A DNA stretch of 64,000 bases from Nocardia yamanashiensis NBRC 100130 (lineage in GTDB: Bacteria; Actinomycetota; Actinomycetes; Mycobacteriales; Mycobacteriaceae), in contig NZ_BDCD01000021.1 of NCBI RefSeq assembly GCF_001613325.1, forward strand, positions 186,001 through 250,000, read 5' to 3'. Below the pieces are notes generated by a model. That model worked only from the letters and a program-made list of their open reading frames with translations, was not told the DNA's origin and ran no database searches. Shown one piece after another: positions 1 to 64,000 of this stretch; the stretch's first letter is position 1; each line of letters opens with the position of its first letter. A program made the translations under genes and the position numbers.

Positions 1-175
1 TGCCCTCGAGGCGCTGTCGATGGTCAATACCGTCTCGTTCATGGCCCGGCTCAATCAGCTCGGCATCGGCGCGCACTACAGCCTGCCGACGAACGGCACC
101 CATTCCTGGGGCTATTGGCAGGATCAGCTGGAGCAGGCGCGCCCGGAGATACTCGCCGCGCTGGGCGTCGCCTAG
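1..175 (+). CDS. Antigen 85-type mycolyltransferase, C-terminal fragment
   Basis: The frame is open from the left edge to TAG at 173-175, so only the last 57 residues are present. The fragment holds the GTHSWGYW segment, which carries the catalytic histidine of the Ag85 (alpha/beta hydrolase) mycolyltransferases, followed by a C-terminal helix ending in LAALGVA. These secreted enzymes move mycolic acids from trehalose monomycolate to arabinogalactan or to a second trehalose monomycolate. A second family member starts about 90 bp downstream, so this is a tandem pair like fbpA/fbpD of mycobacteria. There is no LGFP extension after the catalytic domain here, unlike the next gene. The N-terminal part and the nucleophile lie outside the window. 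Confidence 0.85.
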   Translation, partial: ALEALSMVNTVSFMARLNQLGIGAHYSLPTNGTHSWGYWQDQLEQARPEILAALGVA

Positions 176-265
176 CCGATCTTGAAAACTGGTCGTTTGC
201 TGTAGTGCCCCCGATTCCCGCGCGTCCTACCCGGAACCGCGGCCGATCGGGGGTACAACACTTGT

Positions 266-2305
266 GTGGCTGGAGTTGTTCGTGGGACCAGAAGGGCGCG
301 CCGGCGCGGCGCGATAGCCGCCCTCGCGGCGGTATTCCCGCTGGCCGCAGGCGCTGTCGTCGCGGCCGGACCGGTCGCGGCCGCCCCCGAGACCGGGGGC
401 GTCCCCGCCTCGGTGCAGAAGTCGCAGTGGCTCAATGACCGCCGCGTGTCGCTGTGGGTGAACTCGCCCGCCACCGGCGCGCCGGTCGAGGTGCAACTGC
501 TGCTGCCCCGGGACTGGCATTCCCGCCCCGACGCCCGGTACCCCGTGCTCTTCATGCTCGACGGCCTGCGCGCCACCGACGACGAGAACGGCTGGACCAA
601 GGACGCGGGCGCGGCCGGCTGGTTCGCCGACAAGAACACCCTGGTGGTGCTGCCGGTGGGCGGTCAGTCCAGTTTCTACGCGGACTGGCTGGAGCCCAAC
701 AACGGCCGCAACTACAAGTGGGAAACCTTCCTCACCAAGGAATTGCCGCCGCTGCTGGAGAGCCAGTGGCGCGCCACGAGTCAGCGTGCGGTGGCCGGGC
801 TTTCGATGGGCGGCAGCGCGGCCATGATGCTCGCGGCCCGCAATCCCGGCTGGGTCAAGCACGCCGCCTCCTACTCCGGCTTTCTCACCCTCACCACGCT
901 CGGCATGCCGCAGGCGGTCAATTTCGCCATGAAGGACGCCGGCGGTTTCGACTCCACCGCCATGTTCGGCCCGCCCGGCAACGACGCGTGGAAAGAGCAC
1001 GACCCCTACGAATTGGCCGAGAAGCTGCGGGGTTTGAGCCTGTACGTCTCCAGCGGCAGCGGCACCGCGGGCGCCACCGATCCGCCCGGTGATCTGCCCG
1101 GCTTGACCAGCAATTACGCGGGCATGGGCCTGGAAGTGCTGTCCCGCTTGAGCACCCAGAACTTCGTGGCCAAGCTGAACAAGCTGAATATTCCGGTACA
1201 GGTCAACTACCGCCCGTCCGGTACTCACACCTGGCCGTACTGGGACTTCGAAATGCGCCAGTCCTGGCCGCAGACCGCCGCCGCGCTCGGCGTGGACGCC
1301 ACCGCGGGGCAGTGCACGCTCGGCGGCGCCATCGCCGGTGTGGCACAGGCCAACAACTGGCTCGGCGACTGCCTGACCGGCGAATACCCCGTCAACAACG
1401 GTGTGGCGCAGGACTTCCGGGGCGGGCAGGTGTTCTTCTCCCCGGCCACCGGCGCCCAGCCGACCGGTGGGGCCATCGGCGGCAGCTACGCGGGCCTGAA
1501 CGGCGCGGCCAGCGGTCTCGGTTTCCCGACGGCCGGCGACGGCGGCCTGCCCGACGGCCGCGGGCGCTGGCAGACCTTCCAGAACGGATCCATCTACTGG
1601 ACCCCGCAGACCGGCGCCCAGGCGGTGCGCGGCGCGGTTCTGGACGCCTGGGGCAAACAGGGTTTCGAGCGCAGCCCGGCCGGCTATCCGACCGGACTCG
1701 AACAGCGCACCCCGAGCCGGGACGGCGTGGTCCAGGGCTTCGAGAACGGGCCGATGTACTTCAGCCCCAAGACCGGCGCGCATCTGGTGCAGGGCCTGAT
1801 CCTGGGCAAGTACTCCGCGCTCGGTTTCGAGAACAGCCCGTACGGCTTCCCGGTCGCGGACGAGCAGCCGCTCAAGGACTTCGGCCGCTACAGCGCCTTC
1901 GAGAACGGCAATATCTATTGGAGCCCGCTCTCCGGCGCCTGGGGCGTGCGCAACGGACCGATCATGGATGCCTGGGGCGCACTGGGTTTCGAGAACGGCA
2001 ACCTCGGCTTCCCGATGGCCGACGAGACCCAGGTCCCCGGCGGCGTCCAGCAGACCTTCCAGTTCGGCTCCATCGTGGTCCGAGACGGCAAGCCCCAGGC
2101 CCTGACTCACGACGGCAAGCCGATCGCCCTCCCCGGCGTCGTCGACCCCAAACCCGACGCCAAACCGGTGGAGAACAAGCCCGAACAGCGCCCCGCGGCG
2201 AAGCCGGAACAGCAGGCGGCTCCCACGCCCGCCGCCCCGGAACCGGTCGAAGGCTTCCCCCTCCCCATCCCCGCACTCGGTCCTGAAGTGCGGCCCAACA
2301 ACTGA
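266..2305 (+). CDS. Secreted mycolyltransferase (Ag85 fold) with C-terminal LGFP repeats
   Basis: 679 residues from a GTG start. The N-terminus is arginine-rich (RRARRRG) followed by a hydrophobic run and AAAPE, a plausible signal peptide cleaved near residue 40. The Ag85-type esterase domain covers roughly residues 50-345, with nucleophile S180 in GLSMGG and the catalytic histidine at H321 in GTHTWPYW. Residues ~352-620 hold four to five LGFP-type repeats (for example LGFPTA, YGFPVAD, LGFPMAD with the FENG.IYWSP pattern), which are thought to bind the cell wall. A Pro/Ala/Lys-rich tail closes the protein. It resembles corynebacterial PS1-type mycolyltransferases more than mycobacterial FbpA, which lacks the repeats. 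The likely role is mycolate transfer to arabinogalactan or trehalose dimycolate synthesis outside the membrane. Confidence 0.88.
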   Translation: MAGVVRGTRRARRRGAIAALAAVFPLAAGAVVAAGPVAAAPETGGVPASVQKSQWLNDRRVSLWVNSPATGAPVEVQLLLPRDWHSRPDARYPVLFMLDGLRATDDENGWTKDAGAAGWFADKNTLVVLPVGGQSSFYADWLEPNNGRNYKWETFLTKELPPLLESQWRATSQRAVAGLSMGGSAAMMLAARNPGWVKHAASYSGFLTLTTLGMPQAVNFAMKDAGGFDSTAMFGPPGNDAWKEHDPYELAEKLRGLSLYVSSGSGTAGATDPPGDLPGLTSNYAGMGLEVLSRLSTQNFVAKLNKLNIPVQVNYRPSGTHTWPYWDFEMRQSWPQTAAALGVDATAGQCTLGGAIAGVAQANNWLGDCLTGEYPVNNGVAQDFRGGQVFFSPATGAQPTGGAIGGSYAGLNGAASGLGFPTAGDGGLPDGRGRWQTFQNGSIYWTPQTGAQAVRGAVLDAWGKQGFERSPAGYPTGLEQRTPSRDGVVQGFENGPMYFSPKTGAHLVQGLILGKYSALGFENSPYGFPVADEQPLKDFGRYSAFENGNIYWSPLSGAWGVRNGPIMDAWGALGFENGNLGFPMADETQVPGGVQQTFQFGSIVVRDGKPQALTHDGKPIALPGVVDPKPDAKPVENKPEQRPAAKPEQQAAPTPAAPEPVEGFPLPIPALGPEVRPNN

Positions 2306-2443
2306 GGCGACCCGCCAGCACAACGGGCGTGCCGGACGCTGAGAAGTCGATGAGGTTCGTTTGTGAGCCCGGGACGTCGCGAGCGGTTACCGCTAGCCTG
2401 GGGTCCGACCTTGTGCCCGCAGACAGATCAAGGAAACGAATAA

Positions 2444-2980
2444 ATGCATCGGACCCGTGGAAAGGTTGTCGGCGTGGTGGCCACCCTGGCTGCCGTCGGC
2501 CTGCTCGCCGCCTGCGGCAATAACGACTCGACCGCCAAGAGCACGCCCACGCTGGCCCCGACCACGTCCAAGGCAGCCGCGTCCGCTCCCGCCACCCCGT
2601 CCGCCGAGGCCCCGTCCGGCGGCCAGTCCGGCAGCTCGGAGGCCGCCGCGCCGACCAGCCCGGCCCCGGTCGAGCGCCCGCAGCCGGTCCCGAGCCAGTA
2701 CGTGACCACCCCCAGCAATGCCACTCCGCTCACCGACAAGGACAAGACGTTCCTGGAGGAGCTGAAGAAGAAGGGCATCACCCCGGCCTCCACCGATATC
2801 GCCCTCACCGCGGGCAATCTGGTGTGCCAGGGCAAGGCGGGCAATGCGCCCGAGGATCAGATCATCACGTACGTGACCGCCATCGCCGGTTCCGATCCGA
2901 GCTTCGACGAGTCGAAGATGCCGGTCGAGCAGGCGGGCAAGATCTATTACGAAGTCGCCTCCAGTAGCTACTGCAAGTAG
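2444..2980 (+). CDS. DUF732-type lipoprotein
   Basis: 178 residues. The N-terminus has a short basic region, a hydrophobic core and a lipobox LLAAC with the acceptor cysteine near residue 24, so a surface lipoprotein is expected. Residues ~30-90 are a low-complexity Ala/Pro/Ser/Thr linker. The C-terminal domain (about 90-178) contains two cysteines (LVCQG and SSYCK) and a conserved helical pattern resembling the actinobacterial DUF732 family, whose function is unknown. The stop is only six bases before the cutinase start, so the two genes are probably co-transcribed within the mycolate block. The family assignment comes from sequence pattern only. Confidence 0.75.
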   Translation: MHRTRGKVVGVVATLAAVGLLAACGNNDSTAKSTPTLAPTTSKAAASAPATPSAEAPSGGQSGSSEAAAPTSPAPVERPQPVPSQYVTTPSNATPLTDKDKTFLEELKKKGITPASTDIALTAGNLVCQGKAGNAPEDQIITYVTAIAGSDPSFDESKMPVEQAGKIYYEVASSSYCK

Positions 2981-2986
2981 GGACGA

Positions 2987-3964
2987 ATGTCGACGCGCCG
3001 CTCCGGACGCCGGTCCAAACCGGCAGGCTGCCTGCTGATCATCGCCGTGATCGTGATCGTGATCATTCTGGCGTTGCTGCTGTGGTACCTGCTGGCCGGC
3101 CGGCTCCACCTGCCCAAGCCCGGGAAGCCGGGCGGGGAGCAGCCGCCGACCTCGCAATCCGCCGACTGCCCGGACGTTTTCATGCTGTCCGTGCCCGGCA
3201 CCTGGGAGTCGAACAGCAATGACGACCCCTACAACCCGACCGCCAACCCCGCGTCGCTGATGCTGAACATCTCCAACCCGGTGCGCGAGAAGTTCGACAA
3301 GCAGCGGCTCGAGGTCTACACGGTGCCGTACGTGGCGCAGTTCTCGAATCCGATCGCGATTCCGCCGGACGGGCAGGCGTCCTACAACAAGAGCCGCTCC
3401 GAGGGGTACGACCGCGCCAACGCGAAACTGGCCGAGACGTACAAGAAGTGCCCGCTCACCACCTACGTGCTGGCCGGTTTCTCCCAGGGCGCGGTGATCG
3501 CCGGCGATCTCGCGGCCCAGATCGGCGCGAACAAGGGGCCGGTGCCGGCGCAGCAGGTACTCGGTGTGATGACCATCGCCGACGGCCGCCGGGACGAAGG
3601 CGGCGACGGCAAGGCCCTGGAGATCGGCGCCTCCCCGGCCGGGGTGGGCGCGGAGGTCGCGCTCAAAGGCCTGAACGTCCCTGGCATCACCATGACCGGA
3701 CCGCGCGGCGGCTACGGCTCGCTCGCCGATCGCACCTACACCATCTGCGCCACCGGCGACCTCATCTGCGATTCGCCTGCGGCAGCACTGAATCCGGCCA
3801 ATATCCTCGGTTCGCTCGGCACCCTGGTCCGCGCCGCGGGCAACCCGGTGCACAGCCTCTACAACGGCTTCGTGGTGGACGAGAACGGCACCACCGCGAC
3901 CCAGTGGACCGTCAACTGGGCTAGCGGACTCATCGAGAACGCACCCCATCCCGCGCACTCGTGA
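2987..3964 (+). CDS. Membrane-anchored cutinase-family hydrolase, Culp6 (Rv3802c) homologue
   Basis: 325 residues. A single N-terminal transmembrane segment (about residues 12-38, Ile/Val/Leu-rich) is followed by a Pro/Gly-rich linker and a cutinase-like alpha/beta hydrolase domain. The nucleophile is S166 in the GFSQGAV motif, and the C-terminal part has the NPVHSLYNGF segment expected near the catalytic histidine. Position directly upstream of fadD32-pks13-accD4 matches mycobacterial Rv3802c, an essential envelope phospholipase/thioesterase proposed to tune mycolate synthesis. The DUF732 lipoprotein gene ends six bases before it. A strong hairpin at 3981-4011 just after the stop suggests transcription ends here and that fadD32 has its own promoter. 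Confidence 0.88.
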   Translation: MSTRRSGRRSKPAGCLLIIAVIVIVIILALLLWYLLAGRLHLPKPGKPGGEQPPTSQSADCPDVFMLSVPGTWESNSNDDPYNPTANPASLMLNISNPVREKFDKQRLEVYTVPYVAQFSNPIAIPPDGQASYNKSRSEGYDRANAKLAETYKKCPLTTYVLAGFSQGAVIAGDLAAQIGANKGPVPAQQVLGVMTIADGRRDEGGDGKALEIGASPAGVGAEVALKGLNVPGITMTGPRGGYGSLADRTYTICATGDLICDSPAAALNPANILGSLGTLVRAAGNPVHSLYNGFVVDENGTTATQWTVNWASGLIENAPHPAHS

Positions 3965-3980
3965 AAACGGCGCTCTGCTC

Positions 3981-4011
3981 ACGGCCGCGAACTCGAGAAG
4001 TTCGCGGCCGT
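3981..4011 (+). terminator. Hairpin terminator after culp6-like gene
   Basis: Perfect 13-bp inverted repeat (ACGGCCGCGAACT at 3981-3993, complement at 3999-4011) with a five-base loop, starting 16 bases after the stop codon. It is followed by TCTCGTTCT instead of a clean T-run. Its right arm also forms the left outer arm of the dispersed repeat that follows. Confidence 0.75.
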
Positions 4012-4115
4012 CTCGTTCTGGACTGAGTGGAGCGGAGGAGCGAAGCGGGGGAGCGGAGGGAAGGAAGAACGAGACATAGAGGCCGCGAACCCGCCCGGAG
4101 CGCAGCGGAGGGCAA
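4000..4115 (+). repeat. Dispersed nested inverted-repeat element, copy 1
   Basis: Outer arms GTTCGCGGCC (4000-4009) and GGCCGCGAAC (4081-4090) enclose inner arms GTCTCGTTCT (4010-4019) and AGAACGAGAC (4066-4075). The 46-base core is purine-rich with GAGCGG-like iterations. The 3' flank CCGCCCGGAGCGCAGCGGAGGGCAA runs to 4115. A near-identical copy in the same orientation lies at 52297-52413. It looks like a REP/MITE-type non-coding repeat. No coding role is supported. Confidence 0.85.
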
Positions 4116-4524
4116 TCAGACACCTTCCGACCCCCCAGTTTCAGGGTCACCTAGTAAAGTGCTCCGGGTTGCGACACCCCCCGAGGTCGGGAGGTGCTTC
4201 AACTCACATCCATGTCCTTGTTGTGTCGTTTGTGGGTTCCCACCCACCCATTTGGAGGCATTCGCGTCGGTCTTTGCTTCAGACGAGACTGTGAGCTGGG
4301 AGATGTTCGGCCGCTCCGAAGCATGGCCGATCTACTCCTCTGTAACATGTCTCTGGTTTGAGAACATCTAGCCAATAGACGGTCACCGCGCAGACCGCAA
4401 ACGAATTCTGCAGGTCGGTTCTCGCATGGAGCTGCTCCCGCGGGCGAAAGAGAGTCGGGGCCTCACAGGTAACAGCGGCACAATCGCCGTATGCCGCCGC
4501 GTGTGCCTCGGAGGAGAAGAAGGA

Positions 4525-6450
4525 ATGGACGAGACTTTCGACGATTACCTCGACGAAACGGGGAACATCACGATTCCCGAGGGCAGCACCCTCGTCGACT
4601 ACGTCGAGAAGCACACCCACGGTAACGACGCCGATGACTTGGCGTACCGCTACATCGACTACTCACGCGAGCGCGACGGTGAGTATCAGGATCTGACCTG
4701 GAGTCAGTTCGGCACCCGGCTGCGCGCGGTGGCCGCCCGACTGCAGCAGGTGACCAAGCGGGGCGATCGGGTCGCGATCCTCGCTCCGCAGGGCCTGGAC
4801 TACGTGATCTCCTTCTTCGCCGCCATCTATGCGGGCACCATCTCGGTGCCGTTGTTCGATCCGGACGAGCCGGGTCACACCGATCGCCTGCACGCGGTGC
4901 TGGGCGACTGTGAGCCTGCGGCGATCCTGACGGCCAGCTCCTCCGCCGCCGGGGTTCGCCAGTTCTTCCGGTCGCTGCCCGCCGCGCAGCGTCCCCGCAT
5001 CATCGCCGTGGACGCCATTCCGGACAGCGTGGGCGAGTCGTGGATCCGCCCCGATATCGCGGTCGACGATATCGCGTATCTGCAGTACACCTCGGGTTCG
5101 ACACGCGTGCCCGCCGGTGTGGAAATTACGCACCGAGCGGTCGGTACGAACGTTCTCCAGATGGTCAACGCCCTTGATCTGAACTGGAACTCGCGTGGCG
5201 TCACCTGGCTGCCGCTCTACCACGACATGGGTCTGCTGACCGTGATCCTGCCCGCCGTCGGCGGCAAGTACATCACCATCATGTCGCCCGCCTCGTTCGT
5301 CCGCCGCCCCGCGCGCTGGATCAACGAGCTCGCCGCCGTATCGGACGGCGCCGGAACCTTCGCCGCCGCACCGAACTTCGCCTTCGAGCACGCCGCCGTG
5401 CGCGGCCTGCCCAAGCAGGGCGAAGCGCTGGACCTGTCGAACGTCATCGGCCTGATCAACGGCTCCGAGCCGGTGACCACCAAGTCGATGAAGAAGTTCA
5501 ACGAGGCGTTCGCCCCGTACGGCCTGCCCAAGACCGCCATCAAGCCCTGCTACGGCATGGCCGAGGCGACCCTGTTCGTCTCCGCCACCCGGCACGAGGA
5601 CGAGGCCAAGGTCATCTACGTCGATCGCGCCGAGCTCAATGCCGGCCGCATCGTGAAGGTGGAGCAGGGCGCGCCCAACTCCATCGCACAGGTGTCCTGC
5701 GGTTACGTCGCGCTCTCGCAGTGGGGCGCCATCGTGGACCCGGAGACCGTCGACGATCCCGAGGGCGCGCGCGAGCTCCCCGAGGGCGAGGTCGGCGAGA
5801 TCTGGCTGCACGGCAACAACATCGGCATCGGTTACTGGGGTCGCGCCGAGGAAACCCAGAAGACCTTCCGGAACCGGCTCACCCGCCGCCTGACCGACGG
5901 CAAGAGCCACGCCGAAGGCGTTCCGGCCGAAGGCAACTGGCTGCGCACCGGCGACTACGGCGTGTACGTGGACGGCGAGCTGTACATCACCGGCCGGGTC
6001 AAGGACCTGGTCATCGTGGACGGCCGCAACCACTACCCGCAGGACCTGGAGTTCTCCGCCGAGGAAGCCTCCAAGGCGCTGCGCCCCGGTTTCGTCGCGG
6101 CCTTCGCGGTCCCGGCCAACCAGCTGCCGGCCGAAGTGTTTGCGCAGGACAGCCATTCGGGTCTGACGTTCGACGAGGAAGACGGCAGCGAACAGCTGGT
6201 TATCGTCGCGGAGCGGGGTCCGGGCGCCGGCAAGGCGGATCCGGGGCCCATCGCCGACGCGGTGCGCGCGGCGGTCTCCTCCCGGCACGGCGTCACCGCG
6301 CGTGACATCCTGCTGGTGCCCGCGGGCTCGATTCCCCGTACTTCCAGTGGCAAGATCGCGCGTCGTGCCTGCAAGGCGGCGTACTTGGAAGGCACACTGC
6401 GTGGTGGTTACACGCAGCAAGCTTTCCCCGATGCACCAGACGAGGAATGA
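4525..6450 (+). CDS. fadD32: Long-chain fatty acyl-AMP ligase FadD32
   Basis: 641 residues from ATG 4525, preceded by a strong GGAGGAGAAGAAGGA ribosome site. The open frame extends upstream to 4426, but that part has no family similarity. This adenylate-forming enzyme activates the meromycolic acid as an acyl-adenylate and loads it onto the N-terminal ACP of Pks13. Visible motifs are the P-loop-like [25 protein letters not shown], the RTGDYG hinge region, and the C-terminal SSGKIAR with the catalytic lysine at about K610. Length and neighbours (pks13, accD4 downstream) match the mycobacterial locus. A perfect hairpin follows the stop, so expression relative to pks13 may be attenuated. Confidence 0.96.
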
Positions 6451-6470
6451 GGCGTAAGTCTCATCGGTTG

Positions 6471-6502
6471 AATGGCGCGAGCCCGCAGCGGCTCGCGCCA
6501 TT
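6471..6502 (+). terminator. Hairpin between fadD32 and pks13
   Basis: Perfect 13-bp inverted repeat AATGGCGCGAGCC (6471-6483) with its complement at 6490-6502 and a six-base loop, then TTCGTTG. It lies 20 bases after the fadD32 stop and about 60 bases before pks13. It could be a terminator, an attenuator or a processing site within the operon. Confidence 0.7.
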
Positions 6503-6562
6503 CGTTGAATCACCACCGATTCACTGCCGCGCACTCTACGCAGACAGGTAGCTTGAGGACTG

Positions 6563-9500
6563 ATGGCTGAGAACGAGGGCATGCCCCCCACCAACACGAC
6601 CGAGAACGCTCCGGCTGCCGAAGCCGCGCCGAAATCCGCGCCCACGGGTGCGGACATGACGGTGCCGGAACTGCGGGAGTGGCTGCGCAAGTGGGTCGCC
6701 GACGCGACCGGGCAGCCGCTCGAGAACATCACCGTGGACCGGCCGATGGAGGAATTCGGGCTGGCCTCGCGGGATGCGCTCGCGCTCGGTGGTGACATCG
6801 AAGAGCTCACGGGCGTGCTGCTCAATGCCACCGTCGTCTATCAGCACCCGACCATCGCGTCGCTGGCCGAGCGAATCATCAACGGGGAACCGGATCTTCC
6901 GGTCGAATCGGTGGACGAGTCGTTCTACACCGCCGGATTCCACCCGGACGAGGCGCACGATATCGCCATCGTCGGGCTGTCCACCCGGCTGCCGGGTGCG
7001 GGCGAGACGCCCGAATCCACTTGGGAATTCCTGATCAACCGCGGTGACGGCGTCCGCGACCTACCCGAGGGCCGCTGGGACGAGTTCCGGGGCGACCCGC
7101 GCTTGGACGACATCATCGAGAAGTCGAATGTCCAGGGTGGTTACCTGGATCAGGAAGTCATCAAGGGCTTCGACGCGGAGTTCTTCGCCACCTCGCCGGT
7201 CGAGGTCGAGCGCATGGATCCGCAGCAGCGACTTTCGCTCGAGCTGACCTGGGAAGCCTTGGAGCACGCCCGGATTCCGGCCAACGAGCTCAAGGGCAAA
7301 CCGGTCGGCGTGTACATCGGCTCGACCGGCAACGACTTCATGATGCTGGCCGCCATGGGCGTCGGCAATGCCGAACCCGGCACCCCGGCTTCCGCCGAGG
7401 CCTACGGCATCATGGGCTCGGTTTCGTCGATCATCCCGAACCGCGTCTCCTACTTCTTCGACTTCCGCGGCCCGTCGGTCTCGGTCGACACCGCGTGCTC
7501 CTCCACCATGGTGGCGGTGCACGAGGGCGTGCGCGCGCTGCGCGGCGGGGAAGCCGATCTGGCCGTCGCCGGTGGCGTGAACATGATCCTGGCCCCGGCC
7601 GCCTCGCTCGGCTTCGACGCCAACGGCGGTATCGCCAAGGACGGTCGCGTCAAGGCGTTCTCGGCCGAAGCGGACGGCATGGTCCGTTCCGAGGGCGGCG
7701 GCATGGTGGTGCTCAAGCGCCTGGCCGACGCCGAACGCGACGGCGACACCATCTACGCGGTGGTCAAGGGCTCGGCCGTCAACAACGACGGCCGCTCCAA
7801 CGGTCTGCTCGCCCCGAACCCGGACGCGCAGGCCGAATGCTTGCGCCGGGCGTACCGGGACGCCGGAATCGCCCCGTCCACCGTCGATTACATCGAGGCG
7901 CACGGCACCGGCACCGCGCTGGGCGATCCCATCGAGGCGGATGCCCTCGCGCGCGTGGTCGGCCGCGGCCGCGACGACGACAAGCCCGCCCTGCTCGGTT
8001 CGGCCAAGACCAACTTCGGTCACCTGGAGTCCGGTGCGGGCGCGGCCAGCTTCGCCAAGGTCATCATGGCGTTGCAGCACAATGTGATTCCGCCGAACCT
8101 CGGCTTCGCCAACCCCAGCCCGTTCATTCCGTGGGACACCGCGCACCTCAAGGTCGTCGCCGAGCCCACCGAATTCCCGCGCTACAGCGGCAAGGCCACC
8201 ATCGGCATCTCCGGCTTCGGTTTCGGCGGCACCAACGCGCACGTGGTCGTCCAGGAGTACGTGCCCGCCACCGCCGCTCCCGTCGCCGACACCGCGGACG
8301 AGGCCGGCGACGACCTCGACAACGAGACCACCGGCGTCATCGCCGAAGCCGAGCGCATCGTGGAAGCCGCTGCGCCGGAACCCGAATGGGGCAATCGCGA
8401 AGAGCCGCTGCCGCTGATCCTCCCGGTCTCGGCCTACCTGCCCTCGCGCCGCCGCCGCGCCGCCGCCGATCTGGCCGATTGGCTGGAATCGGAAGCGGGA
8501 CAGGCGACTCCGCTGGCCGATGTGGCGCGGTCGCTGGCCAAGCGCAATCACGGCCGCTCGCGCGGCGTGGTCATCGCCAAGACGCACGAAGAGGCCGTCG
8601 CCGGGCTGCGCGCGATCGCCGAGGGCAAGCCGGGCACCGGCGTGTTCACCGCCGACTCCCCGTCCATTCGCGGACCGCTGTGGGTGATGGCCGGTTTCGG
8701 CGCCCAGCACCGCAAGATGGGCAAGCAGCTCTACACCGAGAACTCCATCTTCCGTAAGGCCGTGGACGAGGTCGACGAGCTGGTGCTCGACGAGGCCGGC
8801 TACTCGGTCAAGGAAATGATTCTCGACGATGCCCAGGACTGGGACATCGGCACCGGCCAGGTCGGCACCTTCACCATCCAGGTCGGCCTGGCCGCCATCC
8901 TGCGCGCGCACGGCGCACAGCCGGAGGGCGTGGTCGGCCACTCGCAGGGCGAGGTCGCGGGCGCGTACATCTCCGGCGGCCTGCCGCTGGAGGACGCGGT
9001 CCGGGTGATCTGCGCCCGCTCGCGCCTGATGGGCGAGGGCGAGGCCATGATCACCGACGATCAGGTCCGCAATATGGCGCTGCTGGAGTACTCCGCCGAG
9101 GAGGTCGCCAAGCTCCAGGAGACCGAATTCCCCGATATCGAGGTGGCGGTCTATGCCGCGCCGACCAATACGGTCATCGGCGGCATGCCCGATCAGGTCG
9201 CCGCCATCGTGGCGCGGGCCGAATCCGAGGGCAAGTTCGCGCGCGTGCTGCAGACCCGCGGCGCCGGGCACACCTCGCAGATGGATCCGCTGCTCGGTGA
9301 ATTGGCCGCGGAGCTGGCCGGTCTGGAGCCGACCAAGCCGAAGCACGACCTGTACTCGACGGTCCGCAAGGACGGCGTCTTCCGCGCGGGTCACGACGCG
9401 GTGCACGACGTCGACTACTGGGTCACCAATATGCGCGGCTCGGTGTACTTCACCAATGCCATCCGGCAGGCCGTGGACACCGGCATCACTACCTACCTGG

Positions 9501-11761
9501 AGCTGGCCCCGAACTCGGTGGCCCTCATGCAGGTCATGGGCACCACCTTCGCGGCCGGGGTGCACAACGCGGCGCTCATCCCGACGCTCAAGCGCAAGGA
9601 AGACGAAGCCGCGGGCATCATCACCGCGCTGGCCCAGCTGTACGTGAACGGCCACTACGTGGACCTGCCCTCGCTGGTGCCGGCGGGCGGCGGCTACGCG
9701 GACGTGCCGCGCACCGCGTTCGTGCGGAAGCAGTACTGGCCCAAGGCATCCGGCGGTTTCGGCGGCGGCGCGAGCAATACCCGCGTCCCCGGCGCGCATG
9801 TGGCGCTGCCGGACGGCCGCCACGTCTGGGAGGTGCAGGCGAGCGCCGTCACCGACCTGACCGCGCTGGTGCACGCCGCTGCGGCGCAGGTGCTTTCGGA
9901 CGTCACCGTCGGCGCCTCGGTCGCGCATCTCGCGCTGCCGTTGTCGGGCACCCTGACCACCACGCTCACCCCGCATCCGGGCGGCGCGTCGGTGTCGGTG
10001 CACGCCAAGGAGGGCAATGCCTTCCGGCCGCTGTTCGACGCGGTCGTCACCTCCGGCGCGCCGCTGCCGGAATCCGCTGTGGCACAGCCGATCGCCGCCG
10101 CTCCGGCCGCCGAGGTCGCGGTCATCGAGGCCGCTCCGGGTGAGCGCTGGGACCCGAACGGCTCGCAGACCATCGAGCAGCGGCTGGGCATCATCGTGGC
10201 CGAGTCCATGGGTTACGCCGTGGAGGACCTGCCGATGGAGATCCCGCTCATGGAGCTGGGGCTCGACTCGCTGATGGCCATGCGCATCAAGAACCGCGTC
10301 GAATACGAATTCGACATCCCGCAGCTGCAGCTGCAGGCGGTCCGCGACGCCAGCCTGCTCGAGGTGGGCAAGGTGCTGCGCTACGCCATCGAGCATCGCG
10401 ATCAGCTGGACGAGATCGCCGCGCGCCAGGCCGCCGGTGAGGACATCACCGTCGACGCCGACTTCGTCTCGGCCGCCCGCGCCGCCATGGCGGCCGGCGG
10501 CGATCCGGCCGCGCTGCTGCCGAAGACCGAGACCGCGTCGCCGCAGGCTGACACAGCGCTGCCGCAGACCGAGACCACCGATCCGGTGGCCGAGGCCGAG
10601 CAGATCACCGAAGCGGCTGCGCCGGAAGCGGTTACCGCCGACTACGAGGCGTCCGCGCCGATCGCCGAAACCGACGCCGACAATGTGCCGCCGCGCAATG
10701 CCCCCGAACGCCTCGCCTTCGCCACCTGGGCGCTGGTGACCGGCAAGTCGGCGGGCGGCATCTTCAACGCGCTGCCCGAACTGGACGAGGACACCTTCGC
10801 CAAGCTGGTGGCCCGCCTGTCCGAGCGGGTGCAGGCCGAGATCCCGGCCGAGGAAGTGCGGGCCTGCAAGAGCATCGAGCGGCTGGCCGAGCTGGTGGCC
10901 TCCTACCAGGAGCACGGCAATGACGTGGAGGGCTTCGTGCGCACCCTGCGCGCACGGGAAGCCGGTTCCACCGCGACGCCGGTGTTCGTCTTCCACGCCT
11001 CCGGCGGCAATACCCTCGCCTACGACGCGCTGGTGAAGCGACTGCCCGCGAGCACCCCGGTGTACGGGTTCGAGCGGGTCGACGGTTCCATCGAAGAGCG
11101 TGCGCGCCAGTACATTCCGGAGATCTTGAAGCGGCAGCCGGAGGGCCCGTACGTGCTGTACGGCTGGTCGCTGGGTGGCGTGTTCGCGCTCAAGGTGGCC
11201 GAGCTGATGCGGGCCGACGGCCACGATGTGGGCGTGGTCGGCCTGATCGATGTGGCGCTGCCGTCGCAGCCGCACGTCGACACCCCGGAGGAGCGCGTGG
11301 CGCGCATCCGCCGGTTCCAGAACTTCGCCAAGAAGACCTATGGCTTCGAGGGCGAACTGGACGACGAGCAGCTGGAAGAGCTGGCCGCCGCCTCCGACGA
11401 GGAACAGATCGATATCGTCATGCAGCTGGTCAAGTTCGCGGGCGTCGACATCCCCGGCGGTGTGCTGGAACATCAGCGCACCTCGTTCATCGACGGCGGT
11501 GAGCTCTACCGGTTGTCGCCGCTGCGTTACGAAGGTCACGTGGTGCTCTACCTGGCCGACCGCTACCACGACGGAATCATCGAACTGGAACCGCGTTTCG
11601 GTGAGCGTCTGCCCAATGGCGGCTGGGAGCAGCACATTCCGGATCTGGAGATCATCCACATTCCGGGCGACCACCTCCAGATCATCGACGAACCGCGTAT
11701 CGCGACCATCGGGGCCGATCTCACCAAGAAGCTCGCCGAGATCGACACGCATCCGAAATAG
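6563..11761 (+). CDS. pks13: Polyketide synthase Pks13 (mycolic acid condensase)
   Basis: 1732 residues with domain order ACP-KS-AT-ACP-TE. The N-terminal ACP has phosphopantetheine serine S69 (FGLASRDAL). The ketosynthase has C312 (DTACSS), H447 (EAHGTGT) and H487 (NFGHLES). The acyltransferase nucleophile is S794 (GHSQGE). The second ACP has S1236 (LGLDSL). A thioesterase-like domain carries S1536 (YGWSLGG) and a late histidine in IPGDHLQ. Ala/Glu/Thr-rich linkers separate the second ACP from the thioesterase. Pks13 condenses the FadD32-activated meromycolate with a carboxylated alpha-branch and transfers the product to trehalose. All expected catalytic residues are present. The start at ATG 6563 follows GAGGACTG. 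Confidence 0.98.
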
Positions 11762-11814
11762 CTCCACAGCGAAACAGGTTCTGCGAAAGTAGGTTTTCAG
11801 CCGAAAGGGGACCA

Positions 11815-13356
11815 GTGAGTACTGCCGGGAAACTCGCCGACCTGCGACAGAAGCTGGACGTCGCGAGGGAACCGGCAGGAGCAGCGGGTATCGCGAAGCG
11901 GGCGCGCAAGGGCATCCCTTCCGCCCGCGACCGGATCAATATGCTCTTCGATCCGGGCACCTTCGTGGAAATCGGTGCGCTGGTTCGCAATCCGGGCGAC
12001 AAGAACGCGCTGTACGGCGACGGCGTGGTCACCGGCCACGGCCTGGTGGACGGTCGTCCGGTCGCCGTCTTCTCGCACGACCAGACCGTCTACGGCGGTT
12101 CGGTCGGCGAGATGTTCGGCCGCAAGGTCGCCGGCATCATGGAATTCGCGGCCAAGGTCGGCTGCCCGGTGGTGGGCATCAACGATTCCGGCGGCGCGCG
12201 CGTGCAGGAGGCGGTGACCTCGCTGGCCTGGTACGCCGAACTGGGCCGGCGGCAGGAACCGTTGTCCGGCTTGGTGCCTCAGATCTCCATGATCCTGGGC
12301 AGCTGCGCGGGCGGCGCGGTCTACGCGCCCATCAATACCGATGTGGTGGTGGCCACCGAGGCCGCGTACATGTTCGTCACCGGTCCCAAGGTGATTCGCG
12401 AGGTCACCGGCGAGGACGTGTCGCTGGAGGAGCTCGGCGGCGCGAATTCCCAAGCGCAGTACGGCAATATCCACCATGTCGCCAAGGACGAGGCGGCGGC
12501 GTTCGAATGGGTGCGCGAGTACCTGAGCTATCTGCCGTCCAGCTGCCAGGAGCTGCCGCCCATCGTGAATCCGGGGCTGGAACCCGAACTCACCGAATCG
12601 GATCTGGAACTCAACGGCATCGTGCCGGATGCCGACAATGCCGGTTACGACATGCACGAGATCCTGATCCGCATCTTCGACGACGGCGCGTTCCACGAGT
12701 TCGGCGCGTCCGCGGGCAAGAACGTGATCTGCGGTTTCGCCCGGGTGGACGGCCGCACCGTCGGCGTGGTCGCCAATCAGCCGATGGTCTACGCCGGCGC
12801 GCTGGACGCCCGCGCCTCGGACAAGGCCGCACATTTCGTCCGGCTCTGCGACGCCTTCGAGATCCCGCTGGTCTTCGTCGTCGACACCCCCGGCTTCCTA
12901 CCCGGGGTGGAACAGGAGAAGATCGGCGTCATCAAGCGCGGCGGCCGGTTCATCTTCTCGTTCGTGGAGGCCACCGTCCCCAAGGTCACCGTGGTGATCC
13001 GCAAGTCCTACGGCGGCGGTTACGCGGTCATGGGTTCCAAGCAGCTCGGCGCGGATGTGAACCTGGCCTGGCCGACCGCCCGCATCGCGGTCATGGGCGC
13101 GGAATCGGCGGTCAGCCTGATCGGCGCGAAGTCGCTGGAGGCGGCTCCGGAGGAGCAGCGCGCGGCCATGCGCCAGCAGATGATCGACTTCTACAACGCC
13201 ACCATCGCCACCCCGTGGGTCGCGGCCGAGCGCGGCTATATCGACGCCGTCATCGACCCCGCCACCACCCGCCTGGAAATCCGCCGCGCCCTGCACCTGC
13301 TGCGCGACAAGAAGATCCCGCGCAACCCCCGTAAACACCACCTTTTGCCGCTCTGA
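11815..13356 (+). CDS. accD4: Acyl-CoA carboxylase beta subunit AccD4
   Basis: 513 residues from GTG 11815 with GAAAGGGG upstream. This carboxyltransferase subunit, with a biotinylated AccA partner encoded elsewhere, makes the 2-carboxyacyl-CoA alpha-branch used by Pks13. The N-half carries the acyl-CoA binding region ([13 protein letters not shown] and [11 protein letters not shown]). The C-half carries the carboxybiotin region ([28 protein letters not shown]). It follows pks13 after 53 bp, the same order as fadD32-pks13-accD4 in mycobacteria. Assignment as AccD4 over other AccD paralogues rests mainly on this context. Confidence 0.94.
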
Positions 13357-13427
13357 CGCACCCGCTGCGGCTCGCCGATTACACCGAATCGATCGGTCGT
13401 CCGGACCGAATGTGAGAGCCTTCAGCT

Positions 13428-13628
13428 ATGAGTAGCTCACCGAAGGCATTGCTCGAAGGCGGGCCGGACGGCCTGAAACAACGGATCGTGCCGATTACCC
13501 CGCCGGGCATAGAGTTGCGGGTCGCTTTCGGGGGTGGGTACGAGCGCTTCAAGGTGACGCCACGCTGGCAGGACACCCCCGAGGGCAGTCTTCCGGTATA
13601 CGAATGGATCGCCCACATCGACGGCTGA
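13428..13628 (+). CDS. Small protein, DUF5988-like
   Basis: 66 residues from ATG 13428. The pattern LEGGPDGL near the N-terminus, FGGGYERFKVT in the middle and VYEWIAHID at the end resembles the small actinobacterial DUF5988 family, usually found beside polyketide or peptide clusters; its function is unknown. It lies 71 bp after accD4 on the same strand, so co-transcription with the mycolate block is possible. There are no membrane segments and no signal peptide. The family call is from memory of the pattern and is tentative. Confidence 0.6.
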   Translation: MSSSPKALLEGGPDGLKQRIVPITPPGIELRVAFGGGYERFKVTPRWQDTPEGSLPVYEWIAHIDG

Positions 13629-13643
13629 GGCGATGCGAACCGG

Positions 13644-14414
13644 TCAGGAGTGCGCGGCGCGGCGAATGGGCTGGCGCGTCGGCACCGGATCCTTGGTGAG
13701 GAAGCCGGCCACCAGGGAGTAGACCTCGGCCGGTTTCTCCATCACCAGCAGATGTGACGTGCCGGGGATGATGGCCAGTTCGGAGTCCGGAATCGCGCGA
13801 TACAGCGCGAGCGTGTGCTCCGCCGCGATGGCATCGTCGTCCCCGGCCATGACCAGGGTGCGCGCCCGCAGACCGGACAGGTCCGCGGTGGTCAGCGCCG
13901 GTTCCACCCGCTCCATTTCGACGATCTTGCGGACCACGACGGGGAAGTGGTCCTCGCCCTGCGGGGAGACCTCGCCGTACCGCCCGCCCAGATGCTCCAT
14001 CGCCGCTGCGCTGGTGAAGCTCTCCAGCACCCCCGGCAGCAAGCCGTCGTGATGGAAGTTCCCGCTGATCAGCACCAGCTTCCGGACCAGATCGGGCCGC
14101 CGCAGCGCGACCAGCAGCGCGACATTCGCGCCGGAGCTGTACCCGACCAGATGCGCGGGCTCGCCCACCACCTTCTCCAGGAACGCGATCAGATCGTCCG
14201 CCATCACCTCGTAGGACAGCGGCCCCTCGACATCGGGCGTGCGCCCATGCCCCCGGCGATCGGTCTTGTACACCTGGAACCGCCCCACCAGCGATTCCAT
14301 GGCGGGAGCGAACATTCGCGAATCGACGAAGGACCCGTGCAACAGCACCACCGGCTCACCGTCACCGTGCACGTCGTACCAGGTCGCCACATCGCCGAGT
14401 TGAACATTCACCAT
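13644..14414 (-). CDS. Alpha/beta hydrolase
   Basis: 256 residues if started at ATG 14414-14412, which has GGAAGG nine bases upstream. The open frame continues 22 codons further but without a better ribosome site. A typical cytoplasmic alpha/beta hydrolase is seen: oxyanion region VVLLHGSF, nucleophile elbow GYSSGAN, an acid after the late strand (VMAGDDDAI) and a catalytic histidine in PGTSHLLV. The substrate is unknown; haloperoxidase-like or lactonase-like relatives are common. It reads towards the DUF5988-like gene and lies downstream of the emb genes, separated from them by a terminator hairpin, so it is probably independent. Confidence 0.8.
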   Translation of the reverse strand: MVNVQLGDVATWYDVHGDGEPVVLLHGSFVDSRMFAPAMESLVGRFQVYKTDRRGHGRTPDVEGPLSYEVMADDLIAFLEKVVGEPAHLVGYSSGANVALLVALRRPDLVRKLVLISGNFHHDGLLPGVLESFTSAAAMEHLGGRYGEVSPQGEDHFPVVVRKIVEMERVEPALTTADLSGLRARTLVMAGDDDAIAAEHTLALYRAIPDSELAIIPGTSHLLVMEKPAEVYSLVAGFLTKDPVPTRQPIRRAAHS

Positions 14415-14490
14415 GGTGTCCATCCTTCCGGGTGCCGGGGGCTCGTCCGCACAAGGGGTACCCGTTCGCAGTGAGGTCATCGGAAAAGCA

Positions 14491-14521
14491 AGTGGCCGTC
14501 CACGTTTCGTGGACGGCCACT
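14491..14521 (-). terminator. Terminator of the emb operon
   Basis: Perfect 14-bp stem AGTGGCCGTCCACG (14491-14504) with its complement at 14508-14521 and a three-base loop. On the - strand it is followed by CTTGCTTTTCC, a short T-run. It lies just after the stop of the second emb gene. Confidence 0.85.
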
Positions 14522-14541
14522 CGTTCAGGGGCTGAGCGGGA

Positions 14542-17500
14542 TCAGGAGGCGCGGATCTTGCCCGGGGACCAGAGGCCGGAGCGGGTGGCCGTGCCGGTCT
14601 CGATCTCGGGTGAGCGATCGGCGTCCGGGTAGTGCTGGGTGTACTGCTCGAGGGAGCCCCAGTCGCGGTCCCAGTTCTCGTTCAGGTAGGTGGGGATGGT
14701 TTTGGAGGAGGCCAGCATTTCGCTGAAGCCCAGCAGGCCGCCGAATTCCTCGGCCTGCCAGGTGTTGGTGGAGCTGATGGCCAGGGGCCGGTCCGGCAGG
14801 ATGCGGAAGTTCGGGACCTCGGCGACGCCGTAGCGGTGATCGAAGGGGCGCTGGCACGGGAACTGCAGGCCGACCGCCCAGTCCAGCAGGATGGGCTGCT
14901 CGGAACCGAGGTAGTCGTTGAGGGTCTGCAGCTTGGGGACGCGCGGCGGGGTGAAGGCCAGCCACTGGTCGCCGATCAGGATGGGATCGACGGCGTGGAT
15001 GCGGACCGCGTCGGCCTCGGCGGGCAAGGCGGAGAAGGGGACTCGCAGATTGCGCCAGGACGGGGCCGGGCCGATGTCCTGGGGACGGTATTCGCCCAGT
15101 TCCGTGACGGTGCCGTCGGAGTTCTTGTGCCCGTACTGCACCACCAGCGTCTGGCCGTAGGTCATATTGCCGGTGGAGTCGAAGGACAGCACCCGGCCCG
15201 CCGCCGAGATGACGATGAGCGGGGAGTCGTCCGACCGCGCGGGCAGCCCGTACCAGCTGGAGGTCAGGGTGGCGGGCTGCTGCACGCCGTCCTGCCAGGA
15301 ACCCATGATCGGGGTGGTGGCGGGGTCGAGGCCGAAGGGCAGTGCGACGGTGGAACCGTTCACGCCTTCCGCGCCCTTGCCGCCGCCGGTGCCGGCGTTC
15401 TGGCCCTCCTCGAAGGCGGGGCCCACGGTCTGGGTGGAGGTATTGCCGGTGCCGGGTTTGACCTCGACGGCGTCGGCGTCCAGCTTCTCGGGAACGCCGT
15501 TGGGGGAGAAGCCGACCGGGTTCTCACCGGCCAGCGGATCGCCGCCCTGCGGCGGATGCGCCGGATCGGCGATGGGCGTGAGATTGCCCTTGTTCACATC
15601 GGTTTCGACGAGCACGTCATTGGCCAGCCCACAGCTCTGACCGGTGATGGCGTCGAAGTTGGAGCGGCCCAGCGAATACGCGGGGTACTGCGAGACCGCG
15701 CCCTTGAGCATGGACAGCACCTCGAACATGACCATGAGCGCCGCCACCACGGTCAATGGGATGGCCGCGAACTTGCGGATCCGCTTGCCGCGCTGGGTCT
15801 TCCCGTTGGCGAGCGGCTTGGCGTAGCCCTCGCGCAGGCCCTGCCAGGCGACCACGGCCAGCGCCAGGCCGAACAGCAGCAGCACGATGGTGTTGGACTG
15901 CACGCCGTGCAGCGACACCCGCTTGTCGAACCACGGCACGCCGTAGCTGGACACGTACCAGTACCCGTTGATGCCGGAGAAGGCCAGCGCCAGGGTGAAC
16001 AGCAGCCCGGCCAGGAACACCGACCGGTTCTTCCGGGAGCGCAATGCGGTGGCGGACACGGCGACCGCCGTCACCGCCGCCAGCGAACCCGCGATGCCCG
16101 CGTACGCGCCGAAGTGGTGGGTCCACTTGGTCGGGTTGAACATCATGAAGAAGATGGTTCCGAAGACCACGCCCATGAGCCGCCAGGTCGGACCGGAGGC
16201 GATGCCCGGCACCTGCCGCCGGCGCAGCAGCACCAGCATGGTGGTGATCAGGCACAGGATCATGACCAGGAAGGCGAAGCGCCGCGACAGCGAGCCGTCG
16301 ACGGTCTCCACGAACAGGTAGTAGTACCGCAGATAATCCTTGTACCAGGCCAGATTCGGCCCGGTGGCCTGCCGTACCCGGTTCGCCTCCATGATCCCGG
16401 AGAAGGTCTGGTCGCCGAAAACGACCACCAGGACCAGGGTTCCGGCCGCGGCGATGGGCGCCAGCAGCGCCACGTCACCGAACTGCTTGCGCCGCCGGAC
16501 CGCGATCGCGACCAGCGGCCGGATGCCGGCGAGCAGCGCCGCCACACACATCAGACCGGTCGGCGCGGCCGCCAGCGTGAACGCCGCGATCAGGACCGCC
16601 ACCGCCGCGGGCAGCAATCGTGAAGTGGCAATGGCCCGTTCGATGGAAACCCAGGTCAGCAGCGCGCCCAGCGCCACGATCGGCTCCGAGCGCAGGCCGT
16701 TGTCGTAGGGCAGCCAGAAGGCCAGGAACACCAGCCCGCCGGTCCACAGCGCCACCTTGGACTTGGACACCGCGTTGCCCAGCCGCGGCACCACCTCGCG
16801 GCTGATCACCAGCCAGCACAGAATGCCGCAGAGCAGCGCGGGAATTCGCACCCACGGGCTCGCGGTGGAGATCTCCGAGAACGCCTGGATGACGTAGTAG
16901 TACCAGCCGAACGGCGCTTCCGGCACGCCGAACCAGCGGAAGTAATTGGCCATGTAGCCCGCGTGCGGGGCGACCCGGACCATGGTCAGGATGTAGCCGT
17001 CGTCGGAGGTGTTGGCGCCGATGAAATGCCACAGCAGCAGCGTGCCGATGATGCCGCCGTCCGCCCAGGTCGGCTTCAGCCAGTGCGCCGGCAGAATGCG
17101 CCGGTGCCCGCGCCCGTCACTGGTGTCCAGCACGCCGAGCGCGCCCATGGCCAGCAGCGTCAGCAGCACGGCGGCGATGATCGCCACCAGTTTGATCAGC
17201 GTCGGCGTGGAGGAGAAGCGCGAGTCCACGTCCATGTGGAACGAAAGACCCTCCGGCACCGCGCCTTTCATATCGGTGAAGACGCCCACCACCTGCGGCC
17301 GCAGATCGCCGCCCAGCTGGCCTTCGACCGGCACCGTCACCAGCTCGCGGCCGCCGTCGGCCGTCGGCTTCTCGATGGTGCGGGTCAGGCCCTCGAAGCG
17401 CGCGTAGGTCTTGTCGCTGTCCGAGGTGATGACGATCGACGAGCATTCGCTCATCCGCTCGCGCGGCGCGGACACCACCACCGCATTGCGATCCAGCACG

Positions 17501-17874
17501 TCCACCGACTCGCCCGACACCCGGACGAACATGGCCTCCAGATCCGCGCCCTTGCCCTGCGGCGGCGCGGTTGCCAGCAGGATGCCGCCGCGCGGATCCA
17601 GCTGCTGCACAGCGCTGCACGGGATGGTGGCGTCGAGACTCAGCGGCACCTGCGACATCAGCGGCGCATCGATGCTCTGCAACGACCCGTGCTGCGGCCA
17701 GTTGATCGCCGCGGTGGTCTGCTGCACCGGAAGGAACGGGGTGGCGAGCGCGAACAACGCGCCCAGCAGACCCGCGACTATGGCGATCGTCTTGGCGATC
17801 CGGAAGTCGCGCGGGGACGCGGGGGGAGTAGCCGGTTGCGGCGGCTTCGTCAGCACTGCGGAGGCGTCGGACAC
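14542..17874 (-). CDS. Emb-family arabinosyltransferase (second of two)
   Basis: 1110 residues from GTG. It is a GT-C enzyme with about 13-15 transmembrane segments between residues ~25 and 700 and a large C-terminal extracytoplasmic carbohydrate-binding region. It uses decaprenyl-phospho-arabinose to extend arabinan of arabinogalactan or LAM. The GT-C aspartate motif is in HFIGANTSDDGYILTM, and the Met equivalent to EmbB M306 of M. tuberculosis is encoded at 16981-16983. The first extracytoplasmic loop contains paired cysteines. It follows the other emb gene after 112 bp containing a hairpin. I cannot decide between EmbA, EmbB and EmbC by eye. Confidence 0.92.
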   Translation of the reverse strand: MSDASAVLTKPPQPATPPASPRDFRIAKTIAIVAGLLGALFALATPFLPVQQTTAAINWPQHGSLQSIDAPLMSQVPLSLDATIPCSAVQQLDPRGGILLATAPPQGKGADLEAMFVRVSGESVDVLDRNAVVVSAPRERMSECSSIVITSDSDKTYARFEGLTRTIEKPTADGGRELVTVPVEGQLGGDLRPQVVGVFTDMKGAVPEGLSFHMDVDSRFSSTPTLIKLVAIIAAVLLTLLAMGALGVLDTSDGRGHRRILPAHWLKPTWADGGIIGTLLLWHFIGANTSDDGYILTMVRVAPHAGYMANYFRWFGVPEAPFGWYYYVIQAFSEISTASPWVRIPALLCGILCWLVISREVVPRLGNAVSKSKVALWTGGLVFLAFWLPYDNGLRSEPIVALGALLTWVSIERAIATSRLLPAAVAVLIAAFTLAAAPTGLMCVAALLAGIRPLVAIAVRRRKQFGDVALLAPIAAAGTLVLVVVFGDQTFSGIMEANRVRQATGPNLAWYKDYLRYYYLFVETVDGSLSRRFAFLVMILCLITTMLVLLRRRQVPGIASGPTWRLMGVVFGTIFFMMFNPTKWTHHFGAYAGIAGSLAAVTAVAVSATALRSRKNRSVFLAGLLFTLALAFSGINGYWYVSSYGVPWFDKRVSLHGVQSNTIVLLLFGLALAVVAWQGLREGYAKPLANGKTQRGKRIRKFAAIPLTVVAALMVMFEVLSMLKGAVSQYPAYSLGRSNFDAITGQSCGLANDVLVETDVNKGNLTPIADPAHPPQGGDPLAGENPVGFSPNGVPEKLDADAVEVKPGTGNTSTQTVGPAFEEGQNAGTGGGKGAEGVNGSTVALPFGLDPATTPIMGSWQDGVQQPATLTSSWYGLPARSDDSPLIVISAAGRVLSFDSTGNMTYGQTLVVQYGHKNSDGTVTELGEYRPQDIGPAPSWRNLRVPFSALPAEADAVRIHAVDPILIGDQWLAFTPPRVPKLQTLNDYLGSEQPILLDWAVGLQFPCQRPFDHRYGVAEVPNFRILPDRPLAISSTNTWQAEEFGGLLGFSEMLASSKTIPTYLNENWDRDWGSLEQYTQHYPDADRSPEIETGTATRSGLWSPGKIRAS

Positions 17875-17926
17875 GGTTGCTGATCGTATAGCCCCCAGCC
17901 CTCAGTGGCGCTGTTCACTACGGCGA

Positions 17927-17956
17927 CGCGGCACGCATACCGAGATGCGTGCCGCG
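17927..17956 (-). terminator. Hairpin between the two emb genes
   Basis: Perfect 12-bp stem CGCGGCACGCAT (17927-17938) with its complement at 17945-17956 and a six-base loop, in the 112-bp gap. It may partially terminate transcription from the upstream emb gene. There is no clear T-run. Confidence 0.65.
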
Positions 17957-17986
17957 CCGCCGGGGAAACCAAAGGTCGGACTGCGG

Positions 17987-20900
17987 TTACCTGGCTCGGA
18001 TCGGCGCGTCCTTGGCCAGGCCCGATCGGGTCTCCACCGTCACCTCCAGCTGTGCCGCCGGGGCCTGGACCCACGGCGTGAACTGTTCCAGCGATCCCCA
18101 GTCCCGGCCCCAGTCGTCGTTCAGATAGGACGGAATGGTCTTGGACCGCAACAGCAGCCCGGTCCACCCCAGCGGTCCGCCGCCGATATCGTCCTGCCAG
18201 GCGTTGGAGGCGTCGGCCCCGACCCGGTCGGGCAGGATCCGCCAGTCCGGCACTTCGGCGACCCCGTCCTTGTGGTCGAACGGCCGCTGGCACGGGAACG
18301 CCAGCCCCACATGCCAGTCCTCCAGCACCGGGGCCTGATCGCCGACAAGGGAATTCAGCGTCTTCAGCTGCGGCAGGCGCGGCGGCGTGACGGCCAGCCA
18401 TTGGCGCGGGGTGATGTCGGCGTCATTGGCCACCAGGCGAACCGAGTTGGCCCCCACCGGAATCTGGTCCAAGGGCACCCGCAGGTTCCGCCAGGACGGA
18501 TTCGGGCCGATATCGATGGGCCGGATCCGCCCGACGTCCTTCATGTTCCCGTCGGCGTCCCGCGTCCCGTATTCGACGAACAGATCCTGTCCATAGGTCT
18601 GGACGCCGTCCTTGTTGAACGATTTGATCCGCCCGGCCGCCGTCACCACCAGCACCTTGTAGGCGGGGTCGTTGCGCACGCTGTCGCTCAGATCCATCCG
18701 GTACCACTGGGTGGTGAGCGTGGCGACCTTCTGTTCTTCGTCGGTGTAGCTGCCCAGCACCGGCGTGGTGGCGGGGTTCAGCCCGAACGGCAGTGCCACG
18801 CTCGACCCGTTGATGCCGGTCTGCTCGGTGGTCCCACCGCCGGTGCCCGCCCCGGTGGTGTTGGTGGTCTTGTTCTTGGAGTCCTCGTTCACCGAATTGG
18901 CGCTGCCGGTGGTGGTTTCCTCGGCGTCGGCGGTGAGGTCGGCGGCGACGCCGTCGGGGGTGAAGCCGGTGTTCTCGGCGGACAGCCCGTCCGCGTCGGA
19001 CCCGGTCCACGGATGCAGCAGCGACTGTTCGGTATTGGTCTCCACCAGCACGTCGTCGGCGAGACCGCACGAATCCCCGCCCAGCGACTTGATATTCGAC
19101 TTGGCGATGGAATACGCCGGGTACTGCGTCACGGCCGCCTTGGCCAGCGACAGCACCTCGAACAGCACCAGCACCGCCGCCGCGATGGTGAGCGGCATGG
19201 TGGCGAATTTGTCGAACTTGCGTGGCGCGGTGGCCTTCGCATACGGCTCGCGATAGTGCTGCCACAGCGCGAACAGCAGGCTCAGCACCGCCAGCCCGAG
19301 GAACAGCGTGGAGAAGCCCTTGCCCGCCACCAGCGGGGCCTTGTCGTAGAACGGCACGCCGTAGCTGGAGACGTACCACCAGCCGTTGGACCCGGTGAAG
19401 GTGATAGCCAGCAGGAAGAACACGGCCGCCGTGAACAATGTCCGATTTCGTGGCGAGCGAATCCCGTTGACGCCCACCGCGACCGCCGCCAGCGCCGCCA
19501 CCGAACCGGCGAGTCCCGCGTACACGCCGAAGTGGTGCGTCCACTTGGTGGGCGTGAACATCATGAGGAACAGCGACATGAACACGATGCCGAGAATGCG
19601 CGCCGACGGCCCGCGCGAGGTGCCCGGAATGCGGCCGTTCTTGCGCAGCATGACCATGACGCATACGCCCAGGCACAGCAGCATGGCGAGAATGCCGAAG
19701 CGGCGGGCCAGGGAGCCGTCGGGGGAGAGCGAGAGCAGCGCGTCCCAGCGGGTGCGTTCGTCGAACCAGGCGACGTTCGGCCCGACCAGGGTGCGGACGC
19801 GGGTGGCCTCCATGACCGAGGCCAGGGTCTGGTCGGCGAAGACGACCACGATGACCAGGGTGCCGGCGGCGATGCCCGGGGCGAGCAGCGCGCCGTAGCG
19901 CAGCACGGCCGAACCCGGTCCGGTCTTGGCGCGCTTCAGGATCACCTGGAGCACCGGACGCGAGCCGGCGACCAGGGCCGCGATACAGATCAATCCGGTC
20001 GGCCCGGCGGCCAGTGAGAAGGCCGCGATCAGCACGCCCGTCGCCGCCGGGAGCAGGCGGCCGGTCGCGATCGCGCGTTCCATGCAGCACCAGGTCAGCA
20101 GTGCGCCCGCCGCGATCAGCGGTTCCGGCCGCAGGCCGTTGTCGTAGGGCAGCCAGGCCGCCAGGAACACCAGCGCCGCCGTCCAGATCGCCACATTGTC
20201 GCGGCGCACCCGGGCGCCCAGGCGCGGCAGCACTTCCCGGCTGATCACCAGCCAGCAGGTGATGCCGGCCAGCAGCGCGGGCAGCCGCATCCACGGGCTG
20301 GCATCGCTGATCCGGGTCATCCAGGCGAGCACCTCGTACGGCCAGCCGAACGGGGCCTCCGCGACGCCGAACCAGCGGTAGTAGTTGGCCATGTACCCCG
20401 AATCCTTCGAGGCCCGGGCCATATTCAGGATGTAGCCGTCATCGGAGGTGTTGGCGCCGATGAAATGCCAGACCACCAGCGTGCCCAGCACCGTCACATC
20501 GGCCAGGCTGATCCGCCACCAGTGCGCGGGCAGGAAGCGCCGGGCGCGTCGCCGGTCGGTGGTGTCCATCAGGTGCAGCGCGAGCAGCGCGTTCAGCGTG
20601 AACGCCACCGCGCCGATGATGGCCAGCCGCTTCAACCACGAAGGCGTGGTGCTGAATCGGGCATCGATGTCGATCCGCGCGTGCGCCTCGCGGATCTGCT
20701 GCCGATCCAGATCGGTGAACACCCCGACCACCTGCGGCCGGCTGTCGCCCGCCACCTCCCCGATGACGGCATCGGGCTCACCCGCGACCCCGGCCGCCTC
20801 GACCCGGGTGCGCGCCGAATCCGAGGTGATCGAAAGCCACGCGCCGTCCTGCATCTTCGCCGTCGGCACCGACAGCAGCGGAATATTGCGCACCAGCACC

Positions 20901-21253
20901 GAGACGACCCGCCCCTGCTTGGGATCGTCCTCGAGCTTGACCACCAGCCCCTTGTCGATGGCCTTGCCGGAAGCGGCGGGCACCGTCGAGAACACCGTCG
21001 TGCTCTTCGCCGGATCCGTCCCCGCCCACATCGAACCGGGCAGCCGAACCTCCAGGTCCAGCGGCACATAAGACACCAGCGGCGCCTCCACACTGGCCGA
21101 ATCCCCCTGCGGCCAGGTCAAGACCGGCCGATCCTGCTCGACCGGCAGAATCGGCGTGATCACCGCCAGCAGGAATCCGAGAAGCCCGGATACCAGGGCG
21201 ATGAAGCGGAGTCGGTGAAACGCTCGGGTGTCTTCGCGCACGAGCACCGACAC
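17987..21253 (-). CDS. Emb-family arabinosyltransferase (first of two)
   Basis: 1088 residues from GTG 21253-21251 (product starts MSVLVRED), chosen because GGAGAGG lies seven bases upstream; the frame is open 38 codons further with poor similarity. Same architecture as its neighbour: multi-spanning GT-C domain with HFIGANTSDDGYILNM, then a C-terminal extracytoplasmic domain ending in a conserved segment (WGRDWGSLEQFTPW). The Met equivalent to EmbB M306 is encoded at 20420-20422, and the preceding Ile-Leu are also retained. The role is arabinan polymerisation at the outer face of the membrane. It diverges from the Ser/Thr kinase gene with about 290 bp between starts. Confidence 0.92.
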   Translation of the reverse strand: MSVLVREDTRAFHRLRFIALVSGLLGFLLAVITPILPVEQDRPVLTWPQGDSASVEAPLVSYVPLDLEVRLPGSMWAGTDPAKSTTVFSTVPAASGKAIDKGLVVKLEDDPKQGRVVSVLVRNIPLLSVPTAKMQDGAWLSITSDSARTRVEAAGVAGEPDAVIGEVAGDSRPQVVGVFTDLDRQQIREAHARIDIDARFSTTPSWLKRLAIIGAVAFTLNALLALHLMDTTDRRRARRFLPAHWWRISLADVTVLGTLVVWHFIGANTSDDGYILNMARASKDSGYMANYYRWFGVAEAPFGWPYEVLAWMTRISDASPWMRLPALLAGITCWLVISREVLPRLGARVRRDNVAIWTAALVFLAAWLPYDNGLRPEPLIAAGALLTWCCMERAIATGRLLPAATGVLIAAFSLAAGPTGLICIAALVAGSRPVLQVILKRAKTGPGSAVLRYGALLAPGIAAGTLVIVVVFADQTLASVMEATRVRTLVGPNVAWFDERTRWDALLSLSPDGSLARRFGILAMLLCLGVCVMVMLRKNGRIPGTSRGPSARILGIVFMSLFLMMFTPTKWTHHFGVYAGLAGSVAALAAVAVGVNGIRSPRNRTLFTAAVFFLLAITFTGSNGWWYVSSYGVPFYDKAPLVAGKGFSTLFLGLAVLSLLFALWQHYREPYAKATAPRKFDKFATMPLTIAAAVLVLFEVLSLAKAAVTQYPAYSIAKSNIKSLGGDSCGLADDVLVETNTEQSLLHPWTGSDADGLSAENTGFTPDGVAADLTADAEETTTGSANSVNEDSKNKTTNTTGAGTGGGTTEQTGINGSSVALPFGLNPATTPVLGSYTDEEQKVATLTTQWYRMDLSDSVRNDPAYKVLVVTAAGRIKSFNKDGVQTYGQDLFVEYGTRDADGNMKDVGRIRPIDIGPNPSWRNLRVPLDQIPVGANSVRLVANDADITPRQWLAVTPPRLPQLKTLNSLVGDQAPVLEDWHVGLAFPCQRPFDHKDGVAEVPDWRILPDRVGADASNAWQDDIGGGPLGWTGLLLRSKTIPSYLNDDWGRDWGSLEQFTPWVQAPAAQLEVTVETRSGLAKDAPIRAR

Positions 21254-21539
21254 TAATCCGCCTCTCCGCGACTCTTGCGCACGGCCGGGTGGCGTGGCCG
21301 GTTTCGCACGCGTGCCTGCGTTTTCGCGCGACGCCGATTTCGGGCGTACCCGGTGAGTTACCCGCATCTCACGAGATCAGTTGTCCAGCTGGGTCCGAAT
21401 CCCTGCCGGGGGTTCGGGGGCTGCCCCCGAGCTTTCCTTCCCGTTCTGCAGACGGGCGGTGGCCGTCCCGGCGGATGTCCGTCAGGATGGTTGGTATCCG
21501 TACTGGGCGAGGGGCCGGGCCGGAAGACGAAGAGGAACC

Positions 21540-23429
21540 ATGACCGAGCTGCGTCCCGGCGAAGTTATTGCCGGGTATGTGATTCAGCGGCGGATTGGTG
21601 CCGGGGGTTCGGGCGTCGTGTATGCGGCGCGGCATCCACGCCTGCCGAGGCTAACCGCGTTGAAGATCTTGAAACGCGATGAATACACAGGTCAAGAGGC
21701 TGTGTGGCGTCGCTTCGAGCGCGAGGCGGAGATCGCCGCGCACTTCGACCATCCGAATATCGTGCAGATCTTCGACCGGGGGGTCGCCGAGGATCAGCTG
21801 TGGATATCCATGCAGTACATCGACGGGGTGGATGCCGCTGACCTGCACGGGATTTCGGCAGACCGGGCGCTGCGGATCGGAGGTGAGATAGCGGGCGCGC
21901 TGGACTACGCGCACGGCAAAGGCGTCCTGCATCGCGATGTGAAACCGTCCAACATCCTTGTGGCGGAACCGGACAGCGGTCGGCCGGAGCGGGCCTTGCT
22001 CACCGACTTCGGCATCGCCCGCCTGCGCGACGAGACCACCAAGCTCACCCAGACCGGAAATATCTCCGCCACTTTCGCTTTCGCGTCCCCGGAGCAGGTG
22101 TCGGGTAAGCCGGTCGGACCGCGCTCGGACCAATACTCCTTGGCCTGCACGCTTTTCGTGCTGCTGACCGACCACCGGCCGTTCAAGGCGGACAACCCGC
22201 TGAGCTGGGTGCACGCGCACACGCAGGAAGATCCGTTGCGTGTCAGCGAAGTTCGCCCCGAGCTACCCAGTTCCCTGGACCCCATCCTGGCCCGCGCCAT
22301 GGCGAAGGACCCGGAGGACCGCTATCCCACCTGCGTGGAATTCACCGACGCCGCCCTGGCCGCCTACTACTCCGATCCGGCGGTCGCGGTCACCGCACCC
22401 GCCCGCTTCATTCCACCCACACCCTCGCGCCCCGGCTCGGCCTGGTCCATCGGCGGCAGCCGGAAACCGCGCTGGCAGCGCCTGTTCCGCAGTCGCGCGC
22501 TCATCCCCGTCGTCGCGGCGGCGGTCATCGCGGCCGGTGTCGGCATCGCGCTCGCCCAGCGCGACACCACGAGCACCCCCGCCGGCGGGGCCGTCCCCGA
22601 AAAGTTCCTCGGCACCTGGCTGGCCACCGAAGGCCAGACCAACTACCGCCTGACGGTCCAGCAGGGCAAACCCCAGGACTCCATCATGTCCAGCATCGTG
22701 GACGGCGTACTCCCCAACGGTTCCCCGTTCCACTGCGAGTTCGCCGCGCCCCTGGATCAGGTCCCGTCGGAAGGCGACCGCGTCCTCATCGGCCAATCGC
22801 AGATCGTCACCCGCGAACCGGCGAACGCCTGCCGCGCCAACGCCCCCACCACCCTCAACTTCCTGTCCGACGGCCGCCTCAGCCGCAAAACCGATGTGAG
22901 CGGGCTGATCACGTACACCCACGCCGAGGACGTCGCCAAGTCCTGGGGCGACCACGACGCCATCGCCCAGGCCTTCCCCAGCCTGGTCGGCCAGCTCTCC
23001 GCGGCGGGCCGCTCGGTCGGCTGGCAGGGCGCGACCTGTCAGAAACGCGATCCCGCCACCACGGAGGCCCCCGCGACCCAGGGCTCCCGCCGCGTCGTCT
23101 GCAATGCCGACGACAACAGCGGCCAAATGCGTTACGACCTCTACGATTTCGGCACTCGGCCGGGAAGATCCGTCGCGGACCTGTTTTTCAACGGCAACGC
23201 CGCCACTCAGACACGCACCCATCCCGACGTGGCGGGCGAACTGACCCTCACCACCACCCCGGCGGTCAACCCGGCCACCGACCAGGACAACGAAGCCCGC
23301 CGCATCTACACCGCCGTCACCTTCCCGGACGGCGATCCACGTTCCCGCTTCGTGGTACTGCTCCGCTGGCCCGGCCACACCATCGACAGCGTCCTCACCG
23401 ACTGGCTGGCCCGTGCCCCGCTGAAATAG
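21540..23429 (+). CDS. Receptor-type Ser/Thr protein kinase (PknB family)
   Basis: 629 residues from ATG 21540 with AGAGGAACC upstream; the open frame reaches back to 21381 without similarity. The kinase domain spans residues ~10-275: glycine loop GAGGSGVV, catalytic lysine in ALKIL, HRDVKPSN with D133, TDFGIAR, and an activation loop containing several threonines. A Pro/Arg-rich juxtamembrane linker is followed by one transmembrane segment at ~320-340. The ~290-residue extracellular part has several cysteines and no recognised PASTA or NHL repeats. It sits between the emb pair and the GT-C/aftA genes, so a role in sensing or controlling envelope synthesis is an attractive inference. The ligand is unknown. 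Confidence 0.9.
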   Translation: MTELRPGEVIAGYVIQRRIGAGGSGVVYAARHPRLPRLTALKILKRDEYTGQEAVWRRFEREAEIAAHFDHPNIVQIFDRGVAEDQLWISMQYIDGVDAADLHGISADRALRIGGEIAGALDYAHGKGVLHRDVKPSNILVAEPDSGRPERALLTDFGIARLRDETTKLTQTGNISATFAFASPEQVSGKPVGPRSDQYSLACTLFVLLTDHRPFKADNPLSWVHAHTQEDPLRVSEVRPELPSSLDPILARAMAKDPEDRYPTCVEFTDAALAAYYSDPAVAVTAPARFIPPTPSRPGSAWSIGGSRKPRWQRLFRSRALIPVVAAAVIAAGVGIALAQRDTTSTPAGGAVPEKFLGTWLATEGQTNYRLTVQQGKPQDSIMSSIVDGVLPNGSPFHCEFAAPLDQVPSEGDRVLIGQSQIVTREPANACRANAPTTLNFLSDGRLSRKTDVSGLITYTHAEDVAKSWGDHDAIAQAFPSLVGQLSAAGRSVGWQGATCQKRDPATTEAPATQGSRRVVCNADDNSGQMRYDLYDFGTRPGRSVADLFFNGNAATQTRTHPDVAGELTLTTTPAVNPATDQDNEARRIYTAVTFPDGDPRSRFVVLLRWPGHTIDSVLTDWLARAPLK

Positions 23430-23430
23430 C

Positions 23431-23485
23431 GAGTGGCACATGACCGTGGGCCGCGACGGCGTGTCGCCACGGTCATGTGCCACTC
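23431..23485. terminator. Long bidirectional terminator hairpin
   Basis: Perfect 19-bp stem: GAGTGGCACATGACCGTGG at 23431-23449 and its complement at 23467-23485, starting one base after the kinase stop and ending six bases before the stop of the convergent GT-C gene. It serves both genes. Confidence 0.88.
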
Positions 23486-23491
23486 GACCGT

Positions 23492-25357
23492 CTAGATCTG
23501 CCCGCGCACGTCCCACACCCATACGCCGTCAACGTATTTGGCGGGGAAGCCGAGCAGTTGGTCGACGGTGAGCCGCAGCGTGTCGCGGTTGTCGGTGGGC
23601 GGCAGCACCACCACGTCGGCCCGCCAGTACCGCAGATCGGCCCACGCCTGATCCTTGGCGGCCTGGTCGATCACCGGCACCCGATTGGCCTGTTGCGCCT
23701 TGATGAGCAGGCTGGCGGTCGGCCGGTCGTCCGGACCGTAGCGCCCCTTCTTGTCCACCCCCGTCGGCCCGACGAAATACCCTCCGGCCAGCGGGAACTG
23801 GAAGTCGGCGTCGGCCTGCCAGCGCAGCGCCCGCGCGTCCGGCGGGGTGGGCGGCGGCGCGATGACCACCGATCCGCCCGAAACGTATTGCCGCACCGTG
23901 CCGTCGGCGAAGAAGTCCGGGGTGGGCGCGCGCTGCACCACCGGCAGAATCGTCGGCGTGATGGTGAGCAGCGTGAACGCCAGCGCGGCGAACCACGCCA
24001 GCGGCCGCCAGTCCGTGGCGGAGGCCCGCCAGTACTCCAGCGCCCGCTGCGTCGCCACCGCCAGGATCAGCGCGATGGCCGGGATGGCCGCCATGGTGAA
24101 CCGCGACTCCAGCACCGAATTCAGCAGCGGCACCTCTTCCAGCCACTTCCACGGCAGCGCGAACTTCGTATCGTGCCGGCCGATCATGAGCGTGGAGCCC
24201 AGCGACAGCACCGTGAAGAACACGATCACCACGGCGGCGGCCCGCACCACGCGTACACGCCACATCAGCACGGTGGTGACCAGCAGCACCAGCAGCAGCG
24301 GCCAGCCGAAGTAGGAGTTCTCCTCGGTGGCGTTGATGCTCACGTTCTGGCCGTGCGAGACCAGCCCGCCGAGGGATTCGGACGGGAACTGGAACAGCGC
24401 CTTGAGATCGTTGCCCATCGGGCCGTGGTCGATGGAACGGTAGGACTGCGGCCCGAAGAACTGCCACCACAGCGGAATCTCGGTGAACGCGATGGTGATC
24501 AGCGCCGCCAGCAGCACGGTCGGGGTGATGGTGCGCAGCGCGCGCAGCCCGGCGCGCGGGGCGTGCAGGTAGTAGACGATCGCGAACAGGCCGAAGGCGA
24601 GCGCGAAGATGAGCAGCGGTTCCTCGCCCAGCGCGATCTGCAGGGCGACCAGCAGGCCCAGGATGAAGGCATCGCGATTGCGCCGCGCCTTACGCCGTTC
24701 GGGGGTCGTGCCCGCGCGCTTGGCCATCCGGATGACCTGGAGCGCGATCAGCGGCAACAGCATCAGCACCACGAAGTTGGGGTGCGCGTTGGCGTGCGAG
24801 ATCATGGCCGGCGCGAACCCGCAGAACAGGCCGCCGATGGCCGCCGCGAACCTCGACTGCACGACCTCGCGGGAGAACAGCCAGTACCAGGCGAAGGCGG
24901 TGCCGAACAGGCCGAGGGTGAGCACCAGCACGAAGGTGACGGTCGGGCCGAACAGCAGGGTGACGGGGGTGAGCGGCACGCCGACCCCGAACATGGCGGT
25001 ATTGGCCATCATGTTCACGCCGTCGGGATAGTTCTGCAGGACGGTGCCGAGCGGGTTCTCCAGGTGCGCGATGCGGTGCGCGGTGACGGCGAAGAACCAT
25101 TCCCACATGGTCTGGTCCTGGCCGCTCTTGATGAGATAGCCGCGGTCGGTGTGCAGCCACTGGCCGGACAGCACCAGCACGGCCAGCGACAGATAGCCGG
25201 TGGCGATGATCAGGTCGGTTCTGGCGCTCCGGACGCGCCGAAGCACCCGCTGCGGCGTGTTGAGCCGTGGGGGTGAGGTTTCCGTTGTTATGGTTCGATC
25301 GAGAACCTTTACCGCCGAGTCGGTTTCGACGCGGTCGGCCTCCCACCCCTGTGTCAC
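23492..25357 (-). CDS. Polytopic membrane protein, GT-C-type glycosyltransferase-like
   Basis: 621 residues from GTG 25357 with AAGGAG seven bases upstream. About 12-13 hydrophobic segments cover residues ~45-460, followed by a soluble C-terminal domain of ~160 residues. The early loop (residues ~65-130) contains YLIKSGQDQTMWEWFF and NYPDGVNMM; acidic and amide residues in the first extracytoplasmic loop are typical of GT-C enzymes using polyprenyl-phosphate sugars. It lies downstream of aftA on the same strand, 167 bp away, with a hairpin between. I do not recognise a characterised homologue. An envelope sugar transferase is inferred from topology and location. Confidence 0.7.
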   Translation of the reverse strand: MTQGWEADRVETDSAVKVLDRTITTETSPPRLNTPQRVLRRVRSARTDLIIATGYLSLAVLVLSGQWLHTDRGYLIKSGQDQTMWEWFFAVTAHRIAHLENPLGTVLQNYPDGVNMMANTAMFGVGVPLTPVTLLFGPTVTFVLVLTLGLFGTAFAWYWLFSREVVQSRFAAAIGGLFCGFAPAMISHANAHPNFVVLMLLPLIALQVIRMAKRAGTTPERRKARRNRDAFILGLLVALQIALGEEPLLIFALAFGLFAIVYYLHAPRAGLRALRTITPTVLLAALITIAFTEIPLWWQFFGPQSYRSIDHGPMGNDLKALFQFPSESLGGLVSHGQNVSINATEENSYFGWPLLLVLLVTTVLMWRVRVVRAAAVVIVFFTVLSLGSTLMIGRHDTKFALPWKWLEEVPLLNSVLESRFTMAAIPAIALILAVATQRALEYWRASATDWRPLAWFAALAFTLLTITPTILPVVQRAPTPDFFADGTVRQYVSGGSVVIAPPPTPPDARALRWQADADFQFPLAGGYFVGPTGVDKKGRYGPDDRPTASLLIKAQQANRVPVIDQAAKDQAWADLRYWRADVVVLPPTDNRDTLRLTVDQLLGFPAKYVDGVWVWDVRGQI

Positions 25358-25432
25358 AAATAACTCCTTGCCGTTACAACCAGCGGCCCACGCTACCGGG
25401 TTCCACTGAGATTGCGCTGGTAAGTGTCTGAG

Positions 25433-25489
25433 TTATCCACAGAAACTTGCACTTATCCCCAGAAATCGACCGAAATCTGGGGATAAGTG
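25433..25489. other. DnaA-box-like cluster and hairpin between aftA and GT-C gene
   Basis: TTATCCACA at 25433-25441 matches the consensus DnaA box. TTATCCCCA occurs at 25453-25461 and inverted at 25478-25486. The inverted pair is part of a perfect 14-bp hairpin, CACTTATCCCCAGA (25450-25463) with its complement at 25476-25489 and a 12-base loop, which may terminate aftA transcription. Confidence 0.6.
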
Positions 25490-25524
25490 ATCCTTGTCTC
25501 GTTATCTCGTCGAGACTTTCGTGT

Positions 25525-27609
25525 TCACTTGCGGACCACCAGGGTGAACGGACCGATCTCCGTCGCGGTGAAGCGCGGGTCCTCGAACAGCGACTCGGGG
25601 AAAGCGACGGTGTACCGCTTCACATTCGGATCGTTCGGGTACACGTCCTCGGCCAGCCGCAGCGTGTACTCGTCACCGGAGCGCCGGAACAGGAACGCGT
25701 CCGGGGCCCGCCACGGCGAATGCTCCAGCGCCGCCACCAGTTCCGCGGGCGTCTTCAGCTGCGACCAGCGCTTGATCTCCGCCGCCCGGCCCGGGAAGTC
25801 CGCGAGGGGGTTGGCGTAATGCGAAGTGAGCGACTGGAATCCGTAGTACGGGTAGACGGCCAAGAAGCTGGTGTCGGCCGTGAGCACCACGGTCTCGTCC
25901 CGCGGCCGCCCGGTCTGCTCCCGCAGTTTCGCGTCGATGGCCGCGTAGTGCGAGACCGCCGACGGCGGCCGCTTGTCCGCGCGCTGACCATTGCCATCGG
26001 TGTCGGTGTACGCGGTATTGATCTCGTTGGTGAGCACGTGCGGAATCTCCTGCGCGAACGCCACCGCGCCCACCACGGCCACCGCCGCCGCAGCCACCCG
26101 GAATCGAGCCGGCTCGTTCAGCACCTGGTAGATCGCCCGCGCGCCCTCCACGAACCCGAACACCCCGGCCGCCGCCAGCAGCGCGTACAGCGGTGCCTCC
26201 AGGCGGAACCCGAGCAGCGTGGTCCCCGCGGCGGTGGCCAGCATCGACAGCAGGCACCACAGATAAACGGCCAGCACCCCGATGCCCAGCGCCTGTGCCC
26301 GCCGCGAACTCCCCGCCCGCACCACCAGCCAGATCAACCCGACCAGGCAGAACACCCCGACCAGCGAGAACTCGAACATGGGCAGCGGCAGCCGCGAACC
26401 CGACTCCGGCAGATAGTGGAACGCCGACCCGCCCGCGAAAGACGCCTTGCCGCTGAGGAAATCGAGCAGGAACGGCGTCCACACCGTCAACGAGATCAGC
26501 CCGGCCACCAGGCCCATCACGACGAGCCGCGCCAGCATCGGCCGCAGCACCGCCCACACCCCGGGAACCCGGACACCCGGTGTCAGCGCGTCGCCGGTCT
26601 GCCCGCCCGCGGTGCTGCGCGCCGCCGCATCCCGATGCCGTTGCGTGCGCAGCGCTCCCACGCGTTCGCGCAGCATGAGCCCGGCCGCGATGATCGCCAT
26701 CAGGCAGACCGTGAACACGGCCAGGCCGAAGTAGAGCGTGTAAAAGGTCGCGGCCACGCCCAGGAACAGGCCCGCGCCGATGACCGCACCCCAGCCGCCC
26801 GCGGTGGCCCGTTCGCCGCCTCGTGCGGATTCGGGCGCGTCGACGCCGGGCGCGGCGAGCACGGTCGGCAAGGCCAGTTCAGCGGGCCGGTAGAGTGCGC
26901 CCCAGGCCAGCAGCAGCGCCGGTCCGAGCAGCAGCACCAGTACGGCGCTGTAGGCCTCGGGCGCACCGTAGGCCAGCGTCACGGCGGTGGTGGCGGCGGC
27001 CACGGCGACCGCCCAGTCGGCGCGAATCAGGTTGGACCACAGTACGAGTGCCACCACGGCCGCGACCGCGAGCACCAGGATCGCGTAGGGCTTGAAGGCT
27101 TCCCAGCCGGCCATACCGGTCAGGCTCGCGAAGCGCCCGCCGAACCAGAACCAGCCGGCCGGATAGAACGGCGGCAGGTCGACGTAGTTCATGTCGTGCA
27201 GTTCGGCGGAGTCCGTCAGCCGCGTCAGGTACTGCGTCCGGAACTCCTGGTCCACGGACATACCGAACAGATAGAGCTTGGTGGCTGCCAGCGGCATCCC
27301 CAGCGTGACGGTCACGAAGGCCGAAATCCCGCCCCAGGACAGCAGTTTCGCCAGCCACGGCCACGTTCGCAGCCGGATCAGCACGATCGCCCCCACCAGC
27401 ATGGCGAGCGCGGCCACCTGCCCCACCGTGGTGAGCGCGCGAGTCACATTGGAGGAGTTGAACGCCGGCCAATCGACCCGCCCGAACGCCACCAGCCCGA
27501 TCCCGGCCACCACCGCCGCGACGACGGCCGCGAGCACGGCCTCACCAAGCGCCCCGCCGGCCTGCCGCATCAGCACCGCCGCCCGGCCGCCCGATTCCCG
27601 CTCGCTCAT
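25525..27609 (-). CDS. aftA: Galactan 5-O-arabinofuranosyltransferase AftA
   Basis: 694 residues from ATG with GGAGGCGGAGAG upstream. A multi-spanning GT-C protein with about 11-13 transmembrane segments and a C-terminal extracytoplasmic domain (residues ~530-694). The first large loop has SVDQEFRTQYLTR and NYVDLPPFYPAGWFW, matching the family's acidic active-site loop. AftA adds the first arabinofuranose residue from decaprenyl-phospho-arabinose to the galactan. Its place near dprE1-dprE2 and the emb genes is as in mycobacteria, though here the GT-C gene and a kinase gene separate it from emb. Confidence 0.9.
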   Translation of the reverse strand: MSERESGGRAAVLMRQAGGALGEAVLAAVVAAVVAGIGLVAFGRVDWPAFNSSNVTRALTTVGQVAALAMLVGAIVLIRLRTWPWLAKLLSWGGISAFVTVTLGMPLAATKLYLFGMSVDQEFRTQYLTRLTDSAELHDMNYVDLPPFYPAGWFWFGGRFASLTGMAGWEAFKPYAILVLAVAAVVALVLWSNLIRADWAVAVAAATTAVTLAYGAPEAYSAVLVLLLGPALLLAWGALYRPAELALPTVLAAPGVDAPESARGGERATAGGWGAVIGAGLFLGVAATFYTLYFGLAVFTVCLMAIIAAGLMLRERVGALRTQRHRDAAARSTAGGQTGDALTPGVRVPGVWAVLRPMLARLVVMGLVAGLISLTVWTPFLLDFLSGKASFAGGSAFHYLPESGSRLPLPMFEFSLVGVFCLVGLIWLVVRAGSSRRAQALGIGVLAVYLWCLLSMLATAAGTTLLGFRLEAPLYALLAAAGVFGFVEGARAIYQVLNEPARFRVAAAAVAVVGAVAFAQEIPHVLTNEINTAYTDTDGNGQRADKRPPSAVSHYAAIDAKLREQTGRPRDETVVLTADTSFLAVYPYYGFQSLTSHYANPLADFPGRAAEIKRWSQLKTPAELVAALEHSPWRAPDAFLFRRSGDEYTLRLAEDVYPNDPNVKRYTVAFPESLFEDPRFTATEIGPFTLVVRK

Positions 27610-27723
27610 TCGCTCTCCGCCTCCGGATTCGCTTCGATGGACCGTCTGCCGCTGCGAAGCCTAACCGGGCGCACCCCGGATACCGGGTCTGCCCGCAGCG
27701 GCGCGGGCGGCCCGGATATGCGA

Positions 27724-27751
27724 AGAGCGGTGGCCGGTCGGCCACCGCTCT
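27724..27751 (-). terminator. Hairpin after dprE2
   Basis: Perfect 12-bp stem AGAGCGGTGGCC (27724-27735) with its complement at 27740-27751 and a four-base loop, 20 bases beyond the dprE2 stop on the - strand. It would separate dprE1-dprE2 from aftA transcription. No T-run follows. Confidence 0.7.
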
Positions 27752-27771
27752 GCATTGCTGTCGTATTCCGC

Positions 27772-28533
27772 CTAGACGGGCAGCCGCCGGAAGATCGGGC
27801 GCGGCACGTGCCGCAGGATCGCCATCACGAAGCGGATGGGACCGGGGACCCAGACGATCTCCTTGCCCTTCTGCGACGCCGCCACGGCCATCGCCGCCAC
27901 GTCTTCCTTGTCGACGGTGAGCCCGTTCTCCTTGGCGTGCGCGGACAGCTTGGTCCGCACCATGCCGGGGCGAATCACGGTGACGCGCGGGCCGAACGGC
28001 GCCAGCGCCTCGCCGAGACCGAGGTAGAAGCCGTCCAGGCCGGCCTTGGTGGAGCCGTAGACGAAGTTGAAGCGGCGCACCCGCTCACCGGCGACCGAGG
28101 ACATGGCCAGGATCCGGCCGTACCCCTGCGCCTTCATCTTCTCGCCGAGCAGCACGCCCACGGAAACCGCGGCGGTGTAGTTGATCTCGGCCATCATGAC
28201 GGCCTTGCGCTGGTCCTGCCAGAAGATCTCGCCGTCGCCGTCGATGCCGAACGCGACCACCGCGATATCCACATCGCCGCTGGCCCACGCCTGCTCGATG
28301 ACCTTCGGATGGCTCTCGGTGTCGAGCGCGTCGAAGTCGACGACCTGCACCTCGGACGCGCCCGCCGCCTTCATGGTGGCGACGGCGTCCTCGCGCAGCG
28401 GATCACCCGGCAGCGCGGCCAGGATGACGCGCGCGGGGCCCTTCTTCAGGTACTCGGCGCAGATCGCGAGACCGATCTCCGAGGTGCCGCCCAGCAGCAG
28501 AATGGATTGCGGGTTCCCTACCGCATTGATCAC
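27772..28533 (-). CDS. dprE2: DPR 2'-keto reductase DprE2
   Basis: 253 residues from GTG 28533-28531, which overlaps the dprE1 TGA by four bases (GTGA), so the two are translationally coupled; the open frame extends further upstream only inside dprE1. A short-chain dehydrogenase: nucleotide-binding GGTSEIG near residue 15, and catalytic Ser and YxxxK visible in [22 protein letters not shown]. With DprE1 it epimerises decaprenyl-phospho-ribose to decaprenyl-phospho-arabinose, the only known arabinose donor in these bacteria. The C-terminus is hydrophobic and basic, consistent with membrane association. Confidence 0.95.
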
Positions 28534-30023
28534 TGGAGCTCCAGCCTTCTCGCCATGTCGGACATGAAAACGCCTGTGGGATCGACACTTCGGCGGATCT
28601 TGATCCACTCGTCGATCCGGGGGTACATCTTGTGGAAGGTCTCCGCGGTCGTCCGGGAATCCTTCGCGGTGTACAGCCGGCCGCCGAATTCCAGCACCCG
28701 CTTGTCGAGATTGGAGACCAGCTCGTTGAGACCCGGCTTGATCGGGAAGTCCACGCAGATGTTCCAGCCCGGCATCGGGAAGCTCAACGGAGCCGGGTTA
28801 CCCGGGCCGAACAGCTTGAAAACATTCAGTGCCGAGTAGTGGCCCGACGCCTGGATATCGATGATGATTCGCTTGAATTCATCGACCGCCTCGGTGGGAA
28901 CCACGAACTGGTACTGGAGGAAACCGTTGGAGCCGTAGCCCCGGTTCCACTCCGAGATCATGTCGAGCGGGTGATAGAACTGCGTCAGGTTCTGCACCTT
29001 GCCGGTGTAGTTGCCACCCATCGCGTAGTACGCCTCACCGACGGCCGACAGGGTCAGCTTGTTCATGGTGAAGTTCGGGAAGATATCCGGCACCGTCATG
29101 AGGTGCGGCGCATCGAATTTCAGCGGTCGCTTGCGCAGCTTCTTGGGCAACTCGTCCACCTTGGCCAGTCGGCCGCGAGTAATGGTGGCGCGCCCCAGCT
29201 TCGGCAGCGGGCTGATGACATCGAACCAGGCGCTGGAGTACGTGTAGTTGGCTTCACTACCGTCGCTGTGCGCAGCGATGGTCTCGTCCAGCGTGCTGGT
29301 CTTGACACCGTCGTTGATGAAGTACGCGGTCTCAGTCGGCGCCATTTCGATGGTGGCGCGCAGGATGATGCCGGTCAGGCCATTACCGCCGACCGTCGCC
29401 CAGAAGAGCTTGGCGTTCTTCTTCGGTCCGATCGTCTGCACCTTGCCGTCGGCGGTCAGCAGATCGATGGATCGGACGTGATTGCCGAACGAGCCCTCGG
29501 AGTGGTGGTTCTTGCCGTGGATATCGGAGGCGATGGCGCCGCCGATGGTGACCTGGCGGGTGCCCGGTAGCACCGGCACCCACAGCCCGAACGGCAGCGC
29601 CGCCTTCATGAGCTGGTCCAGGCTGACGCCACCGTCCACGTCGACCAGGCGGGAATCGCGGTCGATGCGGTGGATGCGGTTGAGCGCGGGCATGTCGATG
29701 ACCAGGCCGCCCGAGTTCTGCGCGTGGTCACCGTAGGAGCGGCCGAGGCCGCGCGCGATGACGCCGCGACGCAGGTGCGCGGGCTTGGAGTCGTTGTCCT
29801 CCGCGACCATGGCGACCGCCTTGGCGATCAGCTCGGGGTCGCTGGTGGAGAGGACTTCGGACGTGGTGGGTGCGGTGCGACCCCATCCGGTCAGCGTGCG
29901 AGTCCGCGTCGGCAGTTCGAAGGAGCCGGTCGACGCTGAGTCCGCACCATCGCTCGCCGGGCTAGCGGCGGCTTCCGTGGTGGTCTGAGCTTTCGTGGAC
30001 ATCGGGATAGAGGCTACAGGCAT
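28530..30023 (-). CDS. dprE1: Decaprenylphosphoryl-beta-D-ribose oxidase DprE1
   Basis: 497 residues if started at ATG 30023-30021; an alternative ATG at 30002 gives 490. The FAD-binding domain of the vanillyl-alcohol-oxidase type is at ~residues 85-260 ([26 protein letters not shown]), and the substrate domain follows. [11 protein letters not shown] holds the cysteine (codon at 28755-28757) equivalent to M. tuberculosis C387, the covalent target of benzothiazinones, so sensitivity to that class is predicted. The C-terminus DMARRLEL is conserved. It oxidises the 2'-hydroxyl of decaprenyl-phospho-ribose and hands the product to DprE2. Diverges from the GtrA-like gene across a very short gap. 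Confidence 0.95.
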
Positions 30024-30074
30024 AACCGTTCCGCGGCTTGTGTGCTTGGTCCAGGGCGCTACCCTCTGGAGTTT

Positions 30075-30530
30075 GTGACCGCGGAACCGCATCTGCCCCT
30101 CCCGCCCGAGCTGCCCCTCGTCGACGAGCCGGGTGGTACGGATGTCGATCTGAAGACCCAGATCATTCGGTTCGGCGTCACCGGCGGGCTATCCGCCATT
30201 GTGGACTTCGGGCTGTACACGCTGCTCTTCAAGGTTTTCGGCGTGCCGTTGCCGGTGGCGAAGGCCATCAGCTTCATCGCGGGGACGACGACGGCCTATC
30301 TGATCAATCGGCGCTGGACGTTCAAGGCCGAGCCGAGCCGGAAGCGGTTCATCGCCGTCGTCATTCTCTATGCGGTGACCTTCGCCATCCAGGTCGGCAT
30401 CAACCAGGTCTGTTACTACGCGTTGCCCGATGAATGGTGGCGGATCTGGCTGGCCTTCTGCGTCGCGCAGGGCACCGCCACCGTGATCAACTTCATCGTC
30501 CAGCGGGCTGTGATTTTCAAGATCCACTGA
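30075..30530 (+). CDS. GtrA-family membrane protein, Rv3789 homologue
   Basis: 151 residues from GTG 30075; another GTG at 30042 in frame would add 11 residues, and neither has an ideally spaced ribosome site. Four transmembrane helices (residues ~30-145) with [15 protein letters not shown], the [10 protein letters not shown] motif and FIVQRAVIF at the C-terminus are typical of GtrA. The mycobacterial homologue sits beside dprE1 and has been proposed to help flip decaprenyl-phospho-arabinose or anchor arabinan enzymes. Divergent orientation with dprE1 here. A bidirectional hairpin follows. Confidence 0.9.
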
Positions 30531-30547
30531 CTCCGTCGATGCGAGAA

Positions 30548-30575
30548 CATGCCCCCGCCCCTGGGCGGGGGCATG
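30548..30575. terminator. Bidirectional terminator hairpin
   Basis: Perfect inverted repeat CATGCCCCCGCCC (30548-30560) and its complement (30563-30575) with a two-base centre, between the convergent gtrA-like gene and the flavin-binding protein gene. Confidence 0.82.
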
Positions 30576-30588
30576 AGTTCGTTGTGGG

Positions 30589-31206
30589 TCAGGAGTCGAC
30601 GAGGGTGCGGGACTCTTCCTTCGCGTGGAAGTAGTCCCCGCCTTTGGCCCTTACATTGTCGGTGCCCCACTGGCGGCTCTCGCGCTGGGCGGGCACCAGG
30701 TGCGGGATGTGCTTGCGGCAGTGGATGTACGCCTCTTCCACATCCACCACCACCCAGCGTTCGGGGATGCGCCCGCGTTCGTCGGGCGGCAGGTCGGGCA
30801 CGCAGCGGCGCATGAGCGTGTCGTCGACGATGCGGGCGGTGCCGTTGATGTGCAGGCCGATGAGATCGCGCACGAAGTCGATCATGAGGATGCCGATGTG
30901 CGGGTTCTCGAGCAGATTGCCCAGCGAGGCGAGCACGCCGTTGCCCCGGTATTCCGGATAGGCGACGGTGCGCTCGTCGATGACGTGCAGGAAACCCGGC
31001 TTGCCGGCGCGGAAGCTGGAATCGCATTCACCGTGTTTGTCGGCGGTGGCTATGAAAGCCATATCCATCCGGCGAATGAATTCGATCATGTGCTCGTTCA
31101 GGCGTTCCCGGACTTGATCTTGATAGAAGCGTTCCGCCCGTTCTTCGGTGCCGTAACGCTGCTGAAGTTCGCGTTCGCCGTCGCTGCCGTTTCTGAGACC
31201 GGGCAT
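30589..31206 (-). CDS. Pyridoxamine 5'-phosphate oxidase-family flavin-binding protein
   Basis: 205 residues from ATG 31206-31204 with AAGGGG upstream; the open frame continues 16 codons further. A split-barrel FMN-binding fold is indicated by FIATADKHGECDSSFRAG, the GNLLENPHIGILMIDF strand pair and HINGTARIV. The C-terminal region has KHIPHLVP. Similar proteins are annotated as PPOX-class oxidoreductases with FMN, F420 or heme ligands; the substrate is unknown. It is a stand-alone gene converging on gtrA. Confidence 0.85.
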   Translation of the reverse strand: MPGLRNGSDGERELQQRYGTEERAERFYQDQVRERLNEHMIEFIRRMDMAFIATADKHGECDSSFRAGKPGFLHVIDERTVAYPEYRGNGVLASLGNLLENPHIGILMIDFVRDLIGLHINGTARIVDDTLMRRCVPDLPPDERGRIPERWVVVDVEEAYIHCRKHIPHLVPAQRESRQWGTDNVRAKGGDYFHAKEESRTLVDS

Positions 31207-31567
31207 CGTGCACCCCTTGGGTAGCTGAACACCAGATGGAAGAGGCTCGGCCACGAATCTCGGCCATCCGAAATGCTATACGGTTTAACTATTTTCGTGT
31301 GGCGAATGCGTGAACCGTCGCATCGTCCCTGGTGAGGGGGCGGTCGACTGGCGAAGGTCCAAGCTTCCCGAGCGAGGATCCTCCCGGATGAAATCTTTCA
31401 CAAGGGACCTTCGTCGCTTAGCTATGGGGATGCTGCCGACCAGTTCGGGCACGGGGTCGGTGAGTTCCCTAGGGGGCGGGGCGTTTTCGCAATCCTGGAA
31501 AGTCCTTTTTGCATACTTTGTCCGGATGTTGCCGGGTGTCATCCCCCTAGCGAACGTCGATCATCAC
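31207..31567. other. 361-bp intergenic stretch
   Basis: Between the start of the flavin-binding protein gene and the 3' end of the glycine-rich secreted protein gene, both on the - strand. It should hold the promoter of the former. Short open frames exist on both strands (85 and 109 codons), but neither has a ribosome site or recognisable product. I see no strong hairpin or repeat. Confidence 0.5.
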
Positions 31568-32260
31568 TCACATGGGCGCGGAAATGGTGGCGAAGTATTG
31601 GACCGCGGCCAGCACCGCGACCGGCGCCGCCACCAGTAATTGACCCGCCACCGTGCCCAATGCGCCGACGGCCACGATGCCGCCCAGGCAGCCCGCCACC
31701 GCGGCGGGCAGGAATGGGCCGAACAGGCCGACGATGGTGCCGGCCGCCACCGTCGCGCCCGCGATGCCGCCGAGCACGCAGCCGACCGCCGCGCCGCCCA
31801 GCCCGCCGACCAGGGCGCCCATCGAAACACCCAGTCCGACGGTGCCGATCAGGCGATTCCAGGCGGCGGTCTCGCGCTGATACGGCGTCTGGAATCCCGC
31901 CGAATCCTCGAACGGCAGCGCGACAGGGGAGTAGACGGCGTGTTCGCGATCCAGCAGCGGGGTGAGGGTGGCGGTACGGCCGGTGATCTCGGCCGCGATC
32001 GGGAAGGTGAAATCGTCCACCCGGAAGGACATTTCGGCGCGCGCCAGTTCCCGGTGGCCGGCGGTCTCCAGGGTGAGCACGTCGTCGTGTAGCTCGATCG
32101 CGCCCGCATCGAGGGTGATGATGGCCGTATCGCCGATGGTGGTGGCGGTGAAGCCGATGCCGGGGCCGGCGGCTGTGCTCGGTTCGGGCGGGGCCGCCGT
32201 GGCGGTGGCGCAGACGCCCGCCGCGATCAGTGCGCCGAGGGCGATCGCTTTGATTCGCAT
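31568..32260 (-). CDS. Secreted protein with glycine-rich C-terminus, copy A
   Basis: 230 residues with GAGGG upstream of ATG. A cleavable signal peptide (residues 1-22, ending ATAAP) is followed by a beta-rich domain containing SFRVDDFTFPIAAEITG.TATLTP and the segment YSPVALPFED. From about residue 137 the protein is almost entirely Gly/Ala/Val with repeated small-residue patterns (MGALVGGLGGAAVGCVLGG), resembling glycine-zipper membrane-inserting segments. It is a clear paralogue of the protein at 47410-48111. It is the last gene of an operon with an SGNH hydrolase and a membrane protein, below a MarR operator. Function unknown; such proteins occur in Nocardia and relatives. Confidence 0.8.
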   Translation of the reverse strand: MRIKAIALGALIAAGVCATATAAPPEPSTAAGPGIGFTATTIGDTAIITLDAGAIELHDDVLTLETAGHRELARAEMSFRVDDFTFPIAAEITGRTATLTPLLDREHAVYSPVALPFEDSAGFQTPYQRETAAWNRLIGTVGLGVSMGALVGGLGGAAVGCVLGGIAGATVAAGTIVGLFGPFLPAAVAGCLGGIVAVGALGTVAGQLLVAAPVAVLAAVQYFATISAPM

Positions 32261-32270
32261 CGGTTTTCCC

Positions 32271-33083
32271 TCAGTCCAGCAGCGCGAGTTCGGCCACGAC
32301 GACCCGCGCCACGGCGATCTGCCCGGCGGGGGTGAGATGTACGCCGTCCGATTCGAACAGCCGGTGCTCGGGTGCCGGATGGGTGACGGTCAAGGTATCG
32401 ATCACGACTTCGGGCCGGGCGTCGAGCGCGGCCGCGGTCTCCTCGTGATCTTTTGCCCGCCAGCTGATTCCGTTCGCCCGGAACGGCGGGAACTCCGCGA
32501 TCAGCGCCTCGTCCATATCGGTCGGGGTCAGCCAGGCCCAGCGGGCGTCGCCGCCCTGGGCGCGCAGCAGCCCGAAATTGCGTGCGGTCTCGTCCGCGCT
32601 GACCACGCGCGGGCCGTCGGGGCCGAGGCGCTGCGCGTCGTTCCCGCCCAGCTGGCACAGCACCCAGTCGGGTCGATGGAAGCCGAGCGCGCCCGCGGAC
32701 TTGAGAACCTGCGTGGTGGTGGCTCCGGAAACGGCGAGATTGGTCAGCGTGATGCGGTCGCCGGGGCGGCGCAGTTCCAGCAGATGGCGCAGGACCTCGA
32801 ACCAGGACAGGCGATCCGCGGTGCTGCTCTCGCCGAGCGCCACCACGCGGGCGCCGGGGGCGAACGGCAGCCGATCCACCAGCTCGGCGAACTCCGGTTC
32901 GGTGAGCAGGTCGGCGGCCGCGGCGCGCACCTGGGCATCCAGCTCCGCGCGCAGCGCCCGGTACTCGTCGGCCTCCAAGCCGAACAGTGCGGCCAGGTGC
33001 GCTTCGTCGATTCCGTTCAAGTACGGCAGGGACAGTTCGGGCTTCTGGAAGCGGACGATCTTGGCGGTCAGATCGAGGTTCAT
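32271..33083 (-). CDS. SGNH/GDSL-type hydrolase
   Basis: 270 residues with AGGAG upstream of ATG. SGNH blocks are visible: block I as ALGESSTAD (GES in place of the usual GDS), a block II glycine in NLAVSGATT, block III LGGND, and block V DGVHLTPAG with the catalytic Asp and His. An N-terminal region of ~80 residues precedes block I and is predicted helical. No signal peptide is seen, so it is probably cytoplasmic. Esterase or lipase activity is inferred; the substrate is unknown. Middle gene of a three-gene operon: 33 bp after the membrane protein gene and 10 bp before the glycine-rich protein gene. Confidence 0.82.
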   Translation of the reverse strand: MNLDLTAKIVRFQKPELSLPYLNGIDEAHLAALFGLEADEYRALRAELDAQVRAAAADLLTEPEFAELVDRLPFAPGARVVALGESSTADRLSWFEVLRHLLELRRPGDRITLTNLAVSGATTTQVLKSAGALGFHRPDWVLCQLGGNDAQRLGPDGPRVVSADETARNFGLLRAQGGDARWAWLTPTDMDEALIAEFPPFRANGISWRAKDHEETAAALDARPEVVIDTLTVTHPAPEHRLFESDGVHLTPAGQIAVARVVVAELALLD

Positions 33084-33116
33084 GACTACTCCTGAATGGT
33101 GCTGTGGGGGAGGGAA

Positions 33117-33797
33117 TTACGCGCGGGAAAGCCGGAATCCGGCGACGATCAGCCACGCCATGCCGGTGAAGCGGGCGATGGGCAGCAGGACAGCGGCACC
33201 GGTGAAGGTCAGGGCGATGGTGGTCAGCATGGCAACGAACGCGATCCCCAACCCGATACGGATCAGCCACGGGCCGAGCATGTTCCGGGCCTGAGCGCCG
33301 ATGGCGATCCCGGCGATGAGCAGGCCGGTGGTCATCACATTGGCCGGGCCGCCGAGCAGGAAGGCGAGGGTGTGGACAGCGCGCACCGTGCTCAGGTCCG
33401 CGGTCACCTCGGGCACCGTGAGCACCCAGCTGACCGCGCCCGAGGCGAGCAGGAACACCGTCGCGAGTACGCCGCCGATGGTGGCGAGCGCCGTGCCGAA
33501 GTCGTCGCCATAGCGCCGCAGCCGGGTGACGGCCGCCGCCACGTAGAGGGCCAGTGGAATCGCGGCCGCATATTGCAGCACCGCGCCGGTCCGAACGGCA
33601 GCGGGGTGATCCCGGAAATAGACGAGCGCGTCTCCCGCCGTGCCGAACGGCGACGGAAACGGGCTCCCACCGGCGCGAACAGTGCTGATCACGAGTCCCG
33701 CGACGAACAGCCCGGCCGCCGCCGCACCGGGTGCGCCGAGCGGTGGTTCGAGGGAGCGGGCGGGGCGTTCGAGCGGGGATGCGGCTGTGATGGCCAT
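33117..33797 (-). CDS. Six-helix membrane protein of unknown function
   Basis: 226 residues with about six hydrophobic segments (approximate residues 22-42, 67-90, 98-125, 135-160, 168-190, 195-220). A loop after the first helix holds GGSPFPSPFGTAGDALVYFRDHP. The pattern is reminiscent of DUF4386-type proteins, but I cannot confirm that. It is the first gene of the - strand operon, and its start is 22 bp from a palindrome shared with the divergent marR gene, so it is the most direct target of that repressor. Confidence 0.7.
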   Translation of the reverse strand: MAITAASPLERPARSLEPPLGAPGAAAAGLFVAGLVISTVRAGGSPFPSPFGTAGDALVYFRDHPAAVRTGAVLQYAAAIPLALYVAAAVTRLRRYGDDFGTALATIGGVLATVFLLASGAVSWVLTVPEVTADLSTVRAVHTLAFLLGGPANVMTTGLLIAGIAIGAQARNMLGPWLIRIGLGIAFVAMLTTIALTFTGAAVLLPIARFTGMAWLIVAGFRLSRA

Positions 33798-33818
33798 GGC
33801 TATCCATTCTCAGAAGTG

Positions 33819-33842
33819 AATCGTTCTGTTGAGTGAACGATT
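33819..33842. promoter_or_regulatory. Probable MarR operator
   Basis: Perfect inverted repeat AATCGTTC (33819-33826) and GAACGATT (33835-33842) with an eight-base spacer, placed between the divergent membrane-protein operon (start 33797) and the marR gene. Size and place fit a MarR dimer site controlling both directions. Confidence 0.75.
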
Positions 33843-33864
33843 TCCTGATGTGTACGATAATCCC

Positions 33865-34425
33865 GTGACCGAAGCTGAGCAAGAGGGGGTCCGGAACCCG
33901 CATCCGGAGCGGCCGGCCTGGCTGCCGCCGGTGGAACCGGGTGCGCCGCAACCGGATCGGCCTATGCGCGCGGCGGCCTTCCAGCTCGCGCAGCTCGGGG
34001 GACTCGCGGCGCAGCGGTTCGCCGAACGCGTCGCGGAAATCGGGCTCACGCCACCGGAAGTCGGGATTCTGCGGATGATCGCCACCGAGCCGGGGCGTAG
34101 TCAGCGCTCGCTCGCGGCTGAACTAGGAGTGGTTCCGAGCCGGGTGGTCGCTCTCATCGATCCGCTGGATAAGCAGGGGCTGATCGAACGTCGTCGGAGC
34201 GCCACCGATCGGCGTAATCATGAGCTGCATCTGACGCCGGAAGGTGGCAAGAAGCTCGGCAGCCTGGCCGCTGTGGCGTTGGCTCATGAAGCCGCACTCT
34301 TCGAAAGTCTCACCGATACCGAATACGATCAGTTCGCGGCGCTGCTCACCAAACTTGCTGCGGCGCAGCAGCTCACGCCGGGTGTGCACCCCGGATATCG
34401 CACCCTGGGGGATGAATCGAAATAG
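33865..34425 (+). CDS. MarR-family transcriptional regulator
   Basis: 186 residues from GTG 33865; alternatives are GTG 33850 and TTG 33829, but the latter lies inside the operator palindrome. The winged-helix domain spans ~residues 50-125: LTPPEVGILRMIATEPGRSQRSLAAELGVVPSRVVALIDPLDKQGLIERRRS followed by the wing DRRNHELHLTPEG. A proline-rich N-terminal extension precedes the dimerisation helix. It likely represses itself and the divergent membrane protein/SGNH/secreted protein operon through the palindrome at 33819-33842. The ligand is unknown, commonly a phenolic or lipophilic compound in this family. Confidence 0.85.
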   Translation: MTEAEQEGVRNPHPERPAWLPPVEPGAPQPDRPMRAAAFQLAQLGGLAAQRFAERVAEIGLTPPEVGILRMIATEPGRSQRSLAAELGVVPSRVVALIDPLDKQGLIERRRSATDRRNHELHLTPEGGKKLGSLAAVALAHEAALFESLTDTEYDQFAALLTKLAAAQQLTPGVHPGYRTLGDESK

Positions 34426-34544
34426 TGGGGTCGTTTCGCCTGCCGTCCCCGACTGTGGTCCCCCAGTTGGGAGCCGTTACCTCGCCTTCCGGCGTCGTTC
34501 CGGCCGTTGTCGACTTTTCGAGCCGAGGCAACCGGGGAGGGGGG

Positions 34545-35201
34545 TCAGCGGGCTCGGCGGTTCAGGCGGGGTTGGTCGAGGACGTAGATGGTGCCTCGGC
34601 CTAGGCGGACTATGCCCAGTTCTTCCAGGTCGCGGAGGACTTTGTTGGCGGTGGCGCGGGTGGTGCCGGCCATGGAGGCTAGGTCTTCCTGAGTGAGGCG
34701 GACTTCGGGTGGGGCGCCGTTCTCGTCTCCGTAGACGCGGGCCAGGTGGGCCAGGCGGCGGAGGACGCGGGTTTCCACGGGGAGGTAGAGGGCTTCCAGG
34801 ACGGCGGCGGAGAGGCGGCGGACCTGGGCCGCCAAGGACGTCGTGAGGAAGCGTTCCACTTGGGGGTGTTCGGCGCGGAGGCGTTCGAGCTGGGTGCGGT
34901 TGAGGGTGAGGGTCTGGGCGTCGGTGACGGCGACGATGGTGGCGGTGCGGCGGGCGTCGGGGCTCAAAAGCGCTTGTTCGCCGAACATTTCGCCGGGGCC
35001 GAGGATGGTGAGGGTGGCGGTGTGGCCCAGGGGCGTGGTCACCCGGACCACCAGGCGGCCGGAGGTGATGAGGTGGACGCAGTCGCCGGGGTCGCCTTCG
35101 TGGCAGACGATGTCGCGGCGGCGGAACTTGCGCGGCGTGCAGGCGGCGATGAACTGGCGGCGTTCCTGGGGTGAAAGGCCTTCCAGCAGTTCGAATTCCA
35201 T
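34545..35201 (-). CDS. Crp/Fnr-family transcriptional regulator
   Basis: 218 residues, GGGAGG upstream of ATG. The cyclic-nucleotide-binding beta-barrel covers residues ~1-115, with the phosphate-binding cassette-like GPGEMFGEQALLSPDARRTATIVA (a Glu and paired Arg present). The C-terminal helix-turn-helix is in LTQEDLASMAGTTRATANKVLRDLEELGIV. It starts 16 bp after a class III nucleotide cyclase gene in the same operon, which strongly suggests it is regulated by that enzyme's product. A perfect Crp-type palindrome is present elsewhere in the window (48317-48332). Confidence 0.88.
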   Translation of the reverse strand: MEFELLEGLSPQERRQFIAACTPRKFRRRDIVCHEGDPGDCVHLITSGRLVVRVTTPLGHTATLTILGPGEMFGEQALLSPDARRTATIVAVTDAQTLTLNRTQLERLRAEHPQVERFLTTSLAAQVRRLSAAVLEALYLPVETRVLRRLAHLARVYGDENGAPPEVRLTQEDLASMAGTTRATANKVLRDLEELGIVRLGRGTIYVLDQPRLNRRAR

Positions 35202-35217
35202 TACGGGTGTCCTCCCT

Positions 35218-37203
35218 TCACCGCAGGGCCGTGAGGCGGTACACGGTTACCGGGCGGCTCTTGCCCTTGATGTCGAAGTCGCCCAGGTTCTCCACCTCGG
35301 CTCGGGGGCCCAGGCGGTGCCTGGTCAGCGGGCCCACCACCACCGTGCCGGGTTCGGCCAAACCCTCCAGGCGGGCAGCGAGATTGGTGGTGTCGCCGAT
35401 GGCGGTGAAGTTGCGCATCTCGCGGGCGCCGACATTGCCGACGATGGCGGGGCCGGTGTTCACGCCCACCCGGAACATGGGCCATTCGCCGTGGGCGGTT
35501 TCGCGGACGGCGGCGGTCGCGCGTTGCAGGGCCAGGCCGGCTCGGGCCGCGCGCAGGGCGTGATCGTGTTGGCGCACCGGGGCATTGAAGATCGCCATCA
35601 CCGCGTCGCCGACGAACTGCACCACGGTGCCGCCCTCGGCGAGGATCTCGGGGACGATCGCGCCGTAGTAGGTGTTGAGCATGCGCATGACCTGTACCGG
35701 TCCGGCCTTCTCCGCGAACGGTGTGTAACCGCGCAGGTCCGCCATGAGCACGCTGACCTCGTGCACCTCGCCGCCCAGTCCGGCTTGCGAGGGGTCGGCC
35801 AATAGTGCGGTCGCGACCTGTGGGGACATGTACGAGCGGAACAGGCCGTCCAGTTGCTGGTACAGCCGGGCGTTCTCCAGGACCACCGAGGCCTGGGCGG
35901 CGAACGATCGCGCCACCGCGTGCTCCGCCGGGCCCAGCGTTCCGACGGGTGGGCGGGCCAGTTCCAGGATGCCGGTCTGGATTCCCTTGACCAGCAGCGG
36001 AAATGCGAACGCGGCCGGATTGGGGGAACCGCCGTCGGCGAAGACCAGGTGGCCGCCGCGCATGACGCCGATCCGGACCACGTCCTGGTCGAAGGCGAAG
36101 CCGGCCAGGCGTTGAATCTCGGCGAGCAGCTGGTTCTCGCCGCGAATCACGTTGGCGCGCTCGCCGACCGCCACCAGCGCGCCCAGTCGCCGCACCTGCT
36201 CGCGTTCGTTGCCGAGAGCTTGGGCGGCCTGCTGCAGGACGGCCACCTGGCGTTCGGTGAGGCCGAAACGGCGAGCCAGCTGCTGGGCGGCGGGGCCGAG
36301 CGGATCTTCGGCCGCGATGCCGCCGGTGGCGCGCTGGTCCAGGGCCGACACCATTTCCTCCAGCGCGCGGGCGTAATCGCGCTGAATGGCGGCGAGGGTG
36401 CTGCGCTGGGTGATGCTGTCGAACAGGCCGCGGGCGGAGCCTTCGCGGCGGAAGCTGAGGTGGGCGCTGACCGCGATCAGGACGAAGGCGACGCCCAGCA
36501 GGACGTGCCACTCCCACCAGGACACCCGCCAGCTGCGGCCGAAGCCGACGGCGAAGAGGGCCTCGGCGAGCAGGATGAACGCGGTGAGTACCGACAGCAG
36601 GACCGTGGCCCGGTTGCGCAGGTAGATCCAGATGTAGCAACCGGCCGCGACCAGGTAGCAGGCCGCGCCGACGAAAGCCGCGGCGATCAGCGGGCCCTGG
36701 GCCTCCGACGGGTCGGGGACCGCGTCGAAGGGCGGCACCCTGGTCAGGGACAGCAGTGCCCAGACCGTCATCAAGGTGAGAGGCAGAGCGGCAAGGAGTT
36801 CGGTGAACCGGTGCGCCCGCGCGGTGGGCCCGTATTCCACCACCGAAGCCAATGCCGCCAGCCCGCCCAGCACCATACCGACCGGAACCGCAACCGTGAA
36901 GCCCACGTTCGGAGTCGACAGGATGACCCCGGGGGTGGCCAGCGCGTGCAGGCCCAGGAAACCCGAATTCAGCTGGAACACCAGGGAAACCAGGATCAGG
37001 CGCATATCCCGGTGGGCGCGGGCCGCGCGCAGCAGCAGGATGCCCAGCGCCAGCGAGACCGCGGCCGCACCGAGGATCAACCAGAAATGCAGGCCGCGAT
37101 GCTGGAACTCGTGGTCGAGATCCGGATGCGACACCAACAGCCAAAGACCCGCCGCGGGCAGTGCCACATGCACCGCCCACAGCGCGACCCGAATCGCCGA
37201 CAT
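35218..37203 (-). CDS. Membrane-bound class III adenylate/guanylate cyclase with GAF-like domain
   Basis: 661 residues, GGGGGAGA upstream of ATG. About eight N-terminal transmembrane helices (residues ~1-250), then a linker, a GAF-like domain (~residues 320-445) and a C-terminal class III catalytic domain (~470-640). Metal-binding aspartates are in LMADLRGYTPF and FVGDAVMAIF; the transition-state Asn and Arg are in TTNLAARLE. At the purine-selecting sites it has Gln where most adenylate cyclases have Lys (VVQFVGD) and Thr in the second position (FTAIGDTTN), a class IIIb-like pattern, so cAMP is likely but not certain. It sits between a molybdopterin oxidoreductase gene and a Crp-family gene. 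Confidence 0.86.
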   Translation of the reverse strand: MSAIRVALWAVHVALPAAGLWLLVSHPDLDHEFQHRGLHFWLILGAAAVSLALGILLLRAARAHRDMRLILVSLVFQLNSGFLGLHALATPGVILSTPNVGFTVAVPVGMVLGGLAALASVVEYGPTARAHRFTELLAALPLTLMTVWALLSLTRVPPFDAVPDPSEAQGPLIAAAFVGAACYLVAAGCYIWIYLRNRATVLLSVLTAFILLAEALFAVGFGRSWRVSWWEWHVLLGVAFVLIAVSAHLSFRREGSARGLFDSITQRSTLAAIQRDYARALEEMVSALDQRATGGIAAEDPLGPAAQQLARRFGLTERQVAVLQQAAQALGNEREQVRRLGALVAVGERANVIRGENQLLAEIQRLAGFAFDQDVVRIGVMRGGHLVFADGGSPNPAAFAFPLLVKGIQTGILELARPPVGTLGPAEHAVARSFAAQASVVLENARLYQQLDGLFRSYMSPQVATALLADPSQAGLGGEVHEVSVLMADLRGYTPFAEKAGPVQVMRMLNTYYGAIVPEILAEGGTVVQFVGDAVMAIFNAPVRQHDHALRAARAGLALQRATAAVRETAHGEWPMFRVGVNTGPAIVGNVGAREMRNFTAIGDTTNLAARLEGLAEPGTVVVGPLTRHRLGPRAEVENLGDFDIKGKSRPVTVYRLTALR

Positions 37204-37231
37204 GCGTTCGTCTCCCCCTGATCGGGTTGGT

Positions 37232-39490
37232 TCAGGCGGGCGAGAGTGTCACCGGCACGCCGTTGAACACGGCATTCCCGGACGGCGCGTCCACCAGCGA
37301 ATCATCGGTCAGCACATTGGCGTTCACGCCCGCGTGGGCGCGCGCCACCTGCTGTGTGCTGTCGCCGTGGCCCCAGCCATGCGGCAGGCTCACCACGCCC
37401 GGCATGATGTCCGCCGTCGGCTCCACCTCCACCGTCACCGTTCCGGCCGCCGACTTCACCACGGCCAGGCCGTTCAATCCCAGCCGCAGCGCGTCCTCCG
37501 GATTGATGTGCAGCGTGCACCGATTCGACCCGCCCACCAGCGGCGGCACATTGTGCAGCCAGCTGTTGTTGGAGCGCAGCTGCCGCCGTCCCACCAACAC
37601 CATCTCCGGAGCCTCCGCCGCCAGCCGATCCCGCAGCCGCGCAACGTCTTCCAGCAACTGCGCCGGCGCCAGCTCCACCTGCCGCGATGCCGTCAACAAT
37701 ACGCCCGGCAACCGGGACTGCAACGGGCCCAGATCCACGCCGTGCGGATTGTCCAGCAGCACTTGCAGATTGAGGCCGCCCGGCAGCGTTCCATCGCCCG
37801 CCGCGTCGCTCGGCGTCTCGTTCAGGGCCCGCGCCGCCATGCCTTGCGCTCCGCCCGCCCATTCGCCGAAGGGGCCGAGGCGCAGCATCAGATCGATGCG
37901 CTGTTCGGTGGTGTTCTCGCCCAGCAGTTCCGCGCGGCGGTCGGAGAGTCCGGCCTTGTGCAGCGTGCCCGCGATGACGATCTCGTCGACGACGGTGAGC
38001 GGATCCAGGCCCTCCTGGGGTTCCTGGCCGGAGACCGCGAGGGCCAGGCGGGCGATCACCTCGGCCTCCGACATCTCACCCTCGCGCAGCGGCACCAGGG
38101 GGCGGGAGTACCGGGCGTAGTTGTGGACGGCGAAATTGAGCAGGGCGAAGTCGTAGTGGGGGGCTTGCAGGATGCGCGGCGGGGGCAGGATGACATCCGC
38201 GTGGCGGGTGGTCTCGTTGAGGTAGCGGTCCACGCTGACCATGAATTCGAGGTCGGCGAAGGCGGCGTCCAGGCGCGCGCCGCTGGGCGCGGACAGCACC
38301 GGATTGCCCGCCACCGTGACCATGGCCCGGATCTGCCCCTCGCCCGGGGTGAGGATCTCGTCGGCCAGGGTGGCCACCGGGAATTCGCCCATGGCCTCGG
38401 GTAGTTCGCGGACGCGGCTGGTCCAGCGGGCGGTGCGGAACGGGCGGGTGCGGACGATGCCGAGCGCCGCGCCGGTCGGGAACATGGCGCCGCCCGGGGA
38501 GTCCAGATTGCCGGTGAGCACATTGATCACGTCGACCAGCCATTGCGCGACCGTGCCGAACTCCGCGGTACAGGTGCCGATGCGGGCGTACACGGCCGCG
38601 GTCGGGGCGGCGGCGAGTTCGCGGGCCAGGCGGATCACCGTCTCGGCGGGCACGCCGGTGCGCCCGGCCACCACCTCCGGGGTGAAAGGCGCTGCGGCGG
38701 CGCGTAGTTCGTCGAGACCGGAGACGCCGACGCGGACCGTGGTCAGGTTCTCGGCGAAGAGCGTGTGGACGATGCCGAAGAGCAGGTAGGCGTCACTGCC
38801 GGGGCGGATGAACAGGTGCTCGTCGGCCAGTTTGGCGGTGCGGGTGCGGCGCGGGTCGACCACCACGAAACGGCCGCCGCGCTGTTTCAGCGCTTTCAGT
38901 CGGCCCGGGAAATCCGGTGCGGTACACAGTGACCCGTTGGATTCCAGCGGGTTCGCGCCCAGCATGAGCAGATAGTCGGTGCGATCCAGATCCGGCACCG
39001 CCACGGTCAGCGGATCGCCGAACATGAGCCCGCTGGACACCTGCTTCGGCATCTGGTCGGCGGTGCTGGCGGAGAACAGGTTTCGGGTCGCCAGCGCGCG
39101 GATGAGCAGCGGCACGTACAGCGCGCCCGCGATGGTGTGCGCGTTCGGATTGCCCAGGTACAGCCCGACCGCCTGATTCCCGTACGCGGCGCTCACCTGC
39201 GGCAGCCGCTCGCGGATCACCCCGAAGGCTTCGTCCCAGCTCACGGCCCGCCAGGTATTGCTCGCACGATCGCGAATCATGGGGGCGGTCAGTCGATCCG
39301 GGTCCTCGTCCAGGTGTCCGAGGGTGGCTCCCTTCGGGCAGATGAACCCCCGGCTGAACGGATCGGCGTGGTCGCCGCGTATCGACTTGATGTGGTCGCC
39401 GGAGTCCAGGGTGAGTTCGAGCCCGCACACCGCCTCGCACAGCGGGCAGGTGCGCAGCAGGTTCCGGCTGCTGTCCGTGGCATGGGTCAT
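37232..39490 (-). CDS. Molybdopterin-dependent oxidoreductase (DMSO reductase family)
   Basis: 752 residues from ATG 39490-39488; the open frame extends further without similarity. The N-terminal 4Fe-4S motif is C-x2-C-x3-C...C in TCPLCEAVCGLEL and GFICPKG. Then come the molybdopterin-binding domains with LMLGANPLESNGS and VVVDPRRTRTAKLAD, and a C-terminal dinucleotide-binding domain (LHINPEDALRLGLNG, LPHGWGH). There is no Tat signal, so it is cytoplasmic, as formate dehydrogenase-like and assimilatory enzymes are. The substrate cannot be told. It lies 28 bp before the cyclase gene, forming an operon of oxidoreductase, cyclase and Crp-like regulator. Confidence 0.87.
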   Translation of the reverse strand: MTHATDSSRNLLRTCPLCEAVCGLELTLDSGDHIKSIRGDHADPFSRGFICPKGATLGHLDEDPDRLTAPMIRDRASNTWRAVSWDEAFGVIRERLPQVSAAYGNQAVGLYLGNPNAHTIAGALYVPLLIRALATRNLFSASTADQMPKQVSSGLMFGDPLTVAVPDLDRTDYLLMLGANPLESNGSLCTAPDFPGRLKALKQRGGRFVVVDPRRTRTAKLADEHLFIRPGSDAYLLFGIVHTLFAENLTTVRVGVSGLDELRAAAAPFTPEVVAGRTGVPAETVIRLARELAAAPTAAVYARIGTCTAEFGTVAQWLVDVINVLTGNLDSPGGAMFPTGAALGIVRTRPFRTARWTSRVRELPEAMGEFPVATLADEILTPGEGQIRAMVTVAGNPVLSAPSGARLDAAFADLEFMVSVDRYLNETTRHADVILPPPRILQAPHYDFALLNFAVHNYARYSRPLVPLREGEMSEAEVIARLALAVSGQEPQEGLDPLTVVDEIVIAGTLHKAGLSDRRAELLGENTTEQRIDLMLRLGPFGEWAGGAQGMAARALNETPSDAAGDGTLPGGLNLQVLLDNPHGVDLGPLQSRLPGVLLTASRQVELAPAQLLEDVARLRDRLAAEAPEMVLVGRRQLRSNNSWLHNVPPLVGGSNRCTLHINPEDALRLGLNGLAVVKSAAGTVTVEVEPTADIMPGVVSLPHGWGHGDSTQQVARAHAGVNANVLTDDSLVDAPSGNAVFNGVPVTLSPA

Positions 39491-39621
39491 AACCAATGAT
39501 CGCGCGTCGGCCCCGGAGGTGAAACACTTCCGCATCAATGCCGGGTAAGTGTCGGCGTGCTGACACATTTCGCGTGTCGGCGCGAACAGACCCCGGCCGC
39601 CGTCGCGACCAGGCTTGCCGT

Positions 39622-40050
39622 ATGCGGTTTCTGGAACGGACACAAGCACTCGACGCACTGCGGACGGCCCGGGCGGACGTCGCGGCCGGCACCGGATCGG
39701 TGGTGGCGCTGACCATCGGCGGGGAACCCGGACTGTTCGTGCGGGTCGCCGGGCCCGCCCCGGACGGCGATTCCGCCCGCCCGCTGCCCGGACTCACCGA
39801 ACGCCAGCAGGACGTGCTGGATCTGGTGTGCGCGGGCCTCACCAACGCGGAGATCGCCGACTACCTGGTGCTGTCGGTGCGCACCGTGGACCACCACGTC
39901 TCGGCCATCCTGCGCAAGCTCGGCGTCGCCAACCGCCGCGCGGCCCGAGCGCGCGTCCTCGGCCATACGCCGATGCCCGCCGCGCGCGCTCCGAGAAGGG
40001 CCGTCGCGCAACCGCACTCTCGCGCCCTGCGCGTGCTGCGCAGCGCATGA
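39622..40050 (+). CDS. LuxR-type HTH protein, probable deletion relict of a large ATP-binding LuxR regulator
   Basis: 142 residues from ATG 39622. The first ~35 residues (MRFLERTQALDAL...GTGSVVALTIGGEPG) look like the start of an LAL-type AAA regulator up to the Walker A loop. The loop then breaks off into FVRVAGPAP without the GKT. The sequence passes directly to a complete LuxR HTH (LPGLTERQQDVLDLVCAGLTNAEIADYL through the recognition helix VRTVDHHVSAILRKLGV). The ~800 middle residues of such proteins are missing, so an internal deletion is likely. It may still bind DNA. The basic C-terminal tail is unusual. Confidence 0.7.
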   Translation: MRFLERTQALDALRTARADVAAGTGSVVALTIGGEPGLFVRVAGPAPDGDSARPLPGLTERQQDVLDLVCAGLTNAEIADYLVLSVRTVDHHVSAILRKLGVANRRAARARVLGHTPMPAARAPRRAVAQPHSRALRVLRSA

Positions 40051-40056
40051 GAAAAC

Positions 40057-40150
40057 AAACGTTCCGAATTCATGTGCAAAGTCCATGAATTCGCAACGTT
40101 TTCGATCGGATACGACAAAACCGCGGGTGCCGGGGAGCACTCGCGGTTTT
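40057..40150. terminator. Two tandem hairpins between convergent genes
   Basis: First: AAACGTTCCGAATTCATG (40057-40074) pairs with CATGAATTCGCAACGTTT (40084-40101), 18 bp with one mismatch. Second: AAAACCGCGGGTGC (40117-40130) pairs with GCACTCGCGGTTTT (40137-40150), 14 bp with one G-T pair, flanked by a T-run on the + strand and an A-run that gives one on the - strand. The second is a typical bidirectional terminator. The first is relatively AT-rich and may have another role. Confidence 0.8.
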
Positions 40151-40173
40151 TATCGCTTATTCAGAGCTGGAGA

Positions 40174-40653
40174 TCAGGAGGCGATACGAGCCGCCTGCGG
40201 AGCGCCCTTGGCGGCAGCGCGGACAGCCGCGGCGATCGCCACGACCGGAGGCACCCAGCGGGCCTCGTGCGGGGCCACGCCCCAGCAGGCCGCGCCGGCG
40301 GCCGAGAGCTGAGTCGGCGGCAGCGGGATGCCCGCGCCGTCGGTGTGCACAACAGCCCCTGCGGCGCGCAGCGCCTCGATCGCCATGGCGGCCTTGCTCA
40401 GGCCGGTCACCAGGTGGATCTCGCGGCGCTCGGCGCCCGGAATCTCGATGATCGGACCGGTGAGGTCGTTGGCCCGCAGGAACCGACGGATGAAGGCGGC
40501 GGTGTCGCCCGTGACCTCGATGCCCGAGATCTGCTCGTCGGTGATCAGGCAGATGCCGTTGGCGGTTTCGTTGACCGTCCAGCCACGCTGGATGTACTCC
40601 TGCGCAGATTCCTTGACGGCTGACGAAAGCGTCGTACGCACTGGTTTCTCCAT
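40174..40653 (-). CDS. Hypothetical protein
   Basis: 159 residues with no signal peptide or transmembrane segment. The N-terminal part has YIQRGWTVNETANGICLITD and GIEVTGDTAAFIRRFLR; the middle has REIHLVTGLSKAAMAIEALRAAGAVVHTDGAGIPLPP, and a Trp/Pro segment (RWVPP) follows. The pattern of a GW.V segment, a variable hydrophobic middle and a late IPLPP...RWV reminds me of short actinobacterial proteins annotated near primase-polymerase families, but I do not recognise the family with confidence. The terminal helix is Ala-rich. Convergent with the LuxR relict; about 350 bp of non-coding sequence lies upstream. Confidence 0.6.
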   Translation of the reverse strand: MEKPVRTTLSSAVKESAQEYIQRGWTVNETANGICLITDEQISGIEVTGDTAAFIRRFLRANDLTGPIIEIPGAERREIHLVTGLSKAAMAIEALRAAGAVVHTDGAGIPLPPTQLSAAGAACWGVAPHEARWVPPVVAIAAAVRAAAKGAPQAARIAS

Positions 40654-41002
40654 TCCCCGGTAGATCTTTGTCCTGCTCTGTGCGGGGTATCGGTACGAGC
40701 GGTTCGGAGCGTTACACGTTCTTTTTCAAATCAGTCCGATTGCGTGGCATGTCGAGACATCTTGCAGACCGCTCGACCCGTTCGGGTCGGTGTCACATTT
40801 GCGCCGAGATCGCTGCGCGGCGCCCGCTGCCTGCGATAACGCGCGCCCGGGCGAGCGGGACGCGCGCGCCGCGCGGGCCCGCGATTGGGCCCGGCGAATC
40901 CGGGAAGTGTTCTAGAACACACCGCGCCACTCTGCCGCCGTGCGGCGGAACCGGTGAGACTGCACACGGCCGAAAAGGTCTGTGGGAGAGGAGCGCGTCG
41001 GC
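40654..41002. other. 349-bp non-coding stretch
   Basis: Lies between the divergent hypothetical gene and the DUF4282-like gene. The left half is of mixed composition (TTCTTTTTCAAATCAG at about 40719-40734), and the right half is extremely GC-rich with alternating GCGC runs around 40855-40890. Promoters for both genes are expected here. I see no convincing gene or strong hairpin. Confidence 0.5.
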
Positions 41003-41584
41003 ATGACCGACCAATCGGGCGGGAACACAGTGGAACTCGAGGAGTTCGAGGAGTTCGAGGCCGAGGGCCGGTGGGCCGCCTTCAAGGAATCCGCGACCCG
41101 GCGCATGTCCCGGCGCGCCGCCGAGGAGGGTGAAGAGGAGGAGACCCCGGTCGAACCCTTCGCCAGCCCAGGCGCTTTCGGATCCTGGAGCGTGGACGCC
41201 GCCCGCGCGCTGCTGGATGTGCAGTTCCACCGCTCCGCCACCCGCACGCTGCTGCCGCTGGCCTATCTGCTCGGTCTGGCAGGCGCTTTCGCGATCCCGA
41301 TCACGGGAACCGTACTGCTGTGGCGGGTTTCGATGGTGCTGGGCATCTTGTTCGCGGTGGTGTTCGCCATCCCGCTGGGGCTGACCATCGCCGCCGTGGT
41401 GCGCCTGTTGCTGGAATTCGTCCTGAACGCCTCCCGGCTGGCTTCCCGGGTGGAGCACATCTCGGATATGGCCGACGATCTCTTCCAGGCGCTTTCCGAT
41501 GTGGCGGAACCTGTCAATCAGTTGTCCAAAGACGTTCAGGCGGTGCAGTTCTGGCGCTTCCGCCGCCGGTCGTCCCGGAAATAA
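41003..41584 (+). CDS. DUF4282-like membrane protein
   Basis: 193 residues from ATG 41003 with GAGAGGAG upstream; an in-frame GTG at 40982 is possible. The N-terminal ~75 residues are very acidic with glutamate runs. They are followed by GSWSVDAARALLDVQFHRSATRTLLPLAYLLGL, two transmembrane helices (~residues 87-135), and VVRLLLEFVLNASRLASRVEHI. This arrangement is typical of the DUF4282 family of small actinobacterial membrane proteins with unknown function. The C-terminus is basic. Monocistronic as far as can be seen. Confidence 0.75.
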   Translation: MTDQSGGNTVELEEFEEFEAEGRWAAFKESATRRMSRRAAEEGEEEETPVEPFASPGAFGSWSVDAARALLDVQFHRSATRTLLPLAYLLGLAGAFAIPITGTVLLWRVSMVLGILFAVVFAIPLGLTIAAVVRLLLEFVLNASRLASRVEHISDMADDLFQALSDVAEPVNQLSKDVQAVQFWRFRRRSSRK

Positions 41585-41691
41585 GGGTACGCAAAGCGGG
41601 CATCATATCCACTGGTTTGCTTCGCGCGTGCATGGATCGCTGAGTTCTCCTGTGCAACAATGCGAATCGCACACTGGTATCAGGGGGATTG

Positions 41692-42564
41692 ATGGCACTA
41701 CCGCAGGGGATTACCGGATCCACCATGCCGCGGCGACAGCTCGGCCGGCAACTGCGTGACCTGCGTAATCGCGCACGCATGACGACGCGGGTCGCCGCCC
41801 AGCGGCTGGAATGGTCCGAGGCCAAGATCTGGCGCATCGAAACCGGGCAGACGTCGTTGCGCAGCCTGGACGTCGAGGCCATGTGCCGGATCTACGGCGC
41901 GCCCGAGGACGCCATCGCCCCGCTCACCGCGCTGGCCCGGGAGACCAAGGCGCGTGGCTGGTGGACCGAGTTCAGCGATGTGATCGACGAGGGCTACGAG
42001 GTCTATATCGGTCTCGAGGAGGCCGCGGCCCGGCTCACCACCTACGAGAACGAGCTGATTCCCGGACTCCTGCAGACCGAGGGCTATATGCGCGCGGTGC
42101 TGGCGGGCGCGTACCCCGGCATCACTGCCGAGCAGATGGACCGCCGGGTGCGGGTGCGCACCGCGCGCCAGGCCCTGCTGTCCCGGCCGGATTCGCCGTT
42201 GCAGGTGGATGTGGTGATCTCCGAGGCGGTGCTGTGGCATCGCATCGGCGGCGACGAGGTGGTGGTGGGGCAGCTGGAGCGGCTGCGCCGGCTGGGCGAG
42301 CTGCCCAATGTGCGGCTGCGCATCGTCCCGGCGGACTGCGGGTATCACCACGGCATGGATGCCGGGCGCTTCGTGCTGCTCGAATTCCCCGGCGCCGCAG
42401 GCCATCCCACCGAACCGCCGGTGGTGTACGTGGAGGCGCTCACCGGGTCGTCGTATCTCGACAAGGAGCCCGATGTGGAGCGCTACCGGGAGGCTTTCAC
42501 CGCGGTCACCTCGATCGCCGTGGACGCGCTGCCCATGATCGAGACGATCCGCGCGTCGGTGTAG
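41692..42564 (+). CDS. XRE-type HTH regulator with DUF5753-like domain
   Basis: 290 residues from ATG 41692 with AGGGGG upstream. The N-terminal helix-turn-helix (residues ~15-70) contains LGRQLRDLRNRARMTTRVAAQRLEWSEAKIWRIETGQ. The rest matches the actinobacterial DUF5753 pattern: ARGWWTEFSDVIDEGYEVYIGLEEAAARLTTYENELIPGLLQTEGYMRAVL and a late FVLLEFPG...VVYVEALTGSSYLD. These regulators usually come with a small DUF397 partner gene downstream, but none is present here. Followed by a hairpin and a convergent marR gene. Confidence 0.88.
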   Translation: MALPQGITGSTMPRRQLGRQLRDLRNRARMTTRVAAQRLEWSEAKIWRIETGQTSLRSLDVEAMCRIYGAPEDAIAPLTALARETKARGWWTEFSDVIDEGYEVYIGLEEAAARLTTYENELIPGLLQTEGYMRAVLAGAYPGITAEQMDRRVRVRTARQALLSRPDSPLQVDVVISEAVLWHRIGGDEVVVGQLERLRRLGELPNVRLRIVPADCGYHHGMDAGRFVLLEFPGAAGHPTEPPVVYVEALTGSSYLDKEPDVERYREAFTAVTSIAVDALPMIETIRASV

Positions 42565-42573
42565 GACCGAAGC

Positions 42574-42607
42574 GCAGGGGCCGGGGGCAATCGCCCTCGG
42601 CCCCTGC
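42574..42607. terminator. Bidirectional terminator hairpin
   Basis: GCAGGGGCCGGGGGC (42574-42588) pairs with GCCCTCGGCCCCTGC (42593-42607), 15 bp with one G-T pair and a four-base loop, between the convergent HTH and marR genes. Confidence 0.82.
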
Positions 42608-42612
42608 GGCTT

Positions 42613-43032
42613 TCAGTGCAGTACCTGCTCCAGTACGGAGCGATGCGTCGGCACGGCCTGCTTGTGCAGCTCCCGGCCCTTGTCGGTGAGGCAGACGAAG
42701 ATCGCGCGGCGATCGTTGGTACACAGCGAACGTGCCACCAGCCCGTCCTTCTCCAAGCGGGCGACCGCACGCGACAACGCACTCTGACTGAGGTGGATGT
42801 CGTTGGCGAGATCGCTCATCTTGTAGTTCTCCCCGCCGGCATCGATGAGCCGGTCCAGGGTCTCGAATTCGCTGAGCCCGAGGTTGTGGCGTCCTTGCAG
42901 TTCTTTTTCGAGAGCGCACGAGGTCGTCGCGTGCCGGGCCAGTAGATCGCGCCACTCACTCACCAGGCCCGTGGGATGCGTGAGATCCACGGACGAGGCG
43001 ACAGGCGCTGTCGACTTCGGCATGGCCGCCAT
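42613..43032 (-). CDS. MarR-family transcriptional regulator
   Basis: 139 residues. The winged helix is clear: LSEFETLDRLIDAGGENYKMSDLANDIHLSQSALSRAVARLEKDGLVAR with wing NDRRAIFVCLTDKG. It diverges from a DHA2-type exporter gene across a region holding three regularly spaced palindromes, the arrangement expected for local repression of an efflux pump released by a drug-like ligand. An upstream in-frame ATG (residue 4) is an alternative start. Confidence 0.88.
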   Translation of the reverse strand: MAAMPKSTAPVASSVDLTHPTGLVSEWRDLLARHATTSCALEKELQGRHNLGLSEFETLDRLIDAGGENYKMSDLANDIHLSQSALSRAVARLEKDGLVARSLCTNDRRAIFVCLTDKGRELHKQAVPTHRSVLEQVLH

Positions 43033-43053
43033 CTTAGTGCGTCACCGCAAATC

Positions 43054-43095
43054 ATGCAAGCGCATTAAATGCTTGTGCATTTGATGCGTGCGCAT
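43054..43095. promoter_or_regulatory. Triple operator between marR and MFS gene
   Basis: Three imperfect 12-bp palindromes of the form ATGC-N4-GCAT: ATGCAAGCGCAT (43054), ATGCTTGTGCAT (43069) and ATGCGTGCGCAT (43084). Starts are exactly 15 bp apart with three-base spacers. They occupy the space between the two divergent starts (43032 and 43111). Confidence 0.82.
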
Positions 43096-43110
43096 GTACT
43101 GTCCTCTCTC

Positions 43111-44580
43111 GTGACTTCCACCGAGACCTTCCGCCCATCAGCGGTCGCCGCTGATTCCTCGCAGTGGCCAATTCGGCTCTGGGGCATGCTCATCACCCTC
43201 TGCATCGTGCTGTTCCTGGACGGCCTCGACGTGTCGATGATCGGCGTCGCCCTTCCTTCCATCGGTACCGAACTCAACCTGGAGACCTCCACCCTGCAGT
43301 GGCTGGTCAGCGGTTACGTCCTCGGCTACGGCGGCCTGCTGCTGCTGGGCGGGCGCACCGCGGACCTGCTCGGCCGCCGCAAGGTCTTCCTGATCGCCCT
43401 CGCCGTCTTCGCCCTGGCCTCGCTGGCCGGCGCGCTGGTCAGCTCGGGCCCGCTGCTCATCCTGACCCGCTTCATCAAGGGCCTGGCCGCCGCGTTCACC
43501 GCGCCGACCGGTCTGTCGATCATCACCACCAACTTCCCCGAGGGCCCGGCCCGCAACAAGGCGCTGTCCATCTACACCGTGTTCGGTGCGGGCGGCTACT
43601 CCATGGGCCTGCTCTTCGGCGGTCTGATGACCGGTCTCGGCTGGCGCTGGACCTTCCTGCTGCCCGTCCCGATCGCCATCGCCGCGCTGGTCGCCGCGTT
43701 CTACCTGGTGCCCAAGGACAAGCCCGCCGAAGAGGGCGGACACGATCTGTTCGGCGCGCTGCTGTCCACCGCGGGCATGCTGCTGCTGGTCTACACCGTG
43801 GTCTCGGCCCCGGAAGCCGGCTGGGCCTCGGCCCGCACCATCGGTTCCTTCGTCGCCGTGGTGGTGCTGTTCGCCGCCTTCGTCTACGTGGAGAACAAGG
43901 TCAAGTACCCGCTGGTCCGCCTCGGCATCCTGAAGAAGGGCTCGCTGGTCCGTGCCAGCCTGGCCATCATCGCGGTCGGCGGTTCGTACTTCTCCTGGCA
44001 GTTCATCACCACCCTGTACCTGCAGGACACCCTGGGCTGGTCCCCGCTGAAGCTGGCCCTGGCGCTGCTGCCGGTGGGTCTGCTGGTGGTCGCCTCCGCG
44101 TTCGTCTCGGACAAGCTGGTCGACCGCTTCGGCACCGGGCCGATCATCGCCGTCACCCTGGTGATCATGTCGGTGGGTTACCTGCTGTACCTGCGCCTGG
44201 ACACCGCGCCGGACTACCTGACCGTGCTGCTGCCCGCGGTGCTGCTGGTCGGCATCGGCTGGGTCGGCTTCCCGGCCATCAATATCCAGGCCACCAGCGG
44301 CATCGACGACGACGAACAGGGATTGGCGGCCGGCGTGCTCCAGACCGCCATGCAGGTCGGCGCGGCCATCGTGCTCGCGGTGACCACCGCCATCGTCACC
44401 TCCGGCGCGCACACCGACCGGAGCCCGCAGGCCATGCTCGACACCTACAAGCCGGGCCTGGAGTTCGCCGCCGGCGTGGCCATCGTCGGCGCCCTGGTCG
44501 CCCTCTCGGTCTACCTGCCCAAGCGGCGGGCCAAGGCCGAAGCGCGGGAAGAGGATCGCGAATTGGAACTCGTCGGCTGA
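43111..44580 (+). CDS. MFS multidrug exporter (DHA2 / 14-TMS type)
   Basis: 489 residues from GTG 43111; the open frame begins at 43069 inside the operator, so the later start is preferred. Around 14 transmembrane helices. Motif A is GGRTADLLGRRKVF and motif C-like glycines are in FGAGGYSMGLLFGGLMTGLGWRW, as in EmrB/QacA-type proton antiporters. No ribosome site is visible before the GTG (CTCTCTC), so the mRNA may be leaderless or nearly so. Adjacent divergent marR gene and the triple operator suggest inducible efflux. The C-terminal tail is charged and cytoplasmic. Confidence 0.9.
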   Translation: MTSTETFRPSAVAADSSQWPIRLWGMLITLCIVLFLDGLDVSMIGVALPSIGTELNLETSTLQWLVSGYVLGYGGLLLLGGRTADLLGRRKVFLIALAVFALASLAGALVSSGPLLILTRFIKGLAAAFTAPTGLSIITTNFPEGPARNKALSIYTVFGAGGYSMGLLFGGLMTGLGWRWTFLLPVPIAIAALVAAFYLVPKDKPAEEGGHDLFGALLSTAGMLLLVYTVVSAPEAGWASARTIGSFVAVVVLFAAFVYVENKVKYPLVRLGILKKGSLVRASLAIIAVGGSYFSWQFITTLYLQDTLGWSPLKLALALLPVGLLVVASAFVSDKLVDRFGTGPIIAVTLVIMSVGYLLYLRLDTAPDYLTVLLPAVLLVGIGWVGFPAINIQATSGIDDDEQGLAAGVLQTAMQVGAAIVLAVTTAIVTSGAHTDRSPQAMLDTYKPGLEFAAGVAIVGALVALSVYLPKRRAKAEAREEDRELELVG

Positions 44581-44600
44581 TCCGCAGCAGCCGATGAAAA

Positions 44601-44627
44601 GGGCCCGGGGACACTGTCTCCGGGCCC
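44601..44627. terminator. Bidirectional terminator hairpin
   Basis: GGGCCCGGGGACA (44601-44613) and TGTCTCCGGGCCC (44615-44627), one G-T pair, between the convergent exporter and rmlC genes. The A-run at 44597-44600 supplies a T-run on the - strand. Confidence 0.78.
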
Positions 44628-44642
44628 TCGGCGTGTCCTGGA

Positions 44643-45203
44643 CTACACCCGCAGCGACGAGAGTCCGGGCGCGGCAGCGTCTTTCGCCGACCGGATGAAC
44701 TCGAGCGGTTCTCCGTTGCGGCCCACCGCCGGCCATTCGATGGCCAGCTCCGGATCGAAAGCGTCCAGGTCCCGGTCGAATTCGGGCGAGTACTCCAGCG
44801 AACAGAGATAGTTGACCGTCGAGTTGTCCTCGAGCGACAGCAGCGCGTGCCCCAGCCCCTCGGCCAGGAACACCGACTTGCGCTCCACATCGTCGATCAC
44901 GACCGCGTCCCACTTGCCGAACGTGGGGGAGTCGCGCCGCAGATCCACCACCACGTCCAGGAACGCCCCGCGCACACACGTCACGTACTTCGCCTGTCCC
45001 GGCGGATCTTCCGTGTAGTGGATGCCGCGCAGCACGCCCGCCGCCGAGGTGGACACATTGACCTGCATCAGATCGAACGGCCGCCCCACCGCCTTCTCGA
45101 ATTCCGAGGCCTTGAACGCCTCGGTGAAGACCCCGCGCTCGTCGCCGTGCAGGCGCGGCGTGAACTCCCACGCCCCCGGAATGCCCAGTTCGCGAATCCG
45201 CAT
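44643..45203 (-). CDS. rmlC: dTDP-4-dehydrorhamnose 3,5-epimerase RmlC
   Basis: 186 residues from ATG 45203-45201 with GGGAG upstream, two bases after the rmlA stop, so rmlA-rmlC form an operon. Cupin-fold epimerase: HGDERGVFTEAF, LMQVNVSTSAAGVLRGIHYT with the catalytic histidine, and GLGHALLSLEDNSTVNYLCS. It performs the third step to dTDP-L-rhamnose, which supplies the rhamnose of the linker joining arabinogalactan to peptidoglycan. Family length is normal. Confidence 0.94.
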   Translation of the reverse strand: MRIRELGIPGAWEFTPRLHGDERGVFTEAFKASEFEKAVGRPFDLMQVNVSTSAAGVLRGIHYTEDPPGQAKYVTCVRGAFLDVVVDLRRDSPTFGKWDAVVIDDVERKSVFLAEGLGHALLSLEDNSTVNYLCSLEYSPEFDRDLDAFDPELAIEWPAVGRNGEPLEFIRSAKDAAAPGLSSLRV

Positions 45204-45205
45204 CT

Positions 45206-46081
45206 CTACTCCCACGCCCGTCCGTGATCGAGCAGGCTGTACAGGTATTTCCCGTAGCCGGAGCGCAGCAGCGGTTCCGCCAGCCTGCGCAGCTGTTCGT
45301 CGTCGATGAAGCCCATGCGCCAGGCCACTTCCTCGGGCACGCCGATCTTCAGGCCCTGCCGCTCCTCGATGGTGCGCACGTAATTGGCGGCGTCGAGCAG
45401 GGAATCGAAGGTGCCGGTGTCGAGCCAGGCGGTGCCGCGCGCCAGCACGTCCACCTGCAACCGGCCCTGTTCCAGATAGGTCCGGTTGATATCGGTGATC
45501 TCGTATTCGCCGCGATCGGAGGGCTTCAGATCGCGCGCGATGGCCAGCACGTCGTTGTCGTAGAAGTACAGCCCCGGAATCGCGTAGTTGGAGCGCGGCC
45601 GGACCGGCTTCTCCTCGATGGAGATGGCCTTGCCGTCGGCGAACTCCACCACGCCGTAGGCGGTCGGATCCGAGACCCGGTAGGCGAAGACCGCGCCGCC
45701 GTCGATGTCGTGGAAGCGATTCAGCCGCATGCCGAGCCCGGGGCCGTGGAAGATATTGTCGCCCAGCACCAGTGCCGCGGAGTCGGTGCCGATATGGTCC
45801 GCGCCGAGCACGAAGGCCCGCGCCAGTCCGTCGGGTTCCGGCTGCACCACATAGGAAATGGACAGCCCGAACTGGCTGCCGTCGCCCAGCAGGCGCGCGA
45901 AGGCGGCGCTGTCCTCGGGTGTGGTGATGACCAGGATGTCCCGGATCCCCGCCAGCATGAGCGTGGACAGGGGGTAGTAGACCATCGGCTTGTCGTAGAC
46001 CGGGACCAGCTGCTTGCTCACTCCGCGCGTGATCGGATGCAGCCGCGAGCCCGTGCCACCGGCCAGGATGATTCCGCGCAT
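45206..46081 (-). CDS. rmlA: Glucose-1-phosphate thymidylyltransferase RmlA
   Basis: 291 residues from ATG 46081-46079 (start MRGIILAGG); the open frame runs 11 codons further upstream. Nucleotidyltransferase signature [16 protein letters not shown], then [27 protein letters not shown] and the EEKP segment. It makes dTDP-glucose from dTTP and glucose-1-phosphate, the first step to dTDP-rhamnose. Upstream gene of the rmlA-rmlC pair. Divergent from the lipase gene with about 245 bp between them. Confidence 0.95.
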
Positions 46082-46327
46082 GTCACGACAGTCTGCCAGT
46101 TCGGTTCCGAGCATGACGGGTCAGGTTCCGAGTCGACGGCGAATCGGTCACGCCGGTTTGCCGCTATACGGAATGGTCCATAAGTGTTGCGTAGGTCACG
46201 TTCTCATGGTGTTCTGAAATGACGCTATGTGAGATGTCAGCGCCGACTCTCTTGCGCCGGGTCCGAGCCGCGTGCTCCGGTCCCCGGAACGAACGGCTCG
46301 GCGCGCCAACAACGAGGTAGGTGCGCG

Positions 46328-47305
46328 ATGACCAACGACACTGCGGTCGCGAATCCCGATCGAATCAGCGCGGCGGCGCGAGCGCTGGCCATGGCCTGCC
46401 GCACCATGATCCGGCCCGCGGGCGAATTGGTCCCCGTCACCATGGGATCCATGCCCGTCGCCCAGGCGGTGATCAACAATCTCGCCAAGATGCGTCCCGC
46501 TCCCCGGGGTGTGGAACGGGAACAGGTGCGGCTCAACGGCTTCCGCATGGAGATCGTGCGGCCCGCGGGCGCGCGCAAATCCCTGCGCGACGGCGCGATC
46601 ATGTACATGCACGGCGGCGGGTTCTTCCTGTGCGGCCTGGACACCCATCGGCCCGTGGTGGCGGCGCTGGCGCGCAAGACCGGGCTGCCGGTGGTGAGCA
46701 TCGAATACCGGCAGTTGCCCGACACCGATATCGCCGGTTCGGTCACCGACTGCCTCACCGCCTACAAATGGCTGCTGGCGCACGGCGTTCCGGCGTCGCG
46801 CATCGTCTTCGCCGGTGATTCGGCGGGCGGCTACATGACCTTCGCGACCGCCCTGCGCGCCCGCGACGCCGGGCTCCCGGTCCCCGCCGGACTGGTGGGC
46901 CTGTGTCCCGCACTGGATCTGGACTGCACCGAGAAGCGCGCCCACCCCAACTACCACCGTGATTCGCTGATCCCGCTGTCCGCGCTGGAGCAGGTGGTGG
47001 CGATCGGCGCGGCCCGCGACGGTTACCTGGATCCGCGTCTGTCCCCGGTCAACAATGTGCTGGCGGGCCTGCCCCCGGCCCTGCTCATCGTCGCCGAAGA
47101 CGAAGTCCTGCGCCGCGACAGCGAGATCATGGCCCAGCGGCTCGCCGAATCGGGCGTGCCCGCGACCCTGGAGGTCTGGCGCGGTCAGGTGCACGCCTTC
47201 ATGGCCATCTTCCCGAACATGCCGGAAAGCCGGGCCGCCCTGGCCCATGTGGCCCAATTCGTCCGCGCCCGAATCGATTCCACCCAGATCGCGCGTTCCG
47301 CCTAG
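46328..47305 (+). CDS. Alpha/beta hydrolase, hormone-sensitive-lipase family
   Basis: 325 residues from ATG 46328 with GAGGTAGGTG upstream; earlier in-frame starts lack similarity. HSL-type motifs: oxyanion MYMHGGGFFL, nucleophile GDSAGGYM, an acid in LIVAEDEVLRRDS and the catalytic histidine in GQVHAFM. It resembles mycobacterial Lip esterases. No signal peptide. Substrate not known; short-chain ester or lipid hydrolysis is typical. Converges on the glycine-rich secreted protein gene across a strong hairpin. Confidence 0.88.
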   Translation: MTNDTAVANPDRISAAARALAMACRTMIRPAGELVPVTMGSMPVAQAVINNLAKMRPAPRGVEREQVRLNGFRMEIVRPAGARKSLRDGAIMYMHGGGFFLCGLDTHRPVVAALARKTGLPVVSIEYRQLPDTDIAGSVTDCLTAYKWLLAHGVPASRIVFAGDSAGGYMTFATALRARDAGLPVPAGLVGLCPALDLDCTEKRAHPNYHRDSLIPLSALEQVVAIGAARDGYLDPRLSPVNNVLAGLPPALLIVAEDEVLRRDSEIMAQRLAESGVPATLEVWRGQVHAFMAIFPNMPESRAALAHVAQFVRARIDSTQIARSA

Positions 47306-47356
47306 ACGTCAGGCGGGGCCGTCTGAATCCGTTCGGCGGGACCGGCTGCAAAAAAG

Positions 47357-47393
47357 ACGAATCCCCACCCGGGTGGTCCGGGTGGGGATTCGT
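47357..47393. terminator. Bidirectional terminator hairpin
   Basis: Perfect 16-bp stem ACGAATCCCCACCCGG (47357-47372) and its complement (47378-47393) with a five-base loop. An A-run at 47350-47355 gives a T-run for the - strand gene. Confidence 0.9.
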
Positions 47394-47409
47394 TCGTACC
47401 GCGGCCGAA

Positions 47410-48111
47410 TTACTTGGCCGGGGCGGTGAAGGGCTGGTTGATGGTGGTGAAGTACTGCACGGCGGCGGCGATCGCGACCGGGGCGGTCACGAAGATCTGA
47501 CCGGCCAGCACACCCAGGAAGCCGACGGCGGCGGCACCGGCGATGCAACCACCGATCGGGCCCAGGCCGAACAGGGTGGCCAGCGCGCCGGTGGCGACGA
47601 CGCCGAGGGCCGCACCCGCGACACAGCCGAGGGCCGCGCCGCCGATACCACCGACCAGGGTGCCGATGGTGGCGCCCATGGAGATGGTGTCCTTCAGGCG
47701 GTTCCAGGCGGCCTGCTCACGGTCGTACTCGTTCTTCCAGGGAGCCTGGTTCTCGTACGGCAGGGCGACGGGCTTGTAGACGGCGTGCGCCTCGTCGTAC
47801 TGCGGGGTCAGGGTGGCGGTGTTGCCGGCGATCTCGGCGGCGATCGGGAACTCGAAGTCGTCGACGCGGAACTTCAGCTCGGTGCCGGCGACGGTGGTGC
47901 CGTTGGCGGCCTGGATCTTGAAGACGCCGTTGTCGTTGACCAGCGAGCCGACGTCGGTCCGGATGACGACCTGGCCGTTCTCGGACTGGGTGGCGGCGTA
48001 GTTGACGGCGCCGTTGTCGGCCGCGGCCGGGGCGGCGTTCACGGTGCCGGCGGTGACGCCCATGGCAGCGATCAGCAGCGCCGAGGTAGCGGCGAATTTC
48101 CTCATCAGCAT
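47410..48111 (-). CDS. Secreted protein with glycine-rich C-terminus, copy B
   Basis: 233 residues from ATG 48111-48109 (MLMRKFAATS) with GAGG upstream; ATG 48105 is an alternative. Signal peptide ends near NAAPA. The mature domain has the same core as copy A: FRVDDFEFPIAAEIAGNTATLTP, HAVYKPVALPYE and AAWNRL. A Gly/Ala-rich hydrophobic region from ~residue 148 follows (GATIGTLVGGIGGAALGCVAG), with an AAVQYFTTI tail also shared with copy A (AAVQYFATI). The long upstream region and terminator suggest a stand-alone gene. Membrane-inserting or surface-layer function is possible, but nothing in the sequence fixes it. Confidence 0.8.
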   Translation of the reverse strand: MLMRKFAATSALLIAAMGVTAGTVNAAPAAADNGAVNYAATQSENGQVVIRTDVGSLVNDNGVFKIQAANGTTVAGTELKFRVDDFEFPIAAEIAGNTATLTPQYDEAHAVYKPVALPYENQAPWKNEYDREQAAWNRLKDTISMGATIGTLVGGIGGAALGCVAGAALGVVATGALATLFGLGPIGGCIAGAAAVGFLGVLAGQIFVTAPVAIAAAVQYFTTINQPFTAPAK

Positions 48112-49550
<1,439 letters not shown>

Positions 49551-49594
49551 GCCGTCAACCGACCCGCGCGGTACTCCGCGAACGCCATTTCCGC

Positions 49595-49622
49595 ACCCAT
49601 CGCCGACATCGCGGCGATGGGT
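49595..49622. terminator. Hairpin between rmlB and DUF2142 gene
   Basis: Perfect 11-bp stem ACCCATCGCCG (49595-49605) and its complement (49612-49622), six-base loop, between convergent genes. Confidence 0.72.
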
Positions 49623-49629
49623 CGCGAAA

Positions 49630-51240
49630 TCAGCCCCAGACGATGGTGGAGTACTTCACCACGGCGGCGATCAGGGCGATGGACGTCGCCGCCACCACCG
49701 TGATGGCCGGACCGCGCGTGGGGACCCGGCCCTCGGAGTCGGTGAGCCGCAACGGCATCCAGCGCAACACCACAGCGAATCCGAGAATGGTGAGCGGCAC
49801 GAAGTACCGGCCCTGGACGCCGTCGATAATGAAATAGCCGACGGGCGTGAAGGACATGTACAGCGTCACATAGATCATCGCGACGCTCGCCAGAATCGTC
49901 AGCGCCACCACCCAGGTGCGCAGCCGGTTGGCGTTCGCGGCGGTGAAACGATCCGCGATGCCGATGCTGACGGTGAACGCCAGCAGGCTCGCCACGATGG
50001 TCAGCGCGGGCACGTCGATATAGGCGAAGCCGAGCTCACCGAAGAACTGGGTGAACCAGCGCTGATCGCGGCGGGCGATGGAATCGCCGAACACGGACAG
50101 GAATTGCAGCGGATCGCCGAGGATCTCCTTCAGCTGATCGCCCGGGCGCACCGAACCCCACTGGTTCTCCGGCCGCATCAGGCTCATGCCGTCCCCGGTC
50201 GGTGCGGCGATCTTCATCCACACCGCGAAGGACAGCCCGCCGACGGCCGCGGCCGCCCACGGCAGCACGCGCTGCCACACCGCTACCCGGTCGGTCCCGC
50301 CGAAACCGAAGCGGCTCGGCGGAATCAGCACGGTCAGCATGGCGATCAGCACGTAGGTCGGCTTGCACACCGGCAGCAGCACGGTGGCGGCCAGCGCCGC
50401 CACGGTTTCCGGCTTGGACAGCCGCTGCCCGAGGAACAGGCCCTTGACCACCGCGATCGAAACCAGCACGGCCAGTGCGTTGGTCACGGTGTCGGCGGTG
50501 ACGGTGCCCGCCTGGAACAGCGCGATGGGCAGCACCGCGACGGTGAACGCCAGCCACTGCACCCGATGCCCGCGCAGCATGCGCAGCGCGAAACCGACGA
50601 TCACCAGGTAGGCCAGCAGCCCGGCCCAGCGGGTGGCCAGCACGGTGCCGCCGACGCTCAGGTCGAGGGCCTGTGCGATCCGCAGCCCGGCCGCGGGCGG
50701 CAGGTACGGGACAGGGGAGTAGGCCGCGGTATTGGTGAACCAGACCTGGGTGGTGGTGGCCGAGACCGGGGCGGCGCCGAGCAGGTCGTAGGCCTTGCGA
50801 TCGGCGACCATCGGCTCGGGTTCGTCATTGTTGTTGCGGTAGTCGTCGAACGCGTAGCTCATCAGCGCGTCGATGCTGACCGGAACGTCGCCGCCCCAGG
50901 CCGGGCCGCGATCGTCATGGATCTTCTGGGGCAGGAAACCGCCCTGCGAGACCTGGTAGGCGCGGCCGAACTGGGTGATCTCGTCGTGGCCCCAGAACGG
51001 CGGGGTGAGCACCGACCAGACCGCGCCGAAGATGCCCGCGATCAGCACGAAAGCCACTGCGGCAGCGCCGAAACGCGAGTCCACGCGCTCGAACAGGCTG
51101 CCCCGCGGGGCGGCCGGCGCCGGTTCCGCCTGCGCGGCAGCCGTTTCCGGCGCGGCGGTGGCGGATTCGGCTGGGGCGGCGGTCGTTTCCGGCCGCTCCT
51201 GCTCGGGTTCGGTGGTCTCGGGTGTTTCGCGAACCGTCAT
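49630..51240 (-). CDS. DUF2142-type polytopic membrane protein, GT-C-like
   Basis: 536 residues. An N-terminal ~48-residue Glu/Pro/Ala/Thr-rich cytoplasmic tail is followed by about 11-12 transmembrane helices. The first extracytoplasmic loop has TPPFWGHDEITQFGRAYQVSQGG, matching the DUF2142/GT-C pattern with an acidic pair near the membrane. Its ATG overlaps the TGA of the upstream GT2 gene by four bases (ATGA), so the two are translationally coupled. The best inference is a sugar transferase using the polyprenyl-phosphate sugar made by that GT2. Acceptor unknown. Confidence 0.8.
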   Translation of the reverse strand: MTVRETPETTEPEQERPETTAAPAESATAAPETAAAQAEPAPAAPRGSLFERVDSRFGAAAVAFVLIAGIFGAVWSVLTPPFWGHDEITQFGRAYQVSQGGFLPQKIHDDRGPAWGGDVPVSIDALMSYAFDDYRNNNDEPEPMVADRKAYDLLGAAPVSATTTQVWFTNTAAYSPVPYLPPAAGLRIAQALDLSVGGTVLATRWAGLLAYLVIVGFALRMLRGHRVQWLAFTVAVLPIALFQAGTVTADTVTNALAVLVSIAVVKGLFLGQRLSKPETVAALAATVLLPVCKPTYVLIAMLTVLIPPSRFGFGGTDRVAVWQRVLPWAAAAVGGLSFAVWMKIAAPTGDGMSLMRPENQWGSVRPGDQLKEILGDPLQFLSVFGDSIARRDQRWFTQFFGELGFAYIDVPALTIVASLLAFTVSIGIADRFTAANANRLRTWVVALTILASVAMIYVTLYMSFTPVGYFIIDGVQGRYFVPLTILGFAVVLRWMPLRLTDSEGRVPTRGPAITVVAATSIALIAAVVKYSTIVWG

Positions 51241-52211
51241 CGCCGCGATCCGCCGATGCGCTCGACCACGGGTTCGGTTTCACCGACCGCCGTGTAGCGC
51301 AGGTAGACCAGCCGGGCCGCCTCGTGCCGGGAACGCTTGATGCCGTCCAGGATCAGCCCCGCCGTCCAGGCCAGGCTGCCCAGCAGCAGCAGCGTGAAGC
51401 CGAGGAACAGCGTCGGGAAACGCGGCACCTCGTGGATCCGGTAGAACTCGATCACGATCGGAGTGATCAGGATGATCGAGATGATCCAGGCCAGGGTGCC
51501 GAACAGGCCGTAGAACGCGACCGGCCGCTCGTGCCGGGCCAGGCCGACGATCAGCCGCAGGATCTTGAAGCCGTCGTGATAGGTGCGCAGCTTGGATTCG
51601 CTGCCCGCCGGGCGATCCTTGAAGCCGACCGGCACCGCGGTCTGCGGCACCCGCAGATGCTGCGAATGCACCGTCAGCTCGGTCTCGATCTCGAATTCGC
51701 GCGAGACCGCCGGGAAGCTCTTCACGAACCGCCGCGAGAACACGCGGTAGCCGGACAGCATGTCCTCGACGTTCTCGCCGAACACCTTGCCGACCACGCC
51801 GTTGAGCACCTTGTTGCCGGTCTCGTGGCCGGCCCGGTAGGCGCTCTCGCCCTCCAGTTCGCGGCGCACGCCCAGCACGTGGTCGTACGGGCCGTCGAGC
51901 AAAGTCTTGATCATGAGCGGCGCGGCGGCCGCGTCGTAGGTGTCGTCGCCGTCGACCATCAAATAGATGTCGGCCTCGATATCGGCGAAGGCGCGGCGGA
52001 CCACATTGCCCTTGCCCTTGCGATATTCGGTGCGCACGATCGCCCCCGCTTCGCGCGCGCGTTCCGCGGTCGCGTCGGTCGAGCGATTGTCGTAGACGTA
52101 TACGACGATGCCCGGTACGGCGGCCTTCAGGTCGGTGACGACTTTCGCGACCGCTGCCTCTTCGTTGTGGCACGGCACGATGGCGGCAATGCGAAGCTCG
52201 GTGGAGTCCAC
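51237..52211 (-). CDS. GT2 polyprenyl-phosphate glycosyltransferase (GtrB-like)
   Basis: 324 residues from GTG 52211-52209 with GAGG upstream; the frame stays open through the dispersed repeat to 52733, but that part has no similarity. GT2 domain (residues ~1-215) with AAIVPCHNEEAAVAKVV, VYDNRSTDATAERA and the DxD-like MVDGDDTYD. Two C-terminal transmembrane helices follow (~230-300), as in GtrB/bactoprenol glucosyltransferases. It probably transfers a sugar from a nucleotide donor to a polyprenyl phosphate on the inner face. Coupled to the DUF2142 gene and divergent from a GtrA gene, giving all three parts of a Gtr-like system. Confidence 0.87.
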   Translation of the reverse strand: MDSTELRIAAIVPCHNEEAAVAKVVTDLKAAVPGIVVYVYDNRSTDATAERAREAGAIVRTEYRKGKGNVVRRAFADIEADIYLMVDGDDTYDAAAAPLMIKTLLDGPYDHVLGVRRELEGESAYRAGHETGNKVLNGVVGKVFGENVEDMLSGYRVFSRRFVKSFPAVSREFEIETELTVHSQHLRVPQTAVPVGFKDRPAGSESKLRTYHDGFKILRLIVGLARHERPVAFYGLFGTLAWIISIILITPIVIEFYRIHEVPRFPTLFLGFTLLLLGSLAWTAGLILDGIKRSRHEAARLVYLRYTAVGETEPVVERIGGSRR

Positions 52212-52296
52212 CCGGTCAATCCTCTGATCGGAAGGCGAATACGAACACGGGGAGGGTACCCGACCTTTGGGCGGAGCATGTGCGGAGCGCCCCGCA

Positions 52297-52413
52297 GTTC
52301 GCGGCCCGGCTCGTTCTGGACTGAGTGGAGCGGAGGAGCGAAGCGGGGGAGCGGAGGGAGGGAAGAACGAGACTTTGGGGCCGCGAACCCGCCCGGAGCG
52401 TAGCGGAGGGCAA
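52297..52413 (+). repeat. Dispersed nested inverted-repeat element, copy 2
   Basis: Same structure as the copy at 4000-4115: outer arms GTTCGCGGCC (52297-52306) and GGCCGCGAAC (52379-52388), inner arms CTCGTTCT (52310-52317) and AGAACGAG (52364-52371), the same purine-rich core, and the 3' flank to GAGGGCAA at 52413. Differences are a few bases around the inner arms and flank. It fills much of the gap between divergent GT2 and GtrA genes and ends 32 bp before the GtrA start. Confidence 0.85.
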
Positions 52414-52445
52414 AATGTCTCAGCGTGTCCAGCAGTGAGGCCCGA

Positions 52446-52937
52446 ATGTCCGAGGCGGAGTCGGCGATCGTGAGTGAACCCAAGACCCTCGGCGGGCGTG
52501 TGAAAGCGCTCCTGAGCGGTGGCATCGGCGCATTCGTGGTGGTCGGGGGCATCGGATTCCTGGTCGACGCGGGCACCTACAACGCGCTGGTGTTCTGGGG
52601 CGGCGACGGGCCGATGCACGACGCGCCCGTGCCGGCGAAGATCATCGCGATTCTCACCGCCACCGTGGTCACCTATTTCGGCAACAAATGGTGGACCTAT
52701 TCCGATCACGAGAGCGGCAATAACGGCCGTCACATAGTCGTATACGCACTTCTCAACGTGATCGCCATCGGCTTGCAGGCGGCCTGCCTCGGCTTCTCCC
52801 GCTATGTGCTCGGACTGGACAGTCCCTTGGCGGACAACATCTCTGGCACCTTGGTCGGTCAGGCCGTCGCCATGGGGTTCCGTTACTGGGCATACGGGAA
52901 ATTCGTCTTCACCGGCAGCCGGGAAAATCGGGAGTGA
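52446..52937 (+). CDS. GtrA-family membrane protein
   Basis: 163 residues from ATG 52446 with GTGAGG upstream; a GTG at 52425 is an alternative. Four transmembrane helices: GGIGAFVVVGGIGFLVDAGTYNAL, AKIIAILTATVVTYFGNKWWTYS, ALLNVIAIGLQAACLGF and GTLVGQAVAMGFRYWAYGKFVF. The FGNKWWTY segment is the family's conserved turn. Proposed to flip or help present a polyprenyl-phosphate sugar; the divergent GtrB-like gene and the DUF2142 gene would be its partners. Distinct from the Rv3789-like GtrA at 30075-30530. Confidence 0.88.
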   Translation: MSEAESAIVSEPKTLGGRVKALLSGGIGAFVVVGGIGFLVDAGTYNALVFWGGDGPMHDAPVPAKIIAILTATVVTYFGNKWWTYSDHESGNNGRHIVVYALLNVIAIGLQAACLGFSRYVLGLDSPLADNISGTLVGQAVAMGFRYWAYGKFVFTGSRENRE

Positions 52938-53062
52938 CGCGGGTTCGCGCTGACGCGGGGCAAGCGCATTGATATCCTCGGCCCGCCGAGCGTGACAGTG
53001 GGAGTGCGACCACGTCGGGTGTGCCGGTGTCTGTTGTGTATTCGAGGGATGTCGAGGAATTC

Positions 53063-54964
53063 ATGGACGCGTCGGCTGGCCAAGCCGTGACCGAGATCAA
53101 CGACCGGCAGACCGCCGGAGCTCCGGCGACGCTACGTGCCGACCACGCCGCGCCCGAGCGGCTGGTGCTGGCCCGCGGCGTCTTCACCGGACCCGCGCCG
53201 AAGATCAGCGATGAGCTGTACGCGGTCGTCAAGGGCGGCAAGGCGCGCCGGGAACGGCTGAGCCTGCAGCTGGACAAGGGCGCGCACGCGCACACCAATA
53301 CCTACTTCGGGCGCTTCGCGGCCAGCTACTGGCAGCGCTGGACCAAGGTCACCGAGGTCGAGGTCGCCATGACGCTCGAGGTCGGCGGTAAGACCAAGGT
53401 GCGGCTCGCCGCCTCCGATATCGCCGGGCATCGGCGCGTCGTCGGCACCGCCGAGGTGCGCGAGAGCGGGCGCGTGGTGCTGGCCGCGCCGCTGGACATG
53501 TACATCGACGGCGGCGCGATGTGGGTGGAGATCGACGCCATCGGCGGCGAGGTCACCGTCAGCGATCTGGCCTGGACCGCGGCCGCGCCCGAGCAGGTGC
53601 GGCCGGTGGCCATCGCCATCTGCACCTTCAACCGGGCCCAGGACTGCGCGCACACCGTCGCCGCGCTCGCCTCCGATCCGACCGTGCTGTCGCTCATCGA
53701 CGCGGTGTACGTGGTCGACCAGGGCACCGATCTGGTCGAGAACCAGCCGCTGTTCGCCGAGACCCAGCCCAAGTTCGGCGACAAGCTGCGCTACATCCGG
53801 CAGCCGAATCTCGGTGGGGCGGGCGGTTTCACGCGCGGCCTGTACGAGGTGTCGGCCGCCAACGAGCACGCCGACGTCATCCTGATGGATGACGACATCC
53901 TGTGCGAGCCCGAAACCGTCTTGCGCATGAACGCTTTCGCGAACCTGACCGTGGAACCCACCCTGGTGGGCGCGCAGATGCTGTTCCTGTTCAACCCCGA
54001 CTACCTGAATGTCGGTGCGGAAGAGACGAATCTGGCCAAGCTGCGGCACGGCCAGAAGGTCTCCAAGGCGCTGCGCAACACCTCCATGCTCAAGAAGCAT
54101 CAGGAACGGCGCGTGGACGCCGGCTACAACGCCTGGTGGACCTGCCTGATCCCGGCCGAGGTGGTCAAGCGGATCGGCCTGCCCGTCCCCATCTTCTTCC
54201 AGTGGGACGACGTCGAATACGGCCTGCGCGCCCGCGAGCACGGTTTCGTCACCGTCACGCTCCCGAACGCCGCGGTTTGGCACGCCGACTTCTACTGGAA
54301 GGACTTCGACGACTGGGCGCGCTACTTCTCCTCGCGCAACTCGCTCATCGTCTCCTCCCTGCACCACGATCTGGACCCCAAAGCCGTTACCCGCCAGCTC
54401 TTCCGGGAGATCGGCGAATACCTGGTCGGCATGCAGTACGGTCTGGCCCACACCACCCTGCAGGGCATCGAGGACTATCTGCGCGGCCCGGAAGCGTTGC
54501 GCGACGGCGGTATCGAGGCGCTGGCCAAGGCCCGCACCTCCCGCAACGACTACCCCGAGACCATCAAGCACCCGGTCTCGGCCACCGATATCCCCAACGC
54601 GCACCTGCATCTGCGCCGGGCCGGCGGCGAACCCAGCCGCCCCCTGCTCATCCTGTTCAAGCGCGCCCTCAACCAGTGGACCGGCCGCACCATCCCCGGC
54701 CCGGTCAGCGTCACCCGTGAGGACGCGCACTGGTGGCACATCGGCCTGTTCGACCAGGTCGTCGTCACCGACGCCTCCCAGTCGGGCGTCCGGATCCGCA
54801 AGCGCGACAAGGAAACCGCCCGCCGCCTGTTGATCCGCGCCTACCGCGTCCTCAAGCAGCTCCGCAAGGACCTGCCCAGCCTCCAGCAACGCTGGCGCGC
54901 GGCGCTGCCGGAACTCACCTCCCGTGAGAACTGGGAACGCCTCTACGGCATCGACCAGAAGTGA
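53063..54964 (+). CDS. glfT2: Galactofuranosyltransferase GlfT2
   Basis: 633 residues from ATG 53063 with GAGGAATTC upstream; the frame is open from 53021. An N-terminal beta-sandwich domain (~1-165) is followed by a GT-A domain with IAICTFNRAQDC, LGGAGGFTRGL, the metal-binding DDD at 276-278 (LMDDDIL), the catalytic-base pair D382-D383 (QWDDVEYGLRARE) and H407 (AVWHADFYWKDFDDW). A helical C-terminal region of ~190 residues matches the tetramerising part of M. tuberculosis GlfT2. It polymerises galactan with alternating beta-1,5 and beta-1,6 links from UDP-galactofuranose. glf is not next to it here. Confidence 0.96.
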   Translation: MDASAGQAVTEINDRQTAGAPATLRADHAAPERLVLARGVFTGPAPKISDELYAVVKGGKARRERLSLQLDKGAHAHTNTYFGRFAASYWQRWTKVTEVEVAMTLEVGGKTKVRLAASDIAGHRRVVGTAEVRESGRVVLAAPLDMYIDGGAMWVEIDAIGGEVTVSDLAWTAAAPEQVRPVAIAICTFNRAQDCAHTVAALASDPTVLSLIDAVYVVDQGTDLVENQPLFAETQPKFGDKLRYIRQPNLGGAGGFTRGLYEVSAANEHADVILMDDDILCEPETVLRMNAFANLTVEPTLVGAQMLFLFNPDYLNVGAEETNLAKLRHGQKVSKALRNTSMLKKHQERRVDAGYNAWWTCLIPAEVVKRIGLPVPIFFQWDDVEYGLRAREHGFVTVTLPNAAVWHADFYWKDFDDWARYFSSRNSLIVSSLHHDLDPKAVTRQLFREIGEYLVGMQYGLAHTTLQGIEDYLRGPEALRDGGIEALAKARTSRNDYPETIKHPVSATDIPNAHLHLRRAGGEPSRPLLILFKRALNQWTGRTIPGPVSVTREDAHWWHIGLFDQVVVTDASQSGVRIRKRDKETARRLLIRAYRVLKQLRKDLPSLQQRWRAALPELTSRENWERLYGIDQK

Positions 54965-54970
54965 CGTTCG

Positions 54971-55002
54971 AGCGGCCCGCGATCCGATGATCCCGGGCCG
55001 CT
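54971..55002 (+). terminator. Terminator after glfT2
   Basis: AGCGGCCCG (54971-54979) pairs with CGGGCCGCT (54994-55002), with an inner GATC/GATC stem, then TGCCTTTT. It also faces the convergent TetR gene. Confidence 0.82.
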
Positions 55003-55009
55003 TGCCTTT

Positions 55010-55594
55010 TCACCGGCTCAGCAAGGTCCGGGTCGCGGCGGCGAGGTCTTCCTCCAGCCACTCGGGCAGGGTGTCCGCGTGGGCATGGCGGCGCAATGCC
55101 GCGTAGGGCAGATCCACCACGGCCCGGCTGACGGAGTCGATTTCGCGGGGTCCGTCCGAACCGAAGACGCCGCGCGCCACCCGGTGCAGCTGCTCGATGA
55201 GGGGCGCGTTCATCGTCGCGAGCCGGTCGCGGAATTCGGTGTCGGGGGCGCCGTCGAGCAGATCGCGGAAGCGCAGATTCAGCAGCAGCCGAGCGTCATC
55301 CGCGCATTCCCGGCCGAAGACGACCGAACCCACGGTCATGCCGACCGCGGCTTCCAGCGGGTCGTCGGTGTCCGTGCCCGCCATGACCCGCGACTGGAAG
55401 CGCTCCAGGGCGCGGATCCAGGCGGCGGTGAGCACGCCGTTCCGGTTGCCGAAGCGGTGATACAGCGTGCCCACCGGCGCGCCACTGGCCTCGGCGATGG
55501 CGGCGACGCTGGCCGCGCGCGGGCCGTCGCGCAGCACCAGCGTGCGGGCCGCGTCGAGGATCGTGTCCGTATCGTGCTTGCGAGGTGGCGCCAT
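55010..55594 (-). CDS. TetR-family transcriptional regulator
   Basis: 194 residues. The N-terminal HTH (residues ~8-55) is ILDAARTLVLRDGPRAASVAAIAEASGAPVGTLYHRFGNRNGVLTAAW. The ligand-binding domain is all-helical with no recognisable specificity. Its start codon adjoins a palindrome (55595-55604) in the 21-bp gap to the divergent gene at 55616, so it very likely represses both. Confidence 0.9.
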   Translation of the reverse strand: MAPPRKHDTDTILDAARTLVLRDGPRAASVAAIAEASGAPVGTLYHRFGNRNGVLTAAWIRALERFQSRVMAGTDTDDPLEAAVGMTVGSVVFGRECADDARLLLNLRFRDLLDGAPDTEFRDRLATMNAPLIEQLHRVARGVFGSDGPREIDSVSRAVVDLPYAALRRHAHADTLPEWLEEDLAAATRTLLSR

Positions 55595-55604
55595 GTACTA
55601 GTAC
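55595..55604. promoter_or_regulatory. Probable TetR operator
   Basis: Perfect 10-bp palindrome GTACTAGTAC, extended to 14 bp with one mismatch (ATGTACTAGTACGT), lying directly at the TetR start codon and 11 bp before the divergent ATG. Confidence 0.7.
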
Positions 55605-55615
55605 GTTCCTTCTAT

Positions 55616-55999
55616 ATGGAGCGTTTGCCCTATATCGATAGTCATTCCAGGGTAGTCACCGCCGATCCCGCGCACACCTGGGCTGCCCTGTTGCGCACGA
55701 CCTGCAAGAACCCTGAAGATCTCAGCACACTGCCGCGCGGATTCGTGCTCGACGAGGCCGATCCCCCGCGACGATTGGTGGCGAAAGGGCGGCATTGGTT
55801 CTCGCGGTATCGGCTCACCTTCGAATTGGGCGAGGTGGAAGGCGGCCGCACCGAGCTCACCGCCATCAGTCACGCGGCGTTCCCGGGACTGCACGGGCGC
55901 GTCTACCGAGCGCTGGTCATCGGCAGCGGCGGGCACCGGCTCGTGGTGCGGGACATGTTGCGCCGCATCGCTGCAACCGCGGAAGCGAGCGCGGCGTGA
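55616..55999 (+). CDS. SRPBCC-like small protein
   Basis: 127 residues from ATG 55616. The N-terminus PYIDSHSRVVTADPAHTWAALLRTTC and the antiparallel strand pattern (RLVAKGRHWFSRYRLTFELGEVEGGRTELTAISHAAFPGLHGRVYRALVIGSGGH) resemble the polyketide-cyclase/START-like SRPBCC fold, which binds hydrophobic ligands. No catalytic residues can be named. Divergent from tetR over only 21 bp with a shared palindrome, so it is the regulator's likely target. Confidence 0.7.
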   Translation: MERLPYIDSHSRVVTADPAHTWAALLRTTCKNPEDLSTLPRGFVLDEADPPRRLVAKGRHWFSRYRLTFELGEVEGGRTELTAISHAAFPGLHGRVYRALVIGSGGHRLVVRDMLRRIAATAEASAA

Positions 56000-56032
56000 A
56001 TTCCGGGCCGCCGCGAGCCCGTCGGACTTGAA

Positions 56033-56061
56033 GCGGCCGGGCGTGAAGCACGCTCGGCCGC
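56033..56061. terminator. Bidirectional terminator hairpin
   Basis: GCGGCCGGGCGTG (56033-56045) and CACGCTCGGCCGC (56049-56061), 13 bp with one G-T pair and a three-base loop, between convergent genes. Confidence 0.8.
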
Positions 56062-56068
56062 AGCGGAA

Positions 56069-56917
56069 TCAGAGGAAAAGGTCCGTGGTCAGCGGCCCGT
56101 CACCCGGCGTCACCCGGTACTTGTCCAGATCGGTGATGCCGTGCGCGGCAAGGACTTCGTCGTCGATGAAGAAATTGCCGGTGGTGTCCTTGGCGGGTGA
56201 GGTGAGCACCAGATAGGCGGCATCGGCGTAGATGTCCGGGGTGCGGGAGGTGGAGACCATCTCGTCGCCGCCGAGCAGATTGCGCACCGCCGCCGTGGCG
56301 ATGGTGGTGCGCGGCCACAGCGAGTTCACGCCGATCCCGTACTTGCGCAGCTCCTCCGCCAAACCCAGTGTGGTCAGCGACATTCCGTACTTGGCGATGG
56401 TGTAGCCGAGCGCGGTGCCCGCCCATTTCGGATCCAGGTTCAGCGGCGGAGACAAGGTCAGGATGTGCGGGTTGCGGCTCGCCTGCGCCGCATCCTTCAG
56501 CGCCGGAATGCACAGCTTGGACAGCAGGAAACTGCCGCGGCAGTTGATGTCCTGCATGAGGTCGTACTTCTTCATGGGCAGGACCTCGGTGGGGGACAGG
56601 TCGATCGCCGAGGCATTGTTCACCACCATGTCGATGCCGCCGAAGGTTTGAATCGTCCGCTGCACCGCTTCGGCCACCGCGCCGTCGTCGCGGATATCGC
56701 CGACGAATTTGAGCACGGTGCCGCCGGCCTGCTCCAGCTCGGCCGCCGCGGTGTGGATGGTGCCGGGCAATTTCGGATGTGGCGTATCGGTTTTCGCGAT
56801 CAGCGTGACATTCGCGCCGTCGGCGGCCGCGCGTCTGGCGATCTCCAAACCGATTCCGCGACTGCCACCCGACATGATCATGGTCCGGCCCGCCAGCGGC
56901 TTCCGTGCATCGGTCAT
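56069..56917 (-). CDS. Short-chain dehydrogenase/reductase (HSDL2-like)
   Basis: 282 residues. Classical SDR: cofactor loop SGGSRGIGLEIA, a basic residue downstream suggesting NADP, the NNASA motif, catalytic LTLSPPLN and YTIAKYGMS (YxxxK). The C-terminal part with FFIDDEVL resembles the HSDL2/SDR subgroup that acts on lipid substrates in eukaryotes and actinobacteria. Substrate not known. Apparently monocistronic. Confidence 0.87.
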   Translation of the reverse strand: MTDARKPLAGRTMIMSGGSRGIGLEIARRAAADGANVTLIAKTDTPHPKLPGTIHTAAAELEQAGGTVLKFVGDIRDDGAVAEAVQRTIQTFGGIDMVVNNASAIDLSPTEVLPMKKYDLMQDINCRGSFLLSKLCIPALKDAAQASRNPHILTLSPPLNLDPKWAGTALGYTIAKYGMSLTTLGLAEELRKYGIGVNSLWPRTTIATAAVRNLLGGDEMVSTSRTPDIYADAAYLVLTSPAKDTTGNFFIDDEVLAAHGITDLDKYRVTPGDGPLTTDLFL

Positions 56918-57092
56918 GGTCCGCTCCTGTTCTCAGGTTTCCCCCGCAATCGAGGGTAGTGCTGGCGCTACCACCGCGACGGGAGATCGCACTACCGGCA
57001 ATTCGGGCGTGCGGGGCATGGGCGGCGCGGGCCCGGATTCCTAGGCTCGAAAGAGCCGGAGCACCCGGCCTGAACAGGAGGAATACCTTCCC

Positions 57093-58277
57093 ATGAGGAC
57101 TTTGCGGGGATACCGCGGCCGGATCGCGCTGGCCGGAATCGGCATGGCCGCCACGCTCGCGGCGGCGGCCTGCAGCACCGAGGTATCGGCGTCGGAGCCC
57201 GGCAAGCAGCAGTCGCAGACGCTGAACGAGGCCGTGGAAGCGGCGGCGCGCACCGGATTCCCGGGCATCCAGGTGGTGGTCAGCGGTCCGGACGGCACGC
57301 GCACCCTGACGGCCGGGGCGGGCGATGTGAGCACCGGCGCGCCGTTCCCGGACAACTCGCAGGTCCGAATCGGCAGCAATACCAAGACTTTCGTCTCGAC
57401 CGTCATCCTGCAACTGGTCGCCGAGGGCAAGATCGACCTGGACGCGCCGATCGAGAAGTATCTGCCGGGCGTGGTGGCGGGCAACGGCAATGACGGCAAC
57501 CGGATCTCGGTGCGCCAGCTGCTGCAGCACACCAGCGGACTGCCCGACTATCTGACCGCGGGCCCGGCCGATCCGCGCTGGGACCCGAGCAGTCCGATGG
57601 TGCGGGCCGATACCGAGCAGGCGCGCTGGACCGAACACCAGCCGGCCGATCTGGTGCGGGTCGCCATGAGCATGCCGCCGCAGTTCGAACCCGGCGCGAA
57701 GTCCGTGTACACCAATACCAACTACATCCTGGCGGGCATGCTCATCGACCGGGTCACCGGCAGCACCTACGCCGAGCAGATCCGCACCCGCATCCTGGAG
57801 CCGCTCGGCTTGCGCGACACCTACTTCCCCGAACCGCGCGAGACCGGCATTCGCGGCCCGCACGCACACGGCTACCAGAAGGTCGACGGCCAGCGGGTCG
57901 ACTGGACCGAGCAGAACACCTCCTGGGGCGGCGCGGCCGGCGCCATGATCTCCACCGCGGCCGACCTGAACCGCTTCTTCACCGCCTTGACCCTGGAGGG
58001 CAAACTGCTGCCCGCCGCGCAGCTGGCCGAAATGCAGAAGACCGTGAGCTTCGACCGAATGCCCGGCGCCGGTTACGGATTGGGCCTGATCAAGCTGCCC
58101 TCCACGTGCGGCAAGACGGTGTGGGGCCACGGCGGCAGCATCCCCGGATTCGGCACCCGCAACGGCGTCGCGTCGGACGGCACCGCCGTCGTGGTCACGG
58201 TGAACGAGTTGCTGGACAGCGAAGCCGGATCCGTTGCGGTGCAGCAGGTATTCGACGCCGCGCTGTGCGGACGATGA
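57093..58277 (+). CDS. Lipoprotein serine hydrolase, class C beta-lactamase family
   Basis: 394 residues with AGGAGG upstream. Signal peptide with lipobox AAAAC (Cys ~26). Beta-lactamase/DD-peptidase fold motifs: SNTK (SxxK), YTNTNY (YxN) and GHGGS (KTG equivalent HGG). Likely a D-alanyl-D-alanine carboxypeptidase or esterase on the outer face of the membrane. True beta-lactamase activity cannot be told from motifs. Its TGA overlaps an ATG of the next gene, another secreted hydrolase. Confidence 0.88.
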   Translation: MRTLRGYRGRIALAGIGMAATLAAAACSTEVSASEPGKQQSQTLNEAVEAAARTGFPGIQVVVSGPDGTRTLTAGAGDVSTGAPFPDNSQVRIGSNTKTFVSTVILQLVAEGKIDLDAPIEKYLPGVVAGNGNDGNRISVRQLLQHTSGLPDYLTAGPADPRWDPSSPMVRADTEQARWTEHQPADLVRVAMSMPPQFEPGAKSVYTNTNYILAGMLIDRVTGSTYAEQIRTRILEPLGLRDTYFPEPRETGIRGPHAHGYQKVDGQRVDWTEQNTSWGGAAGAMISTAADLNRFFTALTLEGKLLPAAQLAEMQKTVSFDRMPGAGYGLGLIKLPSTCGKTVWGHGGSIPGFGTRNGVASDGTAVVVTVNELLDSEAGSVAVQQVFDAALCGR

Positions 58278-58288
58278 GAGGAATCGGA

Positions 58289-59785
58289 ATGCGTCGCGGT
58301 ATTTTGTCGATCACCGCCCTGCTGACCATGGCCGGGGCCGTCGCCTGCGGAACCGGGAGCGAGCCCGCCGGCGAACCCATGGAGCGCTACACCGGTCAGC
58401 GACTGGAGTGGAAGGGCTGCGACAACGCCGCCCTGGATGCGGCGGGCGCGCAGTGCGCGGACGTCACGGTTCCGGTGAATTATGCCGAGCCGCAGGGGAA
58501 AACGATGACGGTGGCGATTTCCCGGATGCCGTCCACCGATCCGGCGCAACGGCGCGGGATCATGATGGGCAATCCGGGCGGCCCCGGCGGTCCCGGCCTC
58601 GATCAGATGATCGAGCTCAGCAAGGCCATGACCCCGGAGGTCCGGGCGCGCTACGACCTGATCGGCATGGACCCGCGCGGCATCGGGCGCTCCTCGGCCG
58701 TGAACTGCCAGTGGCCCACCGGATTCGGGCTGCGCTCCGGGGGCAATACCGCCGCGAGTTACGCGAAGAACGTCGCCGTGCAGTCCGATCTGGCGGCCCG
58801 GTGCGTGGCTGCCGAGGGAGATCGCCTGGTGCGCATCAACACTCGCGACACCGCGCGCGATATGGACCTGATCCGCGGGCTGCTCGGGGAGAACCGGATC
58901 AACTACTTCGGCACCTCCTACGGCACCTACCTGGGTGCGGTCTACGCCCAGATGTTCCCCGAGCGCACCGATCGCTTCGTCCTGGACAGCTCGGTCGATC
59001 CCTACCGCTACGGCCCCGTCGGCATGGTCCAGGACATGGGGCCCGTCAATGAGGCCGCCTTCGAGCTCTGGGCCGCGTTCACCGCCGCCCGCGACGCGGA
59101 ATTCCGGCTCGGCGCGACCCCGGAAGCGGTGCGCGCCACCGTGATCGGCCTCATTCAGCGGTCCGGTGAACGCGCCATCCGCTACGGCGCTTTCGACCTC
59201 GACGATCAGACCTTGCCCATGGTGCTGTTCACCAAGATCGACGACCCGCGCAAGTACGAGGACCTGGCCATCACCATGCGCCAGATCGCCGACGCGGCCG
59301 CGGGCGCCGTCGTGGAACCCACCCCCGCGACCGAAGCCGCCCTGAAGGTCCTGCTGCACGCCGACCCGGCCGACGTCTCCCCGCAGATGGCCGTCATGTG
59401 CGGCGATGCCGGAGCTCCCCGCGACACCGCCTGGTACTGGACCAATATCGAAGCCGCCCGCTCCACCCAGCCCATCTTCGGCGCCCTGGCCAACAACATC
59501 ACCCCCTGCGCCTTCTGGCCCGCGCCCGCCGAATCCCCCACGGTCATCGACAATTCCATCCCCATGCTGATCGTCCAGGCCACCGGCGACACCCGTACCA
59601 CCTACGGCGCCGCCCAGGCCATGCACCGCGCCCTCAAAGGCTCCCGCATGGTCACCCTCGACAATGTCGCCATCCACAGCATCTACGGCAACTACCCCAA
59701 CAAATGCGCCGAGGACGCCGTCAACACCTACTTCCGTGACGGCACCCTCCCGGCCGCCGACCTCACCTGCCGAGACGACAAGTGA
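58289..59785 (+). CDS. Secreted alpha/beta hydrolase, tripeptidyl aminopeptidase-like
   Basis: 498 residues from ATG 58289 with AGAGG eight bases upstream; ATG 58274 overlaps the previous stop (ATGA) and is an alternative. Signal peptide with lipobox GAVAC. Motifs of the SlpD/SlpE-type peptidases: oxyanion GNPGGPGGPG, MDPRGIGRS, nucleophile FGTSYGTYLG, and a C-terminal TAP-like domain with LIVQATGDTRT and the catalytic histidine in NVAIHSIYG. Cysteines suggest disulphides. Cuts peptides from the N-terminus or acts on esters. Co-transcribed with the serine hydrolase upstream. Confidence 0.87.
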   Translation: MRRGILSITALLTMAGAVACGTGSEPAGEPMERYTGQRLEWKGCDNAALDAAGAQCADVTVPVNYAEPQGKTMTVAISRMPSTDPAQRRGIMMGNPGGPGGPGLDQMIELSKAMTPEVRARYDLIGMDPRGIGRSSAVNCQWPTGFGLRSGGNTAASYAKNVAVQSDLAARCVAAEGDRLVRINTRDTARDMDLIRGLLGENRINYFGTSYGTYLGAVYAQMFPERTDRFVLDSSVDPYRYGPVGMVQDMGPVNEAAFELWAAFTAARDAEFRLGATPEAVRATVIGLIQRSGERAIRYGAFDLDDQTLPMVLFTKIDDPRKYEDLAITMRQIADAAAGAVVEPTPATEAALKVLLHADPADVSPQMAVMCGDAGAPRDTAWYWTNIEAARSTQPIFGALANNITPCAFWPAPAESPTVIDNSIPMLIVQATGDTRTTYGAAQAMHRALKGSRMVTLDNVAIHSIYGNYPNKCAEDAVNTYFRDGTLPAADLTCRDDK

Positions 59786-59814
59786 GACCGGCCCGATGAG
59801 TACGAAAACCACAG

Positions 59815-59838
59815 CGCCCCGCCATATCCGGCGGGGCG
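59815..59838. terminator. Bidirectional terminator hairpin
   Basis: Perfect 9-bp stem CGCCCCGCC (59815-59823) and its complement (59830-59838), six-base loop, between the peptidase gene and the convergent response regulator gene. A short A-run at 59804-59807 supplies Ts on the - strand. Confidence 0.75.
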
Positions 59839-59930
59839 TCGTGCTCCTGCTGCTGGTGCTGACGCGCCTGCTGGCCTGGGTCGTGCGCACCGTCGGCCTG
59901 GCGCTCGGCTACTGCGCGCGCCGGGTGCGC

Positions 59931-60575
59931 TCACGCATTGAGATAGGCGAGTACCGCCAGTACCCGGCGGTGCCCGGCTTCGTCGGCATGCAGTCCGAGC
60001 TTGGCGAAGATGCTCCGAATATGTTTCAGCACAGCGCCTTCCGAGACCACGAGGCGTTCGGCGATGGTCCCGTTGTCGTGTCCCTCCGCCATCAGGGCGA
60101 GTACTTCGCGCTCGCGAACGGTCAAGGCGGACAACGGGTCATCGGCTTTGCGCCGCACCAGGAGTTGCGAGATCACCTCCGGGTCCATGGCGGTTCCGCC
60201 CTCGGCCACCCGGCGCAGTGACTCCAGGAAGCGGTCTACCTTCCCGACGCGCTCCTTGAGCAGATAGCCCACCCCGCCCTGGCCGTCGCCGAGCAGTTCG
60301 GCGGCATAGCTGTCCTCGACCCACGCGGACAGCACCAGCACCGGCAGTCCGGGGTGAATCTCCCTGGCCCGCACCGCCGCCCGCAATCCGTCGTCGGTGA
60401 AGGTCGGCGGCATCCGCACGTCCACCACCACCGCGTCCGGCCGGTCCGCCGTCACGATCGCCAGGAAGTCCACGGCATTGTCGACCGCCGCCACCACCTC
60501 GATTCCGGCCGACCGCAACAACAACGCCAGCCCTTCCCGCAGCAGCGCGTCATCCTCGGCGATCACCACCCGCAC
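59931..60575 (-). CDS. NarL/FixJ-type response regulator
   Basis: 214 residues. The receiver domain (1-120) starts MRVVIAEDDALLREG with the acidic pocket; the phospho-acceptor Asp is in DAVVVDVRMPP. The C-terminal LuxR HTH (LSALTVREREVLALMAEGHDNGTIAERLVVSEGAVLKHIRSIFAKLGL) is intact. It follows a sensor kinase gene by 51 bp on the same strand, forming a two-component pair. Stimulus and targets unknown. Confidence 0.93.
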   Translation of the reverse strand: MRVVIAEDDALLREGLALLLRSAGIEVVAAVDNAVDFLAIVTADRPDAVVVDVRMPPTFTDDGLRAAVRAREIHPGLPVLVLSAWVEDSYAAELLGDGQGGVGYLLKERVGKVDRFLESLRRVAEGGTAMDPEVISQLLVRRKADDPLSALTVREREVLALMAEGHDNGTIAERLVVSEGAVLKHIRSIFAKLGLHADEAGHRRVLAVLAYLNA

Positions 60576-60626
60576 GGCACACCCACTCCTGTCGTTCCGT
60601 CCGCCGCAGCATATTCCTTCCGGTCA

Positions 60627-61904
60627 TCACAGTCCGCACGGCAGTTCCACTCGGACGAGGGTGGGCCCGCCGGGTGGGCTGGTCAGTACCATCCGCCCGT
60701 CCAAGGCCTCGGCCCGCCGCCGGATGCCCGCCAGCCCGCCGCCGTCGCTCTCGTGCGCGCCACCGTGCCCGTCGTCGCGCACCTCGACGGTCAGCACGGC
60801 CGCATCACCGCCGAGCGCGATCGAAAGATGTCCGGCCCCGGAATGTTTCGTCGCATTGGTGATCGCCTCGTTGATCACGAAGTACGCCGCCGCCTCCACC
60901 GCCGCCGGCCGCCGCACCAGCTCGCCCGTGCCACCGGCGAGTTCCACCGTGCACGGAATCGGACTGCGCGCCGCCAAGGCCGAGATCGCGCTGGCCAGGC
61001 CGCGATCGGCGAGCACCGGCGGATACACGCTGCGCACCACGTCCCGCAGTTCCGCCAGCGCCGCCGTCGCCGTGTCCTGCGCCTTCCGGACCATGTCGTC
61101 GGCCGCCCCCGGATCCCGCTGCCGCAGCGAATCGGCCAGCCCCAACTGCATGATCACCGCCGCGATCCGCGCCTGCGCCCCGTCGTGCAGATCCCGCTCG
61201 ATGCGCCGCAACTCCGCCCCGTGCGCATCCAGGGCGGCCGCCCGCGTGGCCGTCAGTTCCGCCACCCGCACCGCCAGCCCCGCATCCGCCGACGGTCCCA
61301 GCAGCGCCCGCGCCACCTGCGCCTGCCAGCGCGCCACGGCCGGAATCTGCAAGGCCAGCCAGGCGGTCGGCAACCCCAGCAGCCCCGCCGCGATCGCCCG
61401 CGACCAGGAATTCGCCTCGAACCCGAACGTCACCAGCTGCCCGGCCGGCGCGGCCTGCCAGTACAGCGGAATGGTCAACTGCGCGATCGCGCCGATCGGC
61501 AGCGTGACGGCCAGCACGCCCAGCACGATCCCGGGCAGCACGTGCACCACCAGCCAAGCCACATCCCGCCGATTGGCCGGATCCCGCGCCACCGTGGCCA
61601 GCTTCGCCCCCAGCCCGCCCTCGAACGGCTCGTACCGCACCGTCAGCGGCTGCCCCAGCAACTTCCCGCTGCGCCGCCGGTCGAATTCCACCAGGGGCCG
61701 AATCAACCGCACCGCTTCCGGAATCGCCGGAATCCCGATCCCCACCAAACTCGCCGCCAGCACGATCAACAGCATGACCACCGCGATCAGCGCCAGCACC
61801 CCCGTGACCGTCCCCACCGCCAGATACGCCACCGCCCCCGGCAACAGCCGCAGCCGCGCACGCACCCACCCCCACCCGTGCACCGCCGCTCCATCCCGCT
61901 CCAC
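60627..61904 (-). CDS. Sensor histidine kinase, HisKA_3 type
   Basis: 425 residues from GTG. Four N-terminal transmembrane helices (~residues 20-60 and 115-165) enclose a short soluble insert, as in the actinobacterial DesK-like sensors. The phospho-acceptor His is in ELRRIERDLHDGAQARIA, and the ATPase domain has NEAITNATKHSGAGH and the G-boxes DDGHGG and GGGLAGIRRR. No large extracellular sensor domain, so the signal may be felt in the membrane. Partner is the response regulator 51 bp downstream. Confidence 0.92.
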   Translation of the reverse strand: MERDGAAVHGWGWVRARLRLLPGAVAYLAVGTVTGVLALIAVVMLLIVLAASLVGIGIPAIPEAVRLIRPLVEFDRRRSGKLLGQPLTVRYEPFEGGLGAKLATVARDPANRRDVAWLVVHVLPGIVLGVLAVTLPIGAIAQLTIPLYWQAAPAGQLVTFGFEANSWSRAIAAGLLGLPTAWLALQIPAVARWQAQVARALLGPSADAGLAVRVAELTATRAAALDAHGAELRRIERDLHDGAQARIAAVIMQLGLADSLRQRDPGAADDMVRKAQDTATAALAELRDVVRSVYPPVLADRGLASAISALAARSPIPCTVELAGGTGELVRRPAAVEAAAYFVINEAITNATKHSGAGHLSIALGGDAAVLTVEVRDDGHGGAHESDGGGLAGIRRRAEALDGRMVLTSPPGGPTLVRVELPCGL

Positions 61905-61985
61905 CCACCGACCCTATCCCCGCCCACTCCACACCCCCCGCCACACCTCGACTGCTCTCGTAAAGACACATGTCCCACACAGAAA

Positions 61986-62017
61986 AGCACCCCGCCCGGA
62001 CATCCGGACGGGGTGCT
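61986..62017 (-). terminator. Terminator after rsgA operon
   Basis: 15-bp stem with one mismatch: AGCACCCCGCCCGGA (61986-62000) and TCCGGACGGGGTGCT (62003-62017), followed on the - strand by a T-run (complement of GAAAA at 61982-61986). Confidence 0.82.
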
Positions 62018-62031
62018 CGAAGGTGCCTGCC

Positions 62032-62202
62032 TCAGATCGGCCGGCCCACCGCCATGATCATGAAATCGGCTCGCAGCCGCTCGGCATCAGCCTGCCGGAC
62101 GGCTCGTTCACTGTGATCCGCCATCCGCTGCAACGCGGCCTGGGCGAGCGCGGCTTCGAAGGCGAGGGCCTTGAGGGCGGCACGCAGATATGGTGCGCTC
62201 AT
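62032..62202 (-). CDS. 56-residue protein coupled to rsgA
   Basis: ATG 62202-62200 overlaps the rsgA TGA by four bases (ATGA) and is preceded by a near-perfect AGGAGGAAAGCG ribosome site. The product is Ala/Leu/Arg-rich and predicted almost wholly helical: an N-terminal amphipathic segment (YLRAALKALAFEAALAQAAL) and a charged second half (DHSERAVRQADAERLRADF). I do not recognise it. The strong ribosome site, coupling and a terminator directly after it make it a convincing gene in spite of its size. Confidence 0.75.
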   Translation of the reverse strand: MSAPYLRAALKALAFEAALAQAALQRMADHSERAVRQADAERLRADFMIMAVGRPI

Positions 62203-63302
62203 CGCTTTCCTCCTCGTTCCTTGTACATACGACGCTGTGCTTTGTTGATGTCCTTCCAGACCTTCTTGCGCTCGGCGCGCAAGCGGTTGTCGGTCCGGGC
62301 GGCCATCCATTCGTTCTCGCGCGAGAGCTTGTTGTAGGAATCCAGCCGGCGCTGGGGGAGCGCCCCGGCGTCGATCGCCTCCCGCACCGCGCACCCCGGT
62401 TCGCCGTGGTGCCCGCAATCGGCGAAACGGCAAGCCGCGGCTAGGGATTCGATATCGCTGAAAGTGCGGCCGATGCCTTCGGCGGCGTCCCACAGACCCA
62501 CCGAGCGCAACCCCGGGGTGTCGATGAGCGCCCCGCCGGTAGGCAGTGGACGCAGTTCGCGATGCACGGTGGTGTGCCGCCCGCGCTTGTCGCCGTCGCG
62601 AACCGCGTTGGTGGCGAACACTTCCGACCCGAGCAGCGCATTGGCCAGGGTGGACTTGCCCGCACCGGACGGTCCGATCAGAGCGACGGTGCCGTCCAGG
62701 ACGGCGGTCAGCGTTTCCATGCCGAACCCGCTGGACGCGCTCACCGCGACCACGGTCGCGCCGGGCGCGGCGGCCCGCACCGCGTCGAGCGAAAGATCCG
62801 GTGCGAGATCGGCTTTGGTGAGCACCACCACCGGCTGCGCCCCCGATTCCCAGGCCAGCGCGAGCAGTCGCTCGATGCGCCCGAGATCCACATCGCCGTC
62901 GCCGGCCGTGCACACCAGCACGGTGTCCACATTCGCGGCCAGCACCTGCTCGGCGGAGCGGGCGCGGGAATCGGAATGCCCGGAGACGGCGGCCCGCACG
63001 ATGGCGGTCCGGCGCGGCAGCAATCGCCGCACCATGCGACCCGAGTCGATGGCCACCCAATCGCCGGTGGTCAGGCCATTGATCTCGGAATTGGCGGGCG
63101 GGCACTGGGCCCGCACCACGGCCGCCGACAAGCGGCTCTGGTAATCAGCGGTGGGAAGTGGTGCGGCGACGTCGCATTCGCTGCGATCCATGCGGATCAC
63201 ACGCGCGGGAATCAGGTTGTCGCCGAGCAGCGGCAGGTATGCGGCGGCGAGCGCCGGGGTCCAGCCGTAAGGGGTGAGCAGGTCGAGGTCGACCGATGCC
63301 AT
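62199..63302 (-). CDS. rsgA: Ribosome small-subunit-dependent GTPase RsgA
   Basis: 367 residues. Circularly permuted GTPase: G4 (VVLTKAD) precedes G1 (IGPSGAGKST) and G3 (LIDTPGLR). An N-terminal OB-like domain (~30-110) precedes it, and a C-terminal zinc knuckle (CRFADCGHHGEPGCAV) follows. RsgA releases or checks the 30S subunit during late assembly. The C-terminal ~60 residues are very basic. Circular permutation and zinc ligands are both intact, so the call is secure even if a second RsgA-like paralogue exists elsewhere. Confidence 0.92.
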   Translation of the reverse strand: MASVDLDLLTPYGWTPALAAAYLPLLGDNLIPARVIRMDRSECDVAAPLPTADYQSRLSAAVVRAQCPPANSEINGLTTGDWVAIDSGRMVRRLLPRRTAIVRAAVSGHSDSRARSAEQVLAANVDTVLVCTAGDGDVDLGRIERLLALAWESGAQPVVVLTKADLAPDLSLDAVRAAAPGATVVAVSASSGFGMETLTAVLDGTVALIGPSGAGKSTLANALLGSEVFATNAVRDGDKRGRHTTVHRELRPLPTGGALIDTPGLRSVGLWDAAEGIGRTFSDIESLAAACRFADCGHHGEPGCAVREAIDAGALPQRRLDSYNKLSRENEWMAARTDNRLRAERKKVWKDINKAQRRMYKERGGKR

Positions 63303-63541
63303 TTCGAGGAGTCCTTCGTCGGGCCGAGCCCGAAGACGGACTCAGCGCGGGGAAATCGAGGTGGATACACGTGGTGCGCCGAAGCGCGCGGGCACGGCAA
63401 TCCGCACAGTCGTCTTCACGAAATCCACCTCCTTCAACTCCCTCGAGTGCCACCGAACTCATGTGGTGGGCACGACGCCGATAAGAACGTCACTACTCTG
63501 ACAGGCCGCCCCCGCCCGCCGCAACCGAATTAAATCCGGGC

Positions 63542-64000
63542 CTAGACCTGCGGTTTGTGGAACTGCTCGCGCCGCCCCTGGCGCTGCAGCCGCAGCCACT
63601 CCAGCAGCCCCGACGGGTTCTTCTGCTGGATCAGGAAGAACCATCCGAACCGGGCCAGCTCCTGCGGCAACAGCTTCCGCATCCCCGGCTGCGACATCAG
63701 GTACCCGCGATTGCGATAGGTGAAGTACCGCTTCACCGGATCGTCCGGGTACTGGGTGTGCATGCGCCCGCCCAGGATCGGCTTGAACTCCTCCGAACCA
63801 TTGGGATGCAGGTAGGCGGTCTGCAGACAGGTGCCGAACGGCAGTCCGGACCGCACCAGCCGGCGATGCACCTCGACCTCGTCGCCGCGCACGAACAGCC
63901 GCAGATCCGGCACGCCGATCACGTCCACCGCCTCGGCGGAGATGAGCGCGCCGTTGAACAGCGAGGCGATGCCCGGCAGGAAATCCTCGTCGCCGAGCTC
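63542..64000 (-). CDS. glfT1: Galactofuranosyltransferase GlfT1, C-terminal part
   Basis: The frame is open from the right edge to TAG at 63542-63544; 152 residues are present and the N-terminal part lies beyond the window. Visible are SLFNGALISAEAVDVIGVPDLRLFVRGDEVEVHRRLVRSGLPFGTCLQTAYLHPNG broken by no gaps relative to the family pattern, with the GDEVEVHRR segment holding catalytic acidic and histidine residues, and a C-terminal amphipathic region. GlfT1 adds the first two galactofuranose residues to the decaprenyl-linked GlcNAc-rhamnose primer, which GlfT2 then extends. Confidence 0.9.
   Translation of the reverse strand, partial: ELGDEDFLPGIASLFNGALISAEAVDVIGVPDLRLFVRGDEVEVHRRLVRSGLPFGTCLQTAYLHPNGSEEFKPILGGRMHTQYPDDPVKRYFTYRNRGYLMSQPGMRKLLPQELARFGWFFLIQQKNPSGLLEWLRLQRQGRREQFHKPQV

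Follow-up and report, generated by a model that had tools for sequence, protein, structure and literature searches.

A horizontally exchanged MarR-linked cassette with an SGNH hydrolase and an unnamed membrane protein in Nocardia and other actinobacteria

Operons in which a hydrolase stands under the control of a MarR-type regulator are a known kind. The operon described here is set apart by a membrane protein of an unnamed family and by a secreted protein that is a Nocardia-specific addition; the open-licence literature that we searched held neither a description of this operon nor an experiment on any of its members. The locus lies in a stretch of 64,000 nucleotides of Nocardia yamanashiensis DNA (the window).

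A cassette inserted as a unit

Three genes follow one another on the minus strand: TM (33117-33797), encoding a membrane protein, SGNH (32271-33083), encoding a hydrolase of the SGNH/GDSL family, and SEC (31568-32260), encoding a secreted protein. The gaps between them are only 33 nt (TM-SGNH) and 10 nt (SGNH-SEC), and a marR gene (33865-34425) diverges from them on the plus strand. A preliminary description of this DNA had proposed just such a three-gene operon opposite a divergent marR; its positions were confirmed, and the operon is strongly supported by the conservation of the neighbourhood. Across all four genes dN/dS relative to three relatives is 0.14-0.45, which indicates purifying selection. 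Scans of the locus for terminators and for sigma-70 consensus promoters gave nothing usable.

The extent of the unit is revealed by genomes that do not have it at this site. In three Nocardia genomes (L199, L200 and L201) the flanking PNPOx and Crp genes are direct neighbours, about 360-380 nt apart, and synteny extends to the other genes around them (GtrA, DprE1, DprE2, cyclase); in N. inohanensis (L057) the four genes are present, arranged as in the window. Homology with L200 and L201, both empty at this site, runs out at about 31551, 17 nt short of the stop codon of SEC, and this end point together with the empty sites identifies exactly the four genes as the inserted unit. Thus marR, TM, SGNH and SEC constitute one insertion, and the actual unit (about 31552-34544) is wider than the one first described, since it includes marR. 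No integrase gene was seen between the flanks.

The surroundings of the insertion site have some features of their own. It is adjoined by DprE1/DprE2 and a GtrA-like gene of the arabinogalactan pathway (27772-30530), which are ordinary and syntenic in relatives. On the other side (34545-37203) a Crp/Fnr regulator adjoins a protein in which class III nucleotide-cyclase motifs were recognized by inspection; the corresponding genes of three relatives have an extra few hundred bases in their middle.

Beyond the cassette the neighbours vary from genome to genome, and G028, a genome in which this site is empty, carries a cassette of its own on a different contig. The empty sites and the changing flanks reveal movement as a unit between actinobacteria, and the phylogenetic tree of SGNH, in which no fewer than four switches between Nocardia and other taxa are needed, is consistent with several transfers. 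Spread on plasmids was considered and dismissed, a single Streptomyces plasmid having been found with the marR-TM-SGNH set. In two Nocardia genomes the cassette has decayed: one has a truncated SGNH beside a truncated marR (L025/L054), and the other an SGNH with an in-frame stop (L023/L052).

The regulator and its operator

The product of marR has a Pfam match to MarR_2 (PF12802, 4e-13) and falls below the cut-off of every named NCBIfam equivalog. The nearest solved regulator is CouR, with a profile match of 1e-24 that reflects resemblance at the family level only; CouR has been described as responding to p-coumaroyl-CoA (PMC4737184). The idea that the cassette is a known defence system was dismissed, since PADLOC gave no real match to its defence families, the resemblance of MarR to CasR/CARF models being weak and limited to a generic HTH.

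The palindrome that had been noticed between TM and marR is indeed a perfect 24-mer, AATCGTTC-TGTTGAGT-GAACGATT, located at 33819-33842, 22 nt upstream of the TM start codon. Allowing up to three mismatches, 0.07 sites of the pattern AATCGTTC-N8-GAACGATT are expected in the window; one was found, and it has 0 mismatches. The exact 24-mer is present in a single copy in the whole 9.1 Mb genome, where there are just two further near-copies, both asymmetric and with 2 mismatches each; neither is credible, and a wider MarR regulon was accordingly dismissed. When regions divergent from marR were compared with 1094 random windows taken from the same loci, AATCRTTC-N8-GAAYGATT with 0-3 mismatches was found in 53 of 58 of the former and in 2 of the controls. 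A palindrome arisen by chance could be dismissed on the basis of this footprint across loci and of the low expectation in the window. Part of the conservation of the operator is due to shared descent; the element persists in families whose hydrolases are just 40-50% identical. The putative control of the operon by MarR, already proposed in the preliminary description, is thus strongly supported by the phylogenetic footprint of the operator and by the conservation of its neighbourhood.

Directly downstream of the operator, and before GTG 33865, eight Nocardia loci share an aligned TACGATA element (TACGAT at 33853-33858, plus strand) that resembles a -10 element of marR and was missed by the sigma-70 consensus scan. 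Two of the relatives among these eight loci have GGG in place of the upstream in-frame GTG at 33850, and TACGATA is conserved there; for these reasons GTG 33865 is the most likely start codon of marR. Longer open reading frames from 33850 or 33829 are possible. The marR transcript may, we infer, be leaderless, and predicted binding of MarR at the operator would block both promoters.

In its divergent winged-helix gene and in the conserved palindrome of the shared promoter region, the cassette resembles the MarR-controlled divergent operons of the CouR, SlyA, MexR and HpaR type; it differs from them in its target genes and operator sequence, and presumably in its ligand. A closer relative is a sister operon of Nocardia (L210-L219), in which a homologous marR diverges from homologous TM and SDR genes and which has AATCGTT-type half-sites. 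This sister operon, however, is without the hydrolase, and its half-sites are closer together (AATCGTTAC-N5-GTAATCATT-like).

The hydrolase, the membrane protein and the secreted protein

The SGNH product matches Lipase_GDSL_2 (PF13472) at 3e-11, above the Pfam cut-off. A GDS(L) motif at the nucleophile is typical of the SGNH/GDSL family and lies outside its four catalytic residues. Here, as had been noted, the motif reads GES in place of GDS; its Glu is kept in 90% of the hydrolase family, and the remote members L053 and L055 have GDS. The catalytic set itself (block I Ser, block II Gly, block III Asn and the block V Asp-x-x-His) is complete, with Ser86, Gly120, Asn148, Asp246 and His249 kept in 95-100% of 82 relatives. 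The assignment therefore stands, because the catalytic residues are intact and the Pfam cut-off is passed. Inspection found no signal peptide, in agreement with the intracellular location first suggested, and a cytosolic hydrolase that is probably active is supported. Among solved structures the nearest to the SGNH profile are of the TesA thioesterase/lysophospholipase type. Thioesterase I/lysophospholipase L1 (TesA) shares with SGNH the PF13472 domain and the four intact blocks, but SGNH is cytosolic by prediction, has GES for GDS and an N-terminal extension of ~75 residues, and lies in a fixed operon with marR and TM. As with control by MarR, the enzyme class of the hydrolase is supported.

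The six helices of the membrane protein, predicted in the preliminary description, are long and well modelled (mean pLDDT 87), and among 48 distinct relatives P81, G108-G109, W124, G149-G150, P206, R209 and W215 are invariant. The alignment has no conserved histidines, and TM has neither a catalytic signature nor a known relative: 12 members scanned against Pfam gave nothing above cut-off, NCBIfam has no family for it, and of the structural comparisons with the PDB, Foldseek returned nothing with E under 0.001 and VIA-align only helix-bundle look-alikes. Identity with DUF2306 or DUF6220 was dismissed (hhalign probability 0.2 for both), as was identity with DUF4386, there being no Pfam family for TM at all.

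The secreted protein has a Sec-type signal peptide, recognized by inspection, followed by a beta domain and by two glycine-rich hydrophobic helices with the invariant Cys161 and Cys191, and it thus conforms to the secreted, glycine-zipper-like protein that had been described. It has no Pfam match above cut-off, no NCBIfam family and no sequence match in the PDB, and its structural model is poor (mean pLDDT 57). The small heat shock/CS fold is a candidate for the beta domain, with Z 4-6 over some 60 residues of that model. SEC relatives are present in 98 of 98 Nocardia genomes tested, with 1-23 copies each, mostly in genomes without the cassette, and in 20 of 31 sampled genera of the family. 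The cassette copies separate from the free paralogues in the tree (support 95/92) and so, on this phylogeny, form one branch of a Nocardia-wide secreted family. One free-standing paralogue, of the same family without a Pfam model, lies in the window itself (47410-48111, minus strand). Identification of SEC with the antigen NFA49590 was dismissed, since the latter is described as an MspA-family porin, apparently another family. Within cassettes SEC occurs in nine Nocardia loci only, where it takes the 3' place; it is a Nocardia-specific addition outside the cassette core.

These features could be read to mean that SEC is a secreted, membrane-inserting effector aimed at competitors, TM providing self-protection and SGNH serving as the processing enzyme. 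The signal peptide, the invariant cysteines and the two glycine-zipper-like helices would suit such a role, and alpha-pore-forming proteins are among the top structural matches of SEC, although these matches (Z 6.5, with a model pLDDT of 57) fall below the level that the tool regards as meaningful. However, in most genomes TM and SGNH are unaccompanied by SEC and are thus independent of it, and the SEC family is carried, mostly without the cassette, by every Nocardia genome tested. We consider an effector role very improbable.

Partner genes and possible function

SGNH relatives (E <= 0.001) were found in 25 of 98 Nocardia genomes, about 17 of them with strong matches. When the other three proteins were sought at these loci by tblastn, marR was present at most, TM at many and SEC at several, in the same order; 79 more loci came from the scanned genomes of bacteria and archaea. 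Streptomyces lavendulae CCM 3239 is among the carriers of a copy (L108). The 84 hydrolase loci sorted by architecture, using profiles on all six frames, include 60 with marR beside SGNH and 50 with TM. The expectation that the three genes would co-occur elsewhere was thus borne out by neighbourhood conservation, with SEC limited to its nine Nocardia loci. Across the Actinomycetota the order is marR <-> [SDR]-TM-SGNH-[NAD(P)H-binding], the optional genes being in brackets. The commonest forms are marR<->TM-SGNH and marR<->SDR-TM-SGNH(-NAD(P)H-binding), and marR<->TM-SGNH-SEC occurs in Nocardia only. The copy in the window has neither the SDR nor the NAD(P)H-binding gene, so that here the hydrolase step alone is left.

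Outside these arrangements the hydrolase keeps other company. In ten Bacillota loci (Paenibacillus, Cohnella, Brevibacillus) a two-component system replaces marR, and DUF6220 and/or DUF2306 proteins mostly stand where TM would be. In eight of the Paenibacillaceae loci (L095, L097, L101, L104, L105, L113, L114 and L127) the two-component system is divergent from DUF6220, SGNH, NAD(P)H-binding and/or DUF2306 genes. The DUF2306 and DUF6220 proteins and PraC are, like TM, small multi-helix membrane proteins, found in the Paenibacillaceae form beside the same hydrolase, but profile comparison does not relate them to TM in sequence. An epoxidation depends on a fungal DUF2306 protein, and PraC belongs to pramanicin biosynthesis (PMC12895699). 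A Rhizobium plasmid has an SGNH and NAD(P)H-binding pair adjoining a TetR gene. In one Nocardia locus (L045, 6732-11348) genes for an MFS efflux pump of the DHA2/EmrB type, a SnoaL-like protein, marR, SGNH, TM and SDR stand head to tail, and this marR belongs to a different subfamily; an efflux gene adjoins just a minority of loci.

In two Nocardia lineages (L084/L087 and L072/L075) a gene for an aromatic prenyltransferase of the PTase_Orf2 family lies ~1.1 kb or less from the cassette, on different sides (L084, 1769-2674; L087, 1748-2653; L072, 6721-7623; L075, 6793-7695); the L084 protein matches PF11468 at 2e-61. This proximity in two separate arrangements, and the DUF2306 protein of the Bacillota form with its fungal counterpart needed for an epoxidation, would fit a tailoring role in the organism's own specialized metabolism, in which the hydrolase and the SDR would complete a lipophilic product or set it free, and MarR would tie them to a pathway intermediate. 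Yet the prenyltransferase cluster is found in these lineages only, most loci have no conserved neighbours outside the operon, and the window copy sits between the arabinogalactan locus and the Crp gene with nothing biosynthetic inserted alongside it. Such tailoring is in our judgement improbable.

The preliminary description had suggested that the genes may serve envelope modification or membrane stress. In that case MarR would sense membrane-damaging compounds, the hydrolase would trim acyl groups of membrane lipid precursors at the inner face, and TM and SEC would strengthen the envelope or alter it. The sequences of TM and SEC mark them as membrane-active, the hydrolase profile comes nearest to TesA-type structures, and the regulator's place in the Paenibacillaceae is taken by a two-component system, all of which would accord with this proposal. 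Nevertheless, the genes that accompany the core in different phyla encode soluble oxidoreductases rather than lipid enzymes, SEC is limited to its nine Nocardia loci, and so sporadic a distribution, with strong matches in about 17 of the 98 Nocardia genomes, argues against a housekeeping envelope function. We regard an envelope role as rather unlikely.

The oxidoreductases of the wider family and the single Nocardia drug-efflux pump of the MFS type point more to the handling of a lipophilic compound than to the envelope. A small-molecule reading is also suggested by CouR as the nearest regulator and by the DUF2306 proteins of the Bacillota form. We give about an even chance to the view that the cassette is a MarR-derepressed, horizontally exchanged module for the detoxification or processing of a lipophilic ester-like compound. 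In such a scheme, a MarR dimer on the palindrome, which overlaps the marR promoter region, would repress transcription in both directions until released by a lipophilic small molecule or by a CoA or acyl derivative of one. The induced cytosolic SGNH would then cleave an ester or thioester of the compound itself or of a lipid to which it is attached, and in most relatives the SDR and/or NAD(P)H-binding partners would oxidize or reduce the product. TM, at the inner membrane with the enzymes, might present, export or shield the hydrophobic substrate, and in some Nocardia a membrane-active SEC would be co-induced and act in the outer envelope. Against the scheme speak the absence of the SDR and NAD(P)H-binding genes from the window's operon, the want of a catalytic signature or known relative of TM, the small share of loci with an adjoining efflux gene and the merely family-level likeness of MarR to CouR. 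A bolder extension of this scheme, which we think unlikely, is that TM represents an unrecognized family whose members are membrane partners of cytosolic SDR/SGNH enzymes and with them process small molecules dissolved in the membrane, and that in Nocardia the co-induced secreted protein carries the process across the envelope, so that detoxification would be inducible and span two membranes.

Whatever its substrate, this is a widespread, recurring and apparently undescribed operon that ties an unannotated membrane-protein family to a fixed set of hydrolase and oxidoreductase genes. Its operator is sufficiently conserved for immediate use in a reporter with which to find the inducer. The cassette also provides the first genetic context for a large family of secreted proteins that is present in every Nocardia genome tested.
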